The translations under genes and the position numbers were made by a program. From assembly GCF_947495925.1 (NCBI RefSeq), contig NZ_CANMAU010000004.1, forward strand, positions 372,001-436,000: a stretch of 64,000 nt of DNA, in the 5' to 3' direction. Positions 1 through 64,000 of this stretch are shown in pieces. This DNA is from an uncultured Algibacter sp. GTDB lineage: Bacteria; Bacteroidota; Bacteroidia; Flavobacteriales; Flavobacteriaceae. The notes under the pieces are model-generated. The model had not been told where the DNA came from, ran no database searches, and was given only the letters and a program-made list of their open reading frames with translations. Position 1 is the first letter of the stretch. Each line of letters starts with the position of its first letter.

Positions 1-1051
1 AAACAATACACTCCAGACCCATTAAGGCACAAACTGTAGCCGTTGCTACACCATGTTGTCCAGCTCCAGTTTCAGCAATAATTCGTTTTTTTCCTAAACG
101 TTTTGCCATTAAAATCTGTCCAATAGTGTTGTTGATTTTATGGGCACCAGTGTGATTTAAATCTTCGCGCTTCAGGTAAATTTTTGCATTATATTTTTCC
201 GAAAGGCGTTTGGCAAAATAGAGTGGAGAAGGGCGACCAACGTAATCTTTTAAAAGCTGATTGAATTCTTTTTGAAAATCAGGTTCAGCCATTACTTTTA
301 AGTAGTTCTGGCGTAACTCTTCTACATTAGGATATAACATTTCTGGAATAAATGCGCCACCAAATTCGCCATAATATCCTTTTTCATCTACATTATAATT
401 CATAGTTTTTTTATCATTAAGTTTATTAATGAATTCTCTTAAAATTGAAATATTTTTAAGTCCAGGCTCTTTTTCAAACTTGCTATTTACATCTAAGGCA
501 TAGCAATATTTATAAGCTTCACTTTCTTTAAATTTTTTGATATCGTCTACTTGGTCTAACCCAATGCCACCACTTAAAAAGAAAGGTTTTGTTGATGGGT
601 AGTTGTTTAAAAGACTCCAATCAAACCTATAACCATTTCCTCCAGGTAATTTTCCTTTGGTATCAAATAAGTAGTAATCGCATGTATTTTCATAAGGGTC
701 TAGAGCAGCGAAATTGAATTCATCCTTAATAGAGAACACTTTAATTATTTCAATGGGTTCTGGATCAGAAAATAATTCGGTTGAACGTAATATACTGCAG
801 TAATAAGGCGATTCTTCACCATGTAATTGAATAGCTTGTAAATTGAATTCATTTACTTTTTCAATTACAGTACTTATTTCTTCATTTACAAAAACACCTA
901 CTTTTTTAATGGTATTTGAAATTTCAGGAATTTTGGTGTCAAAATGTCTTGGTGTGTCTTCATAGAATATAAACCCAAGATAATCTGGCTGCAGTGAAGC
1001 AACATGCTCTATATTATCTTGGTATTTCATACCACAAATTTTCAGTTTCAT
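1..1051 (-). CDS. trpFB: TrpF-TrpB fusion: phosphoribosylanthranilate isomerase / tryptophan synthase beta (3' end outside window)
   Basis: Reading the minus strand from the ATG at 1051, one open frame runs off the window start without a stop. Residues 1-212 are a complete TrpF: it begins MKLKICGMK, and further on come LQLHGEE-like and SGGIG segments and the final ALDVNSKFE motif. TrpF isomerises phosphoribosylanthranilate in tryptophan synthesis. The usual TrpB start ([16 protein letters not shown]) follows in the same frame at 403, after only the few residues DKKT. TrpB condenses indole with serine; the PLP-lysine segment HTGAHKINN is visible near 130-155. The ATG overlaps the trpC stop as ATGA. 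I read every in-frame triplet from 1051 to 2 and found no stop. A reference annotation may split the gene at 403. A sequencing error at the junction cannot be excluded. Confidence 0.88.
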
Positions 1052-1833
1052 AGTTCTAAATTTTTGATAAACTGAGTTGCACTTTCTCCGGGATTATCTG
1101 TTTTCATAAAATTTTCTCCAATTAAAAAACCTTGATAACCATATGGTTGTAATTCTTTAATAGCTTCAATATGACTAATACCGCTTTCTGATACTTTTAC
1201 AAAGTCATCAGGAATTAGCTTACTTAAACTTTTACTGGTGTCTAAACTAACATCAAAAGTTTTTAAGTTTCTGTTATTAACACCAAGCATATCTAGACTT
1301 GGCATGACAGATTTGTGTAGTTCTTTTTCGTTATGTACTTCTAATAAAACATCTAATTTCAAGCTTTTTGCAAATTCTGAGAATTGTTTTATTTCATCCC
1401 TCGAAAGAATTGCTGCAATTAATAGAATAACATCTGCACCGTAGGCTTTAGCTTCTAATAATTGGTATTCATCAATTATAAACTCTTTTCTCAATAGCGG
1501 TAAATTAAAACTTGCTCTAGCAGTTAATAAATCGTCTAAAGAACCACCAAAGTATTTGCCATCCGTTAAAACAGACATACCGCAAACACCTGCATTTTCA
1601 TATCCACTCGCCACATCTTGAACGTTTAATCCATTATTTATTACAGGTTTTGAAGGAGACCTTCGTTTGTGTTCAGCTATAATTCCAGATTTACTATTGC
1701 TTAATTTATTAGCTAGTGAAATGGTTTCTCGTTCAAACAAAACAGATTGCTCTAATTGAGAAACAGGTATTAAATCTTTTCTTAGCGCAACTTCTTTACG
1801 CTTATCTAGTGTTATTTTATCTAAAATGTTCAT
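1048..1833 (-). CDS. trpC: Indole-3-glycerol phosphate synthase TrpC
   Basis: This 261-residue TIM-barrel enzyme closes the indole ring, converting carboxyphenylaminodeoxyribulose phosphate into indole-3-glycerol phosphate. Family motifs are present in order: the catalytic [10 protein letters not shown] near residue 54, LRKEFI near 113, NNRNLKTF near 186 and the phosphate-binding SESGI near 215. Length is normal. Its ATG overlaps the trpD stop by one base (TAATG), and its TGA overlaps the start of trpF (ATGA), so translation is probably coupled through the trp operon. Confidence 0.95.
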
Positions 1834-2825
1834 TACTTACTTAGCTCAATCAATTTATCTAAACTTGTTTTTGCTTTTCCAGAAAACAAAGATTCCTTTG
1901 CTATTTCAAAGCCTTCATGGTGTGAAATTTGTTTTGAAGTGGCTATTGCTAATCCAGCATTTGCACAAACGACATTGTTTTGTGCTTCGGTTCCTTTTCC
2001 ATTTATAATGTCTACAAATATATTTGCTGCATCTTCAATTGTGTTTCCTCCAAAAATGGCTTCTTGTTGTATTTGTTTTACTCCTAAATCTTCAGGTGAA
2101 AATAATTTTTCAGTATGATTGGAAATAATTTTAGCTTTTCCAGTTAATGAAAGTTCATCATAACCATCAAGAGCATAAACAATATTGTAGTTATGTCCAG
2201 AATTTTGATGTAAAAAACTATATAGGCGTAACAGTTCTAAACTAAAAACACCTAGAACATGATTTTTAGGAAAAGATGGATTTACCAAAGGGCCTAACAT
2301 GTTGAAAAACGTTTTAACACCTAATTCTCTTCTTATGGGAGCAACATTTTTCATTGCAGGATGAAACAGTGGTGCGTGCAATATGCATATTCCAGCTTGA
2401 TCTAAGCAACGTTTTAAAAAGTCTTCATCATTCGAAAATTTCACACCTAAATTTTCCATAACATTAGATGAGCCAGATGTAGATGATACACCATAGTTGC
2501 CATGTTTGGAAACGTTAACTCCAGCTCCAGCTGTTATAAAAGCTGATAGTGTTGAGATATTGAATGTGTTTTTTCCATCTCCACCAGTACCTACAATGTC
2601 TATAGCGTTAAAGTCTTTTAAGTCAACAGAAACACAAAGTTCTAACAGCGCATTTCTGAAACCTTGTAATTCTTCTATAGTAATACTACGCATCATATAA
2701 ACCGAAAGGAAACATGCAATTTGACTTGGGTTATACATATCGTTTGATATGTTCACAATAACCTGTTTAGCCTCCTCAGTTGAGATGGTTTCGTGATTTA
2801 TTAGTCTGTTGAGTATATCTTTCAT
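1833..2825 (-). CDS. trpD: Anthranilate phosphoribosyltransferase TrpD
   Basis: TrpD transfers phosphoribosyl from PRPP to anthranilate. The 330-residue protein shows the glycine-rich PRPP site GTGGDGKNTFNIS near residue 80, the KHGNYGVSSTSGS segment near 107 and the conserved RRELGVKTFFNMLGPL near 165. It is a stand-alone TrpD rather than the TrpG-TrpD fusion of enteric bacteria. It starts 12 nt after trpG and its stop overlaps the trpC start by one base. Confidence 0.95.
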   Translation of the reverse strand: MKDILNRLINHETISTEEAKQVIVNISNDMYNPSQIACFLSVYMMRSITIEELQGFRNALLELCVSVDLKDFNAIDIVGTGGDGKNTFNISTLSAFITAGAGVNVSKHGNYGVSSTSGSSNVMENLGVKFSNDEDFLKRCLDQAGICILHAPLFHPAMKNVAPIRRELGVKTFFNMLGPLVNPSFPKNHVLGVFSLELLRLYSFLHQNSGHNYNIVYALDGYDELSLTGKAKIISNHTEKLFSPEDLGVKQIQQEAIFGGNTIEDAANIFVDIINGKGTEAQNNVVCANAGLAIATSKQISHHEGFEIAKESLFSGKAKTSLDKLIELSK

Positions 2826-2837
2826 TTTACTTTTTAA

Positions 2838-3404
2838 CTAGTTGTTAACCCAATTTTCTAATATCTTTTTACCTTCTGGTGTTAAAACAGATTCTGGGTG
2901 ATATTGCACGCCTCTAACATCATAAAATTTGTGTCTTAACGACATTACTTGTCCGTTTTCATCAAAAGAAGTGGCTTCTAAAACTTCTGGTAATTCTGGA
3001 TTTACAACCCACGAGTGGTAACGTCCCACTTCAATGTTTTTATCTAAATTATTAAAGATGTATTCGTCGTCAACGCTAATTGTAACGTTAGTAGCAACAC
3101 CATGATAAACGTCATCTAAATTAATTAGAGAACCTCCAAAAACTTCGCCAATGGCTTGCTGCCCTAGACAAACACCTAGAATACTTTTTGTAGGTGCATA
3201 CTTTTCAATGATTGGTTTTAAAAGACCCGCTTCATCTGGAATTCCTGGACCTGGAGATAATACAATCTTATCAAAAGGTGTAACATCTTCTAAAGCTAAT
3301 TTGTCGTTTCTTACTACGGTTACATCACAGTTTAAATCTTCTAAATAATGAACAAGATTGTATGTGAAACTGTCGTAATTATCTATAACTAATATTTTCT
3401 TCAT
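2838..3404 (-). CDS. trpG: Anthranilate synthase glutamine amidotransferase subunit TrpG
   Basis: This 188-residue class I glutamine amidotransferase supplies ammonia to TrpE. It opens with the typical ILVIDNYDSFTYNLVHYL and carries the nucleophile elbow GVCLGQQ with Cys79, the oxyanion segment SPGPGIP at 50-56 and the catalytic QYHPES near residue 168. It lies one base after the trpE stop. A PabA-like role in folate synthesis is also possible for such subunits, but the position inside the trp operon favours TrpG. Confidence 0.94.
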   Translation of the reverse strand: MKKILVIDNYDSFTYNLVHYLEDLNCDVTVVRNDKLALEDVTPFDKIVLSPGPGIPDEAGLLKPIIEKYAPTKSILGVCLGQQAIGEVFGGSLINLDDVYHGVATNVTISVDDEYIFNNLDKNIEVGRYHSWVVNPELPEVLEATSFDENGQVMSLRHKFYDVRGVQYHPESVLTPEGKKILENWVNN

Positions 3405-3405
3405 C

Positions 3406-4812
3406 TTAAATATCTTCTGCTAATTTAATAGCTTTAGTTAATGCTCCTAATTTATTATAAACCTCTTGTAATTCGCTTTCTTGGTTGGATTTTGAAACCA
3501 ATCCAGCGCCTGCTTGCCAGTTTAATTTATAGTCTTTACTTAAAAAGGTTCTTATCATAATGGCGTGATTAAAGTTACCATCAAAATCCATGAAACCAAT
3601 GGCCCCACCATAAAATGCTCTACTGGTTTTTTCGTATTGCTCAATCAATTGCATAGCTCTGTGTTTTGGCGCACCGCTTAAAGTCCCAGCAGGAAATGTG
3701 TCAGCCACTACTTGCATGGTTGAGGTTGTATCATGTTTTTGCCCTGTTACTTTGCTTACAAGATGAATAACATGAGAGAAAAACTGAACCTCTCGATAGG
3801 TTACTACTTTTACTTGACTTCCATGGCGACTTAAATCGTTTCTGGCTAAGTCAACTAGCATAACATGTTCTGCATTTTCTTTATCGTCGCTTTTTAATTT
3901 TTCGGCTAAAACTTCGTCTTTTTGCTCATCTCCAGTTCTTTTAAACGTTCCTGCGATGGGGTGAATTTCTGCTAACCCATCATCAACAATAAGTTGTGCT
4001 TCTGGCGAGCTTCCAAATATTTTAAAATCGCCATAATCAAAATAGAATAGGTAAGGCGAAGGGTTTATGCTTCTTAAGGCTCTGTAAATATTAAAATCAT
4101 CGCCCGTAAATTCTTGAGAAAAACGTCGCGATAAAACCAATTGAAAAACATCTCCACGTTGGCAATGTTTTCTTGCTACTTCAACATGTTCTCTAAACTC
4201 ATCATCTGTTAAATTAGATTTTATGTCTCCTTTTGAATTAAAGTTATAGGATGCGAAATTTTGAACATTTATCAATTTATCAATGGCATCGATATTATTT
4301 TCTACACCTTCATAGCAATGTGCAAAAATATAAGCTTCATTTTTAAAATGATTAATAGCTATGATGTTTTGATAAACGGCATAGTATATATCAGGAATTA
4401 CTACTGAATCATCTTTTTTACTAATTTGAATATCTTCGAAATATCTTACGGCGTCATAGGCGGTATAACCGAATATTCCGTTGTTAATGAATTTGAAATT
4501 TTCTTCAGATTTAGTGTCAAATCGTTTTGTGAAATTATAAATCTCATCAACTACATTAACATCATCTGTAATGTTTAACTCTGTAGAACTTCCATCGGGA
4601 AAAGTTTGTGAAATAACTTCGTTCTCAACTTTTATGGTAGCAATTGGGTTAAAACAGATGTATGAAAAGTTTTTGTGACTTCTATGATAATCACCACTTT
4701 CTAACAAAATACTATTAGGGTATTTATCACGAATTTTATAATAAACCGTAACTGGTGTGATAGTATCTGTTAAGATTCTTTTGTGATGTGTGTAAAGACT
4801 AAATTTTTTCAT
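3406..4812 (-). CDS. trpE: Anthranilate synthase component I TrpE
   Basis: TrpE makes anthranilate from chorismate as the first committed step of tryptophan synthesis. The 468-residue protein has an N-terminal domain with LLES at 36-39, the motif that binds feedback-inhibiting tryptophan. The C-terminal chorismate-binding domain shows GSSPEAQL, PIAGTFKR, DLARNDLSRHG and FPAGTLSGAPKHRA. It is the first structural gene of the operon. Its ATG lies about 40 nt downstream of a terminator hairpin and leader peptide, so both feedback and attenuation control are likely. Confidence 0.95.
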   Translation of the reverse strand: MKKFSLYTHHKRILTDTITPVTVYYKIRDKYPNSILLESGDYHRSHKNFSYICFNPIATIKVENEVISQTFPDGSSTELNITDDVNVVDEIYNFTKRFDTKSEENFKFINNGIFGYTAYDAVRYFEDIQISKKDDSVVIPDIYYAVYQNIIAINHFKNEAYIFAHCYEGVENNIDAIDKLINVQNFASYNFNSKGDIKSNLTDDEFREHVEVARKHCQRGDVFQLVLSRRFSQEFTGDDFNIYRALRSINPSPYLFYFDYGDFKIFGSSPEAQLIVDDGLAEIHPIAGTFKRTGDEQKDEVLAEKLKSDDKENAEHVMLVDLARNDLSRHGSQVKVVTYREVQFFSHVIHLVSKVTGQKHDTTSTMQVVADTFPAGTLSGAPKHRAMQLIEQYEKTSRAFYGGAIGFMDFDGNFNHAIMIRTFLSKDYKLNWQAGAGLVSKSNQESELQEVYNKLGALTKAIKLAEDI

Positions 4813-4851
4813 TTTATATTTTTTGTTTCATTCTGAAATCAATTCAGAACA

Positions 4852-4885
4852 AAGAAAAAGGCTTGTCGTGAATGACAAGCCTTTT
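4852..4885 (-). terminator. Leader terminator (attenuator) of the trp operon
   Basis: On the minus strand AAAAGGCTTGTC pairs with GACAAGCCTTTT around a six-base loop, and the stem is followed by a T-rich run (TTTTTCTTT). It lies between the Trp-rich leader peptide and trpE, the place of a classical attenuator. I did not find a convincing antiterminator pairing partner by eye. A weaker AT stem lies at 4888-4907. Confidence 0.85.
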
Positions 4886-4930
4886 GAATATTTTAAGTTT
4901 TAAATATACTAGGATTTTACTTCACGAAGA

Positions 4931-4978
4931 TTAATTTCGAAAGCACCACCACCAAGTATTATTTAAATTTTTGTTCAT
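4931..4978 (-). CDS. trpL: trp operon leader peptide with a Trp-Trp-Trp run
   Basis: This 15-codon frame on the minus strand encodes MNKNLNNTWWWCFRN and ends in TAA. Three consecutive TGG codons are far beyond chance in so short a frame in AT-rich DNA. It starts about 15 nt after the inferred transcription start and is followed by a terminator hairpin before trpE. By analogy with known attenuators, ribosome stalling at the Trp codons when charged tRNA-Trp is scarce would prevent termination. It resembles trpL in architecture; homology is not implied. Confidence 0.85.
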   Translation of the reverse strand: MNKNLNNTWWWCFRN

Positions 4979-4998
4979 TTTATTTTTAATAACGATGT

Positions 4999-5029
4999 CA
5001 AATATAGAAATGAAAAAAGTATTAAGCAA
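4999..5029 (-). promoter_or_regulatory. Bacteroidota-type promoter of the trp operon
   Basis: The minus strand holds TATATTTG (4999-5006), a full match to the -7 consensus TAnnTTTG. A TTG at 5027-5029 lies 20 nt upstream as the -33 element. The predicted start is near 4992, about 15 nt before the leader-peptide ATG. Confidence 0.7.
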
Positions 5030-5105
5030 AACTTCTAAGTAGTTTTTATTTAAATGTTTGTTAAACTATAAGATTTTCAAAGAAGTATTAATTAGTTTTA
5101 TGCTT

Positions 5106-5651
5106 ATGAAGTTAAATGTGTTATTTATTGCCATTCTGTTAATGGTAAGTTGTGGAAAAAGTAAAAAAGAAGTTCCTCTGTCTCGGAATGAATCAGATAA
5201 AGTTATCAAAGACGTGGATTCTAGAGAAGATATTGAACTAGAAGTTTATGATTATGCAGGTTTTGAGAAGTTTTTAAATATAAAGGATAATAAAGTTCAT
5301 GTTATAAATTTTTGGGCAACTTGGTGTGCTCCTTGCGTTAAGGAATTACCTTCTTTTGAAAAGTTACATGGACAGTTTAGCGATGATAATGTTGAGGTTT
5401 TACTGGTTAGTTTAGATTTTCCACATGTATATGATAAAAAATTAAAACCTTTTATTCGCGATAAAAAAATATCATCTAAAGTAATTGCTTTGGATGACCC
5501 TGATATGAATGCTTGGATTCCAAAAATTGATAAAAAGTGGTCTGGTTCTATTCCGGCAACTATCATTTATAATCGTAACAAAAGTAAATTTTACGAACGC
5601 TCGTTCACTTATGAAGAGTTAGAAAAAGAAGTTAAACATTTTTTAAACTAA
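5106..5651 (+). CDS. Thioredoxin-like (TlpA/ResA type) lipoprotein
   Basis: The product is a 181-residue thioredoxin-fold protein with active site WCAPC at residues 73-77, inside FWATWCAPCVKELPSF. From the ATG at 5106 the N-terminus is a lipoprotein signal (MKLNVLFIAILLMVSC, lipid Cys16). I prefer this start to the in-frame ATG at 5058, which would bury the signal. It probably reduces disulfides in the periplasm, as in cytochrome maturation or protection against oxidation. The redoxin gene starts 5 nt later, so they are probably co-transcribed. The substrate is unknown. Confidence 0.85.
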   Translation: MKLNVLFIAILLMVSCGKSKKEVPLSRNESDKVIKDVDSREDIELEVYDYAGFEKFLNIKDNKVHVINFWATWCAPCVKELPSFEKLHGQFSDDNVEVLLVSLDFPHVYDKKLKPFIRDKKISSKVIALDDPDMNAWIPKIDKKWSGSIPATIIYNRNKSKFYERSFTYEELEKEVKHFLN

Positions 5652-5656
5652 AAACC

Positions 5657-6274
5657 ATGAAAAAATCAGTTCAGTTAATGTCATTATTAGTTTTAGTTGT
5701 ATTAATAAGTGCTTTTACCGTTAATTTAAAATCTGGAGGTGGCTATAAAATTGGCGATGTAGCTGAAGATTTTAAGCTTAAAAATATTGATGGTAAGATG
5801 GTTTCGTTATCCGATTATAAAGATGCCAAGGGTTTTATAGTAACCTTTACATGTAATACGTGCCCTTATGCTGTTATGTACGAGGACAGGATTATAGAAT
5901 TAAATAGAAAATATGCTTCAAAGGGTTACCCTGTAGTTGCAATTATGCCTAATAATGTAATGGTTAAGCCTGGAGATGCCTTACCCGAAATGAAGAAGAG
6001 AGCAGATGAAAAAGGTTTTAACTTTCCATATTTAATTGACGCAGACCAAAGTGTTTATCCAAAATATGGAGCAACAAAAACTCCGCATATTTTCGTTTTA
6101 GAGAAAACGAGCAAAGGCAATGTCGTAGAATATATTGGAGCGATAGATAATAACTACAAGGATGCTTCAGCTGTAACAACAAAATATGTTGAAGATGCCG
6201 TTGATGCCTTATTAAAAGGAGAAGAAGTATTAGAAAAAGAAACAAAGGCTATTGGCTGCTCTATTAAAGTTTAA
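5657..6274 (+). CDS. Redoxin / peroxiredoxin-like thioredoxin-fold protein
   Basis: This 205-residue exported protein has a signal peptide over residues 1-22 and an AhpC/TSA-like redoxin domain. The motif is TCNTCPYAV with Cys66 and Cys69, the form seen in thioredoxin-family proteins close to alkyl hydroperoxide reductase. It also has the TKTPHIFVLE cis-Pro segment. It follows the WCAPC lipoprotein gene by 5 nt, so the two may form a periplasmic redox pair. A terminator follows at 6293. Confidence 0.82.
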   Translation: MKKSVQLMSLLVLVVLISAFTVNLKSGGGYKIGDVAEDFKLKNIDGKMVSLSDYKDAKGFIVTFTCNTCPYAVMYEDRIIELNRKYASKGYPVVAIMPNNVMVKPGDALPEMKKRADEKGFNFPYLIDADQSVYPKYGATKTPHIFVLEKTSKGNVVEYIGAIDNNYKDASAVTTKYVEDAVDALLKGEEVLEKETKAIGCSIKV

Positions 6275-6292
6275 TAAGTATTAAAGATGAAG

Positions 6293-6327
6293 AAAAACCG
6301 AAGTGTAATACTTTGGTTTTTTTTTCG
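6293..6327 (+). terminator. Rho-independent terminator after the redoxin gene
   Basis: AAACCGAAGT pairs with ACTTTGGTTT (one G-U) around a short loop and is followed by a run of T residues. It separates the thioredoxin/redoxin pair from the rhodanese genes. Confidence 0.8.
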
Positions 6328-6346
6328 TCTATAATTTTAGATGTCT

Positions 6347-6354
6347 TAATTTTG
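6347..6354 (+). promoter_or_regulatory. Candidate -7 element (TAATTTTG) for the rhodanese pair
   Basis: TAATTTTG matches TAnnTTTG and lies 26 nt before the rhodanese ATG and just after a terminator. No well-spaced TTG was seen upstream, so the call is tentative. Confidence 0.4.
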
Positions 6355-6380
6355 CGACGTCGTAATTATATTATAAAAAC

Positions 6381-6698
6381 ATGGAAGATTTAACACAAGA
6401 AGAATGGGCAGAACAATTAGCAGGTGATGATAATGCCGTAGTGATTGATGTACGAACGGATGCCGAAGTTGCTGATGGAATTATTCCGAATGCCATTCAT
6501 ATTGATATTTATAAAGGTCAAGAGTTCTTGAGTGAAATAGAGGATTTAGATAAAGATAAGAATTACTATGTGTATTGTAGGTCAGGAAATAGAAGCGGTA
6601 AAGCTTGTCAGGTCATGGAGCAACTTGGTTTTGAAAATGCTTATAATCTTGAGGGAGGAATGTTAGAATGGACTGGAGATGTTGTGGACTTTGAATAG
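6381..6698 (+). CDS. Rhodanese-like domain protein (cytoplasmic)
   Basis: This 105-residue single rhodanese domain carries the start motif VIDVRTDAEV near residue 20 and the active-site loop YCRSGNRSGKA with catalytic Cys66. Such proteins carry persulfide sulfur on the cysteine and pass it to acceptors. There is no signal peptide, so it is probably cytoplasmic. It is followed after 6 nt by a second, probably exported rhodanese gene. Confidence 0.88.
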   Translation: MEDLTQEEWAEQLAGDDNAVVIDVRTDAEVADGIIPNAIHIDIYKGQEFLSEIEDLDKDKNYYVYCRSGNRSGKACQVMEQLGFENAYNLEGGMLEWTGDVVDFE

Positions 6699-6704
6699 TT
6701 TCTA

Positions 6705-7106
6705 ATGAAGGATTATAGATTCTTTTTTTGCCTTACATTTATAATATTCTTTTTTAACTGTAACTATAAGTTACAAAATGAAGGTTTAACGCATGTAAGT
6801 CCAAAAGAATTTAAGTCTTTGATTGATAACAAACAAGTTCAACTTATAGATGTTAGAAAACCTGCAGAATATGCTCAAGGTCATATTCGTAATGCTGCTA
6901 ATATTGATTATTTTTCTGAGGACTTTATAGATTCCATTGGTAATTTAAATATTAAAAAACCTGTTTTTATTTATTGTCGCTCAGGAAAACGCAGTGAAAA
7001 AAGTATTAAGTTTTTTAAAGAAGTCGGTTTTGTTGAAATTTATAACTTACAAGGGGGACTTCTTAATTGGGAATCTAATAATTTTATACTTCATAATAAC
7101 AACTAG
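6705..7106 (+). CDS. Rhodanese-like domain protein, probable lipoprotein
   Basis: This 133-residue rhodanese has LIDVRKPAEYAQGHI near residue 47 and active-site loop YCRSGKRS with Cys91. Unlike the preceding gene it begins with a hydrophobic stretch (residues 5-18) ending at Cys19, which looks like a non-canonical lipobox (FFNC). It is probably anchored outside the cytoplasm. The two adjacent genes thus appear to give one inner and one outer rhodanese. Membrane targeting is an inference from hydrophobicity. Confidence 0.83.
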   Translation: MKDYRFFFCLTFIIFFFNCNYKLQNEGLTHVSPKEFKSLIDNKQVQLIDVRKPAEYAQGHIRNAANIDYFSEDFIDSIGNLNIKKPVFIYCRSGKRSEKSIKFFKEVGFVEIYNLQGGLLNWESNNFILHNNN

Positions 7107-7325
7107 TTTTTCAACTGTTCACTTTATAATTTCTTCATTAGTTTATTCATATTTAAGGTTTTTTTATAGCGCTCTAATCTTTTAACCATTTTTTAAGCCA
7201 TTCACCTTTTTTATTTCATTTTCAAGAGATTTTTATTATATCTTTATTAAAAATATGTCATTTTTTTACATATTTCATAAATTAATAGCAGTCTTTTTGG
7301 GACTTTAATTACAATTTAATAGCAC

Positions 7326-7595
7326 ATGGATAACGGTTATATCATATTAGGTATCATTGCCTTATTATTTGCATGCATGTATGGTTTTTCATATATGTCT
7401 GTTGCCAGAGAAAAAATGGCAATGAAGAGAGAGAAGAATAAGCAACTTGAAAAAGATGCTTTAAGACGCGAAAAAAGACTTAAACATCAGGCAATAATTG
7501 ATGAAAAAGTTAGAAAGTTTAATGAAAGAAAGCAAGAAATTCAGCACGAATTACAGTTGTTAGAGCAAATGAAAGAAAAGCAAAAAGTGAGTTAA
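7326..7595 (+). CDS. Small single-span membrane protein with charged coiled coil
   Basis: This 89-residue protein has one hydrophobic helix (about residues 5-25) followed by a highly charged helical tail rich in Lys, Glu and Arg that looks like a coiled coil. I do not recognise the family; the layout recalls phage-shock-type small membrane proteins but there is no specific motif. It is monocistronic with a strong terminator about 35 nt downstream. Confidence 0.65.
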   Translation: MDNGYIILGIIALLFACMYGFSYMSVAREKMAMKREKNKQLEKDALRREKRLKHQAIIDEKVRKFNERKQEIQHELQLLEQMKEKQKVS

Positions 7596-7628
7596 ACTTT
7601 AGTAAGTCTTTAAAATAGAGAATACCGA

Positions 7629-7666
7629 AGCCTGTATAATTAAATTTTATACAGGTTTTTTGTTTT
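7629..7666 (+). terminator. Rho-independent terminator
   Basis: CCTGTATAA pairs with TTATACAGG around a seven-base loop and is followed by a T-rich run. Confidence 0.82.
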
Positions 7667-7797
7667 ATAAATAGTGTGATTCTTATTTTACTGAGAATAT
7701 GTTAAATACCCGCTATTATTTATTGTTATTTCAGTTAAGTACTTAAATTTTCTGAAAACTAGGGTTTTGACTAAATATTTTTTATTTTTTTATTTTC

Positions 7798-9189
7798 ATG
7801 GAGTCTATTTTCACAGGAGATTATATTCCAACTCAATTTTCTGTTGATGGTAGCCTCTATAAAAATTTAAAGAAAAGCTTAAATGAATTGTCTCAACCAA
7901 TTACTGATTTTAAAGAAGAAGAGAAGTGTTTTGTATTAGATTATTTAGGTAGAGATAATTATAGAGTTAAATATAAAGAATGGGTGGGAATTGTTGCCGT
8001 AGATGATCTAGAGGTCAATGAGGAAATGATGGACTTGTACTATGCATATCAGGAAAAGCAAAGAGCAAGGGCTATTACAGTTAAGGAAAATAGACAAAAA
8101 AAGGTTAATGAAATAGCAAAAAAAGAGGAGGAAAGACTAGCAGCAATTAGAGAAAAATTCGTCAAAGACTCAATTGCAAAAGTTGTTGCACAACAAAAGT
8201 TAATCAATGAACAATTTTTAAAAGATTCCGTAGCAAAGGCCGTTGCAAAACAAAAGCTTATGATGGATCAATTTGTAAGTGATTCACTGGCAAAAGTAGT
8301 TGCAAGACAGAAGAGAATAAGAGAAGACTTTGTTAAAGATTCCATAGCTCAGGTTAATTTGGAAAAAAATCTTGTAAGATAGTTTTTCGTAAAGGATTCG
8401 ATAGCTAAAGCATTTGCAAAACAAAAGGCTATTAGAGATCAATTTATAAGAGATTCGATTAGAAAAGTAGTTTCACAGCAGAAGTTGATTAGGGATAAGA
8501 TTATTAAAGACTCTCTATCCAAAAGAGAGGAGATTCAGAAGAAAAATAGAGAAGAATTTCTTAAGGATTCCATTGCAAATAGACTTAAGGTAAAACAATT
8601 ATCTAGGGAGCGATTCATTAAAGATTCTATTGCTCGCTAATTATCAGAACAGGTTAAGATAAGAGAGCTTTATATTAGAGACTCGATAGTTAAAAGTGTT
8701 TCAGGAGAAACTAATGGGGATTATTTAAAAAAAGAGCAGACAGAATTAATGACAACAGATTTGTTGTATAGAAACACCTGCCACTATAGTATTAATGAGT
8801 TTGATCGTTTTTATAATGTTAAAACAGTAAGAACTGAAGCATATAAGCTTACAAACGATCTATCTATTGAGTTGTTCAGGAGAGATCGTAAAACAAGTGT
8901 TTTTATAAATGCGAAAGTAGATCTTGGTTGTGTTAGTTATTTTTCTAACAATCGTTCATCTACAAAAATTACTTTAGAAAATAATCAAGTAGTATCTTTT
9001 TACCACTCCTGGGATATGGAATGCGGGGAGTTTTTGTTTAAAGCAAATCTATCTCAGTCAAAGATGGATGCTTTAAAAAAGTCTCCAATTAAGTCAATAA
9101 AACTTAGAGGTACTAAAGGTTCTAAAGAAATTACAGAAATAAAGTATAAGGAGTTTTTCATGGACAAGCTAAAATGTATAGAACAGTAA
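7798..9189 (+). pseudogene. Repeat-rich protein gene interrupted by two in-frame stop codons
   Basis: A single frame runs from the ATG at 7798 to the TAA at 9187-9189 but contains TAG at 8380-8382 and TAA at 8638-8640. With those ignored the product is 463 codons long. Parts in order: an N-terminal region with a possible SH3-like stretch (residues 43-75), a charged linker, ten 19-residue repeats of the form xKDSIAKxVAxQKxIRxxF, and a C-terminal domain of about 145 residues (from 8749) of unknown type. There is no frameshift and the repeat period is unbroken across both stops, so decay is recent or the stops are read through. As it stands the gene yields a 194-residue N-terminal piece and possibly a 146-residue C-terminal piece from the ATG at 8749. 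Function unknown. Confidence 0.7.
8161..8730 (+). repeat. Ten tandem 57-nt (19-residue) coding repeats
   Basis: Units begin at 8161, 8218, 8275, 8332, 8389, 8446, 8503, 8560, 8617 and 8674, each exactly 57 nt apart. Each starts with a hydrophobic residue followed by a K/R/S-D-S triplet; most contain a basic QK/RQK segment in the middle and several end in Phe. DNA identity between units is moderate while the amino-acid pattern is kept, so this is an old coding repeat rather than a fresh tandem duplication. Confidence 0.88.
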
Positions 9190-9612
9190 TATCGGCCAAG
9201 TAATTCTTGGTTAGTATTTATGCTAAAACAAAGTTCAGCGCCTAAGTATTAAGCATTTTCATACTGTTATTTGATATTACAAAATAGATATAATAATTTA
9301 TTTATAGGCGATTAACTATTATCAAAGTAAAGGTATCCATGAAAGATTATTTTTGAACTTCTAAGTAAAGCTTATTATTAATTTTTAAATGAATTACTGT
9401 TTTTAAAAATTAGTTTAAGGGTATTCTAGGTCACATTTTCTATCAAGACTTCTTAACTATTAAACGTGACTACTACGTCAATAAATAAGTTCATCTTTAG
9501 AAGTTTTTTTTATTTAAATTGAATTGCCGGAACTTTGTTAAACTAAAATATATTGGAGAATTAACTAAATTAGTAATTAATTGAAATGTTAATCTCAAAC
9601 AAAAAAAAGCAT
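9190..9612. other. Non-coding gap without recognisable feature
   Basis: This AT-rich stretch lies between the repeat gene and the next membrane-protein gene. I see only a small stem (CCAAG/CTTGG near 9196-9210) that might act as a weak terminator, and no convincing promoter, RNA gene or remnant. Confidence 0.5.
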
Positions 9613-10167
9613 ATGGAGTATTTTAATAGTGATTTGTCAGCCGCAGTTATTGGTGCAATAGCGGCGTTGGTTGCTAATTTTTTTATTTTAATCCTACTAG
9701 ATAAAAGAAAGAAAGGAAATGAATTGAAGTTATTAAATAGTGAAATTGAAGACATTCAGAGACACTGTAAGGCTAATATTAAGGTGCTTGACATTATTTC
9801 TTTTGATAATGGTAAATTGCCGTCAAGTATGCACTTTAAAAAGTTAAAAGTATATGAATCCTCTATTTTATTCTCTCCTGAAATGTATAGATCAATAAAA
9901 GTAAAAATTGCAAAAGACCTTTACCGATTTAAAACAGAAATTAGAAATGTAAATATTGAAATTGATACGTTGCTAGACTATTTAAATAATAATCACAAAA
10001 TAGAAATTGCTGTTGTTGAGGAGTATATTGAATATATTAAGGGAAAGTGCGTTTATATTGGGAAATGCGCTAGTTCTCTTAATACAAGAAAATTTAAATA
10101 TTCTAAAAATTCAAAACCTGCAAATTATACTCCTAGAATTATTTATGAAGAAAGTAAGTTTCTTTAA
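9613..10167 (+). CDS. Hypothetical membrane-anchored protein
   Basis: This product of about 184 residues has a single hydrophobic segment (about residues 8-30) after a short N-terminus. A mostly helical, charged soluble part follows. I do not recognise it. The ATG at 9613 follows an A-rich stretch typical of flavobacterial starts; an upstream in-frame ATG at 9586 would add nine residues. It stands alone between two non-coding gaps, next to the broken repeat gene and the tmRNA. Confidence 0.65.
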   Translation: MEYFNSDLSAAVIGAIAALVANFFILILLDKRKKGNELKLLNSEIEDIQRHCKANIKVLDIISFDNGKLPSSMHFKKLKVYESSILFSPEMYRSIKVKIAKDLYRFKTEIRNVNIEIDTLLDYLNNNHKIEIAVVEEYIEYIKGKCVYIGKCASSLNTRKFKYSKNSKPANYTPRIIYEESKFL

Positions 10168-10327
10168 ATTCAGACTAATTGAGGATTGGCATAAATAATT
10201 ACATGGAAAACTTATTGTTTCACCTTTACCCAGATAAAAATCCGCAAATAATTGTTTTTACTTGCTCAATCCAATATCGGATACTGAGTATTAAAATCAC
10301 TCAAACTTATATTGATCCCTAAATAAT

Positions 10328-10361
10328 AAAACCCAAGTATATATACTATATACTTGGGTTT
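10328..10361 (-). terminator. Terminator of the tmRNA gene
   Basis: AAACCCAAGTATA pairs perfectly with TATACTTGGGTTT. It lies directly after the tmRNA 3' end on the minus strand, and A/T flanks on both sides could let it work in both directions. Confidence 0.75.
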
Positions 10362-10364
10362 CTG

Positions 10365-10756
10365 TGGAGTCGGAGAGAATCGAACTCTCGTCCAAACAAG
10401 TAACCAAAGGGCTTTCTACACGTTTATTCTTTTCTTGGGTTTTCGATTGCAAGCTGGTTAAAGACAACCCACTTACAACTTAGCTTCTTTAGTTTCGTAA
10501 AAGCATCAAAGCACTGCTCAAACTATATTGACATTTACGATGCCTCAAAATGGAACGCCGTCAATCAAGGCTTTCCGGAGACATAAAGCTTGTACACCTT
10601 GTGTACCTAGGCTAATTCTACTATAATTCGAATTATGCAGCTAAAGCGTAGTTATTCTCGCCGTTTAAAATTTGGTCTAGCCTTTTACGTGTTTCAATGC
10701 CATTACACGACGTGCTTACCGTTCAATTAATCTCGCTGTCAAAACCAGTCGACCCC
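10365..10756 (-). ncRNA. ssrA: Transfer-messenger RNA (tmRNA)
   Basis: The 5' end GGGGTCGACTGG and the 3' end with TTCGATTC and GACTCCA form the tRNA-Ala-like half. The 3' CCA is not encoded. The resume frame on the minus strand (10662 to 10633) encodes GENNYALAA followed by TAA, a typical degradation tag. tmRNA with SmpB frees ribosomes stalled on broken messages and tags the nascent peptide for proteolysis. The length of about 392 nt is normal. A repeat element lies immediately upstream. Confidence 0.96.
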
Positions 10757-10785
10757 ATTATTATTGAAATAGTATTTTTTATTTT

Positions 10786-10939
10786 CGCGTTACCCTATCG
10801 GGTCAGGCTTTCCTCTATATCTTTCTTGTGCTGAACTTGTTTCAGTATCTCATCAAATACAGTAATCCATTCAAGAGTATCTATTGTTTTGAAACTTAAT
10901 ACTAAGCACAAAAAGAATGTCGTTTCAATCCTTAACGCG
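10786..10939 (-). repeat. Inverted-repeat element, copy A (154 bp), upstream of tmRNA
   Basis: The segment is bounded by CGCGTTA (10786-10792) and TAACGCG (10933-10939). Read on the minus strand it starts GCGTTAAGGATTGAAACG and ends GACCCGATAGGGTAACGC, matching the ends of the copy at 13973-14070. It is GC-richer than its surroundings and has no coding content. It looks like a small non-autonomous or REP-like dispersed element. Confidence 0.7.
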
Positions 10940-10944
10940 GGCAG

Positions 10945-10952
10945 CAAAGGTA
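10945..10952 (-). promoter_or_regulatory. Candidate -7 element (TACCTTTG) for the tmRNA gene
   Basis: TACCTTTG on the minus strand matches TAnnTTTG. It lies about 190 nt before the mature tmRNA 5' end, with the 154-bp repeat element in between. No well-spaced TTG was found, so the call is tentative. Confidence 0.4.
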
Positions 10953-11021
10953 TCAAAAAGTTTGTAATTCATTTTAATTCCTACTACTTTAGAGCAAAAA
11001 TTATTCCAATTCTTTCAGTAT

Positions 11022-11441
11022 ATGCAGCTTGTTAGTAGTCCAAGGGTTAAAGAAGTATTTATTGCATATCCCATACATATAAAGTCAAAAATGCTTTACC
11101 TCAGGGAATTGGTGCTTGAAGTAGCTGAAGAAGAGAGCCGTATTGAAAGTCTAGAAGAAACATTAAAATGGGGAGAACCTAGTTACCTTACTAAACACGG
11201 CAGTACCATTAGGATGGATTGGAAAGCTAAAAGCCCAAATCAATACGCCCTTTATTTTCAATGTTCTTCTAGCTTAGTCTCTACTTTTAAGACTATTTAC
11301 AGAAATGAATTTACGTTTGAAGGGAATAGAGCAATTGTGTTAAAAATAGATGATGAGTTACCAGAATTAGAATTAAAACATTGCATTTTACTTGCATTAA
11401 CCTATCATAAAAGAAAACATTTACCTCTTTTGGGGGCTTAA
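11022..11441 (+). CDS. DUF1801 domain protein
   Basis: This 139-residue soluble protein belongs to the YdhG/DUF1801 family, shown by the central LEETLKWGEPSYLTKHGSTIRMDWK segment with its GxPxY core and by the C-terminal HKRKHLPLLG. The fold is small alpha/beta and the function is not established. Another DUF1801 gene lies at 17881. It ends 12 nt before the dehydrogenase gene, so the two may be co-transcribed. Confidence 0.82.
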   Translation: MQLVSSPRVKEVFIAYPIHIKSKMLYLRELVLEVAEEESRIESLEETLKWGEPSYLTKHGSTIRMDWKAKSPNQYALYFQCSSSLVSTFKTIYRNEFTFEGNRAIVLKIDDELPELELKHCILLALTYHKRKHLPLLGA

Positions 11442-11453
11442 AAGATATAGCTT

Positions 11454-12662
11454 ATGAAATTTGCCATTATAAAAGAACGCAAAAATCCGCCAGATCGCCG
11501 CGTGGTATTTTCACCATCAAAACTGGAAGAAGCAAAAAATAGATTCCCAGAGGCGGTGTTTAAAGTGGAAGCTTCAGATATTCGCGTATTTCCAGATGAT
11601 GCATATGAAAAATCAGGTTTTGAAGTTTCAGAAGATGTATCAGATTGTGATGTTCTGATTGGGGTAAAGGAAGTTCCTATAAAGGCACTTATTCCAAACA
11701 AAAAATATTTTTTCTTTTCACATACCATTAAAAAACAGCCCTATAATAGAAGTCTATTAAAAGCTGTTCTAGAAAAGAATATTGAGCTTTATGACCACGA
11801 AACTATTGTCAATGAAAAAGGATTTCGGCTTATAGGTTTCGGTCGCTATGCAGGCATTGTTGGTGCTTACAATGGTTTTAGAGCCTGGGGATTGAAATAT
11901 AAGTCATGGCAATTACCAAAAGCAGGACCATTGCCAAACCAACAAGCGCTAATAAGAGAGTTAAATCAAATAGAAGTGCCTAACATCAAAATTTTACTTA
12001 CAGGAAGTGGAAAAGTATCAAATGGAGCTCAAGAGATGTTGGATGCTATGCATATTAAAAGTGTTTCTGTAGACGCATATTTAAATGAGCGTTTTAATGA
12101 ACCTGTTTATTGTAAAATTGATGTTTTAGATTATAATAAGCGTAAAGAGGGAAAAGAAGTTAACGATGTTTTTGATTTTTTTAATCATCCAGAAGCTTAC
12201 GAATCTAATTTTATGCGATTTGCTAGGGTAACCGATTATTATGTCGCTGGACATTTTTACGGAGATGGCGCGCCTTATTTATATACTAGGGCGGATGTAA
12301 AATCGCCTGATTTCAATATTAAAGTAGTTGCAGATATTAGTTGTGATGTTGACGGTCCTGTGGCCACCACCTTAAGGGCATCTACTATTGCAGATCCTAT
12401 TTATGGTTACAACCCAGAAACAGAAAAAGAAGTAGATTATAAAAATGAAAAAGCCATAACCGTTATGGCTGTCGATAATTTGCCATGTGAATTACCGCAA
12501 GATGCTAGCGAAGGTTTTGGAGAACAGTTTCTTGAACATGTTATCCCAGCGTTTTTTAATAACGATAAAGATGGCGTTTTACAACGTGCTAAAATGACCG
12601 AAAACGGATTGCTTACCGAGCGTTTCAGTTATTTGCAGAATTATGTTGATGGTTTGGCATAG
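11454..12662 (+). CDS. Alanine dehydrogenase / saccharopine dehydrogenase-like NAD(P)-dependent oxidoreductase
   Basis: This 402-residue enzyme has an AlaDH/PNT N-terminal domain with the typical opening FAIIKERKNPPDRRVVFSP. A Rossmann domain follows with nucleotide-binding loop LLTGSGKVSNGAQ near residue 180. The family includes alanine dehydrogenase and lysine-forming saccharopine dehydrogenase. The RAD/DVDGPVATTLRASTI segments fit the saccharopine-like branch, but the substrate cannot be fixed from sequence. Its 3' end overlaps the convergent DUF1361 gene by 22 nt. Confidence 0.78.
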   Translation: MKFAIIKERKNPPDRRVVFSPSKLEEAKNRFPEAVFKVEASDIRVFPDDAYEKSGFEVSEDVSDCDVLIGVKEVPIKALIPNKKYFFFSHTIKKQPYNRSLLKAVLEKNIELYDHETIVNEKGFRLIGFGRYAGIVGAYNGFRAWGLKYKSWQLPKAGPLPNQQALIRELNQIEVPNIKILLTGSGKVSNGAQEMLDAMHIKSVSVDAYLNERFNEPVYCKIDVLDYNKRKEGKEVNDVFDFFNHPEAYESNFMRFARVTDYYVAGHFYGDGAPYLYTRADVKSPDFNIKVVADISCDVDGPVATTLRASTIADPIYGYNPETEKEVDYKNEKAITVMAVDNLPCELPQDASEGFGEQFLEHVIPAFFNNDKDGVLQRAKMTENGLLTERFSYLQNYVDGLA

Positions 12663-13306
12663 AGGTGATTAAAAACCCAAAAGCTAAGAGATAAAAAAGT
12701 ACCAAAGAGTATTGTAAATAACCAAGCTTCTTGATGAGCAATTGGTTTTATGGCTATGTCCAAAATATCTACAATTAGATATTTTGGATGATTTATAATT
12801 TCCCAAGAGTTATAGCGTAGAAACCTACCCAAATACACGCCAAAGCCAGTTAGAAAAAATATTGTTGTTATCACGTAGTTTACTTTCTTTTTACTTAGAA
12901 AAGTTCGTAAAACACTTTTTATGTCTATAATTGATAAATAAAAAAGTAATAATCCATTTAGGGCAAAAGACAAAACAACAAGAATATCGAGCCACAATAA
13001 ATGAGTTGGACTTATTTTTAAATGCAATAAATCTGTAATGATATATGGTGCATTAGGTAAAAAAAGCAGCCAAACCCCAAAACAAAGTACTAACCACAAT
13101 GTATTAAGCTTGGAGAGACTTACTAAATATGTGCTTATGGCAAAGGGAATGACTGCTAAAAATAAATTCCAGACTAGAAACAAATAGAAGAAGTTGTGTG
13201 TTAACTTCATTCTAATCAATAATAAAATGATACTAAATAGTATGGAAACACTAACTAAAGTGAATATTTTGAATCGGGACAAAAAGAGCTGTTTTATGAA
13301 ATCCAT
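12641..13306 (-). CDS. DUF1361 multi-span membrane protein
   Basis: This 221-residue protein has about six hydrophobic helices and DUF1361 hallmarks: LLFLPNAPYIITDLLHL near residue 80, WLDILVVLSFALNGLLLFY near 105 and YLGRFLRYNSWEI near 160. Function unknown. It overlaps the upstream DUF2809 gene by 13 nt, indicating a shared transcript, and overlaps the convergent dehydrogenase gene at its 3' end. Confidence 0.88.
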   Translation of the reverse strand: MDFIKQLFLSRFKIFTLVSVSILFSIILLLIRMKLTHNFFYLFLVWNLFLAVIPFAISTYLVSLSKLNTLWLVLCFGVWLLFLPNAPYIITDLLHLKISPTHLLWLDILVVLSFALNGLLLFYLSIIDIKSVLRTFLSKKKVNYVITTIFFLTGFGVYLGRFLRYNSWEIINHPKYLIVDILDIAIKPIAHQEAWLFTILFGTFLSLSFWVFNHLYAKPST

Positions 13307-13671
13307 AGTTTGTGAATTTTAAATTCGAGGGCAATTGTGGTAATAATACCTAGTGTGTAGGCTACTAAATCTGAAAATTCAAATGTGCTGCCTAAAACGA
13401 GTTTTGCTAAATGATTGTTCTGTAAATTGAAGAATTCTAGATAATTGGTGAGCTGTAAAAACTCTATGGTAAAGGCAATTGCTAAAACTGATTTGGCAAT
13501 TGTAAAATGATGACCTTTAATGAAACTTTTGAAGAAACAATACAGTAGAATGACACATAGAAAATCTCCAAATGTGTGTCTTATGAAACCAGTTTTTAGA
13601 AATATAGCTACGAGTGCTTCTATAATAAAGAAAAGCAAAGCAATTATGAAGTATGTGCTGCTAAATCTCAT
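13294..13671 (-). CDS. DUF2809 membrane protein
   Basis: This 125-residue protein has four predicted membrane helices and the DUF2809 signature FIRHTFGDFLCVILLYCF near residue 30. A further match is EFSDLVAYTLGI near 98. Such proteins resemble VanZ-like small integral membrane proteins and have no established role. It overlaps DUF1361 downstream and follows a small membrane-protein gene by one base. Confidence 0.85.
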   Translation of the reverse strand: MRFSSTYFIIALLFFIIEALVAIFLKTGFIRHTFGDFLCVILLYCFFKSFIKGHHFTIAKSVLAIAFTIEFLQLTNYLEFFNLQNNHLAKLVLGSTFEFSDLVAYTLGIITTIALEFKIHKLWIS

Positions 13672-13672
13672 T

Positions 13673-13960
13673 TTATAAAAAATTGATTAATAAATAGAAG
13701 TATATAATGGCGATTGGAATATTTGCTAATACTATACCTATTGTTTTTAGTATTTCCAACTTATCTGTATTTCCTAGTAAGCCAAATAATAAGACCAGGA
13801 GGGATATAGTATTAATTATTACTGCTGACATTATGAATATAATGCCTGTGTGAATTAGATTACCTGAATTGAAACGGTATAGTTGTAAAATGAATAGGAT
13901 AGTACCTATTGCAAAGCTTAAAATAGCTATGGTTTTACTTGTTATTATAAAATGTTTCAT
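13673..13960 (-). CDS. Small three-span membrane protein
   Basis: From the ATG at 13960 the product has 95 residues with three hydrophobic segments (about 8-28, 38-62 and 72-94). I do not recognise the family. A longer frame from 14071 exists, but its first 37 codons lie inside a dispersed repeat element, so the MKHFIITSK start is preferred. It sits in the creD-to-DUF1361 minus-strand run. Confidence 0.7.
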   Translation of the reverse strand: MKHFIITSKTIAILSFAIGTILFILQLYRFNSGNLIHTGIIFIMSAVIINTISLLVLLFGLLGNTDKLEILKTIGIVLANIPIAIIYFYLLINFL

Positions 13961-13972
13961 ATAGTTACGATT

Positions 13973-14070
13973 TGCGTTAGGGATTGTAGTGGATAGCCCG
14001 CAGCCCGACGAAGGAGGTGCGAGGACTTGGAACGGAAAGCGCGACCCCGATTTTTCATCGAGGTAACGCA
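13973..14070 (+). repeat. Inverted-repeat element, copy B (98 bp), downstream of creD
   Basis: It is bounded by TGCGTTA (13973-13979) and TAACGCA (14064-14070). It starts GCGTTAGGGATTGTAGTGG, ends ATCGAGGTAACGC, and is distinctly GC-rich (for example CAGCCCGACGAAGGAGG). The ends match copy A at 10786-10939 on the opposite strand. I recall similar GC-rich intergenic repeats from other flavobacterial genomes. Confidence 0.72.
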
Positions 14071-14090
14071 TAAATAATTAACTAATAAAA

Positions 14091-15467
14091 TTACCCGTTG
14101 TTCCAATCTATTTTTCGAGATATAAACATGACGATAGCTAGGATTAAGAATAGCCCAATGCTACCTACTAAAAGCGCATAATTTTCTAATTGAATAATGA
14201 CGTAAATGAACGTATATAATGCGGTTAATGATAATCCTATAAATATGGGAAATTTGATGATTTTAAGGATGGATTTTGAGTATAGTGTAATGAGGCTTAT
14301 TACTGAAACACCTGAGATTAAGTAGGCTTTTAGGAAATTACTGTGTTCTGATATGGATACTAATAGCGTGTAAAACATGGTAAGTGCAAGCCCGATCATT
14401 AAATACTGAAACGGATGAATGTTTATTTTGCTTAAGGTTTGGATTAAGAAAAACACAAGAAATGTTAAGCCTATAACTAAGAAACCATATTTTGTGGAGC
14501 GTTCACTTTTTTGATATTCATCAACGGGAATCATAAAATTGACTCCAAAAGCAAATTCTTTTAAATCTGGAATGTTATTGAAATGTTCTTGTGAGAAAGG
14601 GCGATTGAGGTCTAAAATTTTCCATTTGGCATTAAAGCCTTCATCCGTGATTTTATCCTGATTGTAAGGAAGGAATTCGCCAAAGAAGTTGGCTGTTTTC
14701 CAGTCTGATTTTATTTGTGCTTCGGTATGTTTTCCGGTTGGGATAAAACGAATTTGCTTACTTCCCTTAATGTTGAAATCGATATTAAAAATTAATGGTT
14801 TTTTAAAATTAAGTTGTTCTGCTTTAATATGTTTTGATTCAAGAGTATGAAGCACTACCTCGTTATACTTATAGGTTTTTTTGCTGTTGTATTTTGAGGT
14901 AAGGGGATAAGCGGCATTATTGAGTTGTAAGTTGGCTTCGTTTACACCTTTCACGTTTGAAGACTGAATGATGATTTTTGCTTTGTTCCAAATAATATCT
15001 TTCTCATTAATTTCAATATCACTAAAACTTGGTTTTAGAAATGCTCCAGAAATGTTCATATTACTGTTATAAACAGCTGTTGTGTAAATGCCCCTTTTTT
15101 TTGTTTCAGGATTAATATTGGTACTTATGTTTAGATTTTCTGAAAAGAAATAGGCATTACGAATCTCTTCGATGGTTTCGGTATATACCTGGTTTGTTTT
15201 TTTATCTGTAACGGTTTTTTGTTTGTACGTTTTGTAAGGAACTTTTAAAATAGGGCCGTAGATAAGCACTTCGCTTCCCCATTGCTCATTTATTTCGTCA
15301 ATAACTTCGGTTTGCCTATGTGATCGCTCTCGGATTAAATCTTGAATAAAGAATAAGGGAATAAGGAGTACAAAGGTTAAAAAGCCTACCATGAGCATTC
15401 TTGCTGTAATAGATGATTTAAACCAATTTCCGAATTTGTTTTGTTGAGGTTTTTGTGAGTCTTCCAT
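14091..15467 (-). CDS. creD: CreD-family inner membrane protein
   Basis: This 458-residue protein has one N-terminal membrane helix (about 25-45), a large extracytoplasmic domain (about 50-310) and a cluster of C-terminal helices. That is the layout of CreD/CET proteins linked to envelope integrity. The opening SITARMLMVGFLTFVLLIPL and RERSHRQTEVIDEI segments are typical. A palindrome lies 16 nt upstream, identical to one upstream of the neighbouring regulator operon, so control by the winged-helix protein at 15551 is likely. Confidence 0.9.
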   Translation of the reverse strand: MEDSQKPQQNKFGNWFKSSITARMLMVGFLTFVLLIPLFFIQDLIRERSHRQTEVIDEINEQWGSEVLIYGPILKVPYKTYKQKTVTDKKTNQVYTETIEEIRNAYFFSENLNISTNINPETKKRGIYTTAVYNSNMNISGAFLKPSFSDIEINEKDIIWNKAKIIIQSSNVKGVNEANLQLNNAAYPLTSKYNSKKTYKYNEVVLHTLESKHIKAEQLNFKKPLIFNIDFNIKGSKQIRFIPTGKHTEAQIKSDWKTANFFGEFLPYNQDKITDEGFNAKWKILDLNRPFSQEHFNNIPDLKEFAFGVNFMIPVDEYQKSERSTKYGFLVIGLTFLVFFLIQTLSKINIHPFQYLMIGLALTMFYTLLVSISEHSNFLKAYLISGVSVISLITLYSKSILKIIKFPIFIGLSLTALYTFIYVIIQLENYALLVGSIGLFLILAIVMFISRKIDWNNG

Positions 15468-15478
15468 AATATAATTTT

Positions 15479-15504
15479 AAAGTACTTTGAATTACAAAGT
15501 AAAT
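15479..15504 (-). promoter_or_regulatory. Candidate operator upstream of creD
   Basis: Within this 26-nt block lies the interrupted palindrome ACTTTGAATTACAAAGT (15484-15500; half-sites ACTTTG and CAAAGT). The entire block is repeated without mismatch at 16768-16793. On the minus strand it includes TTACTTTG, one base off the -7 consensus, so a bound regulator would cover the promoter. Confidence 0.7.
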
Positions 15505-15528
15505 TGATAAAAAAATTTGTTTCTATTT

Positions 15529-15550
15529 GTATTCCCGCAAAGGCAAGAGG
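15529..15550 (+). repeat. Short dispersed hairpin repeat (degenerate copy)
   Basis: ATTCCCGCAAAGGCAAGAGG is a degenerate relative of the hairpin ATTCCTGCGAAGGCAGGAAT seen perfectly at 52546. It abuts the stop of the regulator gene. Confidence 0.5.
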
Positions 15551-15844
15551 TTATTGTTTATTTATTAATTTTTCAAGGGCTTCAATATGTTTTTTAAATT
15601 CTGCTTTTCCCAATGCAGTAGTAGAGTACCGGGTATTAGGTTTGCGCCCTATAAATTGCTTTTCTACTTTTATATATTCTGCTTTTTCAAGGGCTTTGGT
15701 ATGGCTTGCCAAATTACCGTCTGTAGCTCCTAAAAGGTCTTTTAGCATATTAAAATCGGCATACTCATTTACCATTAGAATAGACATGATGCCTAATCTA
15801 ATGCGGTGGTCGAATGCTTTATTTATGTTGGTTATGATGCTCAT
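15551..15844 (-). CDS. Winged-helix transcriptional regulator (HTH_34 / MarR-ArsR-like)
   Basis: This 97-residue DNA-binding protein matches the HTH_34 pattern. It begins AFDHRIRLGIMSILM, then a recognition-helix region near DLLGATDGNLASHTKALEKAEYI (about residues 34-58) and a wing at GRKPNTRYSTTALGKAEF. Proteins of this kind are commonly adjacent to creD in Bacteroidota. It is the last gene of the 16764-15551 run. Identical palindromes before that run and before creD make them its probable targets, including autoregulation. That regulation is inference. Confidence 0.87.
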   Translation of the reverse strand: MSIITNINKAFDHRIRLGIMSILMVNEYADFNMLKDLLGATDGNLASHTKALEKAEYIKVEKQFIGRKPNTRYSTTALGKAEFKKHIEALEKLINKQ

Positions 15845-15849
15845 TTTTT

Positions 15850-15872
15850 GTCATTCCAGTGAAGGCGGGAAT
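15850..15872 (+). repeat. Short dispersed hairpin repeat
   Basis: CATTCCAGTGAAGGCGGGAAT belongs to the same family as the perfect hairpin at 52546-52567. With the copy at 15529 it brackets the regulator gene. Confidence 0.55.
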
Positions 15873-16127
15873 TTATTTTAATATGTATTTTTTTATTAAA
15901 CCATTGGCAATGTATATAATCAAAGTAATATTCGAGATAATCCAAATGTAATAAGAAAAATATGCAATTTTCTCGATGGTTGTCATGCTTTTTAGGCTAA
16001 AGTATTCTCCTTTAGATTCATCATAAAATCCTTCGTAATTTAAAAGAACTAAACCAATGATAATCCATAGGGCTAAGTCTATTGCAATAAAAAGTATATA
16101 GAATAATATTTGTTTAAAAATTTTCAT
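15873..16127 (-). CDS. Small membrane protein between CreD-linked genes
   Basis: This 84-residue protein has two clear hydrophobic helices (about 5-30 and 55-80) joined by a short acidic loop. I do not recognise the family. It lies between the membrane-protein gene at 16159 and the winged-helix regulator, all on the minus strand, so it is probably part of the same operon. Confidence 0.7.
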   Translation of the reverse strand: MKIFKQILFYILFIAIDLALWIIIGLVLLNYEGFYDESKGEYFSLKSMTTIEKIAYFSYYIWIISNITLIIYIANGLIKKYILK

Positions 16128-16158
16128 TTTTTGAATATTGCTAAAGGCTTAAGGAACT

Positions 16159-16764
16159 TTATTTATCATACTTAAAATGCATCCAAGTACCATAAAAAAT
16201 ATGCATAATTCCGAAACCTAAAACCCATAACCAAAATCCGTATCCTGGAAATGTCCCAGCAATTAAACCTAAAATTATTTGAATAAAACCTAAATACTTG
16301 ATATCTCCAATGCTATATTTTGAGGCGTTTACTAGTGCTAATCCGTAAAATATGAGCATTAACCCCCCAGTATGTCCATACTTTCCTTGGCCAAGAATAA
16401 TTAAAATATAAAGGCCGCCAGCAACTAAAGGAATTAAAAAATTAAAAACTAATCTTCTTGACGTGGCATCCCAAATTTTTGCACCTTGTTTTTTGGCTTT
16501 TTTTGTTGTTAGAATTATTCCGGTGACTACACTACAAAGGGCTACCATTAATAATATAAACACACAAATTCTAAATATTGTGCCGTCTAAAATTAAATAA
16601 CCTCTTTCAGAAGTTGTAACTAGCCAGTAAGCAATTGCAGCTCCGATTATGGCATAGACTCCTGCTAAAATTCCCGATAAACCACTTAGTGAAATAAAAC
16701 GGGATGATTTATTCATCATATTTTTTATGTCACTAATGTCTTTTAGATAATCTTTTGATTCCAT
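16159..16764 (-). CDS. Multi-span membrane protein, first gene of the regulator operon
   Basis: From the ATG at 16764 the product has 201 residues. A charged N-terminus (ESKDYLKDISDIKNMM) is followed by about six membrane helices. No established function. The alternative start at 16806 would place the palindromic operator inside the coding region, so the MESKDYL start is favoured. It begins 8 nt after the palindrome, and the 84-residue membrane protein and the regulator follow in the same direction. Confidence 0.75.
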   Translation of the reverse strand: MESKDYLKDISDIKNMMNKSSRFISLSGLSGILAGVYAIIGAAIAYWLVTTSERGYLILDGTIFRICVFILLMVALCSVVTGIILTTKKAKKQGAKIWDATSRRLVFNFLIPLVAGGLYILIILGQGKYGHTGGLMLIFYGLALVNASKYSIGDIKYLGFIQIILGLIAGTFPGYGFWLWVLGFGIMHIFYGTWMHFKYDK

Positions 16765-16767
16765 ATA

Positions 16768-16793
16768 AAAGTACTTTGAATTACAAAGTAAAT
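16768..16793 (-). promoter_or_regulatory. Candidate operator upstream of the regulator operon
   Basis: A 26-nt block identical to 15479-15504, with palindrome ACTTTGAATTACAAAGT at 16773-16789. It ends only a few bases before the ATG at 16764. Confidence 0.7.
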
Positions 16794-16911
16794 AAAATAA
16801 TTTCAATCTGTCATCATATTTTTGAATAAACTTGAATATGTGCTGTTTACTCTTTGTAAGGTCTTATGTTATATAAAACAAGTAATTATGCTAATTACAG
16901 GGATGATTAGG

Positions 16912-17778
16912 CTAAAACCTTCCTGATAAAAATAAATTGAACCCGCCAAAATTAAAGTCAATCTTACCATTAAAGTCCTCTCCTAACGGCACGTCTCTAA
17001 CTAAGTAGTCATTTGTGGAATAGGCAAGACCAAGGCCAAATTTTTTAAAGAAAAAGTACTCGACAGACGCGTTAGATTCCACTACGTTTATGTCTATACC
17101 ATTAACACTTAGGTAAAAGTATTCTAAGGAGTATCTTGCCAAGAGCTTAGGGGTTAAATAAGCACTACCATGCACACCAAAAAGTATCGCAGGTGCTGTT
17201 ACCGATGTATTTTCATCTAAGAACCTACTGTTAACTCGCGCGTTAAAACCAGTATTTATAGACACTGCTCTAGCTCCTAATGAAAGGCCAGCATTCCAGT
17301 TTTTTTCATTAAAAAAAGAATATCTCCATGTTAATGCATAGTAATCTACATTAAATTTAAAACTTAAACCAGAGCCTGCTTCGAAAGTGGTCTCGCCAAT
17401 AGTTATATCTCTTTCAAGAGTTGCACTTGCATTCCTGTTAATACTTGTATATGAAATTGCTAATTGAGATTTTGGTGAAACTCGAACAACACCTCCCAAT
17501 TTAAAAACACTTTTGTCTTCTTCTAAACCTAAGTCTTCAAGGCCTATTTCTGTCCCTAAACCAAGTCTTCCATCAATTCTAAGTGACGTGTTGATGGATG
17601 GGAAATAATATCCAGCAGTTACATAAACTCTGGGATTAATGGAGTCTCCTTCTTTAGTTTCATAACTTTGAGCCAAACTTTTAGTAGAGAAAATCAAGGT
17701 TATTAAGAATAAAGAGCAAAAGAACAGTCCTCTTTTTTTTGTAATATCAGTCATTTTGGTTGTTGTTTGTCGATACAT
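16912..17778 (-). CDS. Exported outer-membrane beta-barrel protein
   Basis: This protein of up to 288 residues has a signal peptide ending at SLAQS (about residue 38 from the first ATG; a start at 17754 is also possible). It then shows alternating hydrophobic/polar strands rich in Gly, Tyr and Phe, ending in aromatic FLSGRF as expected of an outer-membrane barrel. It recalls OmpW/porin-like families but has no decisive motif. It is transcribed alone on the minus strand. Confidence 0.72.
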   Translation of the reverse strand: MYRQTTTKMTDITKKRGLFFCSLFLITLIFSTKSLAQSYETKEGDSINPRVYVTAGYYFPSINTSLRIDGRLGLGTEIGLEDLGLEEDKSVFKLGGVVRVSPKSQLAISYTSINRNASATLERDITIGETTFEAGSGLSFKFNVDYYALTWRYSFFNEKNWNAGLSLGARAVSINTGFNARVNSRFLDENTSVTAPAILFGVHGSAYLTPKLLARYSLEYFYLSVNGIDINVVESNASVEYFFFKKFGLGLAYSTNDYLVRDVPLGEDFNGKIDFNFGGFNLFLSGRF

Positions 17779-17880
17779 AAAGGTAAATAATTTTTGTCAT
17801 ATTTTTTAAAAAAACGACTAATAAATAAAATGAATTTACTCCTTTTAATTACTACTTTTAATGTTTTAATTCTAAGAGTA

Positions 17881-18258
17881 ATGAAACCAGTAGACGAATA
17901 TTTTTTTAATCAAAAGGAACCATATCAGTCCATCATGTTATATGTAAGGAGTGTTATTTTAAGGGTTCTACCAGAGGTGGAAGAACGATATAGTTATAGA
18001 ATTCCTTTCTATAATTTTGGGAAGAAACCTATGATTTATTTAAATATATTAAAAGGGAAAGATTATGTTGATGTTGCCTTTGTGCAAGGGATTTTACTTG
18101 AAAAAGAATTTCCAGTTTTAAAAAATGATAATAAAAGGAAGCAAGTAAGGTCTATTCAGCTTAAATCGATAGAAGATTTAGATCATGAAAATTTCATAAA
18201 GTTACTGCATGCTGCGTCTAATCAACTAAGTAAAAGTAAAAGGGCTTGGTTTATTTAA
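17881..18258 (+). CDS. DUF1801 domain protein (second copy)
   Basis: From the ATG at 17881 the product has 125 residues starting MKPVDEYFFNQKEPYQSIM. It contains the DUF1801 core EVEERYSYRIPFYNFGKKPMIYLN and a C-terminal stretch ending SKSKRAWFI. An upstream start at 17794 would add a hydrophobic tail not typical of the family. Function unknown. It is convergent with, and overlaps by 4 nt, the gene at 18255. Confidence 0.78.
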   Translation: MKPVDEYFFNQKEPYQSIMLYVRSVILRVLPEVEERYSYRIPFYNFGKKPMIYLNILKGKDYVDVAFVQGILLEKEFPVLKNDNKRKQVRSIQLKSIEDLDHENFIKLLHAASNQLSKSKRAWFI

Positions 18259-19103
18259 ATTCGAAAAACACCTCCAAAAGATATAACACGCTGCAAGTAA
18301 AAGAAATGCTGAGAAGCACTATCCACTGGGTTGTTCGTAGTTCTAATATCATTCATGTCAATAAAACCTCCTTTTAAATCTAACTGAACAAAGAAATGTT
18401 TGAAGAAGGTTAAATTAAGTCCTGCGTGCGCAGAAATACCATACCCTGCTAAATGAAACTGGTCGTATCTATCTTTCTGTAGAAGTTTTGAATTTGTTTT
18501 AGGGTATAAAATTCCACTAGCCAGTCCTTCGGTTAAATTAATCTGAAATTTATCTGTGTTTTGGATATTAAAAATTTTAGATATATCATCAAATCTTGAA
18601 AATTCAACATGAATATAATTTAAACCATCAGTATGTTCGAATTGTAAAAAGTCTTCTGAAACAAAAAATGTTTCTTTATTATAGGTTCCATTATAAATAG
18701 ATCCTGGTTCGGTTTCTGGTAAGTTAATAAGACCATTAATCGTTCTTGTTCTGTTATTATTCATAACATATTTCATATGGTCTAACCCCAGTGAAACTCG
18801 GTAGTTATCAGAAATAAAATAACCTATTTTAAAATTTGTCTGTGGTACTGTAATTCTTGTGGGATTAATATAATCAATATGCCAACCTTTTGGTTTATCC
18901 GCTGCAGAAACGTCGCTTATCGTAAAATCATAATTTTCTCCTTTAAAGCTAATATCAGAATTAGAGAATGATTCTCTATTGCCTCCCCAACTAATAAAGA
19001 ATTTACCTTTGTTAGATGATGTGTATTTTGGTAGTGTGTCTTGCGCAAAAATATTAAATGAGAGCAATAAAAAAACGATCCTAATAATAGGTTTTATTAT
19101 CAT
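18255..19103 (-). CDS. Exported beta-barrel-like outer-membrane protein
   Basis: The 282-residue product begins with a signal peptide (residues 1-20, ending FNIFAQD). It continues with amphipathic strands such as KFFISWGGN, FKIGYFISDNYRVSLGLDH and HAGLNLTFFKHFFVQLDLKGG, and ends in RVISFGGVFRI. This suggests a small outer-membrane barrel. Function unknown. It starts 22 nt after the kdsA stop on the same strand, so a shared transcript is possible. Confidence 0.72.
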   Translation of the reverse strand: MIIKPIIRIVFLLLSFNIFAQDTLPKYTSSNKGKFFISWGGNRESFSNSDISFKGENYDFTISDVSAADKPKGWHIDYINPTRITVPQTNFKIGYFISDNYRVSLGLDHMKYVMNNNRTRTINGLINLPETEPGSIYNGTYNKETFFVSEDFLQFEHTDGLNYIHVEFSRFDDISKIFNIQNTDKFQINLTEGLASGILYPKTNSKLLQKDRYDQFHLAGYGISAHAGLNLTFFKHFFVQLDLKGGFIDMNDIRTTNNPVDSASQHFFYLQRVISFGGVFRI

Positions 19104-19124
19104 GTACTGAAAGGATATATGAAA

Positions 19125-19943
19125 TTAAAGGGTGTTTATTACCTTTCTAATATTTACTAAGTTAGATAAAAGAGATTCTAAGTTGTTTAAATGTAGCATG
19201 TTCGCACCATCACTTTTAGCATTAGCTGGGTCAAAGTGCGTTTCAATAAACAGACCATCTACATTATTTACCACGCCAGCTCTGGCAATGGTCTCAATCA
19301 TATCAGGTCTTCCTCCCGTTACACCTGCTGATTGATTAGGTTGTTGTAAAGAATGTGTCACGTCAAGTACTGTTGGTGCATATTGCCGCATGGTAGGAAT
19401 ACCTCTAAAGTCAACAATCATATCTTGGTAACCAAACATAGTGCCTCTATCAGTAATCCATGCTTTATCATTGCCAGCATCTTTTACCTTTTGAACGGCG
19501 TGTTTCATAGCTTCAGGACTCATAAACTGTCCTTTTTTCAAGTTAACAACTTTACCTGTTTGGGCGGCAGCAACAACTAAATCTGTTTGACGCACTAAAA
19601 AAGCAGGTATTTGTAAAACATCAACATATTGAGCCGCTAATTGCACATCTGAAATTTCATGGACATCAGTTACCGTAGGCACATCAAAAGTTTCAGAAAC
19701 TTTCTTTAAAATCTTCAACGCTTTTTCATCTCCAATACCAGTAAAACTATCAATTCTACTGCGGTTAGCCTTTTTGAAACTCCCTTTAAATATATAAGGA
19801 ATTTCTAGCTTATTAGTTATATTAACTACCTTTTCTGCAATTCGAAGCGCCATATCTTCGCCTTCAATGGCACATGGTCCGCATAGTAAAAAGAAGTTAT
19901 CTGAATTTGTATGTTTTAGTTTTGGAATTTTTTGAAGATCCAT
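19125..19943 (-). CDS. kdsA: 3-deoxy-8-phosphooctulonate synthase KdsA
   Basis: KdsA condenses phosphoenolpyruvate with arabinose 5-phosphate to give KDO-8-phosphate, the precursor of the LPS inner core. The 272-residue protein shows the GPCAIEGEDMALRIAEKV opening, FKGSFKKANRSRIDSFTG near residue 54, TDVHE near 92, QIPAFLVRQTDLV near 117 and the GGRPDMIETIARAG segment. Length is normal and the identification secure. The start 6 codons before the first conserved residue is the only sensible one. Confidence 0.96.
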   Translation of the reverse strand: MDLQKIPKLKHTNSDNFFLLCGPCAIEGEDMALRIAEKVVNITNKLEIPYIFKGSFKKANRSRIDSFTGIGDEKALKILKKVSETFDVPTVTDVHEISDVQLAAQYVDVLQIPAFLVRQTDLVVAAAQTGKVVNLKKGQFMSPEAMKHAVQKVKDAGNDKAWITDRGTMFGYQDMIVDFRGIPTMRQYAPTVLDVTHSLQQPNQSAGVTGGRPDMIETIARAGVVNNVDGLFIETHFDPANAKSDGANMLHLNNLESLLSNLVNIRKVINTL

Positions 19944-20160
19944 ATTTAGTGTCTCTGTAATTTTGGTTGCAAATATACAATTATGAAATTTTAAACCATA
20001 GTACTTTTAATGATTAATAGTGATGCTTTTAATGTTTATTAGCAATGTGTAAATTTCTGTTAGTTAGAATTTTATGTTTGTTTTAGTAGGTTTGATTATA
20101 TTTTAAATGAAGGAGTTTTGCAAAAAGATATAATTATACAATATATCCATTATTTATAAG

Positions 20161-20168
20161 TACCTTTG
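20161..20168 (+). promoter_or_regulatory. Candidate -7 element (TACCTTTG) of typA
   Basis: TACCTTTG matches TAnnTTTG and lies 23 nt before the typA ATG. No well-spaced TTG was found upstream, so it rests on the -7 element alone. Confidence 0.5.
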
Positions 20169-20191
20169 CACGCTTAAAATAAGGCACTATT

Positions 20192-21991
20192 ATGGCTAAT
20201 ATTAAAAACATTGCGATTATTGCACACGTAGATCATGGTAAAACTACTTTGGTTGATAAAATAATGTATCACTGTCAATTATTTCGTGAAAACGAAAATA
20301 CAGGAGATTTAATTCTTGATAATAATGATTTGGAACGTGAAAGAGGTATAACTATTACCTCAAAGAATGTTTCTGTCCTTTATAAGGATACAAAAATAAA
20401 TATTATTGATACACCTGGTCACGCCGATTTTGGAGGAGAAGTAGAGCGTGTATTAAATATGGCAGATGGCGTTTTATTACTAGTAGATGCCTTTGAGGGA
20501 CCTATGCCGCAAACCCGTTTTGTCTTACAAAAAGCAATTGACCTTGGTTTAAAACCTTGCGTTGTAGTGAACAAAGTAGATAAAGAGAATTGTACACCAG
20601 ATGAGGTTCATGAGAAGGTATTTGATCTGATGTTTGAATTAGGTGCTGAAGAGTGGCAATTAGATTTCCCAACGGTTTACGGTTCTGCCAAAAACAATTG
20701 GATGAGTGATGATTGGCAAAAAGAAACAGAAAATATTGAGCCATTATTGGATATGGTTATAAACCATATTCCTGAACCAAAAATAGAAGAAGGAACGACT
20801 CAAATGTTAATTACATCCTTAGATTTTTCTTCTTTTACAGGTAGAATTGCAATAGGACGTTTGACCAGAGGAGAATTAAAAGTTGGTCAAAATATTTCTT
20901 TAGTAAAAAGAGATGGAAGTATAGTAAAGTCTAAAATTAAAGAATTACACACTTTTGAAGGTTTAGGCCGTAAAAAAGTAGAAGCCGTTCAAGCTGGTGA
21001 TATTTGTGCAATAGTTGGATTAGAAGGTTTTGAAATTGGAGATACTGTTGCAGATTGGGAAAACCCAGAAGGTTTGAAAACTATAGCCATAGACGAGCCT
21101 ACAATGAGTATGTTGTTTACAATTAATGACTCGCCTTTCTTTGGTAAAGATGGAAAGTTTGTAACATCTCGTCATATTAAAGATCGCTTGACTAAAGAAT
21201 TAGAAAAAAACCTAGCACTTCGTGTTGAAGAAACAGATAGTGCTGATAAATTTATGGTTTTCGGGCGTGGTGTTTTACACTTATCAGTTTTAATTGAAAC
21301 CATGCGTCGTGAAGGTTATGAACTTCAAATAGGACAACCACAAGTAATCATTAAGCAAGTTGATGGTGTTAAATGTGAGCCTGTTGAGGAAATGACTATT
21401 GATTTACCTGAAGAAGTTTCGGGTAAAGCTATCGAAATGGTAACATTGCGTAAGGGAGAAATGTTGAGCATGGAAGCAAAAGGAGACCGTATGGTTTGCG
21501 AATTTATTGTGCCATCTCGTGGAATCATTGGGTTACGGAATCAATTACTAACGGCTACCGCGGGTGAAGCTATTATGGCACACCGATTTAAAGAATATCA
21601 ACCATTAAAAGGCGGTATTCCTGAACGACAAAACGGGTCATTAGTGTCCATGGAAAAAGGACAAGCAATTCCATATTCTATTGATAAATTACAAGACAGA
21701 GGTAAGTTTTTTGTTGATCCAGGTGAAGATATTTATGAAGGTCAGGTTATCGGAGAAAACTCTCGTGGTGATGATATGACTGTTAATGTTACTAAAACTA
21801 AGAAATTAAGTAATGTACGTTCTTCAGGTGCAGATGATAAGGCTAAAATTGTTCCTGCTATCAAATTCTCCTTAGAGGAGGCTTTAGAATACATTCAAAA
21901 GGATGAGTATGTTGAAGTGACACCAAATCATTTACGTTTAAGAAAGATTTATTTAACAGAAGTAGAGCGAAAGCGAAACAAATCGATATAA
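20192..21991 (+). CDS. typA: Ribosome-associated GTPase TypA/BipA
   Basis: This 599-residue translational GTPase binds the ribosome and helps 50S assembly and stress adaptation. Motifs: G1 [10 protein letters not shown] near residue 10, switch RERGITI near 49, G3 DTPGHADF near 74 and G4 NKVD near 128. Domain II, EF-G-like domains and the BipA-specific C-terminus (PHLRLRK-like, here [12 protein letters not shown]) follow. The length is typical. The small YgjV-like gene starts 3 nt after the stop. Confidence 0.96.
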
Positions 21992-21994
21992 GAC

Positions 21995-22228
21995 ATGGAA
22001 TTCTTCGGAGTTTCACAAACCGAGTGGGTTGGGTATTTAGCCATGGCCACCGTTTTGATTTCATTTTTAATGAAATCTATGTTAAGATTAAGAATAGTAA
22101 ACTCCATTGGATGTTTACTATTCGTGTTTTACGGGGTGTTGCTAAATCCTGTTTCAATTCCAATTGTTTTAACAAATTCAGTTATTTTTTGTATTAACCT
22201 GTATTATCTTGTTATCAAGAAGATTTGA
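21995..22228 (+). CDS. Small YgjV-like inner membrane protein
   Basis: This 77-residue protein has two to three membrane helices and resembles half of the Imp-YgjV family. Supporting segments are VGYLAMATVLISFLMKSM, the conserved N in RIVNSIGCLLFVFYG and the NLYYL end. Its function is unknown. It is tightly linked to typA (3-nt gap) and probably co-transcribed with it. Confidence 0.72.
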   Translation: MEFFGVSQTEWVGYLAMATVLISFLMKSMLRLRIVNSIGCLLFVFYGVLLNPVSIPIVLTNSVIFCINLYYLVIKKI

Positions 22229-22410
22229 TTTGAGATAAACAGAGTGACGCTGTAAATAAAGGATTATATAAAAAGTTTATAAGGTGCTAATAAACGATTT
22301 TGTATTTGTTTCTTTTTTTAAGCAAAGAATATTTTGTTCTTTTATGCGTTTAAAAACGGATGCAAAGGGTTCAAAAATAGATTCAAACTAATCAGGAAAC
22401 TATATATTAA

Positions 22411-23712
22411 TTGAAAGAATTAATAGATTATATTAATAATAAAGTTTTAGTTAAAATAGCGTCGTTGCAAATAGCTTCGGTATTAACTAGAATCGTAGGT
22501 GGTTTATTGACATCAAAAGCTATAGCCATTTTTATTGGGGCAGAAGGTCTGGCATTAGTTGGTAATTTAAGGAATTTTGTTGGGTCATTTCAAGCTATTG
22601 CTACTCTAGGGTTTTACAAAGGAGTAGTTAAGTATATTTCTGAAGTTAAGGAGAATGCCTTAGAATTAAGTAAATTGTTGTCAACAGTTTATTATGCTGC
22701 GTTTGTCTCAACGGTAGTTGTTTGCTTTTTCTGTTACTTTAAAGCAGAATGGATAAATGACCTGATATTTCCAACTTATAATGACTATGCCTATGTGATT
22801 AGAATTTTTGCAATAGTTCTCCCTTTTTATGCTTTGAATATATTCTCATTTTCAATAATGAATGGTTTTTCAAAGTATAAGATTCTTATTATAATTAATA
22901 TTATAGGACAAGTTTTAAGCGTTTCTATCGCGCTGCTCTTAATTTATCAAAATAAGATTGATGGAGCATTAATCTCAGTGGTTATTGCAGAGTCGTTAAT
23001 TTTCTTAATTACTCTGGTTGGGATTATAAATAGACGGAGCTTGGTTTCATCAATTAGGGTTAATAATATCAATTCTGATTACTTGAAAAAGATGGCTCCA
23101 TACTCTGTAATGGCTTTTTTTACTGCTGTTTTATTACCATTAGTTGCGATTGCCATAAGATCTTATATTATAGACCATATTGGTTATAAGGATGCAGGTT
23201 TTTGGGAAGGCATGACTAGAATATCTAAGTATTACCTGATGCTTGTTAGTTCATTAATTGCCTTATACCTTTTACCAAGATTCTCTGAAATTAATGATGT
23301 TAAAGCGTTTAAAAAAGAAGTGTTTAGCTTTTATAAAACGATTCTTCCTATTTTAGTAATTGGACTCTTGTTAATATACTTAATGAGAAAGTATATTGTT
23401 TTGGTGGTTTTTTCGGAAGAGTTTAGCCCAGTTGAAGATTTATTTCAGTGGCAGTTATTAGGGGATTTTGTAAAGATTTTATCCATTGTAATTGCTTACC
23501 AGTTTTTAGCAAAAAAAATGTTCTGGCACTACATATTAACAGAAGCCTTTTTAGTAATTACTTTGTATACAACAAGTATTTACTTTATTAACCTGTATGA
23601 TGGAATTGAAGGAGCTGTAATAGCTCACTTTGTTAGTTATACAATGTATTTTGGTATTTTACTTCTTATTTTTGGGAGCTCTCTTTTTGGTTTAGAAAGT
23701 GAGGAGAAATAG
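22411..23712 (+). CDS. O-antigen flippase (Wzx-like), copy 1
   Basis: This 433-residue protein has about 12 hydrophobic helices and belongs to the polysaccharide/O-antigen translocase (MATE-like) group. These flip lipid-linked oligosaccharide across the inner membrane. The start is a TTG at 22411, directly preceded by an in-frame TAA, so no upstream start exists; the N-terminus KVLVKIASLQIASVLTRIVGG is typical. The next gene encodes a clear paralogue of the same length, followed by envelope-modifying enzymes. Confidence 0.86.
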   Translation: MKELIDYINNKVLVKIASLQIASVLTRIVGGLLTSKAIAIFIGAEGLALVGNLRNFVGSFQAIATLGFYKGVVKYISEVKENALELSKLLSTVYYAAFVSTVVVCFFCYFKAEWINDLIFPTYNDYAYVIRIFAIVLPFYALNIFSFSIMNGFSKYKILIIINIIGQVLSVSIALLLIYQNKIDGALISVVIAESLIFLITLVGIINRRSLVSSIRVNNINSDYLKKMAPYSVMAFFTAVLLPLVAIAIRSYIIDHIGYKDAGFWEGMTRISKYYLMLVSSLIALYLLPRFSEINDVKAFKKEVFSFYKTILPILVIGLLLIYLMRKYIVLVVFSEEFSPVEDLFQWQLLGDFVKILSIVIAYQFLAKKMFWHYILTEAFLVITLYTTSIYFINLYDGIEGAVIAHFVSYTMYFGILLLIFGSSLFGLESEEK

Positions 23713-23753
23713 TAGCTTTAAACGCAAAATTGCATTTTTAAAATTGGACACCA

Positions 23754-25052
23754 TTGCTTTTAAAAGAATTATTTAAGAAAAACGGTTTATTTAAAGTAGC
23801 GTCTTTTAATTCTCTGAGTGTAATTATTAGATTGATTTCTGGTTTCATTTTATCAAAAGCGATAGCATTTTTTTTGCTTCCTCAAGGAATGGCCTTAACA
23901 GGAAATTTAAGAAGTTTCTTGTTAACTTGTCAAGGGATTTCTTCGAGCGGAGTACAAAATGGAGTTGTTAAATATACCGCTGAGAATAAGAATAATGGCA
24001 AGGCACTAAAGCAGATTATATCAACATCATTTTTTTTAGTCTTAGCTTTCACAATTATTGTATCATCTTTTTTAGCCTTCTTTTCTGGGTATTTCAGTAA
24101 TCTTGTTTTTGCAACAGATAAATACATTTATGCCTTTAGGATACTAGCTCTAGTTATTCCACTGTATACATTGAATACTTTTATTTTATCCATTATAAAT
24201 GGATTAGGAAAGTATAAAAGTATTATTCTTATTAATACTATAGGTTATATTGTTAACGTAGTAACAGTGGTTGTATTGCTCTACTTTTATAATTTAAATG
24301 GAGCTATTATTGCAATAATAATTATGCCTTCAGTTTTAATTCTGATTACTTTGTTTTGGGTTAGAGAGGTGAAAATCATCGTTACTAATATTTCAATATA
24401 TAGTTTTTCTAAAAAATACTTAAACGGGTTAAGTTCGTTTGTTATTATGGCAATTTTTACCGCCTTGACAATTCCAATTGTACACGTGCTTGTGAAAAAT
24501 TATATTATAGAAAACATAGGACTTAAAGAAGCTGGTTATTGGGAGGCAATGCTCAAGATATCTCAGTACTACTTAATGTTTGTAATAAGTCTTTTTTCAT
24601 TGTACTTATTGCCTAAATTATCTGAAAACAATACTGATTTGGGGTTTAAAAACTTGGTTTTAGAGTTTTACAAAACAATATTGCCCTTTGTTTTTGTGGG
24701 TTTTGTTTTGATCTACTTTTTGAGATATTGGATTGTTAGAATTACATTGACTCAGGAGTTTCTTCCAGCTCAAGATCTGTTTTTATGGCAATTAATAGGG
24801 GATCTGTTTAAAGTTTTGTCTTTCGTAATAGCATACCAAATGCAGGCAAAAAGAATGCTGTTATGGTATTTGTTTGGTGAATTATTTTATGCTAGTTGCG
24901 TGTATTTTTTTAGTGTCTATTTTATTAATAAATTTGAACTGAAAGGTGCAGTAATAGGTCATGCTGTAAGTTACCTATGCTACTTTATCTTAATGTTATA
25001 TGTTTTTAGAAAACCTTTATTAACAAAAAAAAGGATATCGGTTGAAAGATAA
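23754..25052 (+). CDS. O-antigen flippase (Wzx-like), copy 2
   Basis: This 432-residue, 12-helix flippase is paralogous to the preceding gene along its entire length. Shared features include KVASFNSLSVIIRLISG, the GNLRSF segment, NGLGKYK versus NGFSKYK, and QDLFLWQLIGDLFK versus EDLFQWQLLGDFVK. The start is TTG with an in-frame TAA five codons upstream and no ATG between. The stop overlaps the next gene by 11 nt. A tandem duplication followed by divergence is the simplest reading. Confidence 0.86.
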   Translation: MLLKELFKKNGLFKVASFNSLSVIIRLISGFILSKAIAFFLLPQGMALTGNLRSFLLTCQGISSSGVQNGVVKYTAENKNNGKALKQIISTSFFLVLAFTIIVSSFLAFFSGYFSNLVFATDKYIYAFRILALVIPLYTLNTFILSIINGLGKYKSIILINTIGYIVNVVTVVVLLYFYNLNGAIIAIIIMPSVLILITLFWVREVKIIVTNISIYSFSKKYLNGLSSFVIMAIFTALTIPIVHVLVKNYIIENIGLKEAGYWEAMLKISQYYLMFVISLFSLYLLPKLSENNTDLGFKNLVLEFYKTILPFVFVGFVLIYFLRYWIVRITLTQEFLPAQDLFLWQLIGDLFKVLSFVIAYQMQAKRMLLWYLFGELFYASCVYFFSVYFINKFELKGAVIGHAVSYLCYFILMLYVFRKPLLTKKRISVER

Positions 25053-26646
25053 GTTTTTTTTATTCACTATTATATATTGGTTATGTCTAGAATATTTTCT
25101 AGAAGGAATATATCATTTCTTTTCGTTTTATAGGTTTTTGAATGTTTTTGAAAATTTGATTTTTTCAATATTCGTTGTTTTTATTATCAGCCAATTGAAA
25201 ATTGGGGTGGTCAGGAATTTTATAGTTAAATGTGCGCTTATTTTAGTAGCAAGTATGTTTTGGTTTGAAACAGTAATGTACTTGATTTTTAAAATCCATT
25301 TTGGGCCTTCATCTTTTTACGTTTTTATAAATACTAATCCAGAAGAGGTTTTTGAATTTTTAAAGGAATATTCTAGTTTTTCGATTCTTGTAGTAACCTT
25401 CCTTTTTTTTCTTCCATTATTCTGGTTACGCCTATTGGTTACTAGTATAAACAAATTTCGGATAAAATATATTTTTGATAGCTACAGATTGTATAAAATT
25501 ATAGGGTTATGTGTTGTTTTGTTATTAGGACTTAAATTTAGTGGGCTTATAGAACATAATTTACCGTATTTATTATCGCGCTCTTTTGCCTTAAACTATA
25601 AGGATTCTAAATACATTGATGAATTTAATTCGCAAATAGAAAAAACATCAGGTGTTGCAGAAATTAAAAATGTTGGTATAAATAACACTTTTATTGTAGT
25701 GATAGGAGAATCAGCTACATCGTCCCATATGCAGTTGTATGGTTATTATCGTGAAACAACACCTCTATTTGAGGAAATAAGGGATGATTTGTCTATTTAT
25801 CAAGACGTTATTAGCCCGAATACATCTACATTTCATTCTTTAAGCAAGGCTTTGACATTAGGTAATTATGAAGATCCCAAAAAGGTTTTAGCATTACCTA
25901 TTACTACATTGTTCAATAAGGCCGGATTTAAAACGTTTTGGATATCAAATCATAGTCCTACTTTTAATCCTAGTAGTGCTTTAGCAAGAATATCAAATCA
26001 AGCAGGAATTAGATATTTTAATTCTAAAGAAGTTGTTATGAATAACTTAAAGCATGATGGAGAGTTATTATATAAAGTAGATGAAGCCTTAAAGGATCAA
26101 TACCCAAACAAAGTGATTTTCTTACATTTAATAGGCGAGCATTTTTCCTATGAAAACCGATACCCAAAACAGTTTGATTTTTTTCAAGATATACCCAAAA
26201 CCCCTTTTAGAAGGCGAGCAGTCTATCAAAAAATTAATCAGTATGATAATGCCGTTAGATATACTGATTATATAATTAATTCCGTATTCGAAAAACTAAA
26301 GACTGAAAACACTAATAATTATTTGATGTATTTTTCTGATCATGGAGAAGAGGTTTTTCAAGATGATGACTTTTATGGACACCTTGAGGATAGACCAACT
26401 AAAAACACATTTAAAGTACCCTTTATAATGTATTATGGGAAAGGTTTTCAATTTCCAGATGATTATGAGTTTGTTGGAAACAGAAAATACATGACAGATG
26501 ACTTATGGCATAGTATTGTTCATATATCTGGAATAGAGAGTACATTTTTAGATAAGCGCAGAAGTATTTTTAGTAAACACTTTGCTGAAAGAAAGAGAAT
26601 AATTTTAGAAAACCAAGACTACGAAACCTTTTTCAATGATGAGTAA
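25042..26646 (+). CDS. Phosphoethanolamine transferase-like (EptA/sulfatase fold) enzyme
   Basis: The 534-residue protein has five N-terminal membrane helices (to about 170) and a periplasmic alkaline-phosphatase-fold domain. Metal-site motifs are VIGESATSSHMQLYGY, the likely Thr nucleophile in SPNTSTFHSLSKAL and FSDHGEEVFQDDDFYGH. Relatives move phosphoethanolamine from phosphatidylethanolamine to lipid A or core sugars, altering surface charge. It begins at a TTG (no in-frame ATG nearby) inside the end of the flippase gene and overlaps the glycosyltransferase downstream by 11 nt. The exact acceptor is unknown. Confidence 0.86.
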   Translation: MKDKFFLFTIIYWLCLEYFLEGIYHFFSFYRFLNVFENLIFSIFVVFIISQLKIGVVRNFIVKCALILVASMFWFETVMYLIFKIHFGPSSFYVFINTNPEEVFEFLKEYSSFSILVVTFLFFLPLFWLRLLVTSINKFRIKYIFDSYRLYKIIGLCVVLLLGLKFSGLIEHNLPYLLSRSFALNYKDSKYIDEFNSQIEKTSGVAEIKNVGINNTFIVVIGESATSSHMQLYGYYRETTPLFEEIRDDLSIYQDVISPNTSTFHSLSKALTLGNYEDPKKVLALPITTLFNKAGFKTFWISNHSPTFNPSSALARISNQAGIRYFNSKEVVMNNLKHDGELLYKVDEALKDQYPNKVIFLHLIGEHFSYENRYPKQFDFFQDIPKTPFRRRAVYQKINQYDNAVRYTDYIINSVFEKLKTENTNNYLMYFSDHGEEVFQDDDFYGHLEDRPTKNTFKVPFIMYYGKGFQFPDDYEFVGNRKYMTDDLWHSIVHISGIESTFLDKRRSIFSKHFAERKRIILENQDYETFFNDE

Positions 26647-27718
26647 AAAACATATATGTATTATTTTAGATTGTCTTTGTGGAGGTGGTGCTGAAAAAGT
26701 AGCAGCTTCATTTTCTTTTCTTTTGGAAAATGAAAACTATAAGGTTTCAATTATATCTGTGAGAGATGAAATTACTTATGTTTATACCGGAACTTTATAT
26801 AATCTTGGAAAAAATGAGCCTAAAGTAAAAATGTTAAAACAAATAAAGAAAGTAATATTTTTTAGAAAATACTATAAACTTATTGATGCAGATTACTATG
26901 TTGATTTTAGAATGCGCAATAGATTTGTAATGGAATCAATATTACATCTTTTTGTGTTTGATTTAAATAAAATGATATTTAGTGTTCAGCATTATAATAT
27001 TGCTTACCATATTCCAAAGAGTTTTCTTTTTAAGAAAATTTATAGTAAGGCCCGGGCAATAGTTGGAGTATCGAACGATATTGTAAAAAGACTTAAAGAA
27101 TATCATAATTTTGAAAATGTAAAGTATACGCCAAACTTTGTTAATGAAAAATTGTTACTAACTTCAGAGCAACCGCCAAATGATATTGTAAATAATGCGA
27201 TTTTGGCAATTGGCAGGTTGAATATTGAAGTTAAGCAATTTGATAAACTTATTTTGTGTTATAAAAAAACTAAAGCTTTTAAAGAGGGAATTCCCCTTGT
27301 TATTTTAGGAGATGGCCCAGATAAGGAGGAGATAGAATCTATAATTAAGTCAAATGATTTGGAATCTAAGGTGTTTCTCTTAGGCTTTGTTTCTAACCCT
27401 TATGAATACATTAAAAAATGTAAGTTTTTGGTGCTATGCAGTAAATTTGAAGGTATGCCGTTGGTTATTTTAGAATCTCTTACTTTAGGTACACCTGTGA
27501 TTTCGTTTGATTGTAAATCAGGGCCTTCTGACTTAATATCTCACAAAAAAAATGGAATTCTGGTTAAAGACCAAGATTTTACTGAATTAAAGGAGAGTAT
27601 TGATTTATTGATGAATGATGATATTTTATATAATTCGATGCTTAAAAACGCAAAGCAGTCGATGGATTTATTTAGCGAAAATGAAATAATAAAATATTGG
27701 AAACCGCTTTTTGAATAG
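26636..27718 (+). CDS. Glycosyltransferase family 4 (GT-B)
   Basis: This 360-residue GT-B enzyme has the N-terminal acceptor domain opening ICIILDCLCGGGAEKVAASFS. The C-terminal nucleotide-sugar domain has VILGDGPDKEEIE near residue 222 and the E-x7-E motif within KFEGMPLVILESLTLGTPVI. It probably adds a sugar to a surface glycan. Its start overlaps the end of the phosphoethanolamine-transferase-like gene, so it belongs to the flippase operon. Confidence 0.88.
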   Translation: MMSKKHICIILDCLCGGGAEKVAASFSFLLENENYKVSIISVRDEITYVYTGTLYNLGKNEPKVKMLKQIKKVIFFRKYYKLIDADYYVDFRMRNRFVMESILHLFVFDLNKMIFSVQHYNIAYHIPKSFLFKKIYSKARAIVGVSNDIVKRLKEYHNFENVKYTPNFVNEKLLLTSEQPPNDIVNNAILAIGRLNIEVKQFDKLILCYKKTKAFKEGIPLVILGDGPDKEEIESIIKSNDLESKVFLLGFVSNPYEYIKKCKFLVLCSKFEGMPLVILESLTLGTPVISFDCKSGPSDLISHKKNGILVKDQDFTELKESIDLLMNDDILYNSMLKNAKQSMDLFSENEIIKYWKPLFE

Positions 27719-27726
27719 AGCGAGTT

Positions 27727-28686
27727 TTAACTTTTAAAAGATGTTAATCTAATATTATATTTAAGAAATATTTTTTTTATAGATTTTAATAATTTTAACC
27801 CAAACAAAGGACTGTTTAGTAAAATACGCTGTTTAAATGATAAATTAGAATGATTTAGATTTTCTACTAATCTATTAAAGTTTTTCTTGTCCCCATCAAG
27901 TTTATAAGCAATGGCATACATATATCTCTTAAAATCTATATATCTTAATAAGGATTTATTTTCGAGATTAGCTCTTTGATAAAAATCTAAGTTAGGAAGC
28001 GTTTTGTTTTTTATTCCAATCTTAGTAATTTGGTCAGGAATGTTATAGGATATTATTGCTTTTGGGGCATAGTGATATGCTAGTTTATTATTAACGAGAT
28101 TGCTCAGATAAAATTCGACATCTTCAGCATAATTTATAGCTTCATTATAGGGAGATTGTACTACTGCTTTGCGTTTAAAGGCCATACTACTTTGACAAAT
28201 AATAGGTTGAAACATATTGGCGGTAAAAAAATCTTCAATCAGGAAATTTTTGTTTTTTAATTGGAAACTAATATTCTTTTTTGTCTCTAGAACATTATTA
28301 ATGCTGTATTTCTCCAAATAATCGGTTCCATAGAATGATGCGTTAGGGAAACTTAAATATAAATTATAAATAGTTTCTAGAAATAAATTGTGCCATTTGT
28401 CATCTGCATCAATTAACGCGATTAACTTTCCTTTAGCAGATGAAATACCTCTGTTTCGGGCTGCAGATAAGCCTTTGTTTTTTTGACTTACAATGGAGTA
28501 ATTACTAAAATCAGCAAGAGTTATTTCTGCAATTTCTAAACTTTTATCGGTGGAACCGTCATTAATAATTATAATTTCAAAGCTTTTAAATGACTGTTTT
28601 AAAATACTATTTATAGTAGTTTCAATATAATTTTCTTTATTATAAAGAGGAATTATTACTGAGAAAAATGGCTCTTGACTTATCAT
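27727..28686 (-). CDS. Glycosyltransferase family 2 (GT-A)
   Basis: The 319-residue GT-A enzyme starts with the classic FSVIIPLYNKENYIETTINSILKQS. It continues with IIINDGSTDKS, the SAARNRGISSAKG segment and the metal-binding LIDADDKW. A C-terminal helical part follows. It lies last in a minus-strand run after another GT2 gene and an FtsE-like gene, convergent with the GT4 gene. The donor and acceptor cannot be told from sequence. Confidence 0.9.
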   Translation of the reverse strand: MISQEPFFSVIIPLYNKENYIETTINSILKQSFKSFEIIIINDGSTDKSLEIAEITLADFSNYSIVSQKNKGLSAARNRGISSAKGKLIALIDADDKWHNLFLETIYNLYLSFPNASFYGTDYLEKYSINNVLETKKNISFQLKNKNFLIEDFFTANMFQPIICQSSMAFKRKAVVQSPYNEAINYAEDVEFYLSNLVNNKLAYHYAPKAIISYNIPDQITKIGIKNKTLPNLDFYQRANLENKSLLRYIDFKRYMYAIAYKLDGDKKNFNRLVENLNHSNLSFKQRILLNSPLFGLKLLKSIKKIFLKYNIRLTSFKS

Positions 28687-28689
28687 AAG

Positions 28690-29577
28690 CTATTTTTGAT
28701 TTTTGCGGCACATATATCCGATTTTATAAAATTGGAATAGAAACATATTTGGATTTGATCCAAGTAAGTTTTTTTTTAAAAAAGGAGAAGTAGATTGGAA
28801 AATAATAGATAGTAAAATATTTAATCTATACTTTTTAAGCATGTTATAGTATTTCATTAACTTGTTTTTGGATGATAGATCATGTTTTTTTTTGAGCATC
28901 CAAATTAACGTTTCTATGGACTCTTCTGTTTTTTGTAAAAAAAAAGCACTTTTGTCTAACCCTAGATGAAAAACTTCATTGTCAATGTGTATTACCTTAA
29001 AATTATTCTTTTTTAAAAGAGCCGAAAAATAATTGTCAAGACCGTATTTTTTATGTTTTAAATTAGAATTAATTAATAAGAAAATTGATTTTTTAATTAA
29101 AAAATTTCCAGACGTGGTAACCTGATAGGGGTTTAAGTTTCTTTTATTAGCACCTACTTCTTCAAATGTTCTTCCATATTTCCATCTTAACATAAAATCC
29201 TGATTTGGGATATTACTAGAATATGCTATTCCTCCATAAGTTACATCATTCCCTTTTCGTAATTGACTAAAATAATTTTCTATAAATTTAGTTTTTTTTG
29301 GAAATACATCAGAGTCTAAAAACAAGAGAAAGTCATATTTCGCTTCCTGCGCAAGTCTTTGTCTAGCATTTGTCCTTCCAATATTTGTATTGGAAATTAA
29401 AAGCGAAGAATTGGATAATTTATCAATGCATGATCTGTTTTTATCTACTAACTTTTCGGAACCATCTTCAAAACAAATTATTTCAAAATCAATACTGGCT
29501 ATAGAAGCCTGGTTATGAACCTCACAAACAAGCGCTGAAATATTATAATTAAAAGTGGGTATTAGAATTGAGATCAT
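28690..29577 (-). CDS. Glycosyltransferase family 2 (GT-A)
   Basis: This 295-residue GT-A enzyme begins SILIPTFNYN and shows ICFEDGSEK, the NIGRTNARQRLAQEA segment and the DxD motif in FLFLDSDVFPK near residue 95. The C-terminal part contains several basic, hydrophobic helices that may hold it to the membrane. It lies 2 nt after the FtsE-like gene and 3 nt before the next GT2 gene, so the three are probably one transcript. Confidence 0.88.
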   Translation of the reverse strand: MISILIPTFNYNISALVCEVHNQASIASIDFEIICFEDGSEKLVDKNRSCIDKLSNSSLLISNTNIGRTNARQRLAQEAKYDFLLFLDSDVFPKKTKFIENYFSQLRKGNDVTYGGIAYSSNIPNQDFMLRWKYGRTFEEVGANKRNLNPYQVTTSGNFLIKKSIFLLINSNLKHKKYGLDNYFSALLKKNNFKVIHIDNEVFHLGLDKSAFFLQKTEESIETLIWMLKKKHDLSSKNKLMKYYNMLKKYRLNILLSIIFQSTSPFLKKNLLGSNPNMFLFQFYKIGYMCRKNQK

Positions 29578-29579
29578 AA

Positions 29580-30263
29580 CTAACTCTTCCTTTGAACCAC
29601 TTCATATACAGCATTATCATCACACTTCAGAGTCTTACTTGGGTATTTAAGTAGCAGCGCATAATCATGGGTAGCCATCAATATGGTGTTACCATTTTTA
29701 TTAATTTCTTGAAGTACCTCCATAACTTCTACACTAGTTTGAGGGTCAAGATTTCCTGTGGGTTCGTCTGCGAGTATAAGTTCTGGATCGTTTAGTAGTG
29801 CTCTGGCTATTGCAATACGCTGCTGTTCTCCACCAGAAAGTTCATGAGGATATTTAAACCCTTTTGATTTCATGCCAACTTTACTCAATACGGCTTCAAT
29901 ACGCGTGTTCATTTCGCTTTTGTCTTTCCAGCCAGTTGCTTTTAAAACAAAGAGAAGATTATCATTTACGGTTCTATCAATAAGGAGTTTAAAATCTTGA
30001 AAAACAACACCTAATTTACGCCTTAAAAAAGGAATGTCTTTTTCTTTTAATGTTTTTAAATTGAAATCTACAATATGTCCCTCACCTTCAGTAAGAGGTA
30101 AATCACCATAAAGGGTTTTCATAAAACTACTTTTACCTGTACCCGTTTTACCAATAAGATATACGAAATCTCCTTTGTTGACTTCCACATTAACATTTGA
30201 AAGTACCAAATTATTGCCTTGATAGATAGAAGCTTCTTGTAATTGTAGAACTGAATTTGACAT
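29580..30263 (-). CDS. ftsE: FtsE-like cell-division ABC transporter ATP-binding protein
   Basis: The 227-residue ATPase carries Walker A IGKTGTGKSSFM near residue 38, Q-loop FQDFKLL, signature LSGGEQQRIAIARALL near 143, Walker B LILADEPTGNLD and the ATHDYALL switch His. The match to FtsE, including the FKLL segment after the Q-loop, is good. FtsE works with the permease FtsX to activate cell-wall hydrolases during division. No ftsX is next to it here; it heads a run with two glycosyltransferase genes. Other MacB/LolD-like ATPases are the alternative. Confidence 0.82.
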   Translation of the reverse strand: MSNSVLQLQEASIYQGNNLVLSNVNVEVNKGDFVYLIGKTGTGKSSFMKTLYGDLPLTEGEGHIVDFNLKTLKEKDIPFLRRKLGVVFQDFKLLIDRTVNDNLLFVLKATGWKDKSEMNTRIEAVLSKVGMKSKGFKYPHELSGGEQQRIAIARALLNDPELILADEPTGNLDPQTSVEVMEVLQEINKNGNTILMATHDYALLLKYPSKTLKCDDNAVYEVVQRKS

Positions 30264-30427
30264 GAATACGAAAAGAGATTTTTAATGTGTTGTAAAAGTA
30301 TTACTTAAAAGTTAAACCTTAAAAGCTAACGCTTAAAACTTTAGTTTATTTCTCTTCATAAAACAACATTTAATAACTCGGTTTATAATTATGGCATGAT
30401 TATTACGTTATAAGATTTAGATTAAAT

Positions 30428-30435
30428 TATCTTTG
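30428..30435 (+). promoter_or_regulatory. Candidate -7 element (TATCTTTG) of the TPR gene
   Basis: TATCTTTG matches TAnnTTTG and lies 24 nt before the ATG at 30460. No clear TTG partner was seen. Confidence 0.45.
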
Positions 30436-30459
30436 ATTTAAATTAAAACCAAACTTTTA

Positions 30460-33400
30460 ATGACTAAAAAATGTATTGTTACACTCCTGGTGGCTGTAAC
30501 TTTTAGTTTTCAAATTATTGCTCAGCAATCTGCAGTTTATACGAGTAATTTAGTAGAATATCAGAAGGCACTTTCTCTATATAATAATCAACAATTTCAG
30601 GCAGCACAATCTTTATTTCAAGATGTTAAAAAAACAACTAAGGAGTCCGTTTTGCGTTCAGACTGTGCCTATTATATTGCCAATTGTGCAGTAAGGCTAA
30701 ATCAACTCAATGCAGATCAGTTGGTTGAAGGTTTTGTTGAAGAGTATCCTACGAGTACAAAACGAAATACTGCTTACGTAGATGTTGCCGATTATTACTT
30801 TGAAAACTCAAAGTATGCTTATGCACGAAAGTGGTATGATAAAGTTGATGAAAATGCTTTGAGCAGTTCTGAATTGGCTAAGTATTACTTCAATAATGGT
30901 TATACGGCGTTTTTAACAAAGGATTATAAAGATGCGAAGAAATATTTAAGTCGCATTGAAAACTCACAGGAGTATGGCTCACAAGCTAAATATTATATTG
31001 GGTTTATGGCTTATCAAGGTGATGATTATGATAAAGCGAACAAATATTTTGAGCAAGTAGAAGATAAGGAAAGGTATCAAGAGAAAATGTCGTATTACCA
31101 AGCCGATTTAAATTTCAAACTCGGAAAGTTTGAAAAGGCGATTACCTTAGCCAAAGGTAAGTTGGATTCTAGTGATGCCAATGAAACTTCCGAATTATCA
31201 AAAATAATTGGAGAAAGCTATTTTAATTTAGGTCAATATTCAGAGGCTATTCCTTATCTAAAAGCTTATGAAGGGAAAAATAGAAAATGGAGTAATACTG
31301 ATTTTTACCAACTGGGCTATGCATATTATATGCAGAAAGATTATGAAAATGCAATTTCAGAATTTAACAAAATAGTAGATGGTAAAAATGCCATTGCCCA
31401 AAACGCCTATTATCATTTAGGGGAAAGTTATATTAATCTTGATAAAAAACAAGAAGCGCTAAATGCCTTTCGAAATGCATCTCAAATGAATTATGATTTA
31501 AAAATTCAAGAAGATGCTTGGTTAAACTATGCTAAAATTAGTTATGAGATAGGAAACCCATATCAACCAGCTCCACAAGTCTTAGCAGAGTATTTAGAAA
31601 AGTATCCTAAAACGAGTTATAAGGAAGAGATTGAAACACTTTTAATTGATTCTTATATAACATCAAAAAATTACAAAGAGGCATTAAATTTATTAAAAGG
31701 GAAGAAGAGTTTTGAAAACAAGGCGGCGTATCAAAAAGTGACTTTTTATAGAGGATTAGAACTTTACAATGAAGGAAATTATATAGAAGCCGAATCTCTA
31801 TTTGATGCTTCAATTAAAGAATCAATCGATCCTGTTTATACTGCTCGGGCAACGTTTTGGAAGGCTGAATCAGATTATAATCTGTCAAGTTATGATGATG
31901 CTCTGTTAGGGTTTAAGCAATTTGTTCAACAGTCAGGATCTACATCTAATATCGAGAACGAAAATATCAATTATCATATTGCCTATACTTATTTTAAACT
32001 TAAAAATTATATACAAGCATCAGAACATTTTAAAGAGTTTATTTCTAGTGGAGTTGAAGATAGAGTAAGATTAAACGATGCCTATTTACGGTTAGGTGAT
32101 GCAAGTTTTGTTTCTAGTGAATATCAAGAAGCAATAAATGCCTACGAAAAGGCTATTAAGTTGAACAAAATTGAACCGGATTACCCGGCATTTCAAAAAG
32201 CATTAAGTATTGGGTATCTTGGGAAGTCGTCTCTAAAGATAAGAGAGTTGGAGAGCTTTATTAATGATTATCCAAAGTCTAAGTTAAGAGATGATGCTAT
32301 ATATGAGCTTGGAAATTCGTATGTAAAAGCAAATAAAACAGAAAAGGCGATGAGAGCCTACGATCAATTGAGTAGTGAATACAAGATGAGCTCTTTCGTA
32401 CCAAAGGGTTTATTGCGCCAAGGATTAGTTTATTACAACAATGGTGAAAATAGTCAAGCTTTAATAAAATTTAAAAAAGTTGCTAATGATTACCCGGCCA
32501 CTCCTGAAGCAGTTCAAGCAGTATCAACTGCACGGTTAATTTATATTGATCTTGGTGAGGTAAATCAATATGCTGCTTGGGTGAAAACGTTAGATTATGT
32601 TGAAGTTACAGATGTAGAATTAGATAATGCCACGTATGAATCGGCCGAGAAACAATATTTAGATAATAATGTGGATAAGGCTATTAGAGAGTTTAATGAC
32701 TACCTTAATGAATTTCCGAATGGACTACATAGCTTAAAGGCCCATTTTTATGTTGCACAATTGTATTCTAAAAAAGACTTAGCAGGTAATGCATCACCGC
32801 ATTATAAATATGTAGTTGAAGCTAATCAGAGTGAATTTACAGAAGAAGCTTTAACAAAGCTATCGCAATATCATCTTGAGGTAAAAAGCTGGGAACAAGC
32901 AATTCCTTTATTGAAAAGGTTAGAAGATGAGGCTAGTTTTCAACATAATGTGGTATTTGCTCAATCCAATCTAATGAATGCGAATTACCAATTAAAGCAC
33001 TACGAATCTGCTGTTTCTTATGCTGAAAAGGTATTGTCAAGTTCAAATATTGATAATAAAATTAAGAGTGATGCCTATATCATTATAGCACGTTCTGCAA
33101 TTAAAACAGGAGATGAAGGGAAAGCGGAATCTGCTTATAAAGATGTAGAAAAAGTTGCTATTGGTGAGGTAGCTGCAGAAGCGCTCTACTACAATGCTTA
33201 CTTTAAGAATAAAGCAAGCAGTTATGAAGCGTCTAACGTTTCTGTTCAAAAGTTGGCAAAGGATTTTTCAGGTTATAAGTACTATAGCGCTAAAGGTTTA
33301 GTGCTTATGGCAAAGAATTTTTACGCTTTAGATGATGCCTTTCAGGCCACTTATATTTTAGAAAGTGTTATTCAAAATTTTTCAGAATTTGAAGATGTCA

Positions 33401-33480
33401 TATCAGAAGCTAATGAAGAGCTAAGAATTATTAAGAAAAAGGAATCGCAAACAAATTCTTCAATTCAATCAGAAGATTAG
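30460..33480 (+). CDS. Large exported tetratricopeptide-repeat protein
   Basis: This 1006-residue protein has a signal peptide ending around IIAQQS (residue 22) and is filled with degenerate TPR units throughout. Examples are YYFNNGYTAFLTKDYKDAKKYL and YQLGYAYYMQKDYENAISEF. TPR arrays of this size usually scaffold protein complexes; this one should be periplasmic or lipid-free in the envelope. It is followed after 30 nt by an outer-membrane barrel gene, so the pair probably works together. Specific role unknown. Confidence 0.82.
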   Translation: MTKKCIVTLLVAVTFSFQIIAQQSAVYTSNLVEYQKALSLYNNQQFQAAQSLFQDVKKTTKESVLRSDCAYYIANCAVRLNQLNADQLVEGFVEEYPTSTKRNTAYVDVADYYFENSKYAYARKWYDKVDENALSSSELAKYYFNNGYTAFLTKDYKDAKKYLSRIENSQEYGSQAKYYIGFMAYQGDDYDKANKYFEQVEDKERYQEKMSYYQADLNFKLGKFEKAITLAKGKLDSSDANETSELSKIIGESYFNLGQYSEAIPYLKAYEGKNRKWSNTDFYQLGYAYYMQKDYENAISEFNKIVDGKNAIAQNAYYHLGESYINLDKKQEALNAFRNASQMNYDLKIQEDAWLNYAKISYEIGNPYQPAPQVLAEYLEKYPKTSYKEEIETLLIDSYITSKNYKEALNLLKGKKSFENKAAYQKVTFYRGLELYNEGNYIEAESLFDASIKESIDPVYTARATFWKAESDYNLSSYDDALLGFKQFVQQSGSTSNIENENINYHIAYTYFKLKNYIQASEHFKEFISSGVEDRVRLNDAYLRLGDASFVSSEYQEAINAYEKAIKLNKIEPDYPAFQKALSIGYLGKSSLKIRELESFINDYPKSKLRDDAIYELGNSYVKANKTEKAMRAYDQLSSEYKMSSFVPKGLLRQGLVYYNNGENSQALIKFKKVANDYPATPEAVQAVSTARLIYIDLGEVNQYAAWVKTLDYVEVTDVELDNATYESAEKQYLDNNVDKAIREFNDYLNEFPNGLHSLKAHFYVAQLYSKKDLAGNASPHYKYVVEANQSEFTEEALTKLSQYHLEVKSWEQAIPLLKRLEDEASFQHNVVFAQSNLMNANYQLKHYESAVSYAEKVLSSSNIDNKIKSDAYIIIARSAIKTGDEGKAESAYKDVEKVAIGEVAAEALYYNAYFKNKASSYEASNVSVQKLAKDFSGYKYYSAKGLVLMAKNFYALDDAFQATYILESVIQNFSEFEDVISEANEELRIIKKKESQTNSSIQSED

Positions 33481-33510
33481 TATCATCAATCATAAAAATT
33501 AAAAAATCAT

Positions 33511-35250
33511 ATGCGAAAGCACATAAAAATATTTGTTGTAATAATTACGTTATTTGGGTTAAGTAAAGGCTTTTCTCAGGACAAAAAAAACGACACTTTA
33601 ACAACTGGTGTCATTGATGTTGTGAAACCTTATACCCCAACAATATCAGATGCGTTTAAGGTGAAGGAAGTTCCAAACATTGAAGATGAAACTACCGAAA
33701 CTAAAAAAGAAATAGATTATAATATTTTCTCGTTTCCGGTTGCTTCTACGTTTACACCTGCAAAAGGAAAGGCTGCTGTAGTTGAAAAAAAGTCACCAGT
33801 TAAACTATATGATAATTATGCCTCATTGGGCTTAGGGACTTATAATACTATTTTAGGCGAAGTGTATTTGAATCATGCACTTAACAGATATGAGAATATT
33901 GGCGGTTATGTGAGTCATCATTCATCAGGAGGGGGGATTGATGAGGTTGTTTTAGATGACGATTTTATTAATTCTAAACTGGAAGTTAATTATACCTCTA
34001 AACAACGTGATTTAACCTGGAATATTGATGGCGGAGTTCAATTTCAGCATTATAATTGGTATGGAATAAGCGATATCTTCAAAGAAGATTCTGATCTTAT
34101 AAATAGCTTAGATGTTGGTCATTCTTATTTTGATGCTTATGTAGGCGGAGAACTTACTTTTGAGGATACCTATATAAATTCTGGCAGTGTGTTTTTTCGT
34201 CATTTTTCTGATAATCAAGGTTCTGGAGAAAACAGATTTATAGCCAGAGCTAAAGTAGATGTTCCTATTAATGATATTGAAATTTCAACTGGTTTTAAAA
34301 TTGATTATTTGGGAGGTGGGTTCGATAGAAATTACTTTAGCAGTTCAGAATTAAACTATAGTAATTTTCAGATTGGATTATCGCCAACCTTTCAGTTAAG
34401 AGAGGATGATTTAACAGTAAATGTAGGAGTATCGTTATTCTATTTGAATGATATTGAATTTGGTAAGAGTAAATTCTTTATCTACCCAAACGTGAGCGCT
34501 ACTTATAGAGTGGTAGATGATGTTTTAATTGCTTATGGTGGTGTTACAGGAGGTTTGATTCAAAACTCTTATCACGGATTTGCAAATGAAAATCCGTTTG
34601 TTTCGCCTACCTTATTTATTACGCCTACAGACCAAGTTTATAATGTATTTGTAGGTTTAAAAGGCAAGGTGTCTAGCACTATGAGTTATAATGTAAGTGG
34701 GAGTTATATAGCAGACAAAAATAAGGCTCTTTTTAAATCGAACATAATTAAGAATATAACGGCTGAAAATACTTATGAATATGGGAATTCTTTCGGAATT
34801 ACCTATGATGATATTGAAACTTTTGGTATTTCGGGTGAACTAAAGGTTGATGTAAATAGGAACTTTAAACTTGGTTTAAAAGGAGAGTATTTTGTTTATG
34901 AAACCGATGGAGAAGCTGAAGCTTGGAATTTACCTGATATGAATGCATCGGTGTTTTTCGATTACCAAATTGACAAGCATTGGTTTACGGGGGCTAATTT
35001 ATTTTTTGTTGGAGAACGAAAAGATCAAGTGGCTTTAGAAGAAACTTTGGTGCCTGCAGACCTGATGAGAACCGTTACTTTAGATAGTTTTTTTGATGTT
35101 AATGCTCATGTAGGCTACCACATTAATGATGAGTTTTCTTTTTTTGCGAAAGTTAACAATATCGCAAATCAGCAGTATCAGAAATGGGTGAATTATCCAG
35201 TTCAAGGTATTCAGTTTTTAGCGGGGGCGACCTATAAGTTTGATTTCTAA
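33511..35250 (+). CDS. Outer-membrane beta-barrel protein (TonB-receptor-like, no plug seen)
   Basis: The 579-residue protein has a signal peptide (1-22, GFSQDK), a short VIDVVKPYTPTISDAFKVKEVP segment and then beta-barrel strands. It ends in YPVQGIQFLAGATYKFDF with a terminal Phe, as in outer-membrane barrels. Such proteins are often named TonB-dependent receptors in Flavobacteria, but I see no plug domain and no TonB box. It follows the giant TPR gene by 30 nt. Ligand unknown. Confidence 0.78.
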   Translation: MRKHIKIFVVIITLFGLSKGFSQDKKNDTLTTGVIDVVKPYTPTISDAFKVKEVPNIEDETTETKKEIDYNIFSFPVASTFTPAKGKAAVVEKKSPVKLYDNYASLGLGTYNTILGEVYLNHALNRYENIGGYVSHHSSGGGIDEVVLDDDFINSKLEVNYTSKQRDLTWNIDGGVQFQHYNWYGISDIFKEDSDLINSLDVGHSYFDAYVGGELTFEDTYINSGSVFFRHFSDNQGSGENRFIARAKVDVPINDIEISTGFKIDYLGGGFDRNYFSSSELNYSNFQIGLSPTFQLREDDLTVNVGVSLFYLNDIEFGKSKFFIYPNVSATYRVVDDVLIAYGGVTGGLIQNSYHGFANENPFVSPTLFITPTDQVYNVFVGLKGKVSSTMSYNVSGSYIADKNKALFKSNIIKNITAENTYEYGNSFGITYDDIETFGISGELKVDVNRNFKLGLKGEYFVYETDGEAEAWNLPDMNASVFFDYQIDKHWFTGANLFFVGERKDQVALEETLVPADLMRTVTLDSFFDVNAHVGYHINDEFSFFAKVNNIANQQYQKWVNYPVQGIQFLAGATYKFDF

Positions 35251-35262
35251 ATATGGTATTTT

Positions 35263-35288
35263 ATCATGCTCGTGAAGGTGGGAATCTG
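35263..35288 (+). repeat. Short dispersed hairpin repeat (degenerate copy)
   Basis: TGCTCGTGAAGGTGGGAATC is related to the perfect hairpin at 52546-52567 and lies between the barrel gene and the DUF1287 gene. Confidence 0.5.
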
Positions 35289-35322
35289 ATTATCATATTT
35301 AACCATGGGATGAGTTGTTTTT

Positions 35323-35904
35323 ATGAAAAATCTTTTTTTAATTCTTTTTCTTTCTTCTTTCGTTTGCGGAAAGGCGCAAAATGTTACCGAGACCTTATCG
35401 CTTTCAGATGCGGCATTAGAATTAACAAGGCAAAAAGTAACTTATGATCCAAGTTACTTTTCAGTGGATTACCCAAATGGTGATGTGCCAAAAGATAAAG
35501 GAGTTTGCACAGATGTTGTGATTCGTGCTTACAGAAAAATGGGTATCGATTTGCAAAAGGAGGTTCATGAGGACATGAAAATAAATTTTAATTTATATCC
35601 GAAAATTTGGGGATTAAAAAGAACAGATAAAAATATAGATCATATGCGTGTGCCTAACTTAATGACATATTTTAAACGTCAGAACACTGAAGAGCCAATT
35701 ACCACAAGCCCCAATGACTATAAACCGGGTGATGTGGTTTGTTGGAATTTAGGAGGAGCGATGACACATATTGGGATTGTGGTAAATAAGAGATCGGCTG
35801 ATGGAAAACGATATATGATCGTTCATAATATTGGTGCTGGACAAGTTTTAGAAGATTGTTTGTTTGATTATAAAATAATCGGACATTATAGATCTGGATT
35901 TTGA
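35323..35904 (+). CDS. DUF1287 protein (NlpC/P60-like, exported)
   Basis: This 193-residue protein has a signal peptide (1-19, CGKAQN) and the DUF1287 pattern. Segments include YDPSYFSVDYPNGDVPKDKGVCTDVVIRAYRKMGIDLQ (putative nucleophile Cys in GVCTDV), then PGDVVCWNL and MTHIGIVVN with a conserved His. The layout Cys...His is that of papain-like cell-wall amidases, so a hydrolase acting on peptidoglycan is plausible but unproven. Confidence 0.85.
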   Translation: MKNLFLILFLSSFVCGKAQNVTETLSLSDAALELTRQKVTYDPSYFSVDYPNGDVPKDKGVCTDVVIRAYRKMGIDLQKEVHEDMKINFNLYPKIWGLKRTDKNIDHMRVPNLMTYFKRQNTEEPITTSPNDYKPGDVVCWNLGGAMTHIGIVVNKRSADGKRYMIVHNIGAGQVLEDCLFDYKIIGHYRSGF

Positions 35905-35969
35905 CTTACATTTTAAAGTAGCAATAAATTCTAGTTTATAAGATAAATGCTTCCGCAGGAATGAGAACC

Positions 35970-36665
35970 TTAACTCAATCTCGCCAAATAATCGAAATGC
36001 TCCCCTTCTAAAACCAATTCGCAGGTTAGCCCAATTGTTTCACATGCCAATTTAAGCGTTTCAAAGTCTAAATAAAGCCATTTCATAGGGGTTTCTTTTA
36101 TACCTTTATAAGACAAGAAATAGTCCAATTCCCCATAGTAATTTGCGTTCATGTCCATCCAGTAGCCTCCGTCTTCATCTTCATACATATATTTAATATC
36201 TGAAGAATCAATTAAAATTTGACCATTGAGTTTAAGTAAGCTTTTTAAATGGGTTAAGTATTTTGATACTTGACTTAATTCTTGAAAAATCCCTGTACCG
36301 TTCATAAGTAACAGGATGGAGTCAAACGTTTCTGATTCCTCTAAAAGTGATATGGTTTTAGCATTTTTAACACCTCGCTTTGTACATACGTCTATTGCAC
36401 CTGGCGAAATGTCAATACCTTTAATTTTAAGCCCTTTTTTTTGCAGATATAAGCTATGGCTTCCACTGCCACAACCTACATCTAGAACAGCTCCTTTGCA
36501 TAAACTAAGTGCTTTTTGCTCCAGTTTAGGCATCTCTTCAAACTTTCGAAAAAGGTAGGGGAGTGGTAAGCTATCTTTATCAGAAATATTAGTTTCTGTA
36601 ATGATATCCTCGGTGTAATTTCCATTTTGATAATCTAATAAAGCTTGTCCAAAAAGGTCTTTCAT
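35970..36665 (-). CDS. Class I SAM-dependent methyltransferase
   Basis: The 231-residue protein contains the SAM-binding motif I VLDVGCGSGSHSL near residue 61, followed by the acidic IKGIDISPGAIDVC and motif III-like segments. There is no signal or membrane segment. The methyl acceptor is not evident and there is no informative neighbour. It is transcribed alone, divergently from the YkgJ-type gene. Confidence 0.85.
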   Translation of the reverse strand: MKDLFGQALLDYQNGNYTEDIITETNISDKDSLPLPYLFRKFEEMPKLEQKALSLCKGAVLDVGCGSGSHSLYLQKKGLKIKGIDISPGAIDVCTKRGVKNAKTISLLEESETFDSILLLMNGTGIFQELSQVSKYLTHLKSLLKLNGQILIDSSDIKYMYEDEDGGYWMDMNANYYGELDYFLSYKGIKETPMKWLYLDFETLKLACETIGLTCELVLEGEHFDYLARLS

Positions 36666-36771
36666 AAATTTAATAGTTGCGATACTTTTTAGCTGTGGTA
36701 ATCTATATCTTGATGGTTATTATTAAAAAGATAACGTTTTTCGTAATGACGAAAAGTATTATTTTTACGCC

Positions 36772-37266
36772 ATGCACGACATAATTAATAAGCTTCCAAA
36801 GCAGGGCAAAGATAAGCATAACGAAAACAAGAAATTCTTCGCAAAGCTAAAAAAGAAACCACCTAAGAATTTGGATTATATTATGCAAGATTTGCATGAT
36901 GAAGAGTTTGAGCGTACCGATTGTTTGGAATGCGCTAACTGCTGTAAAACTACAGGGCCGTTATTTACGAATAAAGATATTGATAGAATTGCGAAGCACT
37001 TTAGAATGAAAACACAGCAATTTATTGAGCAATACCTTAGAATAGATGAAGACAATGATTATGTTCTACAAAGTGTGCCTTGTACGTTTCTAGGAACCGA
37101 TAATTATTGCTCTATTTATGATGTAAGGCCAAAAGCTTGCAGAGAGTTTCCTCATACCGATAGAAAGAAGTTTCAACAAATATCAAATTTAACTTTAAAG
37201 AATGTTTCCATCTGCCCCGCAGCCTTCAATATTGTTGAAGCCATGAAAAAAAGAATAAAGACCTAA
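36772..37266 (+). CDS. YkgJ-family cysteine-cluster protein
   Basis: This 164-residue protein carries the CxxCxNCC-type motif DCLECANCCKTTGPLF near residue 50. A second cysteine pair follows in SVPCTFLGTDNYCSIYDVRPKACREFP near 105-125. This is the pattern of zinc- or iron-chelating proteins of the YkgJ/CxxCxxCC family. The metal and role are not established. It is transcribed alone. Confidence 0.86.
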   Translation: MHDIINKLPKQGKDKHNENKKFFAKLKKKPPKNLDYIMQDLHDEEFERTDCLECANCCKTTGPLFTNKDIDRIAKHFRMKTQQFIEQYLRIDEDNDYVLQSVPCTFLGTDNYCSIYDVRPKACREFPHTDRKKFQQISNLTLKNVSICPAAFNIVEAMKKRIKT

Positions 37267-37388
37267 ATATTATTATAATAGTTTAAAATATGCTGCTATT
37301 GGTTGAAATTTAAATAGTTACATTAATTAAATCATTTGTTACATCTCTTTATTTTCTTTAAAGGTATTTTGCGTTTAAACCTTTAAAA

Positions 37389-38540
37389 ATGAGAGGAAAA
37401 CCTTATTTATATAATTTAACGTCTCTTCGTGGTATTGCCGCAATTTTGGTTGCTGTTTTGCATTTTCATTTTTTTGTTACACCTGTGGCAACATCACATA
37501 TGGCTCATGTGATTGATAAATTCTATCTCATGGTAGACTTGTTTTTTATTCTTAGTGGATTCATTATGTGTTATGTTTATGAATCAAGTTTTAATAAAGG
37601 GGTTAGCAAAACGCGTTATAAAAATTTTATAGTTGCTAGATTAGCAAGAATTTATCCATTACATGTATTAACTATAGGTGCCGAAGTATTAATTTTTATA
37701 TGTCTTGTGTCTAAAATAGGATACGACAATTTGGGGCCATTTAAGCAACACCTTTATAGACTTGATGGTATTCCTGTCCAATTGGCGTTTTTGCAGACTA
37801 TTGGTATTTATAATTTTGACACATGGAATGCTCCAGCTTGGAGTTTAAATGCGGAGTGGTGGGCCTATGTGTTATTCCCATTTTTGTTTATTGCTTTTAG
37901 AAAATTAAAAGGAGTAACAAAATTTATACCTATTATCCTTGCAGTTTTAGGTTGGGTTTTAATAGAGTTTGTTTTATCTGCAAAAGAACCTTTTATGGAT
38001 TTTCCATTAAATCCTGACAAAAAAACCTTGGATGTTAATTGGCATTATGGAACATTAAGAGGTATTATTGGTTTTATATGTGGTATGGGGATTTGGCTAA
38101 TATTTGAAAAAGTTAGGTTTAAGTCCATATTAGGTAATGGATGGACATTGATAATGGTTGCAGTTATTTCTTTTTTATCTATGTTATTGGGCTGGTATGA
38201 TGTCGTTACTGTGTTTTTGTTTGCAATAATTATTTTAGCTTCTGCTTATGGAAGTAAGGGCATTGATAAATTTTATAGGATAGCTATTTTAAATAAATTA
38301 GGCGTGTGGTCTTTTTCTATTTATATCTGGCATATGATCCTGATTCATGTGATTCTTATACCATTTACGAAAGTTGGGGCTAATCCAAAAAAAGTTTTTC
38401 AAGGGTTCATAGACCAAGTTCCTTCATTTCTTCTTCTTTTAGGCTTTTTAGTACTTGCAAGTATTATTGGTTGGATATCATTTAAATATATCGAAACTCC
38501 AACAAGAAAATGGATAAAAAAGAAGTATAGCGTACAATAA
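37389..38540 (+). CDS. Membrane acyltransferase 3 family protein
   Basis: The 383-residue protein has about ten membrane helices and acyltransferase-3 motifs. These are LTSLRGIAAILVAVLHFHFF with the catalytic-type His near residue 21, FILSGFIMCYVYESSF near 55 and ARIYPLH near 92. Members acetylate or succinylate surface polysaccharides, lipid A and other glycoconjugates at the inner membrane. The substrate is unknown. A fatty-acid-hydroxylase-like gene follows after 60 nt. Confidence 0.88.
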   Translation: MRGKPYLYNLTSLRGIAAILVAVLHFHFFVTPVATSHMAHVIDKFYLMVDLFFILSGFIMCYVYESSFNKGVSKTRYKNFIVARLARIYPLHVLTIGAEVLIFICLVSKIGYDNLGPFKQHLYRLDGIPVQLAFLQTIGIYNFDTWNAPAWSLNAEWWAYVLFPFLFIAFRKLKGVTKFIPIILAVLGWVLIEFVLSAKEPFMDFPLNPDKKTLDVNWHYGTLRGIIGFICGMGIWLIFEKVRFKSILGNGWTLIMVAVISFLSMLLGWYDVVTVFLFAIIILASAYGSKGIDKFYRIAILNKLGVWSFSIYIWHMILIHVILIPFTKVGANPKKVFQGFIDQVPSFLLLLGFLVLASIIGWISFKYIETPTRKWIKKKYSVQ

Positions 38541-38600
38541 TAAATCAAGAGCGTGTAACTTATTTAAGTATTGTATATTTAGTGAAAACTAAATAATATC

Positions 38601-39416
38601 ATGCAGGAAATTTTAAATTATTTTGAGACCATTCCTCCTCACCATCGAGTTATATTAATAATTAGTGGTTTAACTTTTTTTTGGATTATAGAAGGGTTTA
38701 TTCCTTTATATAGGTTTCAATATAAAAAATGGAAACACGCCATACCTAATTTGTTTTTCAACTTAACGTTAATGCTAGTGAATTTACCATTGGCATTTAT
38801 GTTATTAGAAACGGCCGATTGGGTTGTTGTTAATAATTTTGGAATTATTAATTGGATGCCAGAAATGCCAGTATGGTTATATGGTTTTTTAGGTTTAATC
38901 TTCTTAGATTTTTTCGGAGCTTACCTACCGCATATTATTGTGCACAAGATAAAACCGTTATGGATGGTTCACCTTGTACATCATACAGATCATAATGTGG
39001 ACACCACTACAGCAAACAGACATCATCCTTTTGAAAGTGTTATTCGGTTTTTCTTCACGTTAATAGGTGTATTTATTGTTGGAGCTCCTATTGGTTTAGT
39101 TATGCTGTATCAATCTCTCTCTGTTTTAGCTACACAGTTTAACCATGCCAACATAAAGCTGCCCAGAAAAGTAGATAACTTCATAAGTTATTTAATAGTT
39201 TCACCCAATATGCACAAAGTACATCATCATTATGTGATGCCTTTTACAGACTCTAATTACGGAAATATTTTTTCTGTTTGGGACAGGTTATTTGGCACAT
39301 ATATGGAATTAGATCCCGAGAAAATAGTTTATGGAGTTGATGTTTTTCCTAATGAAAAAGAGAATAGTAATATTAAAGATTTACTCGTTCAACCTTTTCA
39401 AAAATATAAAAAGTAA
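38601..39416 (+). CDS. Fatty acid hydroxylase / sterol desaturase superfamily protein
   Basis: The 271-residue integral membrane protein has the histidine clusters of the di-iron hydroxylase/desaturase superfamily. They are HIIVHKIKPLWMVHLVHHTDHN near 113-133, NRHHP near 140 and NMHKVHHHY near 201. These would bind two iron ions and oxidise a lipid substrate. The lipid is not evident. It may be co-transcribed with the acyltransferase before it and is convergent with the serine hydrolase gene. Confidence 0.87.
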   Translation: MQEILNYFETIPPHHRVILIISGLTFFWIIEGFIPLYRFQYKKWKHAIPNLFFNLTLMLVNLPLAFMLLETADWVVVNNFGIINWMPEMPVWLYGFLGLIFLDFFGAYLPHIIVHKIKPLWMVHLVHHTDHNVDTTTANRHHPFESVIRFFFTLIGVFIVGAPIGLVMLYQSLSVLATQFNHANIKLPRKVDNFISYLIVSPNMHKVHHHYVMPFTDSNYGNIFSVWDRLFGTYMELDPEKIVYGVDVFPNEKENSNIKDLLVQPFQKYKK

Positions 39417-39426
39417 AGCAGTGAGA

Positions 39427-40491
39427 CTAATCTAAAAAAATGGCTTCTAAGGCTTTTCCGAAGGCGTCCATTTTTATGCCGGTTCTATTTGTTAATACAG
39501 AAATAACAACCTCTTCTTTAGGGTAAATTAATAAAACGGTTGAGGTACCTACGCCCCCTCCTGTATGATAATATTTGGGAGTTTTGTTTTTGGTTTGTTC
39601 AACCGAAAAGCCAATCCCGTATCCTGTGTGGTTCCCTGATTTTAATTTTTGAGATGTTGTGATTTCTGTCAAAACATCTTTGGAAATAAGTGTTGGTGAA
39701 ATGATTTCTTTTCCAAAGGTAATTAAGTCTTCTGATGTTGATAAAAAACCGCCGCCAGCAACTTTATATTCGTTAGCAACAGGAGTTGATAAAACACGTT
39801 TTTTTTTGTAGAAATTAGTTTTATTTGGAATGTCAATACTTGAATCATCAAGCATGGTATGAGTCATATGTAATGGGTTGAAAACTGATTTTTCAACTAA
39901 ACTAACAAAATCTGTTTGACTAGCTTTTTGCATAATTTCACTGAGTAAAACATATCCAAAGGAGTTGTAAAAAAACTGAGAAGAAGGTTCAAATAGAAGC
40001 GAGTCATTTTTAAATAACTCGACACCTTCAGAAATAGATAGTTTTTTGTTTAAAGTAAACTCGTTTCCTCTATAAGATCTTATGCCGGCTAAATGTCCAG
40101 CTAACTCTCTAACCGTAAAATCGTGATTTTTTACTGGGTAATCAGGAAGGTAATTGTAAATACTTTCATCTAAATTAATGAGGTTATCATCAACTAATTT
40201 ACCTAGTGTAACCGCAGTTATAGATTTGGAAATACTGGCTATTCTAAAAAGTGTTTTATTGGGCTCTACTTTAACTTTGGTTTTTCTGTTCGCATATCCA
40301 AAACCTTCAGACCAAATTAAGTTGCCTTTTCTTGAAACTGAAATAGACATACCAGGAATACCATGTTTTCGAAGAAATCGTTTAGCCTGCTTTTTGGCTT
40401 CTTTGATGTTCAGCTTTTCTGAGGTTTCAATGTTCTGACCAAAACCTAAACAAGTAAAAAAAAGTGAAATCATTATTAAAATTCTGGTCAT
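39427..40491 (-). CDS. Serine hydrolase of the beta-lactamase / class C penicillin-binding family
   Basis: From the ATG at 40491 the 354-residue product has a signal peptide (1-18) and the serine hydrolase triad motifs. These are SISK with nucleophile Ser86 and Lys89, a YNS segment near 170 and HTGGG near the C-terminus. The ATG overlaps the stop of the NamZ-like gene (ATGA), favouring this start over 40548. It may process peptidoglycan or a small ester or peptide together with NamZ. Confidence 0.87.
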   Translation of the reverse strand: MTRILIMISLFFTCLGFGQNIETSEKLNIKEAKKQAKRFLRKHGIPGMSISVSRKGNLIWSEGFGYANRKTKVKVEPNKTLFRIASISKSITAVTLGKLVDDNLINLDESIYNYLPDYPVKNHDFTVRELAGHLAGIRSYRGNEFTLNKKLSISEGVELFKNDSLLFEPSSQFFYNSFGYVLLSEIMQKASQTDFVSLVEKSVFNPLHMTHTMLDDSSIDIPNKTNFYKKKRVLSTPVANEYKVAGGGFLSTSEDLITFGKEIISPTLISKDVLTEITTSQKLKSGNHTGYGIGFSVEQTKNKTPKYYHTGGGVGTSTVLLIYPKEEVVISVLTNRTGIKMDAFGKALEAIFLD

Positions 40492-41729
40492 GGATAAATG
40501 AGATATTGAGCTCTTGTTTTTTTGAATGTTTCTAGTCCCTTTTTCCAAGTTGCTTTAATTTCAGTTTCACTTCGTCCAGATTCAATCTGTCGCTGTAAGG
40601 TTTCTGTTCCCGCATGCTTTGTAAAATTATTGGTATTAAAAAAGAGTGACTTGTCTTTGGTGTTTCGATAGGCTTTAATCACCCATTTCAGAGTCATAAT
40701 GCCATTTAAATCTTCGTTTTGTAAATCTTCACCATAGCATAATGTGTTTTTATGTTTTGGGTGTTTAGCTCCAAAATTTTCAATAGGAGTATAACTAAAA
40801 GAGAAGAAACTTCTATTTAAAAACGGAGCGCCATACCTTTGAAATTGAAATTCCGTACCTCTACCAGCATTTATATTTGTACCTTCAAAAAGACCTAAAC
40901 TAGGGTAAAGTTTTATAGATTGATCATTTGGTAAATTAGGAGAAGGTCTTATGGGAAGACTGTACGAGGTATTATGTGTGTAATTTTTAACTGGAATAAT
41001 TTTAATACTACATTTTAAGCCTTCGGTCAGCCATTTTTCACCATTTATCATACCCGCATATTCGCCAATGGTCATACCATGTACTAGAGGGACAGGGTGC
41101 ATACCCAAAAAATTCTTGTGCTTTGGTTCTAATACAGGGCCGTCAATATAGTGCCCATTGGGATTCGGTCTATCCAAAATTAAAACAGGTATATTATTTT
41201 CGGCGCAAGCTTCCATAACATTATGTAATGTTGAAATATATGTATAGAAACGTACACCAACATCTTGAATGTCAAACACTATAATATCTAGGCCTTTTAA
41301 TTGCTCAGGGGTGGGTTTTCTGTGTTTTCCATGCAGTGAAATTAAAGGCAGGTTTGTTTTGGTATCAATGGCATCATTTATATGTTCTCCAGCATCTGCT
41401 TTTCCGCGAAACCCATGTTCTGGTGCAAAAACCTTTTTTACATTAATATTTAAGGCTAACAATGAATCTACCAGATGAGTATAAGAGCTATCGGTTTTAA
41501 ATATTACCGAAGTTTGATTAGCAACAATTCCAACGCGTTTGCCTTCTAATAATGTTAAATAACTCTCAGTTTGATTTGCACCAACAATTATGTTCTTGCT
41601 TTCTTGAACCTGTTGAAGAGGTATATTGTTTTCTATCGATTTCCCATCTTTTTTACTGGATGTGCTTCCGCAAGAAATCATTGCCAAAACAAATAATAAA
41701 ACAGTATTTTTGAACACATTAAACGTCAT
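40488..41729 (-). CDS. NamZ-type exo-beta-N-acetylmuramidase (DUF1343)
   Basis: The 413-residue lipoprotein has a signal ending LAMISC (lipid Cys20). DUF1343 segments follow: KRVGIVANQTSVI, KVFAPEHGFRGKADAGEHI, DIIVFDIQDVGVRFYTYISTLH, DRPNPN and GRGTEFQFQRYGAPF. NamZ releases N-acetylmuramic acid from the non-reducing ends of peptidoglycan glycans, a recycling step. It is translationally coupled to the serine hydrolase gene. Function is from family knowledge. Confidence 0.87.
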   Translation of the reverse strand: MTFNVFKNTVLLFVLAMISCGSTSSKKDGKSIENNIPLQQVQESKNIIVGANQTESYLTLLEGKRVGIVANQTSVIFKTDSSYTHLVDSLLALNINVKKVFAPEHGFRGKADAGEHINDAIDTKTNLPLISLHGKHRKPTPEQLKGLDIIVFDIQDVGVRFYTYISTLHNVMEACAENNIPVLILDRPNPNGHYIDGPVLEPKHKNFLGMHPVPLVHGMTIGEYAGMINGEKWLTEGLKCSIKIIPVKNYTHNTSYSLPIRPSPNLPNDQSIKLYPSLGLFEGTNINAGRGTEFQFQRYGAPFLNRSFFSFSYTPIENFGAKHPKHKNTLCYGEDLQNEDLNGIMTLKWVIKAYRNTKDKSLFFNTNNFTKHAGTETLQRQIESGRSETEIKATWKKGLETFKKTRAQYLIYP

Positions 41730-41737
41730 AAGATAAT

Positions 41738-42973
41738 TTGAATTACGAGTTTTTTATAGCTAAACGCATTATTGGCAGCAAAGCGTATAAAAGTAGCGTA
41801 TCGGCACCAATAATAAAAATTGGTATCGCGGCAATTGCAATTGGCATTGTAGTTATGATGATTGCCATTGCAACAGGGATTGGTTTACAGCAAAAAATAC
41901 GCGATAAAGTGGTGGCCTTTAGTGGTCATGTAACTATTTCGAATTATGATAGTAATAACTCTCAAGAAAGCGGAAAGCCCATATCTATAAATCAAGATTT
42001 TTATCCAGAATTTAAGGATGTTGAAGGAGTAAAACATGTGCAAGCGGTGGCCACAAAGTTTGGTGTTATTCGTACTGAAACAGATTTTGAAGGAGCCTAT
42101 CTTAAAGGAGTAGGAGCAGATTACAATTGGAATTATTTTATCGATTTTTTAATTGAAGGTCGTCTACCAGATTATTCAGGTAAAAGAAATGAAGAGGTTT
42201 TGATTTCTGAATATCTAGCTAATCGACTAAATTTTAAAGTGGGTGATAACTTTCAAATGGTTTTTGCTAAAGACGATCCTGAGAAGTTGCCTAATATTAT
42301 CACGTATCAAGTAGTGGGTTTATTCAATTCGGGATTTCAAGATTTAGATGCTACTTATTTAATAGGCGACTTACGTCATTTACAACGTATTAACAGGTGG
42401 GAGCCTGAGGAAATAGGTAGTTTTGAAGTTTTTATTGATGATTATTCCAAGCTTGAAGAAAAAGGAATAGAAATTTATCAAAATACGCCATCAACATTCA
42501 ATACAGAAACCATTACCGCTAGGTATTTTTCTATTTTCGAATGGATTAAAATTTTTGATAAAAATATTATAGGAATCATTGGTATCATGATACTTATAGC
42601 TGGTATAAATATGATAACAGCCTTATTAGTTTTGATTCTAGAACGTACCCAAATGATAGGCGTTTTAAAAGCATTGGGTAGCAGTAATTGGAGCATCCGG
42701 AAGTTATTTATATACAATGCCTCTTATTTAATTCTTCTCGGGTTACTATGGGGTAATATCATTGGGCTAGGAATTCTGCTTGCTCAAAAATATTTTAAAA
42801 TATTTCCATTAGATCCAAGTGTTTACTACGTTACAGAAGCTCCAGTGTACATTAATTTCGGATATATTTTGGCCTTAAATTTAGGCACTTTGGTACTTTG
42901 TTTATTAATGTTGTTGATCCCTTCATATATCATTACAAAAATATCTCCAGTAAGAGCCATTCGTTTTCAGTAA
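41738..42973 (+). CDS. LolC/E-type lipoprotein-releasing ABC transporter permease
   Basis: This 411-residue protein has an N-terminal membrane helix (about 25-47), a periplasmic MacB-core-like domain and three C-terminal FtsX helices ending SPVRAIRFQ. The opening FFIAKRIIGSKAYKSSVSAPIIKIGIAAIAIG is typical of flavobacterial LolC/LolE. It would extract lipoproteins from the inner membrane. The start is a TTG, with an in-frame TAA three codons upstream and no ATG. It is divergent from the NamZ gene by 8 nt, so the promoters overlap. No LolD gene is adjacent. Confidence 0.84.
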   Translation: MNYEFFIAKRIIGSKAYKSSVSAPIIKIGIAAIAIGIVVMMIAIATGIGLQQKIRDKVVAFSGHVTISNYDSNNSQESGKPISINQDFYPEFKDVEGVKHVQAVATKFGVIRTETDFEGAYLKGVGADYNWNYFIDFLIEGRLPDYSGKRNEEVLISEYLANRLNFKVGDNFQMVFAKDDPEKLPNIITYQVVGLFNSGFQDLDATYLIGDLRHLQRINRWEPEEIGSFEVFIDDYSKLEEKGIEIYQNTPSTFNTETITARYFSIFEWIKIFDKNIIGIIGIMILIAGINMITALLVLILERTQMIGVLKALGSSNWSIRKLFIYNASYLILLGLLWGNIIGLGILLAQKYFKIFPLDPSVYYVTEAPVYINFGYILALNLGTLVLCLLMLLIPSYIITKISPVRAIRFQ

Positions 42974-43126
42974 TTGCATGGTGCTTTAGCTTTTTAAATA
43001 AAGAATCTTACTCATTCTTTTGTTTTTATGATTCGTTAATTTAGATATTTCTTGACGCACCCAATTATTAGTTCCTCCGGCGGTTTAAATAAATTCTTCA
43101 AACCTAAAAGTAACCTTAAAGAGAAG

Positions 43127-43608
43127 TCATTCGAGTTCAATAGATTCTATGAGAAGCTTAAATGATTCGGCTTTTTTATTACCTAATAAAAAAGCAATCA
43201 TTTCTAAGGATTTACCTGTATAGTTGGAATAGTTTAATGTTTTGCCTCTAAAGCTGGATGCAATGAATTAAAAGGGATCTTAATAATTTGCCATTCTCCT
43301 GAAGTTTCAAAAGGTATTACATAGGAGTGCTTATCATTAGTGTCACTTTTTACTCTAAACTGGTAGGTCTTGCCATCACCTTTTAGTCGCAAACAAATTT
43401 TTGTATAGTCACTTACATATTTGGGTTCAAATTTATACTGTATCATAGAGAACCCTCCATTATTTTCTAAAGAAACGTTTCCGTAAAACACGCCATAACC
43501 TTCATTGCTTAAATTGAAACTACTATGAGATTTTCCACCCATAACTATATCGTCAACAATACGCCAGTCTGAAATGTTACTTTTTAAGCTAAACTTCACT
43601 AAATTCAT
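43127..43608 (-). pseudogene. CIA30-domain protein gene with a -1 frameshift
   Basis: The first 124 codons (43608-43234) encode a CIA30-like galactose-binding fold: WRIVDDIVMGGKSHSSF and the IPFNSL segment. The frame then ends early in ALEAKH. In another frame the missing end continues from about 43255 as SFRGKTLNYSNYTGKSLEM, then FLLGNKKAESFKLLIESIELE and a TGA at 43127. One base lost at about 43255-43257 explains the shift. CIA30 relatives act in complex assembly, but the bacterial role is unclear. A sequencing error is an alternative to gene decay. Confidence 0.75.
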
Positions 43609-43638
43609 TATCCTTTGACTTATTATATGAGTACATAA

Positions 43639-44037
43639 CTAACCATTCTCAATATCACTTATATGATGCTCTAGTGCCTTAACCGAAATTTGTATTTCTA
43701 TAATTAAATAAGCCAGAGACATAATGAGTAGTATAAGTGCTAAACCAAATACCCAAATGGCAATATATTGTTGTTCTATATAAATTAAAAACATGGTTAG
43801 TACGCATAGTAATAGGCTACTAATTCCAAGTATTTGCATAGACCTTGTTAAATACAAGCGTTTTTTAATATTTTCTATTTGAGCAATGAGAACAGAATCT
43901 TTATTCTCCATGTATTTGTCATGCAAACTTCTTATGGTAGCTGCATAGGCCAAAAACCGGTTAGTATAGGCTAACATGATTAGAGAAATAGCAGAAAATA
44001 ATAGAGCTGGTGTAGTTAGTGTAAGTTGTTCCATCAA
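43639..44037 (-). CDS. DUF2721 membrane protein
   Basis: The 132-residue protein has three hydrophobic helices (about 10-30, 72-92, 96-118). The central segment NRFLAYAATIRSLHDKYM and the linker KKRLYLTRSMQILGISSLL fit the DUF2721 family. Function unknown. It begins with MMEQLTLTTPALLF; either of the first two Met codons could be used. It is 30 nt upstream of the frameshifted CIA30 gene. Confidence 0.83.
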   Translation of the reverse strand: MMEQLTLTTPALLFSAISLIMLAYTNRFLAYAATIRSLHDKYMENKDSVLIAQIENIKKRLYLTRSMQILGISSLLLCVLTMFLIYIEQQYIAIWVFGLALILLIMSLAYLIIEIQISVKALEHHISDIENG

Positions 44038-44130
44038 TGCTGTTTTAAGCTAAATTACAAACTTTGGTAAGTAATAAATAATCTTGGGGCGTTATTTGGT
44101 ATTTTTATGTAGGAATTTTATATTTAACAG

Positions 44131-45402
44131 ATGCAAGAAAATTTTCTACATTATATTTGGAAGCATAAAAAATGTCAACATCAAAACCTGCAAACTACTC
44201 ATGGAGAAGATATTTTAATTGTCTCAGTGGGGCAACATAATTTGAATTCTGGTCCAGATTTTTTTAACGCGAAACTTAAAATAGAAGATCAGCTTTGGGC
44301 TGGTAATGTTGAAATTCATATAAAATCTTCAGACTGGTTTTTACACAATCATGAGAAAGACAAAACCTACGATAATGTTATTTTACATGTAGTTTGGGAA
44401 CATGATACAGATGTTTTTAGAAAGGATAATTCTGCCATACCAACCTTGCAACTTAAAGATTTTATAGAGCCTCAAGTTTTAAAGAATTACCAGGAACTAT
44501 TTTCTCAAGAAAAAAAATGGATTAATTGTGAAAATGATTTTGCCTCAATTGACGAGTTTACCCTAAACAATTGGTTAGAACGCTTATATATAGAACGGTT
44601 GGAGCGTAAATCGAAAACAATTCAAAAACTCTTAAAAGAGTCAAAAAACGATTGGGAAGCGGTATTGTTTAAAATGTTGGCTAAAAACTTTGGATTAAAG
44701 GTTAATGGTGAGGCTTTTTTTAGTTTAGCTAAATCCTTAGATTTTTCGGTTATTAGAAAAATACGAACTAATCAAAAACATTTGGAAGCTTTGTTTTTTG
44801 GTCAAACTGGCTTACTTGAACAAGATATAGAGGATGCTTATTATTTAAATTTGGTTAAGGAATATCAGTTTTTAAAGCGAAAGTTTAATTTTGATAATAA
44901 TCTGGTACTGCCAATTCAATTTTTTAGATTGAGGCCACCTAACTTTCCTACGATACGCTTATCTCAACTATCGAACCTGTATCATCTAAATCAAAATTTA
45001 TTTTCAAAAATTATCGATTTAGAAAATATAGATGATTTTTATGACGTACTAAAAGTTTCTACTTCTCCTTATTGGAAAACGCACTATACGTTTCAAAAAG
45101 AATCGAAACCATCACCAAAGCAACTATCAAAATCTTTTATTGATTTACTGCTTATAAATACGATACTGCCATTAAGGTTTTGTTACAATAAATTAGTAGG
45201 TGATAATACCGATTCTGGTATTGTTAAAACAGCACGTCAAATTAAGTCAGAGAAAAATAGTGTTATTGATGCTTTTAATAAATTAAAGAAAGTATCAAAA
45301 TCTTCGTTAGAGTCTCAAGCTTTAATTCAACTTAAAACAGAATATTGCGATAAAAATAACTGCTTAAAATGCGCTGTTGGTAATCAACTTTTAGGTGAAT
45401 AA
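44131..45402 (+). CDS. DUF2851 family protein
   Basis: This 423-residue soluble protein matches the Bacteroidota DUF2851 family from its opening MQENFLHYIWKHKKCQHQNLQTTHGEDI. Other matches are VGQHNLNSGPDFFNAKLKI and the C-terminal cysteine cluster YCDKNNCLKCAVGNQLLG. No enzyme activity has been assigned to my knowledge. It precedes a PspC-domain gene and a potassium channel gene on the same strand. Confidence 0.85.
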   Translation: MQENFLHYIWKHKKCQHQNLQTTHGEDILIVSVGQHNLNSGPDFFNAKLKIEDQLWAGNVEIHIKSSDWFLHNHEKDKTYDNVILHVVWEHDTDVFRKDNSAIPTLQLKDFIEPQVLKNYQELFSQEKKWINCENDFASIDEFTLNNWLERLYIERLERKSKTIQKLLKESKNDWEAVLFKMLAKNFGLKVNGEAFFSLAKSLDFSVIRKIRTNQKHLEALFFGQTGLLEQDIEDAYYLNLVKEYQFLKRKFNFDNNLVLPIQFFRLRPPNFPTIRLSQLSNLYHLNQNLFSKIIDLENIDDFYDVLKVSTSPYWKTHYTFQKESKPSPKQLSKSFIDLLLINTILPLRFCYNKLVGDNTDSGIVKTARQIKSEKNSVIDAFNKLKKVSKSSLESQALIQLKTEYCDKNNCLKCAVGNQLLGE

Positions 45403-45438
45403 ACTTTTAAACGACTAAAGTAAGTCTTAAATTGCGGC

Positions 45439-45666
45439 ATGAACACGATCTACAAACCCTTATTGTTTTTTCAAAAGCATGGATATTATGTGTGTCAGCG
45501 TATAGCAGATAGGTTAGGTATTAGGGCCAAGGTGGTACGTACATCTTTTATGTATTTAACTTTCGTTACCGTTGGCTTTGGCTTCGCATTATACTTGTTT
45601 TTGGCATTTTGGATGCGCATTAAAGATTTGGTTTACACAAAACGCTCATCAGTATTTGATTTATAA
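45439..45666 (+). CDS. PspC-domain small membrane protein
   Basis: This 75-residue protein has an N-terminal amphipathic part and a single hydrophobic helix (about 37-60). The pattern VCQRIADRLGIRAKVVRTSFMYLTFVTVGFG is that of the PspC domain of envelope-stress proteins. It lies 3 nt before the potassium channel gene and probably shares its transcript. The function in Bacteroidota is not settled. Confidence 0.8.
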   Translation: MNTIYKPLLFFQKHGYYVCQRIADRLGIRAKVVRTSFMYLTFVTVGFGFALYLFLAFWMRIKDLVYTKRSSVFDL

Positions 45667-45669
45667 TGT

Positions 45670-46701
45670 ATGAATCCATTAATTAGATTTTTTAGAACCA
45701 AAATATACACTGCAATTTCTTTACTGATTCTAATTCTTTTGGTTGGAGTTATGGGTTATAAGTTTGTTTCTGGTTATGCCTGGATTGATGCTTTGTACAT
45801 GACGGTTATTACGATGACAACCGTTGGTTTTAGAGAAGTGCACCCGCTAGATACAGAGTCTAAAATTTTTACTATATTTTTAATCTTGGCCAGTGTAGTT
45901 ATTGTGGGTTATGCGTTGTCTATAATCACAGAATATATTTTGAGTAAGGATCATATTGAAGAATTAAAACATAAAAAGATGCAAAAGAAAATTGATGGTT
46001 TTAAAAACCATGTTGTAGTTTGCGGTTATGGAAGAAATGGAAAACAAACAGTGAGAAAACTGTTGGCTCATAACAGATCGTTTGTGGTCATAGAGAAGGA
46101 TAAAGAGATGGAAGAACGTTTACAATTGGATAATGTACCTTATGTGATAGGAAATGCTAATGAAGATGCTGTACTACTTCAAGCAGGTGTGGATAGGGCG
46201 TCTAACTTTATTTCTGCCTTACCTAGTGATGCGGATAATTTATTCGTGGTTTTATCGACCAGACAAATTAATAAAAATATAAATATTATTAGTCGTGCAT
46301 CACATGAATCATCTTATGAAAAATTAAAGTTTGCAGGGGCAAACAATGTAATTTTACCAGATAAAATTGGAGGAGATCATATGGCGTCTTTAGTTGTTGT
46401 ACCTGGTTTAATGGAATTTATTGATAACCTTTCTATTGTTGGAGAATCCAATATAAATATCGAGGAGGTGGCTGTAGAAAAACTATATGATTCAAGAAAA
46501 GCAAGGACTATTAAAGATTTAGATTTAAGAAAAAAAACGGGCTGTACAGTTATTGGTTACAAGGATAGTAATGGTGATTATACTGTTAATCCAGAAGCAG
46601 AAATGCCTCTAGAACCTAATTCAAAAATAATTGTTTTAGGGCGTCCAGAACAAATTGAAATACTTAATTCGGAATATGATATCGAAATTGAGAATCAGTA
46701 A
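45670..46701 (+). CDS. Two-helix potassium channel with C-terminal RCK (TrkA-N) domain
   Basis: The 343-residue protein has two membrane helices around a pore loop (TM1 about 12-33; pore about 38-60; TM2 about 65-88). An RCK domain follows with nucleotide-binding VVCGYGRNGKQTVRKL near residue 115, and a TrkA-C end. The selectivity filter reads TVGFREV (51-57) in place of the usual TVGYGD, with Arg where Gly is expected. Ion selectivity might therefore differ, though such variants may be usual in this flavobacterial branch. Confidence 0.86.
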   Translation: MNPLIRFFRTKIYTAISLLILILLVGVMGYKFVSGYAWIDALYMTVITMTTVGFREVHPLDTESKIFTIFLILASVVIVGYALSIITEYILSKDHIEELKHKKMQKKIDGFKNHVVVCGYGRNGKQTVRKLLAHNRSFVVIEKDKEMEERLQLDNVPYVIGNANEDAVLLQAGVDRASNFISALPSDADNLFVVLSTRQINKNINIISRASHESSYEKLKFAGANNVILPDKIGGDHMASLVVVPGLMEFIDNLSIVGESNINIEEVAVEKLYDSRKARTIKDLDLRKKTGCTVIGYKDSNGDYTVNPEAEMPLEPNSKIIVLGRPEQIEILNSEYDIEIENQ

Positions 46702-46800
46702 GTTTTAGCTTCGGATGTTTTAGAATTTCGTTTATTTTTAGCATCTTGCTTTTTTTCTTTTAGAATTTTTCAAAAAGTCTTATAAAACCACAATATTATT

Positions 46801-48387
46801 ATGAGGAAATACCTTCTTTCTATAACTGCATTATTAGCTCCTATTTTGATTTTTGCTCAAGAGACTTCAGAAAAAGGAATGGATGAGAAATTTAATGAAG
46901 CTTTTAAGCCTATTTCAGACGCTTGGGGTTCCATCGTATTTTATCCAGTTCAGTTCTCTGAAAATGTAGGAATGCCAGTAGTAATAATAATGCTTTTAAC
47001 TGCTGGGTTGGTGTTTACCATATTGTTCAGATTTGTTAACATTAGACTATTTCCTGTTTCAATAAATATTGTAAGGGGGAAATATGATGATGTTGATCAT
47101 CATGAGGTTGAAGAAAAATCTATGGTTAATGTTGTTGATGGTGACATTGTGGACACCATTGCTATTGAAGGTAAAGATGGAGAGGTGTCTCATTTTCAAG
47201 CCTTAACGGCAGCTTTATCTGGTACTGTTGGTTTAGGTAATATTGCAGGGGTAGCTATTGCTATTTCATTGGGCGGTCCTGGGGCTACGTTTTGGATGGT
47301 TTTAGCGGGTATTTTAGGAATGTCTTCTAAATTTGTTGAATGTACTTTAGGGGTAAAATATAGAGATATTGGTGAAGACGGAACCGTTTTTGGGGGTCCT
47401 ATGTATTACCTGAAAAAGGGATTATCAGATGTTGGTAAAGGTACTTTAGGGAAAGTGTTGGCAGTAATATTTGCTATTATGTGTGTTGGTGGTTCATTTG
47501 GAGGTGGAAATATGTTTCAAGCTAATCAAGCAGCGCAACAATTTAATACCATGATAGGTGCAAATTCAACATCAGCAGGAGTAATATTTGGTATTATTAT
47601 GGCCATAATTGTAGCTGTAGTTATTATTGGAGGGATTAAAAGAATAGGAAGTATAACTGAAAAGATAGTACCTTTTATGGTAGGTATTTATTTTATTGCA
47701 GCTATTATTATTTTGATAGCAAACTTTGGGCTGATAGGTAATGCATTTGGACAAATTATTGATGGGGCATTTAATGCCAAAGGAATTACAGGTGGTGTTT
47801 TAGGGGTACTTATTATTGGTTTTCAAAGAGCTGCCTTTTCTAATGAGGCAGGAGTTGGCTCCGCGGCAATTGCGCACTCTGCTGTTAAAACAAAATTCCC
47901 TGCATCTGAGGGGTTAGTAGCCCTTTTAGAGCCTTTTATTGATACTGTGGTGGTTTGTACTATGACGGCGTTGGTTATAATTATTACTAATGGCGACGGA
48001 AGTATTATGGAATATGGGGTCAAAGCGCCAGATGGGGTCTTAGCAACTTCGAAAGCATTTGCTTCTGTTTTACCATGGTTTCCATATGTACTAACTTTGG
48101 CGGTTGTACTTTTTGCCTTATCAACAATGTTGTCATGGTCATATTACGGTTTACAGTCTTGGATGTTTTTATTTGGTCGCTCAAAGACCGCTAACTACTC
48201 ATATAAAATAATATTTTGTCTTTTTATTGTGATAGGATCTGCGGTAAGTTTAGGAGCAGTAACAGATTTTTCAGATGCCATGATTTTTGCCATGGCTGTG
48301 CCAAATATTATTGGTTGTTTCATTTTGTTCCCTAAAGTAAGAGAGGAACTAAGTAAGTATTTAGGGGCTATTAGAGCAAAGAAATAA
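46801..48387 (+). CDS. Sodium:alanine (AGCS family) symporter
   Basis: The 528-residue protein has an N-terminal signal-like helix (1-19), then about ten membrane helices. AGCS motifs are present: LTAALSGTVGLGNIAGVA near residue 138, GGPGATFWM near 157 and FQRAAFSNEAGVGSA near 341. It would import alanine or glycine with sodium. It is the first of three adjoining genes on this strand, with gaps of 13 and 0 nt, but their functions are not linked in an obvious way. Confidence 0.9.
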   Translation: MRKYLLSITALLAPILIFAQETSEKGMDEKFNEAFKPISDAWGSIVFYPVQFSENVGMPVVIIMLLTAGLVFTILFRFVNIRLFPVSINIVRGKYDDVDHHEVEEKSMVNVVDGDIVDTIAIEGKDGEVSHFQALTAALSGTVGLGNIAGVAIAISLGGPGATFWMVLAGILGMSSKFVECTLGVKYRDIGEDGTVFGGPMYYLKKGLSDVGKGTLGKVLAVIFAIMCVGGSFGGGNMFQANQAAQQFNTMIGANSTSAGVIFGIIMAIIVAVVIIGGIKRIGSITEKIVPFMVGIYFIAAIIILIANFGLIGNAFGQIIDGAFNAKGITGGVLGVLIIGFQRAAFSNEAGVGSAAIAHSAVKTKFPASEGLVALLEPFIDTVVVCTMTALVIIITNGDGSIMEYGVKAPDGVLATSKAFASVLPWFPYVLTLAVVLFALSTMLSWSYYGLQSWMFLFGRSKTANYSYKIIFCLFIVIGSAVSLGAVTDFSDAMIFAMAVPNIIGCFILFPKVREELSKYLGAIRAKK

Positions 48388-48400
48388 TACATGCTTCATT

Positions 48401-49279
48401 ATGAGTTTTAGGTTCCATTTTATGTTTACTAAAGAACAACGAAATGGAATTTTTTTATTGCTCGTACTTATAGTATTTCTTCAAGCAGTTTATTTTTTTG
48501 TGGATTTGTCTTATGATAAAGTCGAAGTAGATCAAGAATCCCTTACTAAGTTTACTAATGAAATTGATTCTCTGAAACGCCTTCGAATAGAAAAACGCGA
48601 ATCTAAGTTATACCCGTTTAATCCAAATTATATTACCGATCATAAAGGCTCTATTCTTGGAATGAGTAATGAAGAAATTGACAGGCTTCTTGCCTACAGA
48701 ATGCAGAACAAGTGGATAAATTCAGTTGAACAATTTCAAGAGGTTACTCAGGTTTCAGATTCACTTTTAAATGTAATGTCACCATATTTCAAATTCCCTG
48801 AATGGGTAGTAAATTCTAGTGCGAATTCAAGTTACGATGCAAAAAATGAATTAAGGACATTTAGTCAAAAATATGATTTAAATACAGCATCGTCTCATCA
48901 ATTGCAAAAGGTTAATGGGATTGGGAAAGTGCTTTCAGAACGTATAATTAAGTTTAGGAATAAAAAGGAAGGCGGATTTGCAGCTGATGTTGAGCTCCTA
49001 GATGTTTATGGGCTATCTCCAGAAGTTATTGAAAGTCTGACGAACGAGTTTACAGTGAAAACACCTAGAGTAATAAAGGAGATTGATTTAAACTTGGCCA
49101 CTGTTGATGATTTAGTAACCATTCCGCATATAGATTATGATTTAGCGCATAGCATCATAGAACAACGTCAACTTAGAGAAGGATATAAAAGTGTTGATGA
49201 ATTAACAAAAGTTATAGACTTTCCCGCAAATAAAATCAAGATAATTGAATTATATTTGCACATTGAAAAAGAAAAATAG
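48401..49279 (+). CDS. ComEA-like helix-hairpin-helix protein
   Basis: This 292-residue protein has one N-terminal membrane helix (about 15-33) and several helix-hairpin-helix units. Visible ones are YDLNTASSHQLQKVNGIGKVLSERIIKFRNK near 165-195 and DLNLATVDDLVTIPHIDYDLAHSIIEQR near 228-258. Such HhH domains bind DNA non-specifically; ComEA takes up DNA in competent bacteria. The role here is not proven. The acyl-CoA dehydrogenase ATG follows immediately after its stop. A start at 48422 is also possible. Confidence 0.83.
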   Translation: MSFRFHFMFTKEQRNGIFLLLVLIVFLQAVYFFVDLSYDKVEVDQESLTKFTNEIDSLKRLRIEKRESKLYPFNPNYITDHKGSILGMSNEEIDRLLAYRMQNKWINSVEQFQEVTQVSDSLLNVMSPYFKFPEWVVNSSANSSYDAKNELRTFSQKYDLNTASSHQLQKVNGIGKVLSERIIKFRNKKEGGFAADVELLDVYGLSPEVIESLTNEFTVKTPRVIKEIDLNLATVDDLVTIPHIDYDLAHSIIEQRQLREGYKSVDELTKVIDFPANKIKIIELYLHIEKEK

Positions 49280-50446
49280 ATGAATAAAATGTACTTCACT
49301 GAAGAGCATAACCTTTTTAGAAAAAGCCTTCAAGATTTTTTAAAAAAAGAAGTTGTCCCAAATGTTGATAAATGGGAAAAAACGGGTTCTATTGAGAGAT
49401 TCATCTGGAAGAAGTTTGGAGATATGGGCTTTTTTGGAATTAATTACCCAGAAGCTTATGGTGGTTTAAATCTCGATCTTTTTTATACTGTTATACTACA
49501 AGAAGAGCTTCAAAAAATTAACTCAGGTGGATTTGCTGCAGCTATTTGGGCGCATGTATATTTAGCGATGACTCATTTAAATGCAGAAGGCGATGCGTCT
49601 GTAAAAGAGAAATATTTAGCACCAAGTATTGCAGGTGATAAAATAGGATGCTTGTGTATTTCAGAGCCGTCGGGAGGTAGCGATGTCGCTGGTATACTTA
49701 CTACTGCGATTAAAGAAGGCGATCACTATATTGTAAATGGATCAAAAACCTTTATAACTAATGGTGTTTATAGTGATTATTTAGTGGTTGCTGCAAAAAC
49801 AAAACCTGAATTAGGAAATAAAGGGATGAGTATTTTTGTGGTTGATAGAGATACTGCAGGTATTACGGCTACCAAATTGGATAAGTTAGGTTGGAGAGCG
49901 TCCGATACCGCTGAGATTTCTTTCGATAACGTTAAAATACCTGTATCAAATCTATTAGGAGAAGAAAATGAGGGCTTCGGCTACATTATGCAACATTTTT
50001 CTTTGGAACGATTAGTAATGGGGATCAATGCACATGCTAGAGCTGAGTATGCGCTTGATTACGCGTTGCAGTACATGTCTGAAAGAACAACTTTTGGGAA
50101 GTCTTTGGATAAGTATCAAGCTCTAAGACATAAATATGTTGATCTTTATTCTGATATGGAAGTTTGTAAGCAGTTTAACTATTCAGTAGCTTACAGACTA
50201 AATCGTGGTGAATATGTTGTGAAGGAAGCAACAATGTCTAAGCTTAAATCCACAAAAATGGCCGATGAGGTTATTTACGAATGCCTTCAATTTTTAGGAG
50301 GTTATGGGTATATGGAAGAGTATCCAATGGCTAGACTCTTAAGAGATAGTAGATTAGGTCCTATTGGTGGTGGAACTTCAGAGATTCTTCGCGAGATTCT
50401 TTCTAAAATGATTATTGATAAGAAAGCGTACAAGCCCGCAACCTAA
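49280..50446 (+). CDS. Acyl-CoA dehydrogenase
   Basis: This 388-residue flavoenzyme shows family segments in order. They are EEHNLFRKSLQDFLKKEVVP, CLCISEPSGGSDVAGI near 133, the YIVNGSKTFITNG FAD-loop, a LERLVMG segment and QFLGGYGYMEEYPMARLLRDSRL near 350, then GGTSEI. It introduces a trans-2 double bond into acyl-CoA, as in fatty acid or amino acid breakdown. Substrate chain length cannot be inferred. It may be translationally coupled to the HhH gene. Confidence 0.93.
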   Translation: MNKMYFTEEHNLFRKSLQDFLKKEVVPNVDKWEKTGSIERFIWKKFGDMGFFGINYPEAYGGLNLDLFYTVILQEELQKINSGGFAAAIWAHVYLAMTHLNAEGDASVKEKYLAPSIAGDKIGCLCISEPSGGSDVAGILTTAIKEGDHYIVNGSKTFITNGVYSDYLVVAAKTKPELGNKGMSIFVVDRDTAGITATKLDKLGWRASDTAEISFDNVKIPVSNLLGEENEGFGYIMQHFSLERLVMGINAHARAEYALDYALQYMSERTTFGKSLDKYQALRHKYVDLYSDMEVCKQFNYSVAYRLNRGEYVVKEATMSKLKSTKMADEVIYECLQFLGGYGYMEEYPMARLLRDSRLGPIGGGTSEILREILSKMIIDKKAYKPAT

Positions 50447-50485
50447 ATAATTGATATTTAATAATTATCAATTGGTAATTGTTTT

Positions 50486-50493
50486 TATATTTG
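50486..50493 (+). promoter_or_regulatory. Candidate -7 element (TATATTTG) of rpsU
   Basis: TATATTTG is a perfect TAnnTTTG match 38 nt before the rpsU ATG. No TTG with good spacing was seen. Confidence 0.6.
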
Positions 50494-50513
50494 CAGCCTG
50501 AAAATTCTAAAAG

Positions 50514-50523
50514 AAAGGAGGTT
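50514..50523 (+). promoter_or_regulatory. Strong Shine-Dalgarno sequence of rpsU
   Basis: AAAGGAGGTT ends 8 nt before the rpsU ATG. Genes in this window otherwise lack such a motif. In Flavobacterium the anti-SD is occluded by bS21, bS18 and bS6, and rpsU keeps a strong SD as a proposed autoregulatory signal sensing ribosomes without bS21. Confidence 0.9.
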
Positions 50524-50531
50524 AATACACT

Positions 50532-50726
50532 ATGTTAAAAATTCCGGTTAAAGAAGGGGAAAATATAGATAGAGCGTTAAAGCGTTTTAAACGTAAATTT
50601 GTTAAAACAACGGTTAAAAATCAGTTGCAAGAACGTAAACAGTTTACTAAACCCTCCGTATTGCGTAGAACGCAAATTCAGAAAGCACAGTACATTCAAA
50701 CATTAAGAGATGCAGAAGAAGTTTAA
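50532..50726 (+). CDS. rpsU: 30S ribosomal protein bS21
   Basis: This 64-residue basic protein matches bS21: MLKIPVKEGENIDRALKRFKRKF then KPSVLRRTQIQKAQYIQ. It joins the small subunit near the 3' end of 16S rRNA. In Bacteroidota it takes part in hiding the anti-Shine-Dalgarno. The gene has its own promoter motif, a perfect SD and a strong terminator, so it is a single-gene unit with probable autoregulation. Confidence 0.96.
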   Translation: MLKIPVKEGENIDRALKRFKRKFVKTTVKNQLQERKQFTKPSVLRRTQIQKAQYIQTLRDAEEV

Positions 50727-50748
50727 TTGTTTCTATTAAATAATAAGA

Positions 50749-50775
50749 ATCCCGCTATATGCGGGGTTTTTTATT
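50749..50775 (+). terminator. Terminator of rpsU
   Basis: CCCGC and GCGGG form a short GC stem over a TATAT loop, flanked by A-rich and followed by a T run. Confidence 0.85.
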
Positions 50776-50862
50776 ATGGGTGATTTGTTTAATATAAAAT
50801 GAGTTTAAAGTTGTTGCATAAACTTTAAACTTCTAACTTTAAACATTTAATCATTGCCAAAT

Positions 50863-51753
50863 ATGTCTTTCAAATCTTTTATTAATTATTTGTTATTAGA
50901 GAAGAACTACTCTCCCTTAACAGTTAAGGCTTATCAAAATGACCTAAATTCATTTTTAGATTTTGTAAAGACTGAATACGAAACGAACTCTATTAATCAT
51001 GTTAACTATGCGCAAATTAGAAGTTGGATTGTTGCTTTGGTAGAAACTGAATTGTCAAATAGAAGTATAAATCGAAAAGTATCAGCTTTAAATACATATT
51101 ATAGATTTCTTTTGAAGGTTGGAGATATTGATACTAATCCTTTATCAAAACATAAGGCCTTAAAGACAAGTAAAAAAGTGCAAATACCATTTTCTGAGAC
51201 TGAAATAAAGACAGTTTTGGATGATTTAAAATTTGATGATGATTTTGAGAGCCTTAGAGATAAATTAATTATTGAATTGTTTTATTCAACAGGTATTAGA
51301 AGAATAGAGCTGGTAGAGCTTAGATTGAATAGTTTAGATTTAAATGCTAGGACTTTGAAGGTCTTAGGTAAACGAAACAAAGAACGTATTGTGCCTATAC
51401 TTGTTTCGATTGGTGATACAGCGCGTAAGTATTTGATTAAGAGGAGTGAACTTGAAAGTATTTCAGAAGTTGAATATTTGTTTTTAACGAAAAAAGGCGT
51501 TAAAATATATGAAACACTTGTATACAGAATAATAAATGAGTATTTTAGTTTGGCATCTTCAAAGGTAAAGAAGAGTCCACATATTTTAAGGCACTCCTTC
51601 GCTACGCATTTGTTAAACCAAGGTGCCGATTTAAATGCTGTAAAAGAACTTTTAGGACATTCAAGTTTAGCTGCCACACAGATTTATACGCATAATAGTA
51701 TTGCTGAACTAAAGAAAGTGCATATTAAAGCACATCCAAGAAGTAAAAAATAG
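50863..51753 (+). CDS. xerC: Tyrosine recombinase, XerC-like
   Basis: The 296-residue recombinase has an N-terminal SAM-like DNA-binding domain (about 1-95) and a catalytic domain. The catalytic residues are the Arg in TGIRRIEL, HILRH with His240 and Arg243, His266 in LLGHSS and Tyr275 in QIYTH. It likely resolves chromosome dimers with XerD at dif; no mobile element surrounds it. The ATG at 50863 (MSFKSFINYLL) is preferred to an upstream TTG. hpf follows after 34 nt, a common flavobacterial order. Confidence 0.9.
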   Translation: MSFKSFINYLLLEKNYSPLTVKAYQNDLNSFLDFVKTEYETNSINHVNYAQIRSWIVALVETELSNRSINRKVSALNTYYRFLLKVGDIDTNPLSKHKALKTSKKVQIPFSETEIKTVLDDLKFDDDFESLRDKLIIELFYSTGIRRIELVELRLNSLDLNARTLKVLGKRNKERIVPILVSIGDTARKYLIKRSELESISEVEYLFLTKKGVKIYETLVYRIINEYFSLASSKVKKSPHILRHSFATHLLNQGADLNAVKELLGHSSLAATQIYTHNSIAELKKVHIKAHPRSKK

Positions 51754-51787
51754 CAGTGGGAATAATTGTCTAATCAAAAAGAGTATT

Positions 51788-52090
51788 ATGAAGGTAAACA
51801 CGCAATCAGTTAATTTTAATGCAGACCAAAAGTTGATAAGTTTTATTCAGCAACGTATGGATAAACTAGATATGTTTTATGATAAAGTTATAAAATCTGA
51901 TGTTTTTTTAAAAGTTGAAAATACAAGCGATAAGGAAAATAAAATATTTGAAGCAAGAGTAAGTGTTCCTGGAGATAGTTTTATTGTGAAAAAGCAATGT
52001 AAGAGCTTTGAAGAAGGTACAGATATGGCTGTTGCCTCATTGGAAAGACAGCTTAAAAAACGAAAAGAAAAATTAAGAGCACATTTATAG
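51788..52090 (+). CDS. hpf: Ribosome hibernation promoting factor (HPF/RaiA)
   Basis: This 100-residue short-form hibernation factor carries the family segments INFNADQKLISFIQQRMDKLDMFYDKV-like opening, DVFLKVE and the basic C-terminal LERQLKKRKEKLRAH. It binds the 30S decoding centre in stationary phase and blocks translation. It follows the xerC-like gene and is followed by a promoter and a hairpin. Confidence 0.9.
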   Translation: MKVNTQSVNFNADQKLISFIQQRMDKLDMFYDKVIKSDVFLKVENTSDKENKIFEARVSVPGDSFIVKKQCKSFEEGTDMAVASLERQLKKRKEKLRAHL

Positions 52091-52111
52091 TAAAATTTTT
52101 CTAAAAATGTT

Positions 52112-52140
52112 TTGAATAAAATAAAAAAACAATACATTTG
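52112..52140 (+). promoter_or_regulatory. Consensus promoter of the tRNA-tuf block
   Basis: TTG (52112-52114), an 18-nt spacer and TACATTTG (52133-52140) match the Bacteroidota consensus in both elements. The predicted start is near 52146, about 46 nt before the first tRNA. Confidence 0.75.
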
Positions 52141-52142
52141 CA

Positions 52143-52169
52143 GTCCGTTAGAAATAACGGGCTTTTTTT
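52143..52169 (+). terminator. Hairpin with T run after hpf and at the start of the tRNA block
   Basis: CCGTTA and TAACGG form a stem around a GAAA loop, followed by GCTTTTTTT. It can end hpf transcription. Its position just after the consensus promoter at 52112 is unusual. Confidence 0.65.
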
Positions 52170-52191
52170 ATGCGTCAAAAGTGTAAAAAAT

Positions 52192-52265
52192 GCCGATGTA
52201 GCTCAGCTGGCTAGAGCAGCTGATTTGTAATCAGCAGGTCGTGGGTTCGAGTCCCTCCATCGGCT
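52192..52265 (+). tRNA. tRNA-Thr (TGT)
   Basis: Acceptor stem GCCGATG/CATCGGC, T-arm GGTTCGAGTCC and anticodon loop TTTGTAA with anticodon TGT are present. The 3' CCA is not encoded. First gene of the tRNA-tuf block. Confidence 0.95.
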
Positions 52266-52313
52266 CTTTGAAAAATTGAAAAATAACTTTTAAATTTTAT
52301 TTAAAAGTGGTCC

Positions 52314-52395
<82 letters not shown>

Positions 52396-52467
52396 CAGCA
52401 TTTCTGCATGAGCAGAAAGTTATTTGAAATATTGAACACCAAAATAAGCGTAAGCTTGTTGAAAATT

Positions 52468-52540
52468 GCGAGAGTAGCTCAGTTGGTAGAGCGTCAGCCT
52501 TCCAAGCTGAATGTCGCCGGTTCGAACCCGGTCTCTCGCT
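52468..52540 (+). tRNA. tRNA-Gly (TCC)
   Basis: Acceptor GCGAGAG/CTCTCGC, anticodon TCC in CTTCCAA and T-arm GGTTCGAACCC. Confidence 0.95.
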
Positions 52541-52545
52541 CAAAA

Positions 52546-52567
52546 ATTCCTGCGAAGGCAGGAATCT
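52546..52567 (+). repeat. Short dispersed hairpin repeat (perfect copy)
   Basis: ATTCCTGC-GAAG-GCAGGAAT is a perfect 8-bp stem with a GAAG loop. Degenerate relatives lie at 15529, 15850 and 35263. It sits between tRNA-Gly and tRNA-Thr. Confidence 0.65.
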
Positions 52568-52628
52568 CTTCTTTCGTTTTACAGTCTGTAAAAAGAACAT
52601 TTGAAAGAAAAGGAAATAAAAACTTTAC

Positions 52629-52700
52629 GCCGGTGTAGCTCAGGGGTAGAGCGTTTCCTTGGTAAGGAAGAGGTCACGAGTTCAAATCTCGTCATTGGCT
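52629..52700 (+). tRNA. tRNA-Thr (GGT)
   Basis: Acceptor GCCGGTG/CATTGGC with two G-U pairs, anticodon GGT in TTGGTAA and T-arm AGTTCAAATCT. Directly upstream of tuf. Confidence 0.92.
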
Positions 52701-52766
52701 CTATTTAGAGTAAAAAAAGAATACACTAATATTATTATATAACTAAGATTAAAATTATTTAAAAAC

Positions 52767-53954
52767 ATGGCAAAGGCAACTTTCGATCGTTCAAAACCAC
52801 ACTTAAACATTGGTACAATTGGACATGTAGATCACGGTAAAACAACTTTAACTGCTGCTATTACTAAAGTATTAGCTGATGCAGGTTTATCTGAAGCAAG
52901 AGATTTCGATCAAATTGATAACGCTCCAGAAGAAAAAGAAAGAGGTATTACAATTAATACTTCACACGTAGAGTATCAAACAAAAAATCGTCACTACGCA
53001 CACGTAGATTGTCCAGGTCACGCCGATTACGTAAAGAACATGGTAACTGGTGCTGCTCAAATGGATGGCGCAATTTTGGTGGTTGCGGCTACTGATGGTC
53101 CTATGCCACAAACTCGTGAGCACATCTTATTAGGTCGTCAAGTAGGTATTCCCCGTATCGTTGTTTTCTTAAACAAAGTTGATATGGTGGATGATGAAGA
53201 GCTATTAGAATTAGTAGATATGGAAGTTAGAGATTTATTAAACTTCTATGAGTACGATGGAGATAATGGTCCTGTAATTTCTGGTTCAGCTTTGGGTGCA
53301 CTTAACGGTGAAGCTAAATGGGTTGATACTGTAATGGAATTAATGCAAGCTTGTGATGATTGGATTGAAGAGCCAGTACGTGATATGGATAAGCCTTTCT
53401 TAATGCCTATCGAAGATGTATTCTCTATTACTGGTCGTGGTACTGTTGCAACTGGTCGTATTGAAACTGGTGTTGCTAATACTGGAGATCCAGTAGAGAT
53501 TATCGGTATGGGTGCTGAGAAGTTAACATCTACTATTACTGGAATCGAAATGTTCCGTCAAATATTAGATAGAGGTGAAGCTGGTGATAACGCTGGTATC
53601 TTATTAAGAGGTATTGAGAAATCTCAAATCTCTAGAGGTATGGTAATTACTAAGCCAGGTTCTGTAACTCCTCATAAAAACTTCAAAGCTGAGGTTTATA
53701 TCCTTAAAAAGGAAGAAGGTGGACGTCATACTCCATTCCATAATAACTACCGTCCTCAGTTTTATGTACGTACAACTGATGTAACTGGAAACATTGCGCT
53801 TCCTGATGGAGTTGAGATGGTTATGCCTGGAGATAACTTAACTATTACTGTTGAGTTAATTCAACCAATTGCAATGAACGTAGGTTTACGTTTCGCTATC
53901 CGTGAAGGTGGTAGAACTGTTGGTGCAGGTCAGGTAACTGAAATATTAGACTAA
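52767..53954 (+). CDS. tuf: Elongation factor Tu
   Basis: The 395-residue GTPase delivers aminoacyl-tRNA to the ribosome. Motifs are [10 protein letters not shown] near residue 18, the switch [18 protein letters not shown] near 81, NKVDM near 136 and C-terminal [14 protein letters not shown]. It is embedded between tRNA-Thr(GGT) and tRNA-Trp, as is usual in Bacteroidota. Length is normal. Confidence 0.98.
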
Positions 53955-53981
53955 TACAGTCTAAACAATAATACTAAGCTG

Positions 53982-54006
53982 AGGTATTCCGTTTTTCGGA
54001 ATACCT
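53982..54006 (+). other. Perfect hairpin between tuf and tRNA-Trp
   Basis: AGGTATTCCG and CGGAATACCT form a 10-bp perfect stem with a TTTTT loop. There is no T run after it, so it is more likely an RNA processing or stability element than a strong terminator. Confidence 0.6.
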
Positions 54007-54018
54007 TGACTTATGTTT

Positions 54019-54091
54019 ACGGGTTTAGCTCAGTTGGTAGAGCACTGGTCTCCAAAACCAGGTGTCGGGAGTTCGAGTCTCTCAACCCGTG
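54019..54091 (+). tRNA. tRNA-Trp (CCA)
   Basis: Acceptor ACGGGTT/AACCCGT, anticodon CCA in CTCCAAA and T-arm AGTTCGAGTCT. It decodes the TGG codons read in the trp leader peptide at the other end of this window. Confidence 0.95.
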
Positions 54092-54164
54092 CAAATAAAA
54101 TAGATTTTCTATTAAAGATTAAAATTGAATACCATTTCAATTTGTATTAAAAAGAAATAACAAA

Positions 54165-54359
54165 ATGGCAGGATTTGTAAACTATATAAAAGAATCATTC
54201 GGAGAGCTAAAAAATAATGTGACTTGGCCTACATGGGCAGAAGGGCAGAGTTTGACTGTATTAGTTGCTTTGTTTTCAATTATATTTTCACTTGCTATTT
54301 GGGGAGTAGACACTGTGTTTAGCAAGGTTATTACAACTTACTTTCAATGGATTAATTAA
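54165..54359 (+). CDS. secE: Preprotein translocase subunit SecE
   Basis: This 64-residue single-span protein has the SecE segment YIKESFGELKNNVTWPTWAEGQ followed by a membrane helix (about 30-55). It clamps SecY in the Sec translocon. It lies between tRNA-Trp and nusG, the classic order. Confidence 0.95.
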   Translation: MAGFVNYIKESFGELKNNVTWPTWAEGQSLTVLVALFSIIFSLAIWGVDTVFSKVITTYFQWIN

Positions 54360-54376
54360 TTGTAAAAAAAAGAATT

Positions 54377-54931
54377 ATGTCTGAAGTAAGTGAGAAAAAA
54401 TGGTATGTTGTTCGTGCAGTAAGTGGGCAAGAAAACAAAATCAAAACATACATCGAAAATGAGATTGCTCGTTTAGGTATGCAGGATTATGTTGATCAAG
54501 TATTGGTGCCAACAGAACGCGTAATACAAATTAGAAACGGTAAGAAAATTCATAAAGAAAAAGTGTTTTTCCCTGGTTATATCATGGTGCAAGCCAATTT
54601 AACTGGAGAGGTACCACACATCATAAGATCAGTTACTAACGTTATTGGTTTTTTAGGTGAAACTAAAGGAGGCGACCCAGTGCCATTAAGACAATCTGAA
54701 GTTAATAGAATGTTAGGTAAGGTTGATGAGCTTTCAGTGGAGGAGACAGCAAATGTTGCGATTCCATTTACTAAAGGTGAAACAGTGAAAGTTATCGATG
54801 GTCCTTTTAATGGATTTGATGGAACGATTGAGAAGATAAATGAAGAGAAACGCAAACTTGAAGTGATGGTTAAGATTTTCGGAAGAAAAACGCCATTAGA
54901 ATTAAGTTATATGCAAGTTGAAAAAGTATAA
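54377..54931 (+). CDS. nusG: Transcription elongation factor NusG
   Basis: The 184-residue protein has the NGN domain starting KWYVVRAVSGQENKIKTYI with FFPGYIMVQ near residue 63. The KOW domain follows near 135-165 (FTKGETVKVIDGPFNGFDGTIE). It binds RNA polymerase, affects pausing and links it to the ribosome. It is 17 nt downstream of secE. Confidence 0.96.
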   Translation: MSEVSEKKWYVVRAVSGQENKIKTYIENEIARLGMQDYVDQVLVPTERVIQIRNGKKIHKEKVFFPGYIMVQANLTGEVPHIIRSVTNVIGFLGETKGGDPVPLRQSEVNRMLGKVDELSVEETANVAIPFTKGETVKVIDGPFNGFDGTIEKINEEKRKLEVMVKIFGRKTPLELSYMQVEKV

Positions 54932-55002
54932 TAGTGTTACATTAAGATAGATGCATCTTTCGCTTCCAAAAGAAAGATAGCATCAAAATTAAATTATTAA
55001 AA

Positions 55003-55440
55003 ATGGCAAAAGAATTAGGTAAAGTAGTTAAGTTACAAGTTCGGGGAGGTGCTGCGAATCCATCGCCACCGGTTGGACCCGCTTTAGGAGCTGCAGGTGT
55101 TAACATCATGGAGTTCTGTAAGCAATTCAATGCCAGAACCCAAGATAAGCCAGGTAAAGTATTGCCAGTGGTTATATCTGTTTACAAAGACAAATCATTT
55201 GACTTTGTAATTAAAACTCCACCAGCAGCAGTTCAATTATTAGAATCTGCAAAGGTGAAGAAAGGGTCTGGAGAGCCAAACCGAAAAAAAGTAGCTAAAG
55301 TATCTTGGGATCAGGTTAAAACCATCGCAGAAGACAAAATGGTAGATTTAAATGCATTTACAGTTGAGTCGGCTATGAAAATGGTTGCTGGTACAGCAAG
55401 ATCGATGGGAATAACTGTAACAGGGAAATTTCCTTCTTAA
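55003..55440 (+). CDS. rplK: 50S ribosomal protein uL11
   Basis: The 145-residue protein opens [36 protein letters not shown], the hallmark of uL11. The C-terminal rRNA-binding domain ends [10 protein letters not shown]. It forms the GTPase-associated centre with 23S rRNA. It begins the L11-L1-L10-L12 series. Confidence 0.97.
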
Positions 55441-55460
55441 TCTATTAAAGACATTAGAAA

Positions 55461-56150
55461 ATGGCAAGATTAACAAAAAAGCAAAAAGAAGCTTTAGCGA
55501 AAATTGAAAAAGGTAAAATTTATTCTGTTGATGAAGCATCAGCGTTAATAAAAGAAATTACCAATACTAAGTTCGACTCATCAATTGATTTGGCTGTGCG
55601 TTTAGGAGTAGATCCTCGTAAAGCTAATCAAATGGTTAGAGGTGTGGTTTCTTTACCACACGGAACAGGTAAAGATATGAAAGTATTAGCATTAGTAACA
55701 CCAGATAAAGAAGCAGAGGCGAAAGAAGCTGGAGCTGATTATGTCGGTTTAGACGAGTACCTTGATAAAATCAAGAGCGGATGGACAGACGTTGATGTTA
55801 TTATTACTATGCCAAGTGTTATGGGTAAGTTAGGTCCTTTAGGACGTGTATTAGGTCCTCGTGGTTTAATGCCTAACCCAAAAACTGGTACGGTAACTAT
55901 GGATGTTGCTAAAGCCGTAACAGAAGTAAAAGCTGGTAAAATTGACTTTAAAGTTGATAAAACTGGTATTGTACATGCTGCTATAGGAAAAGCATCATTT
56001 AGTGCTGATAAAATTGCAGGTAATGCAAATGAATTATTAACAACATTAATGAAACTAAAACCGACAACTGCAAAAGGTGTTTATGTAAAGAGCATTTTTA
56101 TGTCTTCTACCATGAGCCCAAGTATTGCTGTTGATCCTAAGATTGGTTAG
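55461..56150 (+). CDS. rplA: 50S ribosomal protein uL1
   Basis: The 229-residue protein has the uL1 features [34 protein letters not shown] and [26 protein letters not shown]. It builds the mobile L1 stalk at the ribosomal E site and often represses its own operon. It follows rplK by 20 nt. Confidence 0.97.
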
Positions 56151-56169
56151 TTAAGTTAAAACTTTTATT

Positions 56170-56691
56170 ATGACAAGAGAAGAAAAATCATTAGTAATTG
56201 AGGAGTTAACTGCAGAATTAGCTAATAATGCAAATATCTATTTAACGGATATTTCAGGATTAAACGCAGGAACTACCTCAGATTTACGTCGTGCCGCTTT
56301 TAAGGCAAACGTAAAAATGGCAGTCGTTAAAAATACGTTACTTGAAAAAGCAATGGAAGCTTCAGATAGAGAATTTGGAGAATTACCATCTGTTTTAAAA
56401 GGAAATACATCTGTGATGTACTCTGAGACAGGTAATGTACCAGCTAAGTTGATAAAAACGTTTCGTAAAAAATCAGACAAACCTTTATTAAAAGGTGCGT
56501 TTATTGAAGAAGCAGTTTATATTGGCGATGAGCAATTAGACATGTTAGTAGACATCAAATCTAAAGAAGAATTGATTGGAGAGATTGTGACATTATTACA
56601 ATCGCCTGCTAAAAATGTTGTTTCAGCACTTAAATCAGGTGGAGGAACATTAGCTGGACTTATTAAAACACTATCTGAAAAAGAAGGATAG
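56170..56691 (+). CDS. rplJ: 50S ribosomal protein uL10
   Basis: The 173-residue protein starts MTREEKSLVIEELTAELANNANIYLTDISGLNAG and contains FKANVKMAVVKNTLLEKAM. It forms the stalk base that binds bL12 dimers. The 19-nt gap before it leaves no room for the long leader RNA known from E. coli. Confidence 0.96.
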   Translation: MTREEKSLVIEELTAELANNANIYLTDISGLNAGTTSDLRRAAFKANVKMAVVKNTLLEKAMEASDREFGELPSVLKGNTSVMYSETGNVPAKLIKTFRKKSDKPLLKGAFIEEAVYIGDEQLDMLVDIKSKEELIGEIVTLLQSPAKNVVSALKSGGGTLAGLIKTLSEKEG

Positions 56692-56756
56692 TATTAAATA
56701 GTACGCACTTTATTACAATTATATTATTATTACAAAATTATTAAAACGATAGAAAA

Positions 56757-57131
56757 ATGGCAGATTTAAAAGATTTCGCAGAACAATTAGTTAACCTTAC
56801 TGTAAAAGAAGTAAATGAGTTAGCAACTATATTAAAAGATGAGTATGGTATCGAGCCTGCTGCTGCTGCTGCAGTTGCTGTTGCTGGTCCTGCTGCTGGA
56901 GGTGAAGCTGAAGAAGCTCAAACTGAATTTGATGTTATCTTAAAAGCGGCTGGTGGTTCTAAATTAGCAGTTGTAAAACTTGTTAAAGAATTAACTGGTT
57001 TAGGATTAAAAGAAGCTAAAGGTTTAGTTGATGAAGCACCAAGTGCTATCAAAGAAGCTGTTACTAAAGATGAAGCGGAAGCTTTAAAAGCATCTTTAGA
57101 AGAGGCTGGAGCTGAGGTTGAGCTTAAGTAA
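56757..57131 (+). CDS. rplL: 50S ribosomal protein bL12
   Basis: The 124-residue acidic stalk protein has an N-terminal dimerisation domain, an Ala/Gly/Glu-rich hinge (about 36-54) and the C-terminal factor-binding domain with [27 protein letters not shown]. It recruits translational GTPases. A 192-nt spacer with hairpins follows before rpoB. Confidence 0.97.
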
Positions 57132-57154
57132 GCTTTAAAACTCAACAATACAAA

Positions 57155-57196
57155 GGTTTAGGTTTGTCCCGCAAAAAGCGGGATAACACCTAGACC
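57155..57196 (+). other. Extended hairpin in the rplL-rpoB spacer
   Basis: An outer stem GGTTTAGGT/ACCTAGACC (one G-U) and an inner stem TCCCGC/GCGGGA around AAAAA are joined by a small internal loop. There is no T run. It could be an attenuator or processing site reducing rpoBC relative to ribosomal-protein transcripts. A second stem, AAATGGTT (57233) with AACCATTT (57263), lies further on. Confidence 0.65.
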
Positions 57197-57323
57197 ATTT
57201 TGCGTATATAGTATATACCAAAATAAATTGAAAAATGGTTAGCAGATATGAAAAAGGATTTGAACCATTTAACTAGTGTTTAAAAGCACTATCACTATTT
57301 TTTAATCAAAATTTCGTCCATTG

Positions 57324-60300
57324 ATGTTATCAACACAAGCTGAAAGATTAAATTTCTCGTCTATAATAAATAAGACAGCCTATCCAGATTTTTTGGATAT
57401 CCAGATTAAATCCTTCCAAGATTTTTTCCAATTAGAAACAAAATCTGAGGAAAGAGGAGATGAAGGTCTCTATAATACCTTCATGGAAAACTTTCCAATT
57501 ACAGATTCTCGTAATCAATTCGTTTTAGAATTTTTAGATTATTTTGTAGATCCACCACGATATGCCATTGAAGAGTGTATTGAAAGAGGACTTACTTATA
57601 GCGTTCCCCTCAAGGCTAGGTTAAAGTTATATTGTACAGATCCTGAACATGAAGATTTCGAAACCATTGTTCAAGATGTATACTTAGGAACTATACCTTA
57701 CATGACACCTTCTGGTACATTTTGTATTAACGGTGCCGAGCGTGTAGTAGTATCTCAATTACACCGATCTCCTGGTGTTTTCTTTGGTCAGTCTTTCCAT
57801 GCTAATGGAACAAAATTATATTCAGCTAGAGTTATACCATTTAAAGGATCTTGGATTGAGTTTGCTACAGACATCAACCAAGTTATGTATGCTTACATTG
57901 ATAGAAAGAAAAAATTACCTGTTACAACACTTTTCCGTGCTATCGGATTTGAGCGTGATAAGGATATATTGGAGATTTTTGACCTTGCCGAAGAAGCTAA
58001 AGTTTCAAAGTCAGGATTAAAAAAATATTTAGGAAGAAAATTAGCTGCCCGTGTATTAAATACTTGGCATGAAGATTTTGTAGATGAGGATACTGGAGAA
58101 GTTGTATCAATCGAGCGTAATGAAATTGTACTTGATCGTGATACAGTTCTTGATAAAGAAAATATAGAAGAAATTCTTGAAGCAGAAGTGAAAACGATTC
58201 TTTTACATAAAGAAACGTCAGAACAAGGTGATTATGCTATTATTCATAATACGCTTCAAAAAGATCCAACAAACTCTGAAAAAGAAGCTGTTGAACATAT
58301 CTATAGACAATTACGTAATGCCGAGCCACCAGATGAGGAAACAGCACGTGGTATTATAGATAAGTTATTCTTCTCAGACCAACGTTACTCTTTAGGAGAA
58401 GTAGGTCGTTATAGAATGAACAAAAAATTAGGTTTAGATATTGGAATGGATAAGCAAGTGCTTACCAAAGAAGATATCATAACCATTATAAAATATTTAA
58501 TTGAGCTTATCAACTCTAAAGCAGAGATTGATGATATTGATCACTTATCTAACCGTCGTGTACGTACCGTAGGTGAGCAGTTGTCATCTCAGTTTGGTGT
58601 TGGTCTTGCTCGTATGGCTCGTACTATTCGCGAACGTATGAACGTTCGTGATAATGAGGTATTTACTCCAATTGATTTAATTAACGCTAAGACTTTGTCG
58701 TCTGTTATTAATTCATTTTTTGGAACAAATCAATTATCTCAATTTATGGACCAAACGAATCCATTAGCTGAAATTACGCATAAGCGTCGTTTATCAGCTC
58801 TTGGACCAGGTGGTTTATCTAGAGAGAGAGCTGGTTTTGAGGTGCGTGATGTACACTATACACACTACGGGCGTTTATGTCCTATTGAAACACCAGAAGG
58901 ACCAAACATTGGTTTGATTTCTTCACTTTCAGTATTTGCTAAAGTGAATTCTATGGGATTCATTGAAACACCATATAGAAAAGTTACGGATGGTGTTGTT
59001 GATATTAAAAATGCACCAACATATTTAAGTGCTGAGGAAGAAGAAGAAAAATTAATTGCTCAAGCAACTGTTGAAGTTGATAATGACGGTAAAATTTTAC
59101 ATGATAAGGTTATTGCCAGAATGGAAGGTGATTTTCCAGTAATTGATCCTAATAACCTGCATTATACTGATGTAGCACCTAATCAAATTTCATCTATATC
59201 TGCTTCGTTAATTCCTTTCTTGGAACATGATGATGCGAATAGAGCCTTGATGGGATCTAACATGATGCGTCAGGCAGTTCCATTATTAAGAGTTGATGCA
59301 CCTATTGTAGGTACTGGTTTAGAGCGTCAAGTAGCATCTGATTCTAGAGTATTAATTAATGCTGAAGGAACTGGTGAAGTACTATATGTTGATGCTAATG
59401 AAATAAAAATAAGATACGATCGTACTGAGGATGAAGCTAAAGTAAGTTTTGATAGTGATATTAAATCATACCAATTAGTAAAATTCAGAAAAACAAACCA
59501 AGGAACTTCTATTAACTTGAAGCCAATTGTGGTTAAAGGTGATAAAGTTACTAAAGGTCAGGTTTTATGTGAAGGTTACGCCACCCAACAAGGTGAATTA
59601 GCTCTTGGACGAAACATGAAAGTAGCCTTTATGCCATGGAAAGGGTATAACTTTGAGGATGCGATTGTAATTTCAGAAAAAGTGGTACGTGAAGATATAT
59701 TCACATCTATCCATATTGATGAGTATTCTTTAGAAGTTAGAGATACTAAGTTGGGTAATGAGGAATTGACAAACGATATTCCTAATGTATCTGAAGAGGC
59801 AACTAAAGACTTAGATGAACATGGGATGATTCGTGTTGGTGCAGAAGTTAAGCCTGGTGATATTCTTATTGGTAAGATTACACCTAAGGGAGAATCTGAT
59901 CCAACTCCTGAAGAGAAATTATTACGTGCTATTTTTGGAGATAAAGCAGGTGATGTGAAAGATGCATCTTTAAAAGCTTCGCCGTCATTACATGGTGTGG
60001 TTATCGAGAAAAAATTATTTGCAAGAGCTGTAAAAGATAAGCGTAAGAGAGCACAGGATAAAGATGATATTTTGGCACTAGAAGCTCAATATGACAGAAA
60101 GTTTGATGAGTTGAAAGATGTTTTAGTCGATAAACTTTTTGCTATTGTAAATGGTAAAACAGCTCAAGGTATCTTTAATGATTTAGGTGAAGAGGTATTA
60201 CCAAAAGGTAAAAAGTTCACACTTAAAATGTTAAATGCTGTTGATGATTATGCACACTTAGTGTCTGGGAAATGGACAACTGATGATCATACAAATTCAT

Positions 60301-61136
60301 TAGTAGCTGATTTAATTCATAATTATAAGATTAAGGAAAATGATCTTCAAGGGTCTTTACGTCGTGAGAAGTTTACTATTTCTGTAGGTGATGAGTTACC
60401 AGCGGGTATTATTAAACTGGCTAAGGTTTATATAGCTAAGAAACGTAAACTAAAAGTAGGAGATAAAATGGCAGGGCGCCACGGTAACAAAGGTATTGTT
60501 GCTCGTATTGTTCGTCAAGAAGATATGCCTTTCTTAGAAGACGGAACACCTGTTGATATTGTATTGAATCCTCTTGGTGTACCATCTCGTATGAACATTG
60601 GGCAGATTTATGAAACTGTATTAGGATGGGCTGGTCAGAAATTAAATCGCAAATACGCGACACCAATTTTTGATGGAGCAACTATCGATCAAATTAATGG
60701 ATTCACAGACGAAGCTGGAATTCCAAGATATGGTCATACTTATTTATACGACGGTGGAACAGGACAACGTTTCGATCAGCCAGCAACAGTTGGTGTGATT
60801 TACATGTTGAAACTTGGTCACATGGTTGATGATAAAATGCACGCACGTTCTATAGGACCTTACTCATTAATTACGCAACAGCCTCTTGGTGGTAAAGCAC
60901 AGTTTGGTGGTCAGCGTTTTGGTGAGATGGAAGTTTGGGCACTTGAGGCTTATGGCGCATCAAGTACCTTACGTGAGATCTTAACTGTAAAATCTGATGA
61001 TGTTATTGGTAGAGCTAAAACTTACGAAAGTATTGTTAAAGGTGAACCAATGCCAGATCCAGGGTTACCAGAATCATTCAACGTACTTATGCACGAATTG
61101 AAAGGTTTAGGTTTAGACATCAGATTAGAGGAGTAG
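57324..61136 (+). CDS. rpoB: RNA polymerase beta subunit RpoB
   Basis: The 1270-residue protein from the ATG at 57324 (a TTG lies one codon earlier) is a full RpoB. The fork/rifampicin region reads [47 protein letters not shown]. The tail has [12 protein letters not shown] and [27 protein letters not shown]. The rifampicin-region residues look wild type by eye. It forms the polymerase catalytic cleft with RpoC. Confidence 0.97.
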
Positions 61137-61168
61137 TTAATTAATTAAATTCATTTCAACCATATATT

Positions 61169-64000
61169 ATGGCAAGAAAACAAGATAAAAATACAGTTAA
61201 GAGGTTTAATAAAATCTCAATTGGTTTAGCATCACCAGAGTCTATTTTAGCAGAGTCTAGAGGTGAGGTTTTAAAACCAGAAACTATTAATTATCGTACA
61301 CACAAACCAGAACGTGATGGTTTGTTTTGTGAGCGTATTTTTGGTCCTGTAAAGGATTATGAGTGTGCTTGTGGTAAGTATAAAAGAATTCGCTACAAAG
61401 GTATCGTTTGTGACCGTTGTGGTGTAGAGGTAACAGAGAAGAAAGTACGTCGTGATAGAGTAGGACACATTAATTTAGTGGTGCCTGTTGCTCATATCTG
61501 GTATTTCCGTTCTTTACCAAATAAAATAGGTTATTTATTAGGATTACCGTCTAAGAAATTAGATATGATTATTTACTACGAACGTTACGTAGTAATTCAA
61601 CCAGGTAATGCTAAAAATGAGGAAGGTGAGCCATTACAAAAAATGGATTTCCTTACAGAAGAAGAATATTTAAATATTCTTGAAGAGTTACCTCAGGATA
61701 ATCAGTACTTAGATGATTCAGACCCAAATAAGTTTTTAGCTAAAATGGGTGCTGAATGTTTAATTGAACTTTTAGCTAGAATAGATTTAGAATCGTTATC
61801 ATACGAGTTACGTCATAAAGCAAATACTGAAACATCTAAGCAACGTAAAACAGAGGCTTTAAAGCGTTTACAAGTTGTTGAAGCATTACGTGAATCAAAT
61901 AATAACAGAGAAAATCGTCCAGAATGGATGATTATGAAAGTTATTCCAATTATTCCGCCTGAATTACGTCCTTTAGTACCGTTAGATGGTGGACGTTTTG
62001 CAACTTCAGATTTAAATGATTTATACCGTCGTGTAATTATCCGTAATAACCGTCTTAAGAGATTGGTTGAGATAAAAGCTCCAGAAGTTATTTTGCGTAA
62101 TGAGAAACGTATGTTACAAGAATCTGTAGATTCATTGTTTGATAACACTCGTAAATCATCAGCTGTAAAAACGGATTCTAATAGACCATTAAAATCATTA
62201 TCAGATTCACTTAAAGGTAAGCAAGGGCGTTTCCGTCAAAACTTACTTGGTAAGCGTGTGGATTATTCGGCACGTTCTGTAATTGTTGTTGGGCCAGAAT
62301 TAAAATTATTTGAATGTGGACTGCCAAAAAATATGGCAGCAGAGTTATACAAGCCTTTCGTAATTAGAAAACTAATTGAAAGAGGTATTGTAAAAACGGT
62401 AAAATCTGCAAAGAAAATTATAGATAAAAGAGAGCCTGTGGTTTGGGATATCTTGGAAAATGTTCTTAAAGGACATCCAGTATTACTAAACCGTGCGCCT
62501 ACTTTACACCGTTTAGGTATACAAGCTTTTCAGCCAAAATTAATTGAGGGAAAAGCAATTCAGTTACACCCATTAGTGTGTACTGCATTTAATGCCGATT
62601 TTGATGGTGACCAGATGGCGGTTCATTTACCACTTGGGCCAGAAGCTATTTTAGAATGTCAATTATTAATGTTGGCATCTCATAATATTTTAAATCCTGC
62701 AAATGGTTCTCCAGTAACGGTACCGTCTCAGGATATGGTACTTGGTCTGTATTATATGACTAAGTTACGTAAGTCTACGCCTGAAGTTCCAATTCAAGGT
62801 GAAGGATTAACTTTTTATTCTCCAGAGGAAGTAGAAATTGCTTTCAATGAGAAACGCGTTGATTTGAATGCAGGTATCAAAGTTAGAACTATTGATATTA
62901 ATGAAGATGGAAAGCTAGATAGAATGATTGTGGATACGACAGTTGGTAGAGTATTATTTAACCAACACGTTCCTCAAGCAGCCGGATATATCAATCAAGT
63001 ACTGACTAAGAAATCGTTGAGAGATATCATTGGTGATATTCTTAAAGTGACTTCTGTTCCGGAAACGGCTGATTTCTTAGATGCGATTAGAACTTTAGGG
63101 TTTAAGTTTGCATTCCAAGGTGGTTTATCATTTAGTTTAGGAGATATTATTATACCACCGGAAAAGCAGGGTATGATTGATAAAGCCAATGGTTTAGTTG
63201 ACGGTATTACTGGAAACTATAACATGGGACTTATTACTAATAACGAACGTTATAACCAAGTAATTGATATTTGGACATCGACAAATGCTGAATTGACAGA
63301 ATTGTCAATGAAGCGTATTAGAGAAGATCAGCAAGGATTTAACTCGGTGTTTATGATGCTTGATTCTGGAGCACGTGGATCTAAGGAACAGATTCGTCAG
63401 CTTACAGGTATGCGTGGATTAATGGCAAAACCTAAAAAATCTAATGCAGGTGGGGGTGAGATTATTGAAAATCCAATTCTTTCTAACTTTAAAGAGGGAC
63501 TTTCAATTTTAGAATACTTTATTTCTACTCACGGTGCACGTAAAGGTCTTGCGGATACGGCTCTTAAAACGGCGGATGCAGGTTATTTAACACGTCGTTT
63601 AGTTGATGTATCTCAAGATGTAATTATCAATACTGAAGATTGTGGTACATTAAGAGGTGTAGAAGTTGAGCCATTGAAGAAAAACGATGAAGTTGTTGAA
63701 ACTTTAGAAGAAAGAATTGTTGGTCGTGTATCATTGAATGATGTTCATAATCCATTGACTGATGAGCTATTAGTTTCTGCTGGTCAATTAATTGAAGATG
63801 ATATTGCTAAATCTATTCAAGCATCTCCTATTGAGAGTTTAGAAGTGCGTTCAGCCTTAACATGTGAAGCATTAAAAGGTATTTGTTCTAAATGTTACGG
63901 GCGTAATTTAGCAACCGGTAAAATGGTACAGCGAGGTGAAGCTGTTGGAGTTGTAGCTGCGCAATCTATTGGAGAGCCTGGTACACAGTTAACATTAAGA
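61169..64000 (+). CDS. rpoC: RNA polymerase beta' subunit RpoC (3' end outside window)
   Basis: The first 944 codons are present and open. An N-terminal zinc ribbon is seen in [26 protein letters not shown]. The lid/rudder region, the catalytic [16 protein letters not shown] with three Asp that hold Mg, and the start of the bridge helix region [10 protein letters not shown] follow. It starts 32 nt after rpoB. The remainder lies beyond the window. Confidence 0.97.

Follow-up and report, generated by a model that had tools for sequence, protein, structure and literature searches.

The trp operon of this uncultured Algibacter sp. is very probably controlled by ribosome-mediated transcription attenuation acting through a Bacteroid-trp (RF01692) leader, a reading that draws on sequence, on comparison with relatives and on a folding model. 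Sequence and comparison bear out a leader frame with a WWW run, a terminator, and a pairing that would exclude the terminator. When charged tRNA-Trp is scarce, the ribosome would stall on the Trp codons and the hairpin between segments 1 and 2 would open. The freed segment 2 (UCGUGAA) would then pair with segment 3 (UUCACGA), and segment 2b with the 5′ arm of the terminator, giving readthrough into trpE. With ample Trp, the ribosome would move on to the stop codon and cover segment 2, the terminator would form, and transcription would end near 4852-4856. With no ribosome on the leader, segment 1 is predicted to hold segment 2 and the terminator to form, so that the default state would be off. 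Since E. coli trp follows the same logic, there is no need to invoke an unusual mechanism.

It is also likely that we can describe a complete Bacteroid-trp switch that is absent from the Rfam model. Here a UCGUGA strand, which often includes the UGA stop codon itself, would lie at or a few bases past the leader stop codon and pair with the loop and the 3′ arm of the terminator, whose 5′ arm would be taken by a second helix. In the absence of a ribosome, the leader codons would hold the strand. The switch would resemble the E. coli attenuator without any sequence relationship to the proteobacterial one having been detected, and might have arisen independently. It appears to be kept in most of the taxonomic family; among leaders from other families in this class, some retain the exact pairing and others have replaced it, while all six that were scored are still predicted to switch.

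Putative promoter, leader frame, terminator and trp genes

Coordinates refer to the window, the whole stretch of 64,000 nucleotides that was analysed, and the leader and the trp genes lie on its minus strand. As the first-pass annotation had described, that strand carries in sequence a -7 element, a 15-codon frame with WWW, a strong terminator hairpin and then trpE. The putative -7 element, TATATTTG (4999-5006), is assigned from its sequence and from conservation of the motif in relatives, and its position places the expected transcription start at about 4991-4995. Located 20 nt 5′ of it is TTTG (5027-5030), which we take from its sequence, and from a spacing rule that we likewise assume, to be a putative -33 element of a Bacteroidota-type promoter. 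By itself, TAnnTTTG is not above chance in the window (93 found against 107 expected), and TGGTGGTGG by itself is common, with 79 matches in the genome, some of them overlapping. Of 171 related leaders, however, 165 have TAnnTTTG 20-90 nt 5′ of the Trp codons, where single-base shuffles would lead one to expect 11. A sigma-70 promoter scan found no more than it did in shuffles; sigma-70 is not the promoter type expected here.

The Bacteroid-trp model matches 4874-4998 over its full length (1-131), with 61.8 bits against a gathering cut-off of 49 (cmscan against Rfam) and an E-value of 3.7e-5 across the whole window. The leader peptide frame MNKNLNNTWWWCFRN (4931-4978) has 15 codons, a TAA stop at 4933-4931 and similar frames in relatives. 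Its codons 9-11 are three consecutive Trp codons (TGG; 4946-4954), the putative sensor. Segment 1, UGCUUUCGAA (4936-4945), lies 3′ of the Trp run and is, in the fold without a ribosome, the predicted partner of segment 2 (there 4928-4918). Segment 2, UCGUGAA (4921-4927), stands just 3′ of the leader stop codon and would form the 5′ strand of the antiterminator. Segment 2b, AAUCCU (4911-4916), comes from the predicted fold only, with its AA opposite UU (4878-4877) and its CCU (4913-4911) opposite AGG (4882-4880) of the terminator 5′ arm.

The intrinsic terminator hairpin (4856-4885), AAAAGGCUUGUC-AUUCAC-GACAAGCCUUUU and then UCUUU, has a 12-bp stem (4885-4874 with 4867-4856), the loop AUUCAC and a T tract that extends to 4855. 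Segment 3, UUCACGA (4866-4872), the candidate 3′ strand of the antiterminator, takes in the terminator loop and runs two bases into the 3′ arm.

A chance arrangement can be rejected on the folding z-score, the Rfam E-value and conservation in relatives. The minimum free energy of the leader RNA is -34.1 kcal/mol against -17.3 kcal/mol in shuffles (z -5.25), and none of 200 shuffles was as stable. Terminator-like sites number two in 801 bases, being one palindrome on both strands, against 0.1 expected. The Bacteroid-trp family has one match in the organism's own genome, as does the terminator sequence, and no second copy of leader or terminator was found elsewhere in that genome.

From the end of the RF01692 match, 61 nt lead to the start of trpE (anthranilate synthase component I; 3406-4812, ATG at 4812), the first gene of trpE-trpG-trpD-trpC-trpF/trpB. 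The genes 3′ of the leader are trpE, trpG, trpD and trpC by their best NCBIfam models. Cut-offs are passed by the trpC, trpD and trpG/papA subfamily models, and the best model for trpE (TIGR00564) scores 428 bits, below its cut-off of 517.7. The frame after trpC, which is cut by the window edge, has an N-terminal TrpF domain and a C-terminal TrpB-superfamily domain.

In that frame (2-1051, minus strand) trpF and trpB are fused, with PRAI and PALP domains. The fusion is present also in a genome of the same genus (L263) and is of a known kind, because NCBIfam holds a model for the bifunctional protein (NF010376). On the plus strand, a divergent gene (5058-5651) has weak, below-cut-off matches to TlpA/ResA-type thioredoxin-fold families, and its listed start (5058) and the putative trp -33 element are just 28 nt apart. 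A tmRNA gene (RF00023, 132.9 bits) lies at 10362-10756 on the minus strand.

The leader and its candidate antiterminator pairing in relatives

Searches for the RNA family were thresholded at E up to 0.001, with fast filters that may lose weak matches. On these terms 141 of the 199 genomes sampled within the taxonomic family, the organism's own among them, have Bacteroid-trp (123 above the cut-off). Of 395 genomes drawn from the phylum, 42 have it (38 above the cut-off), and 7 of these lie outside that family. Once repeats (L114 and L116, which repeat L036 and L040) and one contig-edge match (G082) had been dropped, 171 leaders were kept. Counts over 168 leaders are without L073, L088 and L115, which the terminator finder missed; in these, a hairpin and a complementary segment are visible by eye. 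A trpE match follows the leader on the same strand in 168 of the 171 relatives, at a median of 46 nt from the end of the match. Between leader and trpE, L092, L097 and L115 have a TrpB-like gene (scanned as trpB in L092, by likeness in the others). The leaders with no trpE match are followed by trpD (L170) and, by eye, by a similar frame (L171) and a TrpB-like frame (L167).

A set independent of Rfam was drawn as the best 80 of 522 loci by trpE protein similarity, and it overlaps the 171. Its records come from Algibacter, Tamlana, Hyunsoonleella, Lacinutrix, Olleya and others, the closest trpE among these best 80 of 522 being that of Algibacter mikhailovii (97%). A leader with a TGG run is present in all 80 loci: 71 are ATG-started within 450 nt, 2 have a TTG start, and 7 lie about 490-520 nt 5′ of trpE behind an inserted gene. 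The TGG run, whose lack of conservation in relatives had been set beforehand as a refuting result, is conserved. Three consecutive TGG codons from the anchor are found in 162 of the 168 leaders, and WWW is found in 71 of 71 ATG-started leaders among the best 80 of the 522 loci.

The leader frame also bears on whether a protein could be the sensor. TRAP-like or other RNA-binding proteins control trp in other bacteria, which is a precedent for a protein that senses Trp here and chooses between the two hairpins. The Trp-codon frame, however, accounts for the specificity without a protein, and an array of TRAP-type triplets was not noticed in the leader by eye; we consider such a sensor extremely unlikely.

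In the seven loci with an inserted gene (L181, L183, L190, L192, L202, L205 and L245, of the best 80 of 522), this gene of about 100 amino acids lies between the attenuator terminator and trpE and starts about 340-350 nt 5′ of trpE. That of L181 has a GIY-YIG nuclease domain and the other six look alike. Hairpin-like repeats of the GTCATTTCCGCGAAGGCGGAAA type stand before the gene, and a similar one stands after it, which suggests a mobile solitary GIY-YIG element that is now behind the trp attenuator. One hairpin of the GTCATTTCCGCGAAGGCGGAAA type is also seen past the terminator in L033 and L080.

The first-pass annotation had remarked that no antiterminator is obvious by eye. This was fair, but a pairing does exist and covaries: UCGUGAA (4927-4921) is complementary to UUCACGA (4872-4866) over seven pairs. 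As the partner is the terminator loop with the first two bases of the 3′ arm, the candidate antiterminator excludes the terminator. Its complementarity is not imposed by retrieval, since the Rfam model extends only as far as the terminator 5′ arm; the 3′ arm and the antiterminator partner (segment 3) lie outside it.

Between linker and terminator apex, 160 of 168 leaders have a helix of at least 6 pairs beginning 24-29 nt beyond the point where the Trp run starts. In the remaining eight it is short or displaced, with 5 pairs in L077, L135 and L162, 7 displaced pairs in L097, 6 weak and displaced pairs in L168, and 4 pairs in L160, L170 and L171. Outside the taxonomic family, the usual-place helix is present in L092 and L167 and missing from L097, L168, L170 and L171 (four of the six scored); in L115, also from outside the family and absent from the scored set, the antiterminator match is readable by eye. 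Versions that have changed and still pair include UUGUCGCAAU with AUUGCGACAA (L127) and UCGUAAAC with GUUUACGA (L164) and, outside the family, GUCGUAAG with CUUGCGGC (L092) and UCGUAAGG with CUUUACGG (L167).

L170 and L171, leaders from another family of the class, stand 5′ of trpD rather than trpE. An alternative pairing of GGCAGCC with GGUUGCC of the terminator 5′ arm can be made out by eye in L170, and in these two leaders the antiterminator partner may have moved while the logic stayed.

Covariation was assessed in an alignment of 46 of the 168 leaders, chosen with a pairwise-identity filter under 72%. Across these 46, 86.1% of the cells of the eight-pair antiterminator are paired, against 20.7-54.7% with the partners slid by 1 to 3 columns. 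Relative to shuffles, whose significance can be inflated as related sequences may exceed them without structure, the cells changed on both sides number 17 against 4.6 (0 of 500 shuffles as high), the pairs changed on both sides 5 against 2.8 (15 of 500 as high), and the covariation score is 0.210 against 0.147 (0 of 500 as high). More weight therefore falls on the slid controls and on the fixed position of the antiterminator. The terminator, as a yardstick in the same alignment, is 99.8% paired with 36 cells changed on both sides. Five of the eight antiterminator pairs vary little, the inner pairs being identical in most sequences, and the outer pairs 33:120 and 40:113 are weak (unpaired in 19 and 14 of the 46 sequences). 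The covariation counts are lowered because leaders of the GUGAGA type (e.g. L078) lie two bases out of register in the alignment.

The other predicted pairings are also widespread in the folds of relatives. For the terminator 5′ arm with the linker, the best base exceeds a probability of 0.5 in 166 of 168 leaders, and the mean of 8 bases exceeds it in 126 of 168 (0.45 for the window). In the fold without a ribosome, segment 2 is held by the leader codons with a probability above 0.5 in 142 of 168.

A folding model of the proposed switch

The switch was represented by folding the RNA left free downstream of the ribosome, at points where the polymerase has released only part of the terminator 3′ arm, and a downstream ribosome footprint of 13 nt was assumed. 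For the window with 6 nt of the 3′ arm out, the predicted probability of the terminator is at most 0.01 with a stalled ribosome, 0.98 with a ribosome at the stop codon and 0.99 without a ribosome. Whichever Trp codon (1, 2 or 3) occupies the A site of the stalled ribosome, the antiterminator reaches a probability of 0.95-0.97 when the RNA ends at 4866-4862, and its energy is about -12 kcal/mol. On the assumed 13-nt footprint, a ribosome at the stop codon covers segment 2 and the terminator forms, whereas a stalled ribosome leaves segment 2 uncovered. In the fold without a ribosome, UGCUUUCGAA (4945-4936) sequesters segment 2, and again the terminator forms. With the polymerase at 4852 and 10-14 nt of RNA assumed to be hidden, about 4862-4866 should just have emerged, which is the span where the antiterminator still wins.

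This geometry speaks against the different mechanism suggested in the first-pass annotation, in which the stalled ribosome itself blocks the terminator and no antiterminator is involved. With Trp 1 in the A site the assumed ribosome edge is at about 4942, more than 50 nt 5′ of the terminator at 4885 and beyond reach. Nothing specific speaks for direct masking; what a ribosome at the stop codon covers is segment 2, that is, the antiterminator and not the terminator. A complementary segment 2:3 pair, moreover, exists in a constant place and covaries, and direct masking of the terminator is therefore unneeded. We reject it on geometry, given the assumed footprint, as very unlikely. That the terminating ribosome covers the antiterminator strand is part of ordinary attenuation logic.

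For attenuation through segments 2 and 3, a leader was counted as switching when its terminator probability was below 0.2 stalled and above 0.8 at the stop codon (6 nt out, Trp 2 in the A site). By this measure 158 of 168 leaders switch, including all 6 scored from outside the taxonomic family, and 10 fail. On average the terminator has a probability of 0.04 with a stalled ribosome and 0.97 with one at the stop codon. Dinucleotide shuffling of the linker raises the stalled value to 0.81 (168 leaders, 20 shuffles each); the shuffled-linker mean is below 0.2 in only 2 of 168. In the trpE-selected set (best 80 of 522 loci), 68 of the 70 with a script-found leader and terminator switch.

The number of leaders predicted to switch varies with the footprint and with the length of 3′ arm that is out. 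With footprints of 13-16 nt, 139-160 of 168 switch at 4-6 nt out, 110-124 at 7 nt and 26-54 at 8 nt; with a 10-nt footprint, the counts are 116-135 at 4-6 nt, 57 at 7 nt and 5 at 8 nt. The window itself, with a 10-nt footprint, Trp 1 in the A site and 6 nt out, has a terminator probability of 0.68 and no switch. Its antiterminator is favoured only as long as no more than 7 nt of the terminator 3′ arm have emerged. Once 8 nt have emerged, equilibrium favours the terminator (0.87-0.97 for the window at footprints of 10-16 nt, Trp 2 in the A site), and again with Trp 2, at the 13-nt footprint, just 26 of 168 leaders fall below 0.2. The switch must therefore act kinetically, during transcription, and the antiterminator would be a kinetic state, as expected for attenuation.

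The hairpin might instead be a constitutive premature terminator that cuts trp expression by a fixed amount, the short frame being translated and not sensed. The equilibrium result fits this, as for the window the terminator is the winner in every state once at least 8 nt of the 3′ arm is out. A constitutive terminator, however, would leave the conserved WWW, the distance from the Trp run to segment 2 and the alternative pairing without an evident reason to persist, and we regard it as highly improbable.

Attenuation does not have the same resting state in every leader of the model. Without a ribosome, the terminator probability is above 0.8 in 135 of 168 leaders and below 0.2 in 14 of 168, and default-off is therefore not universal in the model.

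Relation to known trp leaders

In E. coli trpL, a leader peptide with Trp codons is combined with a 1:2 hairpin, a 2:3 antiterminator and a 3:4 terminator, and the position of the ribosome serves as sensor. The Algibacter leader appears to share this logic in each of these parts, from the Trp-codon leader peptide and the three alternative pairings to sensing by the ribosome. It differs from trpL in its three consecutive Trp codons, in a candidate antiterminator built on the terminator loop and the beginning of the 3′ arm together with a second short helix, and in a segment 2 located at, or a few bases past, the stop codon. The 9 Rfam matches of 4700-5150 at E up to 1 include no other trp leader family. 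The proteobacterial trp leader model, which we take to be Trp_leader in Rfam, is absent from the 9 matches listed at that threshold in that interval.

In its score, its Trp-codon leader frame, its position 5′ of Trp-biosynthesis genes in Bacteroidota and its intrinsic terminator, the locus qualifies as Bacteroid-trp. The two are alike in the full-length match, the place 5′ of trp, the Trp-codon leader and the terminator 5′ arm. No tested feature differs, and the antiterminator pairing adds a part that is missing from the Rfam model. As an ordinary member of a catalogued family, the locus itself is unsurprising.

Bacteroid-trp, from Bacteroidetes and with the accession RF01692, is a row in Table 1 of Weinberg et al. 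2010 (PMC2864571), and going by that table the novelty implied by the first-pass annotation is small. In the accessible text of a 2019 paper on Flavobacterium psychrophilum, an element 5′ of the trp operon is noted and likened to the E. coli leader (PMC6414381). It is the same element in the same position in a related organism, of a different genus, and no antiterminator is given in that text. Since the family is already in the 2010 and F. psychrophilum papers, trp attenuation in flavobacteria is not a new claim.

Related observations come from the available portions of other studies. A 2021 transcriptome of F. psychrophilum gives strong clues for leader-peptide attenuation 5′ of amino-acid operons, with trp unnamed in those portions (PMC9723704), and a Bacteroides transcriptome describes short frames reminiscent of leader peptides (PMC7366714). 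A 2016 leader-gene paper has reinitiation as its subject and, in the available portions, Bacteroidetes only in its distance statistics (PMC4833913). The accessible text of these three papers and of Naville and Gautheret 2010 (PMC2965389) contains no description of the antiterminator of the Bacteroid-trp family. A literature search on the family name, the accession and the antiterminator, together with leader peptides of Bacteroidetes, found the antiterminator undescribed in the text accessible. We make no claim of novelty for the pairing.

For the phylum, no experimental test of trp attenuation is reported in the accessible portions of PMC2864571, PMC6414381, PMC9723704, PMC7366714, PMC2965389 and PMC4833913. 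Ribosome-mediated trp attenuation outside Proteobacteria, as proposed in the first-pass annotation, is well supported by the sequence. The candidate antiterminator removes the reason to suppose another mechanism in Algibacter sp., and it gives a motif so far read as attenuation only by analogy a defined pair of segments, 2 and 3, that can be put to the test.
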